Virus record (IMG/VR): IMGVR_UViG_3300025112_003145
Location: 1 to 22,265 of that record
DNA from: a virus
Reading direction: 5' to 3' (one strand)
DNA length: 22,265 nucleotides
In this document: positions 1 to 22,265 of the stretch, piece by piece
How positions within the stretch are numbered: the first letter of the stretch is position 1
How the letters are laid out: the number at the start of each line of letters is the position of its first letter
Program-made: the position numbers and the translations under genes
Notes under the pieces: generated by a model
The model's input: only the letters and a program-made list of their open reading frames with translations
Told to the model about the DNA's origin: nothing
The model's database searches: none

Positions 1-770
1 TCATCGTCTGGTGAAAAAAGACAAATCGTAGCACTTCTGCGTACACCGCCAGATATAACAGCGTCAGCAGCATGCATAACAACATCGTAGACATCTATAG
101 GTCTCAGTTTTCTAGTTGAAAATAGCGCTTCCTTCAACGCTTTATCTAAAACTTTCTTAACGTTTGTTAGGGCTTTTTTAAGAGGCTCCGGGCCGGGGGC
201 TTTGCCGGAACTTGAGCTTAGATATGAACCGGCTGGTCTGATTTCTGAGAAGTCAAAGTTTACGGTCCTACCCGTATATTCAGAGAACAGTTTGTCATTT
301 TCAAAATAACTGCTGACTAAAACGCCAACAGCGTCAGACCACCCTTCTATTGTATCTGGAATGATGAATTTCTTAGTACCCTCTTTCTTTTGAACCAGCT
401 TGGGTAGCTTTTCTACGTGGTGCTTCTGCACCGAAAAGCCTACACCACAACCGCAAAGAAGAAGATACATGCATTCTTGAAAAAATCTTGGTCTATCAAC
501 ATACGACGCAATGCAGTTATACACTCTGGCGTGATGTTTAAAGATGGGCTTGCCACCAAACTGTAGCGCCCTCTGAGAACCTAAGACTCGCTTTTTATAC
601 ATTAGGTCATACGCCCAATCAATATCCCCGTTGACCTCGGGATATTGTTCGTGCATCATTTCCCTAACGCGAGTGACAGATTCTTTCCAAGTTTCCCTTC
701 TCTTCTTTTCGGGAATCCATCTAGCATATTTGCTAACAAACGCATAATTTTGTAGTTCTGTGACTGACAT
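1..770 (-). CDS. nrdJ: Class II (adenosylcobalamin-dependent) ribonucleotide reductase, 5' part, runs off the window
   Basis: Reduces ribonucleotides to deoxyribonucleotides using an adenosylcobalamin-generated thiyl radical, supplying dNTPs for phage replication. The first 256 codons are present; the frame stays open to base 1, so the C-terminal two thirds or so, with the thiyl-radical cysteine and finger loop, lie outside. Seen here: the substrate-site cysteine context VYNCIASY (C86), a cysteine-glycine segment LLCGCGVGFSVQ (about residues 100-112), and SGGVRRSATICLFSPDD at the truncated end, typical of the monomeric class II family. The ATG at 770 starts 11 nt after the SNase stop, so the two genes are probably cotranscribed. 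No strong Shine-Dalgarno site is visible. Class II enzymes need no oxygen and no small subunit. NTP versus NDP specificity cannot be settled from this part. Family call is strong; the symbol nrdJ is the generic class II name. Confidence 0.9.
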   Translation of the reverse strand, partial: MSVTELQNYAFVSKYARWIPEKKRRETWKESVTRVREMMHEQYPEVNGDIDWAYDLMYKKRVLGSQRALQFGGKPIFKHHARVYNCIASYVDRPRFFQECMYLLLCGCGVGFSVQKHHVEKLPKLVQKKEGTKKFIIPDTIEGWSDAVGVLVSSYFENDKLFSEYTGRTVNFDFSEIRPAGSYLSSSSGKAPGPEPLKKALTNVKKVLDKALKEALFSTRKLRPIDVYDVVMHAADAVISGGVRRSATICLFSPDD

Positions 771-781
771 CGTATATATTT

Positions 782-1138
782 CTATCCGTTTTTGGTCCCG
801 GTAGCTAGACCTTCCCTAACCATTATAGCTGAGAAATCCTCTCCGTCAAGGAAGACTCTTCCCACGGCGCGACCAAAGGTGAACACATCTTTTATCTCCC
901 CCTCTGGGTCGGCGGGTATATGAATAATAACTTCTTTATCCATCAGCTTGTCTTTTGCAAAGCTTTTGGCTTTTAGCCCTCTTGCTTTTTCTTCTTTGTC
1001 CCTAGTTCGTGTTTCTGGCGCCCAACAATCTTCCAGTCTAATTCGCATGCGTCTTTCGATTAGAACATCAACAGTATCTCCATCGATAACCCGTGTTATT
1101 TTAGCTTTGGTGGTAAAGCCCTGTCGTGGTTCTTTCAT
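782..1138 (-). CDS. Staphylococcal nuclease (SNase)-like thermonuclease
   Basis: A 118-aa single-domain OB-fold nuclease of the SNase/thermonuclease family, which cuts DNA or RNA phosphodiester bonds with calcium. Motifs in order: TRVIDGDTVDV (about residues 15-25, D19 and D21), RIRLEDCWAPET (32-43, R34 and E42) and FGRAVGRVFLDG (88-99, R90). R34, E42 and R90 match catalytic R35, E43 and R87 of S. aureus nuclease, but the position of calcium ligand D40 is W39. No signal peptide is visible, so it probably acts inside the cell, for example in host DNA breakdown or nucleotide salvage beside ribonucleotide reductase. The ATG lies about 24 nt downstream of a strong intrinsic terminator (1162-1193), so expression must come from readthrough, attenuation control or an unseen promoter. 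Confidence 0.85.
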   Translation of the reverse strand: MKEPRQGFTTKAKITRVIDGDTVDVLIERRMRIRLEDCWAPETRTRDKEEKARGLKAKSFAKDKLMDKEVIIHIPADPEGEIKDVFTFGRAVGRVFLDGEDFSAIMVREGLATGTKNG

Positions 1139-1160
1139 GGCTGTCTCTCTGGATACTTTA

Positions 1161-1193
1161 TAAAAAAGGCCCGTAGCGGTTAGGCTACGGGCC
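1161..1193 (-). terminator. Intrinsic terminator ending a transcript just upstream of the SNase gene
   Basis: A perfect 10-bp GC-rich stem (GGCCCGTAGC / GCTACGGGCC, 1168-1177 with 1184-1193) with a 6-nt loop is followed on the minus strand by six Ts (1162-1167). This is a textbook rho-independent terminator for leftward transcription. It lies between the candidate structured RNA and the SNase start, so it either ends that RNA or attenuates the SNase-RNR transcript. Confidence 0.9.
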
Positions 1194-1327
1194 TGTAATT
1201 TTTAAGAACGACACTGGAAACTAATCAAGCACAGCATAGTAACGCTCACGTCTATCGATATAGTTTAGTTCATTATGATTACAAATAATGCTCGATGCTC
1301 GTAGGCTGGCTGGATAAGTGTCGTTCT
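1194..1327 (-). ncRNA. Candidate structured non-coding RNA (or long attenuator leader)
   Basis: The 272-nt gap between the dCMP deaminase and SNase genes holds no supportable ORF but clear RNA structure. An 11-bp inverted repeat AGAACGACACT/AGTGTCGTTCT (1205-1215 with 1317-1327) would close a domain of about 120 nt. Inside, a tandem 7-mer CGAGCATCGAGCAT (1288-1301) can pair imperfectly with ATGCTGTGCTTG (1226-1237), and short hairpins CATTAT/ATAATG (1271-1290) and GACG-TGAG-CGTT are possible. The domain is followed by the intrinsic terminator at 1161-1193, which fixes the minus-strand direction. A TATAAG box (1332-1337) sits just upstream of the 5' strand of the closing helix. Folding was done by eye and no known RNA family was recognised. 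No B12-box was found although the downstream RNR uses cobalamin. Either a stand-alone RNA or a cis-acting leader fits. Confidence 0.55.
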
Positions 1328-1331
1328 AGCT

Positions 1332-1337
1332 CTTATA
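1332..1337 (-). promoter_or_regulatory. Possible -10 box for the structured RNA
   Basis: TATAAG on the minus strand (5 of 6 to TATAAT), 4 nt before the closing helix at 1327, would place initiation at about 1324-1326, right at the base of the helix. No convincing -35 box is visible at normal spacing, so support is positional only. Confidence 0.3.
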
Positions 1338-1410
1338 GGAGGGGCAGCTTTGTGCGCCGTCGCTTTAGAACTCTATAAAATCCAGCAATAGATATACACT
1401 ATATTTCTCG

Positions 1411-1908
1411 CTAACTCGAAGAACTTTTCAGACTACTCACCAGTTGATTTAGGTGCGACAGGTCGGGTTCAATAAAGTTAACTTCAAGGCCATTCTTAGA
1501 TAAGAATTCATAAGCCATGCGGTCTTCTTCAGATTGACCATGAGCTTTAGACCCCTTTGGTACATACCACTCATGAATGCCATTTTGCCATAACAACTTC
1601 GCGCAGGTGGCACATGGTAGATGTGTGATATAAGCCGAATACCAATCAACCTGTTTAACAATCAGATTGCTTATGGCGTTAGCTTCTGCGTGAACCATAA
1701 ACGGGTACTTTCCCGGTCGGGTCGTTGGGAGGGAACTGTCATCCACGCCGCCGGGAAATCCGTTGTATCCCACTCCAACAACCGCATGTTGGCTATTAAC
1801 TATAACGCAACCAACTTGGGTTTGTGAGTCGTGGCTTCTTGTAGAAACGTAGTGAGCAAGTCCAATAAAATAATCGTGCCAAGAGGGCCTATTTTGCCGA
1901 GGTTTCAT
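1411..1908 (-). CDS. Deoxycytidylate (dCMP) deaminase
   Basis: A 165-aa zinc-dependent deaminase converting dCMP to dUMP, the thymidylate precursor. It has the full zinc-site signature: HAEANA with H73 and catalytic E75, and PCATCAK with C99 and C102. The long insertion between strand and helix (YNGFPGGVDD, about residues 48-57) fits dCMP deaminases rather than the shorter cytidine deaminases. Length is normal for the phage enzyme. The ATG at 1908 overlaps the 34-aa basic ORF upstream by 20 nt. Downstream lies the candidate ncRNA, then SNase and ribonucleotide reductase, so this is a nucleotide-metabolism block. No thymidylate synthase is in the window. Confidence 0.9.
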   Translation of the reverse strand: MKPRQNRPSWHDYFIGLAHYVSTRSHDSQTQVGCVIVNSQHAVVGVGYNGFPGGVDDSSLPTTRPGKYPFMVHAEANAISNLIVKQVDWYSAYITHLPCATCAKLLWQNGIHEWYVPKGSKAHGQSEEDRMAYEFLSKNGLEVNFIEPDLSHLNQLVSSLKSSSS

Positions 1909-1993
1909 AGGTTCGTTTCTTGTTCCTGTTGCGTCTCTCGTTCTTTAAACGCTTCCTGTCTCGCTTACTCTTTTTTCTAATGGTCTTTCCCAT
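1889..1993 (-). CDS. Small, highly basic 34-aa protein (hypothetical)
   Basis: An ATG ORF beginning MGKTIRKKSKRDRKR, about half Lys plus Arg throughout. It starts one base after the stop of the 168-aa upstream gene and overlaps the dCMP deaminase start by 20 nt, filling what would otherwise be an 86-nt gap. Such tiny basic proteins are common in phages and often have no assigned role; nucleic-acid binding is only a guess from charge. No clear Shine-Dalgarno site is seen, so translation would depend on coupling to the upstream gene. It could be a chance ORF in A-rich sequence. Confidence 0.45.
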   Translation of the reverse strand: MGKTIRKKSKRDRKRLKNERRNRNKKRTYETSAK

Positions 1994-1994
1994 T

Positions 1995-2501
1995 TTAAAA
2001 AACCACAGCCGTTAAATATCTATAAGCACGAACACTAAACGAATACTTTTTTGTCAATTTAGACATAACTAAATACCAGCCTCCGTCTTCCATATTAACT
2101 TCCGATATCTTCGTAGGAACTCTGGTTATACAAAGGTCATATGTTTCCTCCGCATCATCTGCAATGTCAATATTTTTTCTTGTTAGTTCCTGAATAATTT
2201 CGTCATCAAACTTCTTGTAGACATACTTACCCCTAAACCCCAACAGCTTGCAGGTAAATTCCATGTGGCTAGACGGGTCTTTCGATTTATCAATTTCAAT
2301 TATGCTGTTTAAGTCTGATACCACCACTCCAGAGCGGTCATACAGAGTTTTAAGAAAATAGGCATCTTCTATAAGCTTGTTCTTATGTTCGTCTGGTATG
2401 CTAATAGAACCACCAGTTTTTCCTTTATACATATGTCTCAATATTCTTTCAAAAGGCTCTTGCCAGTCCTTTAAATCTTCTCCCTGTATAACCCTGTCCA
2501 T
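1995..2501 (-). CDS. Hypothetical protein, 168 aa
   Basis: Not recognised. A soluble, acidic protein without signal peptide or membrane segment. The N-terminal part is rich in charged helix (about residues 1-60), followed by FTCKLLGFRGKYVYKKFDDE (about 83-102) and a C-terminal part with beta character (WYLVMSKLTKKYSFSVRAY). The start is well supported: a GGAG site 6 nt upstream and a TAATG 1-nt overlap with the beta-propeller-like gene before it imply translational coupling. It may therefore work with that protein, but no function can be assigned. Confidence 0.75.
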   Translation of the reverse strand: MDRVIQGEDLKDWQEPFERILRHMYKGKTGGSISIPDEHKNKLIEDAYFLKTLYDRSGVVVSDLNSIIEIDKSKDPSSHMEFTCKLLGFRGKYVYKKFDDEIIQELTRKNIDIADDAEETYDLCITRVPTKISEVNMEDGGWYLVMSKLTKKYSFSVRAYRYLTAVVF

Positions 2502-3412
2502 TATGGCTCCAGTATTTCTAGTCCGTGAATACAGTGACGCATATCTTCTTCTAAACCAATCTCTTTTTCAAACTTTTGTGTTTCTATATCAAACATAAGA
2601 ACTCTAGCCGGTGAAGAGCCTAGGAAGATGTAGTTTTCTAATCTAGCCAGACCCCTGTTCCAATTGTTTTCAGCTATATCGTCAGCATAATATTTAACTG
2701 ATTCGGAGCGGGGGATGTCAGCAGTCTTACAAATGGAGTTTCTAATAATCCCCAATTTGTTCCAACCCGTTAAGTTAACGAGATTAAAATCATCGTATTC
2801 ATAGAAATTGTGTTGAAAACTTTTGGCTCTTTGAATTATGGGCATTGACTCGACTACACTCATGGTGTCAAAGTCGTATAGATGTGTAATTAATCCGCCA
2901 ACCACCAGCCTATCGGAAAACGAAGAAATCGAATTAATGTGAAAGTTGTCGTTTTCCTTAACTTTAGATACGTCAGTCAGGTGTTTGCCCGTAAGAGTTT
3001 TGTAATCACTCTGGCTTTCACCTAATATTTGATAGACGCCAACGATATTAAAGTCTAGGTCCACCTGTACTATACAATCTATTGCTGTAGAGGTGACCCA
3101 AATAGAACCTGCGAAAAAGCATATTTCGTGAATTGAACGAAAAGCCTCGCGGTCTTCAAGCTTTCTGACTACTTCGAAAGTTTCTTTGTCTAGCTCGATG
3201 AGACTAGTGGCGCTGGCAACGATAATTCTATCGTCGAGGACGCATATTCCTCTAAGGCCGCGCTCGCCACCTCGCTCGTTGTCATTGACGAAATGCTCGT
3301 CGTAGGGGGCGTGATGAATTACGCTCTCTTCTTCTACGTCGATAACATAAAGCCCACCGTGGCTAGAACCATGTTCAGCAGCCCTAACCACGGTGGTACA
3401 GATAATCTTCAT
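2501..3412 (-). CDS. Predicted beta-propeller-like protein (possible DUF4915-type)
   Basis: A 303-aa protein with repeated beta-strand patterns typical of six- or seven-bladed propellers: GLRGICVLDDRIIVAS (about 52-67), HEICFFAGSIWVTSTA (about 94-109), SFSDRLVVGG (about 164-173) and NRGLARLENYIFLGSS (about 252-267). This spacing of 'gl..l...i.vgs...' units resembles NHL/SMP-30-like propellers and TIGR03032/DUF4915 proteins, but I cannot confirm a family by eye. There is no signal peptide. An AGGA box sits just upstream of the ATG at 3412. It is coupled to the next gene by a 1-nt overlap. A sugar- or protein-binding role would suit the glycan genes of this genome, but that is inference. Confidence 0.7.
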   Translation of the reverse strand: MKIICTTVVRAAEHGSSHGGLYVIDVEEESVIHHAPYDEHFVNDNERGGERGLRGICVLDDRIIVASATSLIELDKETFEVVRKLEDREAFRSIHEICFFAGSIWVTSTAIDCIVQVDLDFNIVGVYQILGESQSDYKTLTGKHLTDVSKVKENDNFHINSISSFSDRLVVGGLITHLYDFDTMSVVESMPIIQRAKSFQHNFYEYDDFNLVNLTGWNKLGIIRNSICKTADIPRSESVKYYADDIAENNWNRGLARLENYIFLGSSPARVLMFDIETQKFEKEIGLEEDMRHCIHGLEILEP

Positions 3413-3421
3413 TCCTATAAC

Positions 3422-3592
3422 CTATGATGCTCTTAGGCTGTCCCCGACAATCCAAGCACCGCCTAGAAGGACTACGTGGTTAACCTGTTCTGGTGAAAGG
3501 CCAAGACCGAAAGCGTCGAAAGCTACAAATACAACGCCACCGATAGCAAGCCAAAATCTACGAGATGAAAAAAGACCGGAAACCTTATTCAT
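3422..3592 (-). CDS. Small holin-like membrane protein, 56 aa
   Basis: The ORF starts MNKVSGLFSSRRFWLAIGG and has two hydrophobic stretches (about residues 13-30 and 38-50) separated by a short turn with SPEQVN, ending in a short polar tail. The 'SRRFW-TM-loop-TM-AWIVGDSLR' layout resembles small two-helix phage proteins often annotated as holin-like or unknown. It overlaps the end of the upstream protease gene by 8 nt and ends 9 nt before the next start, so it fits the operon with no spare space. Ribosome binding is weak, suggesting coupling. A holin role is inferred from size and topology only; another candidate for membrane lysis factor lies at 8086-8409. Confidence 0.65.
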   Translation of the reverse strand: MNKVSGLFSSRRFWLAIGGVVFVAFDAFGLGLSPEQVNHVVLLGGAWIVGDSLRAS

Positions 3593-4538
3593 ATTTAGCA
3601 TCGTTGTTACCTCTTTTGATGTTTAGCAGTGTTGGAAACTTTACAGAATCCTTAGTTTTCTTTACTCCTTGAGCCGCAGCAGCAGTTCCTCCTTCTATTG
3701 GAAGTGAGACAATCTCTTCCAGAGTTGGGGTTTTGGCGTTTTCGTCAATTGCCCAAAGAATCTTCTCTTTTTGAGCATACTCCCTCATTCGTCTGACGGG
3801 AACTATCAAATTGAAAGTTTCTCCAGCACCTCTAACAAGCATGCCAACATATTTGCCAGCATCGGCGCCAGATTTTTCAGAAAGAAATACTCCTCCACCA
3901 GATGAGCCGGGAAAGCCGGGACATGAAGTCTGGTCAAATACTACACCATCTCCAGTGCCAAGGTCAAGAACTCTCCCTACCTGTGACATTATACCCCGCG
4001 TTTGCGAATTTGAGCCTACTTGTCCGAGTAAACTTCCCACATGATATAATTCCGTTCCAAGAGAAATCGGCTCGTCGTTGTTGACGTGAAATTTAACCCC
4101 TTTGGATATGAAGTCTCTTTTCCTTACCATTAAAAGAGCTAGGTCTTCTCCGTTTTCAGAATCACTATACTTTATAACTTTTGCGTCCATCTTAAGCTCT
4201 CCGACTCGACGCCCATTTTCTACAAGCTCTTTAACGATTTGGGCATCTTTAAATTCAATAATCCTTCTCGTCTGTCCATCTTTAACAATTCTTCTTTCAG
4301 AGCGGAGGCCGTCTACAACATGGGCCGCAGTCCAAATAAAGTTAATTTTTTCTTTCCCTCTCTTGGTTTGTATTTCCCGTGTAATTATTACCCCAGACCC
4401 TTCGCCAAGCCCACTCTTTACAGTAACAGATACGTCCTGCAAAAACTGGGAAACGTCTTTAACAGGAGTTTCCTCTGCTAGAACAGTCGGGGAAAACGAA
4501 ATAGCTAGGGCAGCTATAATAGTAGCCAAGATTTTCAT
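3585..4538 (-). CDS. Secreted trypsin-like (S1/HtrA-type) serine protease
   Basis: A 317-aa protein with a Sec signal peptide (hydrophobic residues 3-20, likely cleavage near VLA-EE at 21-22) and a chymotrypsin-fold protease domain. The catalytic triad is visible: H73 in WTAAHVVDG, D132 in GEDLALLMV and S213 in PGFPGSSGGGVF. About 85 residues follow the domain, with a charged C-terminus and no second membrane segment or PDZ domain. It is expected in the periplasm or outside the cell, unusual for a phage product. A good AAGGAAGGA ribosome site precedes the ATG, and the gene begins just after the terminator at 4562-4591. It may process virion or host envelope proteins. It is distinct from the larger protease at 5416-7422. 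Confidence 0.88.
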   Translation of the reverse strand: MKILATIIAALAISFSPTVLAEETPVKDVSQFLQDVSVTVKSGLGEGSGVIITREIQTKRGKEKINFIWTAAHVVDGLRSERRIVKDGQTRRIIEFKDAQIVKELVENGRRVGELKMDAKVIKYSDSENGEDLALLMVRKRDFISKGVKFHVNNDEPISLGTELYHVGSLLGQVGSNSQTRGIMSQVGRVLDLGTGDGVVFDQTSCPGFPGSSGGGVFLSEKSGADAGKYVGMLVRGAGETFNLIVPVRRMREYAQKEKILWAIDENAKTPTLEEIVSLPIEGGTAAAAQGVKKTKDSVKFPTLLNIKRGNNDAKYE

Positions 4539-4560
4539 GATAGAATCCTTCCTTTAGGTA

Positions 4561-4591
4561 TAAAAAAAGATGGCCCCTTTTGGGGGCCATC
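4561..4591 (-). terminator. Intrinsic terminator after the 265-aa gene
   Basis: GATGGCCCC pairs with GGGGCCATC (4569-4577 with 4583-4591), a 9-bp stem with a 5-nt loop, followed on the minus strand by seven Ts (4562-4568). It would end the transcript of the 4606-5403 gene. The next gene starts 24 nt further on with no obvious promoter, so partial readthrough is likely. Confidence 0.9.
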
Positions 4592-4605
4592 CCAGAAAAA
4601 ACTAA

Positions 4606-5403
4606 TTACTCAATGACCTCTCCACCGTTACCCTGCAACTCTCTTTCGAGTTGACGGTTAGGTGAGTTGGGGTCATTTTCTGCTACGCCGGGAGCAACCG
4701 GAACATTGTTGGTTGAAATCGGACGAAGCTCATCTTCAGTAAATTCACTACCAAGGGCTGGGTGCTTAATCCATTCAATGGTGGGAATATGGCTGACATC
4801 ATAACTGACGAAGTCTTCGGCTGTCAAGAAGAAGCCTTCTTCTCCCTCGCTAAAGACCTTCTCGGCTGTTGCGACAGGAACTCTGAATAGCTCTACGCAC
4901 ATAAGCCTGTAGCCTTCGCGGAAGAGCTTCTTCATTTCCTGAGCCGTAGGTTCTGACCAATCGTTGCCCCAAGTGTTTTCACTTAGCTGGGCAATATTGC
5001 TGAGACCCTGAAGGCATAGCTCAATCCATCTACGGCAGTAGTCGTTCTTCACATCGAAGTAACGAATTGGATAAAGCTTAAAGGCCCGTCTCTCGTGACT
5101 GATGTGATGAGCCTCAAGTCTTTCCATGTTGTCTCTCTTGGTGTTTGTGTCAATCAGATTGCACAAACGGACAAACATGTTGTGATGATGCTTCACCGCG
5201 CCAAGCGTCGGAGGGCCGGGAACGAAACAGTCGGTACGAACCGAAAATGCCTGTAGGTGTTCGCCAACCTTTTCAAACAGGCGAGCTAAGGCGAGGTTCA
5301 TGGTCTCTTTGTTGTCCCCGACATTGGGGATAGCCCACTTCACGCCCTTGTACATGTAAGGAAGAATTGCGTCGTGGGTAGGGATGATTAGATTTTCTGA
5401 CAT
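4606..5403 (-). CDS. Hypothetical protein, 265 aa (possible virion or accessory protein)
   Basis: Not recognised. A soluble protein without signal peptide. The first 200 residues are rich in helix and aromatic residues with several His clusters (KHHHNM near 71, EAHHISHERR near 97-106). The last 50 residues are Pro/Asn/Gly rich and acidic, probably disordered. Translation starts from a strong AAGGAG site that lies within an imperfect palindrome (5404-5418), and the gene is followed at once by a strong terminator. That arrangement often marks an abundant product, so a structural role is possible, but no homology supports it. Confidence 0.75.
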   Translation of the reverse strand: MSENLIIPTHDAILPYMYKGVKWAIPNVGDNKETMNLALARLFEKVGEHLQAFSVRTDCFVPGPPTLGAVKHHHNMFVRLCNLIDTNTKRDNMERLEAHHISHERRAFKLYPIRYFDVKNDYCRRWIELCLQGLSNIAQLSENTWGNDWSEPTAQEMKKLFREGYRLMCVELFRVPVATAEKVFSEGEEGFFLTAEDFVSYDVSHIPTIEWIKHPALGSEFTEDELRPISTNNVPVAPGVAENDPNSPNRQLERELQGNGGEVIE

Positions 5404-5415
5404 TTAAGGAACTCC

Positions 5416-7422
5416 TTATTCTATGTTGAATTTCTCTTTTAATCTCTGACGGATAAGAGTGTCAAGCTGACCCATTGTCATAGTTTGGTCATTTTGATAC
5501 TCATTAGTCAGTTCACCAATAACCGTCATAATTTGCTCTGAGGTTACTGTTTTCCTAGTGCTAAACGGTATGTTGATAAACTGAGGTGGTAGTCCATGAG
5601 CAGCTACTGGTTGTTGGTGATATGGAGTTGCAACAGGCATTCCGTAACCAGTAAAGCCGGGATGTAGTCCTTTCTGCAAATCATCAATTTCGTTGCTTGT
5701 TTGTGGTTTAGGACATTCGTCTGGAGACATTACATATTCATTTTCGTGTTTATGTTTATGAATATGCTCATGTCGATGAACGTGCTCTTTTGCATCACTG
5801 TCCAAGCTTGGAGGATGTGAAGGCCCCATATTATCATACCCTTCTTCTCTATCTAAATCTTCATTATCTTCTCCTCTTTTCTTTTTTCTTCGTCTTCTAT
5901 TAAGCAAGAATGGGACACCATACTTAAGAGCTAACATACCTAAGCTGGCTCCCCCAAGGGTAAAACTTACATTTTCAACAGTATTGCCATTACCACCAGT
6001 CGCTCCGTCGAGATAATGCGAGCCGTTCTCCTGCAATTCTTTTATAAACTTGTCTTTGTTGCCAACAAAAACTAAAAGTTGTTCTATTCTAGAACTCAAA
6101 GACTGCTTCTGCCCTTCTACAGCCCCAAGCAAATCTTTCAATCCGTTAATTTCATTATTAGCGGTCGAGAGATTTCCACTGACTCCAGAAAGTTCAGCTT
6201 TAAGACTTTCAGACAAAGATTCCAGATTCGTCAATTTTTCCTGAAGCTCTGTAATCTTGTCGAGATATTCCTGTCGCTCTTTGTCAAAGTCCACAGGAGG
6301 GTCTACAGGAGGGTCTACAGGACCACCGGGGTCTGGTCTGCCGGGCCAACCATTAAAACCACCACCACCGCCGCCATCTGGCGGGTTCGGGTTAGAGGGG
6401 GGTAATTGAGGTGGTTGGTTAGGTGGGGGACATCTGTTCCAAGGACACCAAGGAAACAGACCGTTTCCTTCATACAGTTCCCCAACTCTTACGCCTCCGT
6501 AGTATTTTGCCGTATCTGCAACGCTACCATCGGTCATCTTCAGTTCAGGACAAAACATAAACTCGCCCTTGATGGTTTTCCTGAGACCTCCCTTGTAGGG
6601 AATAACCACATGGTCTTTAATTTTATGTTGGCAATGTGGACAAGTGTGATTCAATCTTTCTTTTGCAGACTTGGTGTTTTTGCCTTCTTCTTTTTCATAA
6701 ACTAAATTATAGGAAGTCTCAATTGAATGACCCCTGCCATTCCCCTCCATTATATCATAAATTTGTTTAAGAGAAAGACCGGCGCCATAATCATTTGGCC
6801 CATCATCTGTCCAAGCACCATCTCCAACTCGCCAAGCTAGCAGGATTCCAATTCTGCTCTGAAGTTCGCCCTTGTCGTCTTTGACAAGAATAAGAACGCC
6901 GCTACCGGACTGGCCACCAATCGGCGCAGCGTTAAAGCTAACAACCGCTCCGGTGTTGGTCATTACTCTACCCTTCCAGTAACATGCCCATTGTGCAGAA
7001 GGGCATCCCCCACCCATGATTAAATCATTGGGTTTTACTACTGTACCTTTGGGGGCGAGGGGAATAACTCTGGGAGGATAACGACCAAAGTACTTCTTTT
7101 TAACTGAGAGAACCGCCAAGTCAAGAGCAGTTCCCTCTTCATAGGCCACGTACTCAGTATTGAAGGGAATCATTGCAGATTTATAACCATCTTGGAAAAA
7201 TTCCAAATGGCCCCTTCTAGCGTGTTCAATAACGTGACCGTTTGTTAAGACGTAATAGTTGTCTTTATCTTCAGAAAATACCGTGCCGCTTCCACGAGCA
7301 CTGTTTGTGTTTACTCTGCATACAGCATCTAAGGCTTCGTCCATCGTCAACGGTTGTGCTTGCGCTGCGCTGACGAGCGACCCTAGCGTTAAAGCGATTG
7401 CAAATATTAGCTTTTTCATCAT
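5416..7422 (-). CDS. Membrane-anchored trypsin-like protease with zinc-ribbon-like, coiled-coil and His-rich segments
   Basis: A large mosaic protein (668 aa from MMKK; numbering here counts six residues more, from the in-frame ATG at 7440). In order: signal peptide (about 8-29); protease domain with H69 in LTNGHVIEH, D107 in ALDLAVL and S178 in GGQSGSGV; a CPHC pair (C267, C270) with later C297, suggesting a small metal site; a Pro/Gly-rich hinge (about 338-385, with PVDPPVDPPVD repeats); a coiled coil (about 386-470); a transmembrane helix (about 491-513) followed by RRRRKKKR as stop-transfer; then a His-rich cytoplasmic tail (HVHRHEHIHKHKH, about 553-565) and a helical end. The predicted topology puts the protease outside the inner membrane. 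The start at 7422 is chosen because AAAGG lies about 9 nt upstream of it. Substrate unknown. Confidence 0.85.
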   Translation of the reverse strand: MMKKLIFAIALTLGSLVSAAQAQPLTMDEALDAVCRVNTNSARGSGTVFSEDKDNYYVLTNGHVIEHARRGHLEFFQDGYKSAMIPFNTEYVAYEEGTALDLAVLSVKKKYFGRYPPRVIPLAPKGTVVKPNDLIMGGGCPSAQWACYWKGRVMTNTGAVVSFNAAPIGGQSGSGVLILVKDDKGELQSRIGILLAWRVGDGAWTDDGPNDYGAGLSLKQIYDIMEGNGRGHSIETSYNLVYEKEEGKNTKSAKERLNHTCPHCQHKIKDHVVIPYKGGLRKTIKGEFMFCPELKMTDGSVADTAKYYGGVRVGELYEGNGLFPWCPWNRCPPPNQPPQLPPSNPNPPDGGGGGGFNGWPGRPDPGGPVDPPVDPPVDFDKERQEYLDKITELQEKLTNLESLSESLKAELSGVSGNLSTANNEINGLKDLLGAVEGQKQSLSSRIEQLLVFVGNKDKFIKELQENGSHYLDGATGGNGNTVENVSFTLGGASLGMLALKYGVPFLLNRRRRKKKRGEDNEDLDREEGYDNMGPSHPPSLDSDAKEHVHRHEHIHKHKHENEYVMSPDECPKPQTSNEIDDLQKGLHPGFTGYGMPVATPYHQQPVAAHGLPPQFINIPFSTRKTVTSEQIMTVIGELTNEYQNDQTMTMGQLDTLIRQRLKEKFNIE
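6290..6325 (-). repeat. Three 12-nt tandem units coding for PVDPPVDPPVD
   Basis: Near-identical units tccacaggaggg, tctacaggaggg and tctacaggacca (plus-strand reading) lie in the Pro-rich hinge of the large protease. They differ by a few bases. Such in-frame units can change number by slippage and would alter hinge length. Confidence 0.8.
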
Positions 7423-7489
7423 TATATTGGACCTTTCCATGGGGCATTAACCGTCAGAAAGTCCTTGTTACAAATCCTGATTATATAAA

Positions 7490-8089
7490 TTACCAGTCTT
7501 TTTGTATAGTAAACTGGTATGAAAATAGAGCCGACCTTGCTAGGTCAGCGGGGGTAGTCGCGGAATCTGCCAAGTATGGAGTTGGGTCAAGATAATTCTT
7601 TCTATAAGCATAAGTGACAGCCGTACTGCAAACAAAAACCTCGTTGGGTTCTTCGTCTTTCATATTTTGTTCGGCTAATCGACAAAACGGAGCGTAATGT
7701 TTAGCAAGTTTCCAAAAATTTTTCCAACCATAATCAAGGCCGGTAATCTCTTTCATGGTATCTCCGATGCGTTCTGATACGCTATTTTTACCATAATCAA
7801 GATTATACTTAGAGTCGTCAATTCTAATCAAATCAGCAGCCCGAAATACATCAATATTATCTGGATGCGTTTCGACCTGACTTTTCATAGAAACGGCTCT
7901 TCCGCCCTTGAACTCTCTAAATTCCACACACTGCAAATCGTCATCGTCCCAGTGGGCCATAGCCGCGTGACTATGCGCTCCACCGCCATATCTTTTTATC
8001 AGCCAAGACATCAGTCCCTCACCACGAAACAGTAGAACATCAGCTTCTTTTATCTGTTTTCGAGCTTGTTCGTAAGGGACTAATTTCAT
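7490..8089 (-). CDS. Permuted papain-fold (YiiX/NlpC-P60 superfamily) hydrolase, possible lysis enzyme
   Basis: A 199-aa protein with the features of circularly permuted NlpC/P60-like amidases: ADVLLFRGEGLMSWLIKR near the start (residues 16-33), catalytic His in GGAHSHAAMAHW (H41), VEFREFKGG after it (E56), and the nucleophile Cys late in the chain in VFVCSTAVTYAY (C154). The family cuts amide bonds in peptides or peptidoglycan, or acyl links. There is no signal peptide. It starts in a 4-nt ATGA overlap with the one-TM protein upstream, a pairing that resembles holin and endolysin, so a peptidoglycan hydrolase role is plausible. A virion-associated or lipid-acting role is also possible. Confidence 0.75.
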   Translation of the reverse strand: MKLVPYEQARKQIKEADVLLFRGEGLMSWLIKRYGGGAHSHAAMAHWDDDDLQCVEFREFKGGRAVSMKSQVETHPDNIDVFRAADLIRIDDSKYNLDYGKNSVSERIGDTMKEITGLDYGWKNFWKLAKHYAPFCRLAEQNMKDEEPNEVFVCSTAVTYAYRKNYLDPTPYLADSATTPADLARSALFSYQFTIQKDW

Positions 8090-8409
8090 TTGTCACTTTC
8101 TAGCTTCTTATCTATTCTGTCTAGAATATCCGCTATTCTTCTTTGGTCGTTTACAATTTGTATCATTATCTGTTGCATATCTTTTTGAGTTTCTGCCCAG
8201 CTTCTAGGTACGTAGACTAGCGGAGTACCATCAGAATCTTGCCGGGAAATAACTTTGTAGGTATGATTCAGCCAGCTTCTTTCGTCGTCCATTAAAACTG
8301 ACTTCTGCGGAACCGCTTTTAAAATTAGAACTTCAATGACCTTCCCCAAGCCCAGAACAATAGCCACGATTGCGGCTAACACAGGAATTGAAAAAATATC
8401 TGACTCCAT
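8086..8409 (-). CDS. One-TM membrane protein with C-terminal coiled coil (holin- or spanin-like)
   Basis: A 107-aa protein with a hydrophobic N-terminus (about residues 7-31) then a polar domain (about 36-70, DDERSWLNHTYKVISR) and a C-terminal amphipathic coiled coil rich in Gln, Ile and Asp (about 72-105). The ATG at 8409 follows AAAGG at some distance. The 3' end overlaps the hydrolase gene by 4 nt. Size, topology and partner suggest a lysis role (pinholin, antiholin or inner-membrane spanin), but no family is recognised, so this is contextual. Confidence 0.65.
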   Translation of the reverse strand: MESDIFSIPVLAAIVAIVLGLGKVIEVLILKAVPQKSVLMDDERSWLNHTYKVISRQDSDGTPLVYVPRSWAETQKDMQQIMIQIVNDQRRIADILDRIDKKLESDK

Positions 8410-8427
8410 AGGTGGGTGCCTTTCAAT

Positions 8428-8469
8428 AAAAGAGGGGGCCGACTGTTCTGTGTGTCAGCCAACCCCCTC
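8428..8469 (-). terminator. Intrinsic terminator after the 190-aa Ala/Gly-rich gene
   Basis: On the minus strand GAGGGGG (8463-8469) pairs with CCCCCTC (8432-8438), extended by an imperfect GGCTGAC/GTCGGCC inner stem, followed by TTTT (8428-8431). The T-tract is short, so efficiency may be moderate. It separates the abundant-looking upstream gene from the lysis-like pair. Confidence 0.75.
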
Positions 8470-8490
8470 CGTGAAATTGGATGTTAAATC

Positions 8491-9063
8491 TTAGCCACCA
8501 GTTTTGGCCTTGTAGTCATCCTGTTTCGGAGTCAATGCCCCGTGCATGTAAACCAATTCGCCGGGAATGGCTCTTGTGGGAGTAGCAGCATCATCTGTTG
8601 CCGCCGTTGTGCCATCGCCAGCTTGGACAAAGTTCTTTACAGCCCCTGCGCTTCCATGCTTGGTTGCAATACCAGTCACGTAATTAATAGAGGTGATGTT
8701 GTAGTCGTGGGTTTTGACTATTGGATTGATAGCGCGACGGCCAGCCTTGTCAGATGCGCCGCTCTGAAGAATGGTATTGCTGACATTGTTGACCTTGGTG
8801 CTGTAGCCACGAAGCAGAAACTGAGGGTCGCTCGCAGCGGGTTGATAAGCCAACGTTCCAGAACCCTTGCTTGTAGTGACACCGGGCTTAAACTTGGTTC
8901 CCGTGCTTGCAAGGACTTTGCCGCCATAAGCTCCAGCCTTGTGAAGAACATCCATTAAAGTATCAGAATTTGTAACAGCGTTGGTGCTGTCAACGTTGCC
9001 ACCGTTAAGAACGGTTGCGCCATTGTTTCTCTTGGTGCTTCCAGAAATAGTTGTTGTAGCCAT
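8491..9063 (-). CDS. Ala/Gly/Ser/Thr-rich protein, probable virion protein (hypothetical)
   Basis: A 190-aa protein beginning MATTTISGSTKRNN. The start at 9063 is chosen because GGAGG lies just upstream; an in-frame ATG at 9102 would add 13 hydrophobic residues and bury that site. Composition is low in charge and rich in Ala, Gly, Ser, Thr and Asn, with beta-type segments such as HDYNITSINYVTGIATKHG (about 118-136). No signal peptide, no repeats and no recognised domain. The strong ribosome site, its own terminator and the composition all suggest an abundant structural protein such as a head decoration or tail component; that is inference. Confidence 0.75.
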   Translation of the reverse strand: MATTTISGSTKRNNGATVLNGGNVDSTNAVTNSDTLMDVLHKAGAYGGKVLASTGTKFKPGVTTSKGSGTLAYQPAASDPQFLLRGYSTKVNNVSNTILQSGASDKAGRRAINPIVKTHDYNITSINYVTGIATKHGSAGAVKNFVQAGDGTTAATDDAATPTRAIPGELVYMHGALTPKQDDYKAKTGG

Positions 9064-9148
9064 TTGATGACCTCCAATAAAAATGCCCAGCAAAACAAAC
9101 ATGATGTTTTAGATTAGAACAAGACCAGTAACCATAAGCACTGTGAAC

Positions 9149-9232
9149 TTATTCCACATACCAACCACGTTTTTTACTGGGGTGCTGTTTTTCCTGATTG
9201 TCCTGTACGATGGTCCTAATCCAAGCTATCAT
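9149..9232 (-). CDS. Tiny ORF, 27 aa, start coupled to the DeoC-like gene
   Basis: MIAWIRTIVQ followed by DNQEKQHPSKKRGWYVE. Its ATG overlaps the TGA of the DeoC-like gene in the ATGA arrangement used by many gene pairs in this window. It fills half of the 165-nt gap before the next gene; the rest of the gap (9064-9148) holds only the ribosome site of the downstream gene and an even shorter hydrophobic ORF. No family is recognised and 27 codons are too few to prove coding. Confidence 0.35.
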   Translation of the reverse strand: MIAWIRTIVQDNQEKQHPSKKRGWYVE

Positions 9233-9873
9233 ACACCATTTTTGAGAAATTCTTCGGCTAATCGTGGAGATGTTAACCTAATAGAATGTATCCCAGATTC
9301 TCTAAACATGTCAAAATGCGCAGGTGTCCATATTCTTCCACACGATATCACCCTAATTCCTGTTTCTGATTGAATTCTATTAGAAATGATTACGTTGTCT
9401 AAAGTATCATCCACCATAGTTCCGGTGGCGTTTGCCACATATTCGATTCCCTCTTTCAAAAAAAGGCCGCATAGAGGGAAAATAATTTTTTCAGAAAGAA
9501 GTCTGTATTCTATGATTGGTCTAAGCTGAACATTGCCGTCTTTGCATGCCGTTAAGCACGCCCTCATATCTTTTCGTATAGCTTCCCAATTTTCTTCAGA
9601 GGCGTCCGTACTGTTTATGCAAAGGTCTATCAGACTGGCCCCTTTCCTGATAGAGACTATTATTTCGTGAATTCTAACCGACGTTTCGCTCAGACCGTAA
9701 GGAAAGTCTACGGCGGCAGAAATGTCGATGTATTCTTTGAAGAATGAGGCTTTAGAAACAAGCCCGGAAGGAACAGAGATACAACTAGCTGTGCATCTTG
9801 TGCCAGTAAAGATGCTGCTTAGAATCGAATCATAGTCTGCGATTCTATCATAACAAGCAATTTCCAACTCCAT
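9229..9873 (-). CDS. DeoC-like TIM-barrel protein lacking the catalytic lysines
   Basis: A 214-aa protein with the pattern of deoxyribose-phosphate aldolase: SAAVDFPYGLSETSVRIHE (about 52-70, matching the family's 'V.gFP.G....k..E'), GASLIDLCINS (78-88, D83 at the conserved Asp), QLRPIIEYRLLSEK (116-129), EGIEYVANATGT (141-152) and RVISCGRIWT (174-183). The Schiff-base lysine of DeoC sits in 'vKTSTG', which here is VANATG with Ala at 147. The second lysine, in 'vKaaGGIR', is also missing (VISCGRI). It therefore cannot use the standard aldolase mechanism. It could be a degenerate enzyme, a binding protein, or an enzyme with other chemistry. The start overlaps the previous stop by 1 nt (TAATG). 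Confidence 0.6.
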   Translation of the reverse strand: MELEIACYDRIADYDSILSSIFTGTRCTASCISVPSGLVSKASFFKEYIDISAAVDFPYGLSETSVRIHEIIVSIRKGASLIDLCINSTDASEENWEAIRKDMRACLTACKDGNVQLRPIIEYRLLSEKIIFPLCGLFLKEGIEYVANATGTMVDDTLDNVIISNRIQSETGIRVISCGRIWTPAHFDMFRESGIHSIRLTSPRLAEEFLKNGV

Positions 9874-10511
9874 TAGTCTTCTGAGTTCACAACTATCCCA
9901 CCGGAGATAACCCTAGCTTCGTTGTAAACAATCATCTTTTCTAAAAAGGCGTCGTCATCTTTATCATTAGTAAAGGTGTAGTCGAGTTCACCATTTGGGA
10001 ACACGAATATAGCCCAGTGTTTGCTCTCGGCTTTTAGTCTTTTTTGCAGGGCTTCAACCTCAAGTCTCACAGACTCGTCTTCAATTTTGGCTTCTTCAAT
10101 ATGAATATTGCACAGCGCATTTTCAACCTCAACCCTGACATCTCTAAAGTTGAACAGTTTTGCAACACCCAAGAAGAATCTATATCTAGTTAAAACGACT
10201 AGAACCTCAACACCACCGATGGATTCAATTGTATCTTTTACTTCTTCTGTGATATCAAAGTTGGTGTATCCCATCCAGCAGTCAAATTGCTTAGTTGGAC
10301 TCATCCGGTCATGTAGGCGATACATGCCAACCGGAGTAGAAACAATCGTGGGAAGTTCCGATATAAACCCAGAGTATAACTCTGTGATATCAATCTCTTC
10401 GCCTTCTTCTTCTTTTGTGCTGGACTGTAGTTGAGAAAAGGGGTTTATAGGAGAGTTTTGCTCTACTTCATCCTCCCATTTTTCCCAAGCGATTTTTCTA
10501 ACCAACGACAT
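9873..10511 (-). CDS. Hypothetical protein, 212 aa
   Basis: Not recognised. An acidic soluble protein. It begins MSLVRKIAWEKWEDEVEQ, has a low-complexity Glu-rich stretch (about 33-40), a central mixed region with MYRLHDRMSPTKQFDCWMGY (about 63-82) and a helix of heptad type (about 137-162). Some features (TPVGMYRLHD, FDCWMGYTNFDIT) have the look of phage baseplate or regulatory proteins, but nothing certain. The ATG at 10511 follows a strong AGGAGG site with 6-nt spacing. The 3' end overlaps the DeoC-like gene by 1 nt. Confidence 0.75.
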   Translation of the reverse strand: MSLVRKIAWEKWEDEVEQNSPINPFSQLQSSTKEEEGEEIDITELYSGFISELPTIVSTPVGMYRLHDRMSPTKQFDCWMGYTNFDITEEVKDTIESIGGVEVLVVLTRYRFFLGVAKLFNFRDVRVEVENALCNIHIEEAKIEDESVRLEVEALQKRLKAESKHWAIFVFPNGELDYTFTNDKDDDAFLEKMIVYNEARVISGGIVVNSED

Positions 10512-10524
10512 GGTGGCCTCCTAG

Positions 10525-10884
10525 CTATATAGGAATGTTAGTATCGTCCAGAGATGTGCTAATAACCTGAGTAGGTTTGACAAGGGGGTTATCCCCCAAG
10601 GTTTGTCCCGCTGTTAGTAGCTGTAAAAATCCTAGCAGTTTTATGTAATCTTTTTCGTTACCGTCTGCTATACAGGAATCTTTTATGATTTTTAAAATCT
10701 CTTCAGCTAAAAGCCCATTATTGACTAAGTAAATGAGTTGAGCAAGATTAAATACGCTGTCTTCATCCCACTCACATTCTATCCCCACGTCTGCATTATC
10801 ATGGAGAATAAAACGTAGAGAACACGGAGCTTCAGGTTCTAGCTCTGGCTTCTTCTTATTGAAGAACTTAGAAAAAATACCCAT
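10525..10884 (-). CDS. Hypothetical protein, 119 aa
   Basis: Not recognised. It begins MGIFSKFFNKKKPELEPEAP, an amphipathic basic N-terminus then an acidic linker, followed by beta strands (SLRFILHDNADVGIECEW, about 22-39) and helices with many Leu/Ile residues (about 44-93). No Shine-Dalgarno site precedes the ATG. Instead GGGGTAACCCC, containing the upstream stop codon, abuts the start, so translation is probably coupled to the 66-aa gene. Confidence 0.7.
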   Translation of the reverse strand: MGIFSKFFNKKKPELEPEAPCSLRFILHDNADVGIECEWDEDSVFNLAQLIYLVNNGLLAEEILKIIKDSCIADGNEKDYIKLLGFLQLLTAGQTLGDNPLVKPTQVISTSLDDTNIPI

Positions 10885-10888
10885 GGGG

Positions 10889-11089
10889 TTACCCCAACGC
10901 TTGAACTATTTCTACGCAGCTTTCAGCATGTTCGTAATCTTCTACAGCCTTAAGATATTCTGCAAGAACGTAGGGATGCTCTCCGACACCTACTGGTTCC
11001 TCGTATACCCTCATTCTAATCTTGGCTTCTTCCATTTTTGATTGAAAATGGCTTGCAGCCGCCTGACGCACTAATGCTTTATGCGACAC
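10889..11089 (-). CDS. Hypothetical helical protein, 66 aa, GTG start
   Basis: The GTG at 11089 is the start: AAGGAGG lies about 8 nt upstream (AAGGAGGAAGGACC then GTG). The protein (MSHKALVRQAAASHF...) is almost entirely helical and mildly acidic, with EEAKIRMRVYEEPVGVGEHP in the middle. No domain recognised. The stop TAA lies in the 3-nt loop of a GGGG/CCCC mini-hairpin touching the next ATG. Confidence 0.7.
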   Translation of the reverse strand: MSHKALVRQAAASHFQSKMEEAKIRMRVYEEPVGVGEHPYVLAEYLKAVEDYEHAESCVEIVQALG

Positions 11090-11124
11090 GGTCCTTCCTC
11101 CTTAAGTTCTTTTAGAATAATAGA

Positions 11125-11142
11125 TTGCGCCGACCGGCGCTG
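11125..11142 (-). terminator. Weak GC hairpin downstream of the Cys-rich gene
   Basis: GCGCC/GGCGC (5 bp, GGTC loop on the minus strand) follows the stop of the cysteine-rich gene by about 20 nt. It has no proper T-tract (CAATCTATTATTC follows), so it may be only an mRNA 3'-end stabiliser or a chance hairpin. Confidence 0.3.
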
Positions 11143-11158
11143 GTCTTTACTTAATCTT

Positions 11159-11359
11159 TCAGCCCTTGCAAGCGCAACCATTCTTGCAGTCTACACCACA
11201 AGCGCAGACATCGCAAGCACAGTCTTCGCAAGAGCAAGCGTTGTGTCGAGGACACACGTCGTGGTTATGGCCGAGCAGAGGACACCAGTGCATAGCGTAT
11301 CCAACAACTCCACCGATTAGAAAACATAGCCAGTGCTGCCGTACATAATTCAGTAACAT
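11159..11359 (-). CDS. Membrane-anchored cysteine-rich miniprotein (metallothionein-like tail)
   Basis: A 66-aa protein with one hydrophobic helix near the start (LCFLIGGVVGYAM, about residues 11-23), then WCPLLGHNHDVCPRHNAC and a run of CxC and CxxC units. There are 12 Cys in 66 residues, nine of them in the last 30 (ACSCEDCACDVCACGVDC, then KNGCACKG), plus His residues at 25, 31, 33 and 39. This could bind zinc or copper like a metallothionein, or form disulphides if outside the cell. Topology is not certain. The start is well supported by GAGGAG with 7-nt spacing. No homologous family is recognised. Confidence 0.75.
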   Translation of the reverse strand: MLLNYVRQHWLCFLIGGVVGYAMHWCPLLGHNHDVCPRHNACSCEDCACDVCACGVDCKNGCACKG

Positions 11360-11468
11360 TTTTTTCTCCTCGTTGTAGTGTTATTAGTATTTCATCCATT
11401 TTTTTATCTTTTCCGTCTTTCTCTTCGTCATCGCCATTCTTCTTGTACATTTTTCCGGCATCTTCTTC
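11265..11468 (-). pseudogene. Displaced 3' remnant of the 12281-12718 gene after WavE insertion
   Basis: Immediately downstream of the WavE-like gene the frame reads EEDAGKMYKKNGDDEEKD, repeating the EEEDAGK found at the end of the 12281-12718 protein and continuing in the same charged style. The two stretches share 17 identical bases. The simplest reading is that the older gene once ran EEEDAGK-MYKKNGDDEEKDGKDKK-MDEI and was split by the WavE-like gene. The frame stays open to 11265, overlapping the cysteine-rich gene by 95 nt; only 11360-11468 looks like former coding sequence. An ATG at 11450 or, in another frame, a 25-codon basic ORF (11384-11461) could still be translated. Confidence 0.5.
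11452..11468. repeat. 17-nt direct repeat, copy downstream of the WavE-like gene
   Basis: TTTCCGGCATCTTCTTC, identical to 12297-12313 and in the same orientation. The last two bases form part of the WavE stop codon. The two copies bracket exactly 828 nt. Confidence 0.9.
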
Positions 11469-12291
11469 ACAACTGCTCCATATTTTCAATAGAGAAATCA
11501 CAATCATGGTGAGACTTGACGTGTTCGTAACTACTATAACTTTTCCCTTTTACCTTACAGAGAAAATTTCCCATGTCGCGTAAATGAACTAACTGTGCAT
11601 GGTCGTTCATTATTTTCTTGCTTTGGGAACAATCTATATCCACTCCTTTGTTCTTTAAAAAAGAAATGAAAAGGAAGGCTTCGGGAGAAACCTCTCCGTT
11701 ATTGTGTAAGCCCTTGTATAAGCCCCTATAATTTTCAACTCCGAGCATGGAACAGTGAGCAGGGTTTTTCCTAGCAGGAAGTTTTTTGCAAAAATCTAGA
11801 GCAGTTTGGTACATTCCAAGAATGTTCTCCGTTTTACCACCTGCTATATGGTCAGACGGATGAAGTTGTTCTAGGTCGTCTGGAGCAAACATAAAATTGC
11901 TTGTGGTTAATTTTTCAGGGCTGGACTTCATTGCTTGTATAAATTTTGATAGCTTTGTATAATACTCATCACATCTAAGTTTGATTGCATATTTTGTATT
12001 TACCTTTTTCAGCCCGTTTAAAGAGCTAGCAGCCTGATAAGCTACATTGGAATTATTATAGTAGTCGTCATATTTTGAGATGTCTTCTTTGACTACGGTG
12101 ATGTTTTTATTTTCAATTATTTTATCAGCATTGTCTATAAAACTACCTACAGAATTTTCCCATGTAGATATGATAATTTTATCAACCAAATTTAAATACT
12201 CATCAAGGTGGTGCAATCCTTCTGCTGTGCTTTCGTCGTAGGTAGAGACAAGTGGGCCTTGCATAACTATTGTTACATCTTTATGTTTCAT
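11467..12291 (-). CDS. WavE-family glycosyltransferase-like protein
   Basis: A 274-aa protein with the marks of the WavE lipopolysaccharide-synthesis family: DVTIVMQGPL at residues 5-14, VDKIIISTWENS (36-47), and YAIKLRCDEYY (101-111, the acidic D108/E109 near the probable nucleotide-sugar site). WavE proteins are GT-A-like transferases for lipopolysaccharide core or capsule sugars. No membrane segment. The gene begins 5 nt after one copy of a 17-nt repeat and its stop codon TGA runs into the second copy, so the insert consists of this gene and almost nothing else. The first ORF upstream ends inside its start (11-nt overlap). A GGAAAG from the repeat acts as ribosome site 4 nt before the ATG. 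Confidence 0.8.
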   Translation of the reverse strand: MKHKDVTIVMQGPLVSTYDESTAEGLHHLDEYLNLVDKIIISTWENSVGSFIDNADKIIENKNITVVKEDISKYDDYYNNSNVAYQAASSLNGLKKVNTKYAIKLRCDEYYTKLSKFIQAMKSSPEKLTTSNFMFAPDDLEQLHPSDHIAGGKTENILGMYQTALDFCKKLPARKNPAHCSMLGVENYRGLYKGLHNNGEVSPEAFLFISFLKNKGVDIDCSQSKKIMNDHAQLVHLRDMGNFLCKVKGKSYSSYEHVKSHHDCDFSIENMEQL

Positions 12292-12718
12292 TCAACTTTC
12301 CGGCATCTTCTTCCTCAACGGGAACGCACTTCCCATCTTTCGCAACGTATCCTTCGTTGCAGTTAGGTGGATACCCAGCCTTCTTGTTCGCATTCGTATA
12401 AGATTCCGCTGCTTTGTTTAAAATGTGGTTTGCCCACTCATTTAAATCGTCTGACATAGTCTCACCTTTTACTCGCTTAACAAAGATTAAAGTTCTACCA
12501 TTTTTTCTATGCCCTCCCCTCCTTTTGAAGTGGAAAAGCTCGCCAGTTTTAGGGTCTTCATATAAGAAAATCGCAGAAGATTTTCCTTTATTTTCCCACT
12601 TGCTGTTACAAAAAGCAACTCTTTGTTTAGAATCTGGAAAATCCCTTTTAGCCTCTTCGCTAGACATGCATCTAGAGATATAATTTTTCTTCTCTTCGTC
12701 TTTACGTGGCGATGGCAT
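12281..12718 (-). CDS. Phage protein with 'CMS..EFPD..QR.AFC.S.W' motif; C-terminus altered by insertion
   Basis: A 145-aa protein. The N-terminus (MPSPRKDEEKKNYISRCMSS, then EEAKRDFPDSKQRVAFCNSKW) carries a short cysteine motif found in many phage proteins, often near capsid-assembly or protease domains; its function is not established. A basic middle (about 50-85: GELFHFKRRGGHRKNGRTLI) is followed by helix and by a small PPNCNEGYVAKDGKCVPV segment. The chain ends EEEDAGK-LNET, where the last four codons come from the WavE-gene flank. The ATG at 12718 follows AAGGG by about 7 nt. The protein is probably a C-terminal truncation of a longer ancestor continuing at 11450-11380. Confidence 0.75.
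   Translation of the reverse strand: MPSPRKDEEKKNYISRCMSSEEAKRDFPDSKQRVAFCNSKWENKGKSSAIFLYEDPKTGELFHFKRRGGHRKNGRTLIFVKRVKGETMSDDLNEWANHILNKAAESYTNANKKAGYPPNCNEGYVAKDGKCVPVEEEDAGKLNET
12297..12313. repeat. 17-nt direct repeat, copy upstream of the WavE-like gene
   Basis: TTTCCGGCATCTTCTTC, identical to 11452-11468. In the 12281-12718 frame it codes for EEDAGK. Confidence 0.9.
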
Positions 12719-12728
12719 TTTAGAACCC

Positions 12729-13577
12729 TTATTTTTTGTGCCCGATTATAAGATAGTTGAAATCGACCATTTTGGGAAATTCCTCATGTATTTCAATTTC
12801 AAAATCATCTGTAAGCATATCGTGAAAATCGCTTAGTCTTTTTGCTGGCCATTTGTGGGGCACGGGATTCATCATAAGATAGATAGATTTTGATTTTTGT
12901 ATATATCGTTTATAGTATTGAGATATCCCTTTGTTATCAAGTTCCGCAATGCAAAACTCGCTAATCGTCAAATCAAAATCTTCTGTTTCGCCAGAATTGG
13001 TTTCTACATTCAAAGCTGTCAGGTACTTTTTAGACAGGGCCACCACATTATCTAAGTCAACCAACTCATAAGATTTAATATCGTAGAACGAAGACAGAAC
13101 AAAACAAAGTCCACCATATCCTACACCAATTTCGACTACATTTTTGTTATTTAATCCACCAAAATACTTTTCGATATCACACAGCGTATTTATCCTGTGC
13201 ATCGTATCTGAAGAAATCATTCCGTACTTTTTTGAATCCCATAAACCGGGGTTTCCTATGGTATCATTCTTTTTGAATATGTCTATACTTTCTATTGCTT
13301 GTGGGAATTCTTTTTCTGCTCTTTCTAACCATTTCTTAGCTTGAAGTTCATTGCACATCCCCACTATGCTGTTATATTTTGGCTCACTCTTAAAGTTCTG
13401 AAAAGTAGACTCGTTATTAATGGCATCATCAACAATATCTGAATAATCATTTACTACTATTCTATTAACATCCCATTGTTTAAACTTATCTTTTGGTCTC
13501 TCAAATCCTTCATTTGAAAAAATGAGCATATCTCCTTCTTGACTGGCAAGATATTTATGAATATTTACTCTAGACAT
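12729..13577 (-). CDS. SAM-dependent sugar O-methyltransferase-like protein
   Basis: A 282-aa protein with SAM-binding motif I NVVEIGVGYGGLCFVL (146-161, EIGxGxGG), an acidic residue after strand two (YELVDLDNV, about 170-178) and FDLTISEFCIAEL (about 199-211) as motif-IV-like strand. The long N-terminal part (residues 1-140) with GNPGLWDSKKYG resembles the 'putative sugar O-methyltransferase' family (TIGR04371 type). It would methylate a sugar hydroxyl in the glycan made by the neighbouring transferases. The start overlaps the GT4 stop by 8 nt. Substrate unknown. Confidence 0.8.
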   Translation of the reverse strand: MSRVNIHKYLASQEGDMLIFSNEGFERPKDKFKQWDVNRIVVNDYSDIVDDAINNESTFQNFKSEPKYNSIVGMCNELQAKKWLERAEKEFPQAIESIDIFKKNDTIGNPGLWDSKKYGMISSDTMHRINTLCDIEKYFGGLNNKNVVEIGVGYGGLCFVLSSFYDIKSYELVDLDNVVALSKKYLTALNVETNSGETEDFDLTISEFCIAELDNKGISQYYKRYIQKSKSIYLMMNPVPHKWPAKRLSDFHDMLTDDFEIEIHEEFPKMVDFNYLIIGHKK

Positions 13578-14643
13578 ATTCGATGCTCATAATTTGTTTT
13601 GCTGAGTTCTCCCAAGAAAATCTTTGGGCTGTTTCTATCCCGCTGGTATTCTCTTCCAAATGACCGCCCTGTTTTAGCGCGTGAATATCCCGCATATAAG
13701 CGGCGATTAAATCGATTTGTTTATCGCCAATATGCGCCCACTCTCCCTGCCCGGTAAACCACTTCCCGTCATTGGCCTCTTCAAGAGTGTCTGTTTTTAT
13801 CAGCATGCAATTATCGTCGTCACAAAACTCTGTATGGCCAGAATAGTCTGTGGCTATAACGTGCTTTCCGCAAGCCATCATCTCTAGAAGCTCTAAGTTC
13901 CACCCTTCTGCTCTGACTGGAAAAACCCCGCAATCAGCAGACTGCATAATATCCGCAACAGAAGTTTGGCTTTTCTGTTTTGGAATTATCTTAACATTGC
14001 TTCCCATCTTCGAGGTTTTGTATTTTCTCTCCCAGTCATAGTTTTCCTGCTGGCTATAGAAGGGGTTGGCACACATCATCCAAAGCTCAACATCGTCGTC
14101 TGGCTCAAAAGCCCTGTCGAAAGCCTCGCAGAGAATATCGTGTCCCTTTCTTATTTCCCATTTACCACAGTTAAAAAAGACGGTTTCTTTTCTTAGTCCA
14201 ACTTGGGGAGAAAATATAGTTGAATCAACGCCTAGCGGAATAACGTGTACATTGTCGGGATTTATTGTTATATTTTCTACAACAATATTTTTAGCCCATT
14301 TAGAGCAAACAAACAATTTATCTACATTAGAAAGATGATAAGATTCTTTCTCGTTAAATTTGTTCAACTCAAATATAGGAAAGCCTATTTTGGGTCCACG
14401 ACCAACAAATTGTGACATATCGTCTTGATGCCAAATTCTAATACATGGCGCATCAAAATCCGGCATATCGGCACGATGGAAGCATGTAGTCAAAAGCTCG
14501 TGGTCTTGTTCGTTAGGCCATTCTGGCCTTCCCATAGCCCACAGGGAGACTAAGTTCTCCAGTTCTGATAGAGCCTTGACTATATTGCCACCGGCAACGC
14601 CATATCCTAACTGATTTATCGGAGATATAATATTGAAATTCAT
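13570..14643 (-). CDS. GT4-family glycosyltransferase (GT-B fold)
   Basis: A 357-aa retaining glycosyltransferase. The N-terminal Rossmann domain has a Gly-rich acceptor loop (QLGYGVAGGN, 11-20). The C-terminal domain shows FFNCGKWEIRKGHDIL (156-171, the GT4 phosphate-binding Arg/Lys), SADCGVFPVRAEGWNLELLE (235-254) and MMACGKHVIATDYSGHTEF, with E246 and E254 as the EX7E motif. No signal peptide or membrane segment, so cytoplasmic. It is coupled to the upstream exostosin-like gene by an ATGA overlap, with a GGAGG site in the end of that gene. Donor and acceptor cannot be read from sequence. Confidence 0.9.
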   Translation of the reverse strand: MNFNIISPINQLGYGVAGGNIVKALSELENLVSLWAMGRPEWPNEQDHELLTTCFHRADMPDFDAPCIRIWHQDDMSQFVGRGPKIGFPIFELNKFNEKESYHLSNVDKLFVCSKWAKNIVVENITINPDNVHVIPLGVDSTIFSPQVGLRKETVFFNCGKWEIRKGHDILCEAFDRAFEPDDDVELWMMCANPFYSQQENYDWERKYKTSKMGSNVKIIPKQKSQTSVADIMQSADCGVFPVRAEGWNLELLEMMACGKHVIATDYSGHTEFCDDDNCMLIKTDTLEEANDGKWFTGQGEWAHIGDKQIDLIAAYMRDIHALKQGGHLEENTSGIETAQRFSWENSAKQIMSIEYV

Positions 14644-15617
14644 ACCGCAGCCGCCTCCACAACGTTAGAATTTATTAACCCTTTCCAATAAGAAAGTTTG
14701 GCTTTATCAAAATTAAACAGTTCTTCTTTGGAAAAATATGTCTCGTACTGTTCCTTGAGAAGACCGGGGGTTACGTCATGCCACTGGTTAACTACAAGCA
14801 TAGGAAGCCCTGAAAAATATCTCACAAGAGGGCAGTCTCTAACTATGGGTATTGAGCCTAGATACAAGGTTTCCCAAAATCGATAAGTATCAACGCCATT
14901 CCCCTGCGGACAGAAAACATAAACATGTTGTGCGATTTCATCTAAAAATTCTTCAACCTCAAGCTCTGGAGTTTCTCTAACCGTTGTCCAAGGAAGTTCT
15001 CTGGCGATAAATTGTGATTTAAGCCTCCACCGTTCGTCTGTGTAGTTTTGCCAATTAATATACGCAAGGTTTTCCTTGTCTTCAAAGTCATACCTCTTGA
15101 TAGTCGGTATAATTTCGGAAGCGCCTTGATTAACACCGAAAGGCAACCCTACAATGTTGTCTTCCTGCACCATCGTGTTTGATAGATACCATTTCTTAAT
15201 ATTGCTCGGTATGCTCGACATGGTTTCTGATGTAAAAGTATCTATTTTTATGGAATACTTATGTCGTATGTCGCACACCTCTGGCCTACAGCGAGGAGGA
15301 ATTGTTAAAAATGAATAGCCAGCTTCTTGCCATCGGCCTAGCTGATTGTGCAGGGAGGGAAAATGCTTGATTATGTCAATCGACACCGGATGCTCTTCCT
15401 GTAAAGCAAGCCCAAAGTCGCTAAACCCGCTAACAACCACGTATTCCTTATCTGTTTTTTTGCACTTCTCAAAAAATTCAGGTATCCATTCCATGTTGCA
15501 GTACACGATTCCTGCGGGTGGAATGTCCTCCTCGCCTGTATAAGCTACTTCGTAGTTCACATCGAACATATCCATCCAAGACTTGACTTCTATGATATCT
15601 TCTCTTGTTACCTGCAT
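14640..15617 (-). CDS. Exostosin/GT47-like glycosyltransferase
   Basis: A 325-aa protein from the ATG at 15617, chosen because GAGGAA lies just upstream; an in-frame GTG at 15644 would add nine residues. The C-terminal part has HVYVFCPQGNGVDTYRFWE (231-249) followed by TLYLGSIPIVRD, the 'P.G...d..R.wE.l..GsiPiv' donor-site motif of exostosin-type transferases. The N-terminal half (1-150) is variable, as usual. No membrane segment. It heads a three-gene run (GT47-like, GT4, methyltransferase) with 4-8-nt overlaps, so it probably acts on the same glycan. Confidence 0.8.
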   Translation of the reverse strand: MQVTREDIIEVKSWMDMFDVNYEVAYTGEEDIPPAGIVYCNMEWIPEFFEKCKKTDKEYVVVSGFSDFGLALQEEHPVSIDIIKHFPSLHNQLGRWQEAGYSFLTIPPRCRPEVCDIRHKYSIKIDTFTSETMSSIPSNIKKWYLSNTMVQEDNIVGLPFGVNQGASEIIPTIKRYDFEDKENLAYINWQNYTDERWRLKSQFIARELPWTTVRETPELEVEEFLDEIAQHVYVFCPQGNGVDTYRFWETLYLGSIPIVRDCPLVRYFSGLPMLVVNQWHDVTPGLLKEQYETYFSKEELFNFDKAKLSYWKGLINSNVVEAAAV

Positions 15618-15653
15618 GATTCCTCGCCTTTTTGTGTGGAACACCTTTGTAGT

Positions 15654-15659
15654 ATTATA
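15654..15659 (-). promoter_or_regulatory. Possible -10 box upstream of the glycan genes
   Basis: A perfect TATAAT on the minus strand (GGGTATAATACTACAAAGG) overlaps the stop codon of the previous gene and lies about 37 nt before the ATG at 15617. The nearest TTGAAC is only 13 nt upstream, too close for a normal -35, and GCTTTT at 17 nt is weak. A phage-factor promoter is possible. Confidence 0.35.
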
Positions 15660-16128
15660 CCCTGCCCGTTCTGTTCAAAAGCTTCTTTACGGGCTTCAAA
15701 AAATAATGTCCGATGAATCCTCCAATTCTATTCATTCCCAGAGAAGTTCTAAGTTTGTTTTCTAGTCTGGTTAGCGGACATATTTCTCTAGTGAAAGTAA
15801 CTGTTAATATAAAGCTGTTTAGGGGCATCCATATCCATAAATCGTATAGGAATGGCAGAATAAAGAAGGCCGCAATATTGACCAGTATCACAAAGGCATG
15901 GAACCCAATTAGAAGATAAAGCAGCACCTTCTTCACGTCATCTATTCTTTTTGGTTTCTTGCTGTATAAAGCTTTAAGCATTTCTAGACTGACTTTAAGT
16001 GAGTCGTTGTCAGTCTTCTGCCCAATCTCTTGTTCTAATCTCGCTGTAAGTTCTCTGGCTTGTTCTTCATCTAAATATTCGTCTAGTATTTCAACTATAC
16101 TAAAAGCTTCTTGCTGACTAGTGGGCAT
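15655..16128 (-). CDS. DUF2784-like membrane protein
   Basis: A 157-aa protein with an acidic helical N-terminus (1-60, IVEILDEYLDEEQARELTAR) and a hydrophobic region (about 66-113) forming two or three helices: KVLLYLLIGFHAFVILVNI, AAFFILPFLYDLWIWMPL and NSFILTVTF. It ends with REICPLTRLENKLRTSLG and GGFIGHYFLKPVKK, a pattern close to the CPLT-LE-LR...FI.HY signature of DUF2784 membrane proteins, whose role is unknown. GGAGG lies 5 nt before the ATG. The N-terminal extension is not typical of that family. Confidence 0.7.
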   Translation of the reverse strand: MPTSQQEAFSIVEILDEYLDEEQARELTARLEQEIGQKTDNDSLKVSLEMLKALYSKKPKRIDDVKKVLLYLLIGFHAFVILVNIAAFFILPFLYDLWIWMPLNSFILTVTFTREICPLTRLENKLRTSLGMNRIGGFIGHYFLKPVKKLLNRTGRV

Positions 16129-16144
16129 GATTGCCTCCGATTAA

Positions 16145-16378
16145 TTAACGTACTTTTATAATCTCAGAGTCCGTTTCAATCCAGCATCTAACACTGCCGG
16201 GTTCCGTCGTTTCTATCGGTGATTCCTTGTCGTAAATTATCTCACACGGACCATTAATTTTTATACGGTGGGCTTTAAATTTTGTTTCCCCGTCTTCTTG
16301 ATTAACGATAACCGGTTTGTTTTCATTAAAGTTTTGATTAGCAGCAACCGTTGCTCGGCAGATAAACACCTTATTCAC
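16145..16378 (-). CDS. Hypothetical protein, 77 aa, GTG start
   Basis: Starts with GTG at 16378 (MNKVFICRATVAANQNFNEN), supported by GGAGGG 7 nt upstream and an 8-nt overlap with the dehydrogenase stop. The composition suggests a small all-beta protein (KAHRIKINGPCEIIYDKE, VRCWIETDSEIIKV). No family recognised. Confidence 0.65.
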   Translation of the reverse strand: MNKVFICRATVAANQNFNENKPVIVNQEDGETKFKAHRIKINGPCEIIYDKESPIETTEPGSVRCWIETDSEIIKVR

Positions 16379-17213
16379 TTACAGCCCTCCCCTTAAGTTC
16401 TTCCCAGTCTTTTCCGGGCCTAGACATCAGGTTGGTGTTCCAAGCGCCCTCTATAGTATTAGCTTTTATACAAAGCGTTTGAGCTAGATGCATTAGGGCG
16501 TTTATATCTTTAGGAAAACAGCTTCCCCCAAACCCATAGTGGCCATCCGGGCCGGGAACAGCCCAGTGGCTTTGGCCGAGCCTTTCGTCATATAGCGAGT
16601 ATTCAACCACCTTGTCGTAGTCTACATTTAAGCTTTCGCATATATTGTATATCTCATTTGCAAAAGATACCTTAACGGCCAAGAAGGAGTTGGTTAAATA
16701 TTTCACCATTTCAGCTACAGTGGAATCTGTTTTTATTATATCTGCGCCGGGAAATATCCGCGAATAGAACTGCTTCAGCCTAGTTGTCGCTGGTCGGGGG
16801 CCGCCGAGAATAACTCTTTTAGTCCGCTCAAAGTCATCTTCAGCGTTTCTTTCTAAAAGGAACTCGGGATTGAAAACAATTTGAGAATCCTGACAAAGAG
16901 TTTGAAGGGTTTTTGTTGTGTTGGGTGGCACGGTAGACTTTATTACCACAATATTTTTTCTACCCGTGCTGCAAGCTTCCTGAACAACATCCTTGACTAT
17001 TGATACGTCACAAGAGCCATCTTGTTTCATAGGTGTTGGAACACAAACAAAAATTAGCTCACACACTCTGGATAAATTCTCTATGTTTTTGTGTGTGGAT
17101 AAATTTGTATGCGCTTTATCGTAAGTGTATACTTTGTAGTATTTGGAAAATACGTGTTTTAGAGCGCCGCCCACGAACCCCTGACCTATTATCCCAACGC
17201 TTTGAATTTTCAT
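16371..17213 (-). CDS. UDP-glucose/GDP-mannose dehydrogenase-like protein lacking the C-terminal domain
   Basis: A 280-aa protein from the ATG at 17213, which overlaps the aminotransferase stop by 4 nt (ATGA). Oxidises the C6 hydroxyl of a nucleotide sugar to the uronic acid with two NAD. NAD-binding motif GIIGQGFVGGAL (8-18), VPTPMKQDGSCD (58-69), KSTVPPNTT (92-100), NPEFLLERNAEDDF (115-128), KYLTNSFLAVKVSFANEI (171-188, K171 and N175) and the catalytic GFGGSCFPKD (227-236, C232) are all present. The chain ends about 44 residues after C232, so the C-terminal UDP-binding domain of normal 390-450-aa enzymes is missing. Activity may need a partner, or the protein may act on another substrate. 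It could feed the glycan genes that follow. Confidence 0.88.
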   Translation of the reverse strand: MKIQSVGIIGQGFVGGALKHVFSKYYKVYTYDKAHTNLSTHKNIENLSRVCELIFVCVPTPMKQDGSCDVSIVKDVVQEACSTGRKNIVVIKSTVPPNTTKTLQTLCQDSQIVFNPEFLLERNAEDDFERTKRVILGGPRPATTRLKQFYSRIFPGADIIKTDSTVAEMVKYLTNSFLAVKVSFANEIYNICESLNVDYDKVVEYSLYDERLGQSHWAVPGPDGHYGFGGSCFPKDINALMHLAQTLCIKANTIEGAWNTNLMSRPGKDWEELKGRAVSE

Positions 17214-18418
17214 AATTTTTCCAAGGCCCCTCGTACATACCGACATGCCGCATCTGCATCTTCCTTAGAAAATGTCAGGGATGGCCTAAGCCTAATCGAA
17301 CGGCTACCACACTTAAGAACTATCATATTTTCTTGTAGTAATTCCACCATCCTGTCACGAAGCTCTGAACTCGGTAAATCAAATGCTATCATTAGCCCCC
17401 TACCTCTTACATTATCTATTCCTTTCATGGTTCTCAGACGCCATAAAAGGTGTCTACCGACATTTTCTGCGTTTTCAACCAGCCCCTCCCTTTGAATGGC
17501 ATCAACTATATAGACCAAGCGAACCATATCAACAATATTGCCGCCCCATGTAGAATTAATCCTACCGCTAGTGTTGAAGACATTGTCTTTTACCTCGTCG
17601 ATTCTATCGGTAGAGCAGAAACCGCATACCTGAGTCTTTTTACCAAAGCACAACATGTCGGGAACAACGCCAAAATGTTCGTAGGCCCACATCTTTCCGG
17701 TTAAGCCCATTCCGGTTTGAACCTCGTCAAATATCAGAAGGCAATCGTTTTCATCGGCTATGCGTCTTAGATTTTTGAAGAACACTGGCGGGAAATGTCT
17801 GTCGCCACCTTCACCCTGTATGGGTTCAACTATGATTGCGGCTACTTCGCTGTGGATACGTTTCTCTATCTCTTCCCAGTTAGGTTCTACCGTTGTCCAT
17901 CTAAACTTTGGGAAAAGAGCGGTTTTTTCTGGCGTCGTATTAGTTAGAGATAGGGTGTATCCTGTTCGTCCGTGAAAAGCGTTCTTTAAATGAAAGACAT
18001 CTAGATTGTTAATGTCTACTGTGTGGCTATACCCCAGCTTCTTAGCTTTCCAGTCAAAGGCAGCCTTTAAAGCATTCTCAACACCAAGAGCGCCGCCATC
18101 TATAAAAAAGTAGTGCTTAAAATCGGGGGTAATCTCAGAGAACTTTTCTACAAAATCTGCATATTCCTCTGAGTACATATCGCTATTAGCCAGTTTTACC
18201 CTGCCAGCAACGCCCATTTCTGCTTGGGCTTTAATCAGCGCTGAATGCTTCCAGCCAAGAGGCTGGCTTGCAAATTGTGAATAGCAGTCTAGATACCTCT
18301 TGTCCGTATTTAAATCGACCACATAAGAGCCAAAACTACGTGTTTGGTCTACGACTATATGAAAGCCGTCAACCAATATGTTTTCTCTTAACGTTTCTAT
18401 AACTTGAGAGTCAGGCAT
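17210..18418 (-). CDS. lat: L-lysine 6-aminotransferase (class III PLP aminotransferase)
   Basis: A 402-aa enzyme that moves the epsilon-amino group of lysine to 2-oxoglutarate, giving 2-aminoadipate 6-semialdehyde (in equilibrium with piperideine-6-carboxylate) and glutamate. Match to the LAT family is close along the whole chain: DGFHIVVDQTRSFGSYVVD (17-35), FFIDGGALGVENALKAAFDW (104-123), AFHGRTGYTLSLTN (147-160), EPIQGEGGDRHF (198-209), FDEVQTGMGLTG (230-241, D231), CFGKKTQVCG (257-266, with K260 the likely PLP lysine), RINSTWGGN (286-294) and VRGRGLMIAFDLP. These separate it from ornithine or acetylornithine enzymes. GGGGGAG lies 7 nt before the ATG. Its neighbours are an aldehyde dehydrogenase and a guanidino-group enzyme. 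Confidence 0.9.
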   Translation of the reverse strand: MPDSQVIETLRENILVDGFHIVVDQTRSFGSYVVDLNTDKRYLDCYSQFASQPLGWKHSALIKAQAEMGVAGRVKLANSDMYSEEYADFVEKFSEITPDFKHYFFIDGGALGVENALKAAFDWKAKKLGYSHTVDINNLDVFHLKNAFHGRTGYTLSLTNTTPEKTALFPKFRWTTVEPNWEEIEKRIHSEVAAIIVEPIQGEGGDRHFPPVFFKNLRRIADENDCLLIFDEVQTGMGLTGKMWAYEHFGVVPDMLCFGKKTQVCGFCSTDRIDEVKDNVFNTSGRINSTWGGNIVDMVRLVYIVDAIQREGLVENAENVGRHLLWRLRTMKGIDNVRGRGLMIAFDLPSSELRDRMVELLQENMIVLKCGSRSIRLRPSLTFSKEDADAACRYVRGALEKL

Positions 18419-19203
18419 TTGGCTGCTCCCCCAGACTTTATGAATTCAGACAAGTCACACACCTCCTGTTTATATCCAGCAAAAGATAGGTGGCTATTCT
18501 CTGAAGGGGTTATAACTGAACCTTTTACGTTAATACTGTTGCAAATAAACTCATCGGCTTGGTCGTCGTGGACATTGAGAATATCAAGTCTGCCTCTATT
18601 GGTTCCAATTTTTATGAACTCGTCAATCATTATCATCTGAGAGTAGTCGGAAAACGCATCTTTAAAATAAACAACTCTATCATTCATCGGCATGAAGCAG
18701 GTGTCTAGGTGATAAAAATAGGGATTGATTAATTCACACGACACATAGTCAACGTTTAAAGTGTCCGCAATAATCTTATGCGCTGCTCGGTCGGTACGAA
18801 ACCCATAACCAAGAAAAAGGGTGTCGCCTAAAAACAAGGCGTCACCCTCTCCTTCAAAACAGATGCTTTCTGGAAGCTCAATTACTCTATAGTCACTTTT
18901 CAAAAACCATTCTTTGTATAGCTGTTTTTCTCCCCGTCTCTCCTTGTGTTTAAAATTGGATAGGACTACAGTTTTAGTTTTTTTATGTACGAGACCGGCG
19001 TTGGCCGTAAACACCATATCTGGAAAATGAGGGTGAGGCTCTATATAACGAAGCTTTGCCCCAGATTCTGTTAGCTTGTTGCAAAGATTTAACCACTGCT
19101 TGCTAGCTTTTTGGGGGTCTGCGCCATTATCTATGCGCATCCAAGAATTAATCTCATAGCTGATATCGAAATATCTTGGATTGCATACTAGAATCTCATT
19201 CAT
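18397..19203 (-). CDS. DDAH/arginine deiminase-like guanidino-modifying enzyme
   Basis: A 268-aa member of the amidinotransferase/dimethylargininase superfamily, which attacks a guanidino carbon with an active-site Cys. Visible: PDMVFTANAGLV (61-72), FEGEGDALFLGDTLFLGYGF (116-135), YHLDTCFMPM (164-173, catalytic H165) and GGAAKCLTLKL at the very end (258-268, catalytic C263). The length fits DDAH-like hydrolases (about 250-290 aa) rather than arginine deiminase (about 410 aa). It could release citrulline from an arginine derivative or act as an amidinotransferase; the substrate is not determinable. The 3' end overlaps the aminotransferase start by 22 nt, and the 5' end overlaps the aldehyde dehydrogenase by 8 nt. 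Confidence 0.85.
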   Translation of the reverse strand: MNEILVCNPRYFDISYEINSWMRIDNGADPQKASKQWLNLCNKLTESGAKLRYIEPHPHFPDMVFTANAGLVHKKTKTVVLSNFKHKERRGEKQLYKEWFLKSDYRVIELPESICFEGEGDALFLGDTLFLGYGFRTDRAAHKIIADTLNVDYVSCELINPYFYHLDTCFMPMNDRVVYFKDAFSDYSQMIMIDEFIKIGTNRGRLDILNVHDDQADEFICNSINVKGSVITPSENSHLSFAGYKQEVCDLSEFIKSGGAAKCLTLKL

Positions 19204-20698
19204 CAGTTCCCGTTGTCATACCTTGTGGAAAGTTAAGTGAGTCTCCATGATTAACAGTCCAAGAAACTTCGTGAGTAACAGACCTAAAGGTTCGAGCGGC
19301 ACTAGGCTGTCCGTTACCAGACTTCTTTACTCCACCAAAGCCCAGATGGCTCTCAGCAGCAATGCTACCACCATTCCAATAACCCAGACCAAAATCACAT
19401 TCGTTACGAATTCTTCTAGCAACCTTAAAGTTCTCTGTTACTACTCCTAGAGCAAGCCCATAATCAGTGTCGTTGTAAATACGAATAGCATCAGATACTG
19501 TGTCGTAAGGAATGACTGCCACATGAGGCCCGAATACTTCTTGTTTAAGATAGGGTGCATCTCTCCACTCCGTCTGATATACAGTAGGTGTTAAAAATAA
19601 TCCATCCGAATGGCATCTAGTACCCATGAGCAGAACATCTGCCTCTGGGTCATCGTCAACCATATCGTTAAATTCCATCACTTTTTCTAGCTGCTTTTTA
19701 TTGATTAGAGGGCCGTAAAAAACATCCTCATCAAACGGGTCTCCCGTTACGAGGTCTCCGCTCTTGTTGGCAAATTCGTCTGCAAATTTGTTGTATAGAG
19801 AACGATGAACAATTAACCTGCTAGCGGACACACAGCGTTGACCAGATAGTTTGTAAGCGCTGGCCAAGCATGCGGCCATTGCCATGTCATAATTTGCGTC
19901 TTCATGAATAATTACCGCCGATTTACTTCCCATCTCACAGGAACAGGTTTTGTGCCAGCTTTCAGCACAAGTCTTTCTAACGTGCATCCCAACTTCCGCA
20001 CTTCCAGTAAAGCAAATGTGGTCTACGTCTCTATGGATTAGTTCGTCGCCAGTCCGTCCGTCTCCCTGAATCATGCTGAATACACCGGGAGGAAACCCAG
20101 CTTCATGATAAAGTTCTGCTGTTAGTTGACCAGCCCAAGGCACATCTTCGCTGGGTTTAAGAATTACAGTATTGCCTTCAATAAGAGCAGGAGCAGCGCA
20201 CCAAAAACCACCAATCGCAAAAGGAAAATTAAAAGGCGCAACGATTGCAATGACCCCTTTTGGCTTCCTAAGCATAAACGCATCTTTTTCTGGCAACTCC
20301 GAAGCAATTGCTTCACCATAAGGCATCCTCCCTGTACTAAACGCATACTGCGCCATATGCAAAGCCTCGTTGACCTCCGCAATAGACTCGTTATAGACCT
20401 TGCCTGTCTCCAGACTAATCACTCTGGCGATTTCTTCTCGTCGTTCTTCGACCAAACCGGCTAGGTTTAGAAAATACTCTGCCCGCTGGACCCTACTGTA
20501 TTGTCTCCATCCTTCAAAAGATTCTCTAGCTGTTTGATAAGCACTATCTATATCAGCAGTTGATGACTGCGGAAAAGACCCTAGAATTTTTCCAGTAGCG
20601 GGATTTGTACTATCAAAATATTCTACGTTTGTTGGGTCAGGGGAGAAAAATTGACCATTAACGTAGTTAGCACCCTGTACGATTTGATGTGTTGTCAT
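19196..20698 (-). CDS. NAD(P)-dependent aldehyde dehydrogenase, likely aminoadipate-semialdehyde type
   Basis: A complete 500-aa ALDH: VAPFNFPFAIGG (153-164, N157), K181 in LKPSED, FTGSAEVG (230-237), the general base E255 in CEMGSKSA and the nucleophile C289 in SGQRCVSASRL. The end has GYWNGGSIAAESHLGFGG followed by VKKSGNG. Next to lysine 6-aminotransferase, the obvious substrate is 2-aminoadipate 6-semialdehyde, giving 2-aminoadipate, as in bacterial lat-pcd pairs; that is inferred from context, since ALDH substrate cannot be read safely from motifs. AAGGAAG lies before the ATG, which overlaps the VOC-gene stop as ATGA. Confidence 0.9.
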   Translation of the reverse strand: MTTHQIVQGANYVNGQFFSPDPTNVEYFDSTNPATGKILGSFPQSSTADIDSAYQTARESFEGWRQYSRVQRAEYFLNLAGLVEERREEIARVISLETGKVYNESIAEVNEALHMAQYAFSTGRMPYGEAIASELPEKDAFMLRKPKGVIAIVAPFNFPFAIGGFWCAAPALIEGNTVILKPSEDVPWAGQLTAELYHEAGFPPGVFSMIQGDGRTGDELIHRDVDHICFTGSAEVGMHVRKTCAESWHKTCSCEMGSKSAVIIHEDANYDMAMAACLASAYKLSGQRCVSASRLIVHRSLYNKFADEFANKSGDLVTGDPFDEDVFYGPLINKKQLEKVMEFNDMVDDDPEADVLLMGTRCHSDGLFLTPTVYQTEWRDAPYLKQEVFGPHVAVIPYDTVSDAIRIYNDTDYGLALGVVTENFKVARRIRNECDFGLGYWNGGSIAAESHLGFGGVKKSGNGQPSAARTFRSVTHEVSWTVNHGDSLNFPQGMTTGTDE

Positions 20699-21195
20699 TT
20701 TACTTCCTTGGTAGATTCCATAAGATTTTTAACTGAGTTCTCACAGAAGCCCTTATTGCCTCTTTGTATAAGTTCTATTATCATTCCGCCAAGATAATCC
20801 AACGGCTTGGTGAAAATTTGTCTTAAGTCATCTTCTGGGCAGTCTATAATGTCTTCTGTAAGAAATTCTACGCCTAGACTTTTCCACTCTTCTACAAGGG
20901 TGTCTATTTTTCTAGTCCTGTAGGCTATATGATGTATTCCACCAACCCCACCACGAGATTCAACCCAGTTGTCTATGATGGAACCAGAAGTGCCGTCAGA
21001 TATAAAAATTTCTGGGCCTTCACGAACCAAAACCTCTGGCTTAACTGGGGGTCGGAGGGCGTAGCACTTCGCCTTGGAGCCATCATCGAATTCTATATCG
21101 AATTCGGTGCCAACTTCATAATTGAACATCGACTTAAAAAACTCAGCGGCCTTGTGCCGGTCTTTAACCCTGTAGGCAATATGGTCTAATCTCAT
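20695..21195 (-). CDS. VOC-superfamily protein resembling the C-terminal half of 4-hydroxyphenylpyruvate dioxygenase
   Basis: A 166-aa protein with two beta-alpha-beta-beta-beta modules. LDHIAYRVKDR (3-13), GGIHHIAYRT (85-94) and GGMIIELIQRGNKGF (136-150) give a probable metal triad H5, H89 and E141, as in Fe(II) VOC dioxygenases. The stretch LRQIFTKPLDYLGG leading to IIELIQR and KGFCENSVKNLMES mirrors the HPPD C-terminal 'QIFTKP...FFEIIQR...GFG.GNF..L'. At 166 aa it is less than half of HPPD. It might be an epimerase or a small dioxygenase for an oxo acid made by the neighbouring enzymes. It starts in an ATGA overlap with the phosphatase-like gene. Confidence 0.75.
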   Translation of the reverse strand: MRLDHIAYRVKDRHKAAEFFKSMFNYEVGTEFDIEFDDGSKAKCYALRPPVKPEVLVREGPEIFISDGTSGSIIDNWVESRGGVGGIHHIAYRTRKIDTLVEEWKSLGVEFLTEDIIDCPEDDLRQIFTKPLDYLGGMIIELIQRGNKGFCENSVKNLMESTKEVK

Positions 21196-21653
21196 TTTTG
21201 AACCTTGAGATTATAGGCAATCCCCTTGCCGCCAGTATCCAATTCTTCTACTACAACGTTTCCATATCTATCCCTTCCCTTAAGATTATCTATCTCCTTC
21301 CATATTTGAGACCATCCTTCTTCTGTGTCGCCTTCAACCCTAGCGGCCTTGTCGTCTATATACATAATGCCAGCTAGCTTGCCCATGTGCGCATGATGAT
21401 ATTTAACACCGTGGTCTTCTAACCAATCTGTCCACTCCCTGTATCCTCTCTCATACTGCCTGTGTATGTTTCCGTTCTCTCTGTCGCCATATCGCGCAGT
21501 ATAAAGAACAATCTCATACCCCATGTCGTATAGTTTGTTTACTTGGTCGATGCCGTGCTGAAGCGGGCCAGCTTTAGAATAATCACCACCGTGATTCTTG
21601 TCTGCTATAACTCCATCACAATCTACTATTAATCTTTTACTGCTGTCTGGCAT
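21192..21653 (-). CDS. HAD-superfamily phosphatase-like protein
   Basis: A 153-aa HAD-fold protein with all four motifs: RLIVDCDGVIADK (7-19, D11 nucleophile and D13), IVLYTARYGDR (motif II, Thr in LYTAR, about 48-58), a Lys in MGKLAG (about 89-94) and MYIDDKAARVEG (motif IV, Asp-Asp, about 96-107). The C-terminal part after about 115 is a polar extension. The type resembles small HAD proteins found beside capsule or nucleotide-sugar genes; nucleotide or sugar phosphate are likely substrates. The start is inside the end of the nuclease gene (17-nt overlap), with GGAG upstream. Confidence 0.8.
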   Translation of the reverse strand: MPDSSKRLIVDCDGVIADKNHGGDYSKAGPLQHGIDQVNKLYDMGYEIVLYTARYGDRENGNIHRQYERGYREWTDWLEDHGVKYHHAHMGKLAGIMYIDDKAARVEGDTEEGWSQIWKEIDNLKGRDRYGNVVVEELDTGGKGIAYNLKVQK

Positions 21654-22140
21654 ATTTGAAGCTCCTTGTCAGCCAGTGTATGTTGTTCTTGCCGTAGCTA
21701 CTTAACGTGCTTTTTTTGTCTCTGTTCTTTCCAGAATTTAAAAATTTTTCTTCCACTCTTATTACTCCGCAGGAAAAAGTTTTGTCGTTTATTTCCAGAA
21801 GAAGAAGAATAGATTTGTTCCGTATTTGTTTAGGAGAAATCATCCAATTTTTTCTGACCGTAGTTTTAATATCGAACTCCAACCCATCAAGTAGACAGTC
21901 ACAGTTTACACCCTGACGAGCCGAAAGTTGTTTTCTTATATGTTCTTCTACCCTTGCTCCTACCAAAGTCTTTCCAAGAGGGTCTAAGTCCTCTATACTA
22001 TTCGCCCCAAACTTCGCTTCACGCACAGCATCAGAAATAGCCGTAGAAATCTTGCCTGTAAAATCTTTAGTTCTTTCAACTATCGCTGAAAATTCTTCGA
22101 CCTTGGGTTCTTCTTTTTCCCACAAGAAAAGTTGTTTCAT
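21637..22140 (-). CDS. Stand-alone NaeI-type endonuclease domain
   Basis: A 167-aa protein that matches the endonuclease domain of type IIE enzyme NaeI: GKTLVGARVEEHIRKQLS (56-73), DCLLDGLEFDIKTTV (81-95), NWMISP (98-103), GKNRDKKSTLS (137-147) and NIHWL (153-157). E65, D81, D90 and K92 reproduce the spacing of NaeI catalytic E70, D86, D95 and K97 exactly. NaeI itself is about 317 aa with a C-terminal CAP-like DNA-binding domain, which is missing here. No DNA methyltransferase is in the window, so it is not a visible restriction-modification pair; it could cut host DNA or rival phage DNA. No Shine-Dalgarno site is seen. The start lies 10 nt after the tRNA. Confidence 0.85.
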   Translation of the reverse strand: MKQLFLWEKEEPKVEEFSAIVERTKDFTGKISTAISDAVREAKFGANSIEDLDPLGKTLVGARVEEHIRKQLSARQGVNCDCLLDGLEFDIKTTVRKNWMISPKQIRNKSILLLLEINDKTFSCGVIRVEEKFLNSGKNRDKKSTLSSYGKNNIHWLTRSFKYARQQ

Positions 22141-22149
22141 TTTATTAAA

Positions 22150-22223
22150 TACCCTTGGCAGGACTCGAACCTGCGACCCTCGGATTAGAAATCCGATGCT
22201 CTGTCCAACTGAGCTACAAGGGC
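22150..22223 (-). tRNA. tRNA-Arg (anticodon UCU)
   Basis: A complete 74-nt cloverleaf on the minus strand: acceptor GCCCTTG/CAAGGGT (G-U at the end), D-arm GCTC...GAGC, anticodon arm TCGGA-TTTCTAA-TCCGA with anticodon TCT (reads AGA), 5-nt variable loop, T-arm GCAGG-TTCGAGT-CCTGC and discriminator A. The 3' CCA is not encoded (TTT follows). It probably supports AGA codons, which occur often in these genes. Confidence 0.95.
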
Positions 22224-22228
22224 GGCTA

Positions 22229-22265
22229 TTATCCCCGTAGCTGTTTTAATATTTCCCTTGCGTCG
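22229..22265 (-). CDS. Last codons of an upstream gene, runs off the window
   Basis: One frame at the window edge reads DAREILKQLRG-stop, ending 5 nt before the tRNA. It has the look of the helical C-terminus of a protein but is too short to prove coding. Confidence 0.35.
   Translation of the reverse strand, partial: DAREILKQLRG

Follow-up and report, generated by a model that had tools for sequence, protein, structure and literature searches.

Probable gain of a WavE-type glycosyltransferase gene by recombination between phages at the end of a split gene

How does a phage come to carry a single surface-glycan gene between two copies of a short sequence, when its close relatives carry neither the gene nor the second copy? 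The locus lies in a 22,265-nt stretch of viral DNA (IMG/VR record IMGVR_UViG_3300025112_003145), here called the window. An earlier note on this DNA had described an exact 17-nt direct repeat bracketing 828 nt with a WavE-like gene alone. We confirmed the coordinates and the identity of the two copies, and the bracketed segment holds exactly one ORF, which matches PF07507 (Table 1). With up to 3 mismatches allowed, the repeat still matched at these two places only, and none of 100 dinucleotide shuffles reached two matches. No other identical 17-mer pair in the window is non-tandem: the one further pair is part of a tandem repeat with a 12-nt period (6293/6305), and about 0.04 pairs were expected (mean over Markov sequences of the same make-up). 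The insert junctions read GAAGAAGATGCCGGAAA-GTTGAATGAAAC and CAGTTGT-GAAGAAGATGCCGG. At the latter the WavE stop codon spans the boundary between insert and repeat, and 0 nt separate that stop from the repeat. No transposase was found in the window, in agreement with the earlier note, nor did the insert show terminal inverted repeats or an end-to-end inverted repeat. On the minus strand, sites resembling promoters or terminators do not flank it, those found being inside coding sequence or distant, and the only match in an Rfam search was a tRNA. Because transposase, terminal inverted repeats, flanking promoter or terminator and room for attC are all missing, the event looks like recombination rather than the work of a mobile element. 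A search of viral_contigs for the exact 17-mer gave 21 records, and L040-L060, each with fewer than two window proteins by tblastn, were not retained.

Table 1. Positions of the features discussed; coordinates are those of the window unless a relative is named.
Feature	Position	Strand	Remarks
17-nt direct repeat, two exact copies	11452-11468 and 12297-12313		TTTCCGGCATCTTCTTC; same orientation
Upstream repeat copy	12297..12313	(-)	coding strand GAAGAAGATGCCGGAAA = EEDAGK; ends L001-type block
Downstream repeat copy	11452..11468	(-)	gives GA of WavE stop codon
828-nt insert	11469..12296	(-)	5 nt + WavE ORF through first base (T) of the stop codon; lacking in syntenic relatives
WavE-type glycosyltransferase, 274 aa	11467..12291	(-)	PF07507; full length vs L183/L184/L185; predicted GT-A fold
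P0001, upstream gene, 145 aa	12281..12718	(-)	native K-rich C-terminal tail cut after EEEDAGK; LNET-stop from insert instead
Orphaned P0001 tail remnant	11360..11451	(-)	MYKKNGDDEEKDGKDKKMDE...; L005-type by alignment to L005/L001/L002
g11159, 66 aa, Cys-rich	11159..11359	(-)	directly after P0001 in empty relatives
Second variable site in relatives	L103 5573-8990; L102 5529-8984; L101 4760-4960
Paralogue region	window 9056-9102; L101 10532-12155; L103 14695-16340

The WavE protein matched PF07507 with E=6.7e-16 and 58.8 bits, above the curated cut-off of 27, and its ends coincide with those of its phage relatives L183, L184 and L185. Its structure model (pLDDT 84, pTM 0.87) had GT-A-like enzymes and nucleotidyltransferases as best PDB matches; since the TM-scores were modest, mostly 0.36-0.45, this likeness holds at the level of the fold only. 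From family and fold, WavE is predicted to transfer a sugar, putatively to a glycan on the surface of the host or on the virion. The new end of P0001 overlaps the start of WavE by 11 nt. In L183 and L184, the gene upstream of WavE runs 14 nt past the WavE start, and the relative frame of the two is the same as in the window, which makes translational coupling plausible, and WavE translation is probably coupled to that of P0001.

The upstream protein had been said to end with EEEDAGK at the repeat. The motif does lie there, but the stop does not: P0001 reads ...CVPVEEEDAGK and runs on within the insert as LNET-stop. In L005, the same protein ends as ...CVPVQEEDAGK-MYKKKADKKDKKKNGDDEEKDGKDKNKWMKH-stop, and L001 and L002 have a version of this tail. 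On the other side of the insert, the window keeps an orphan peptide (MYKK...NGDDEEKDGKDK) that is found within the P0001 tail of L005. The tails of L005, L001 and L002 all match the orphan MYKKNGDDEEKDGKDKK..., which therefore is the missing tail of P0001. It has suffered two deletions. The longer one took 30 nt from a repetitive stretch; the shorter one, of 2 nt (AAAAACAAATGG to AAAAAAATGG), shifts the frame of the tail and abolishes its stop. With these lesions, the orphan tail is already in decay. The next protein, that of g11159, is 97% identical to its L005 counterpart and 62% to that of L001, and in relatives with a joined tail g11159 starts at most 25 nt after P0001.

That one gene was split, as proposed from the window alone, is borne out by four close syntenic relatives. 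L001, L002, L005 and L063 are empty, the tail joining EEDAGK (EEDGGK in L063) to g11159, and blastn alignments to the four stop exactly at 12297 or up to 6 nt away. L001, L002 and L005 have one copy of the repeat sequence, which leads straight into the K-rich tail and then g11159. A degenerate DNA scan for CVP[V/A][Q/E]EEDAGK found the records of these three only, each empty and with one copy. Thus, the check that the earlier note had suggested turned up, among IMG/VR records, both homologues reading from the motif directly into the tail and an empty one-copy allele. Neither relatives with two copies and no WavE nor homologues ending at EEEDAGK, which it had named as counter-evidence, were seen. 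In a tree of three conserved proteins, where L001, L002, L005 and L063 are rows L068, L071, L066 and L067, the window falls inside a five-row clade with support of 100/100, whose other four rows are all empty. This nesting indicates that WavE was gained, and gain is the preferred direction since it takes one change, while ancestral presence takes several losses. The insertion is best read as a young event. Named phages gave no DNA or WavE match, so at that level the window has no cultured relative.

We then asked from which parental types the flanks derive. Read with its flanks joined across the insert, the window alternates between L001-type and L005-type at gene boundaries, and the insert sits where the two are joined. 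The 3' part of the methyltransferase-like gene at 12729-13577 is L005-type (110 sites vs 12), and P0001 before the repeat is L001-type (57 informative sites vs 6). The remnant tail (16 vs 1) and g11159 (69 vs 2) are L005-type, and from g10889 onward the window is L001-type again (27 vs 5, 113 vs 12, 155 vs 14). The parental switch at the insert is placed between 12338 and 11449, the sequence being L005-like from 2 nt past the downstream repeat, and two further switches lie at gene boundaries, at ~12720 and 11150-11090. The flanks thus differ in parental ancestry, as expected for phage mosaic recombination. At 12318, the window matches L005 (and L002); this site is of no use for placing the left crossover, because L001 alone has C there. 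With flanks of two parental types, the 17-mers may be orthologous copies brought together. Yet both carry GGA where L001, L002 and L005 carry GGG, and this shared variant favours a true duplication, by copying from one sequence.

The junction between P0001 and g11159 is occupied in different ways among its 19 known alleles, window included. It is empty in six relatives (L001, L002, L005, L063, L080, L081), and holds a ~280-aa protein in nine (L003, L004, L011, L076, L078 with two copies, L079, L087, L090, L100) and a sulfotransferase in three, namely L012 (PF13469/PF00685) and L077 and L135, close homologues by eye. WavE occurs there in the window only. Three members of the 280-aa family (L003, L011, L079) were scanned with no Pfam match. 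The family's model (pTM 0.86) found its best PDB matches in the GT-A transferases GnT-I, TarP, TarS and SpsA, and on this confident model the family is predicted to be a GT-A-fold glycosyltransferase. The tree requires at least five changes of slot state, and L078 and L079, whose core proteins are identical in the tree, are nevertheless one whole transferase gene apart. In the eight filled alleles with measured gaps, the extra gene ends 7-17 nt inside the start of g11159; the window keeps a 107-nt scar. The 12 other filled alleles, which hold other genes, showed no flanking repeats above chance, and hence no target-site duplication, and HNH endonucleases were present in only 2 of 13 records. 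The small g11159 protein, with its hydrophobic N-terminal stretch and Cys-rich tail (CPRHNACSCEDCACDVCACGVDCKNGCACKG), adjoins the slot throughout the phage group.

The suggestion that phages exchange glycan genes at this site agrees with the repeated presence of such genes (GT-A, sulfotransferase) in the slot. Tentatively, the junction might be a dedicated exchange slot: the end of P0001, repetitive and rich in K, E and D, would serve as a tolerant landing site, and genes for glycan modification (those of GT-A transferases, sulfotransferases and WavE) would be gained, swapped and lost there; the window would then represent a fresh event whose scar is uneroded. A limited literature search found no published account of the slot and its contents, and the phage collection contains no cultured relative of the group. 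The joints of most phage gene gains are erased by age. In this case the alleles without an insert, the split gene and its decaying remnant, the parental origin of either flank and the type of donor operon are all recognizable, and with 19 alleles known at one slot, the way in which phages acquire single surface-glycan genes is open to direct test.

Taking this together, we consider it likely that the window lineage gained WavE when co-infecting phages recombined, the junctions falling at gene ends and short homologies and the recipient slot being the end of P0001, directly before g11159. An exchange or template switch would have left an L001-type P0001 for the donor WavE gene, then gone back to P0001, now of L005-type, where EEDAGK is conserved, so that one 17-mer would remain on each side. 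Alternatively, the 17 nt would have been copied twice as synthesis re-entered the same template. Candidate donor microhomology would take the form GGAAA 5' of the WavE start and TGAAGAAGAT 3' of its stop; microhomology at the junctions is a proposal only, as the donors found are too distant to place the junctions.

The nearest WavE genes, those of L183, L184 and L185 (identities of 50, 48 and 39%), lie in glycan operons of phages akin to the window's group, together with NAD-epimerases and other small genes, and the contigs of L183 and L185 also carry P0001 homologues (L104, L007). Homology to L183 extends ~4 nt upstream of the WavE ATG. Single-sequence scans of viral and genome contigs gave no close relative of WavE, and a profile search reached phage relatives of at most 50% identity and cellular ones of at most 36%. 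Among the 20 relatives' records first searched, WavE was present elsewhere in L007's contig alone. In L185, a gene starting MKKILVTGG directly follows WavE, and a hypothetical donor with GTGAAGAAGAT after WavE would have 9 nt in common with the repeat of the recipient. Of 16 related records, 14 encode a RecA-family recombinase, with a match over the cut-off in 13; ERF and RecT recombinases were searched for and not found. L185 itself has two diverged WavE paralogues (1669-2526 and 2962-3819), separated by a small gene within one glycan operon.

The earlier note had offered insertion with target duplication or recombination at a short homology. The insertion stands. Duplication of the target, either because the WavE unit entered at a staggered break or because a polymerase re-entered 17 nt back, would derive both 17-mers from one sequence and make the mosaic switch a separate or later event. 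We regard it as possible, though doubtful. It would account for copies that agree at 17 of 17 positions, GGA included, and the left crossover is not fixed; 12318 is L005-like, so both copies could sit in an L005-type block. Against it, and against a repeat-generating cassette mechanism, which was not supported, stand the 12 other filled alleles without the repeat, the lack of transposase and terminal inverted repeats, and a switch between two parental types that coincides with the insertion point. An improbable alternative reverses the direction: the order repeat-WavE-repeat would be old, and in the relatives slippage between the two 17-mers would have removed WavE and healed the gene exactly. 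Deletion between direct repeats does leave a single copy, and L002 seems to have lost a cassette with a scar at a nearby site (window 15663-15669). Yet several independent losses would be required in a five-member clade, distant homologues (L003, L100 and others) keep in-frame K-rich tails, and the tail that decayed, with its frameshift and lost stop, is the window's and not the relatives'.

The window is a single record of metagenomic origin with flanks of two parental types, and a chimera of two phages and a third fragment, produced in assembly, would give such a picture. We hold this to be quite improbable: parental switches of this sort are seen at other gene boundaries as well, the deletions in the remnant tail are present in neither parent, the overlap of P0001 and WavE is coherent, and 17 nt is shorter than the usual assembly k-mers. 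An integron-type gene cassette, or a classical moron with its own promoter and terminator, seems very unlikely. The insert does hold a single ORF, and its first 7 nt, GTTGAAT, fit a loose GTTRRRY box when read by eye. But the overlap of the WavE stop codon with the downstream repeat leaves no room for attC, nothing resembling a promoter or terminator lies beside the insert on the minus strand, and the insertion is within a gene, not between two.

Recombination between phages is therefore the best reading of the WavE gain, and it is a kind of event already known. In the mycobacteriophage LRRHood, a 1.35-kb segment of four genes, including a repressor, lies between 29-bp direct repeats of which relatives have one copy, and its authors favoured acquisition by recombination with another phage, the partner being unknown (PMC3029335). 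LRRHood resembles the window in that one phage has an extra segment flanked by a short direct repeat present only once in close relatives. In contrast, the window carries a single glycosyltransferase gene, the gene that was split persists in part as a decaying remnant, and the parental type can be identified on each side. Next to the extra gene 68 of Island3, the upstream gene's 3' end is repeated over ~50 bp, which was ascribed to short-repeat recombination; both cases were explained by recombination, between phages or by deletion (PMC3029335). Island3 differs from the window in its unknown gene, longer repeat and unresolved direction of change. Relaxed homologous recombination builds phage mosaics by gene-scale exchange that tolerates divergence, as established for Rad52-like recombinases of temperate coliphages (PMC3945230); the window's group instead has RecA-family genes and gave no ERF or RecT match. 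As with phage morons, WavE is an extra gene that close relatives are without, but it lacks a promoter and terminator of its own and is placed inside a gene end. The window is a well-resolved case of this known kind of phage recombination.

Other parts of the window also vary. At a second site (15655-15669), L001 and L063 have ~3.4 kb between the DUF2784 and GT47-like genes, with GT2-like, radical SAM/SPASM and, as seen in L063, methyltransferase genes. L002 retains just a 3' scar that looks like the methyltransferase gene's end, and still less is left in the window, so that the cassette seems to have been deleted at this site. Several relatives have a longer paralogue directly upstream of the gene at 8491-9102; the first codons are common to it and the window gene (MFVLLGI.IGGHQMA), whose N-terminus may therefore be a fusion left by deletion. 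Two trypsin-like peptidase genes (PF13365) lie close together at 3585-4538 and 5416-7440, and the larger one has a Pro-rich linker containing the 12-nt tandem repeat (6293/6305). Near the contig end, a NaeI-like restriction endonuclease gene (21637-22223; PF09126, E=2.7e-17) lies by a tRNA-Arg(tct) gene.
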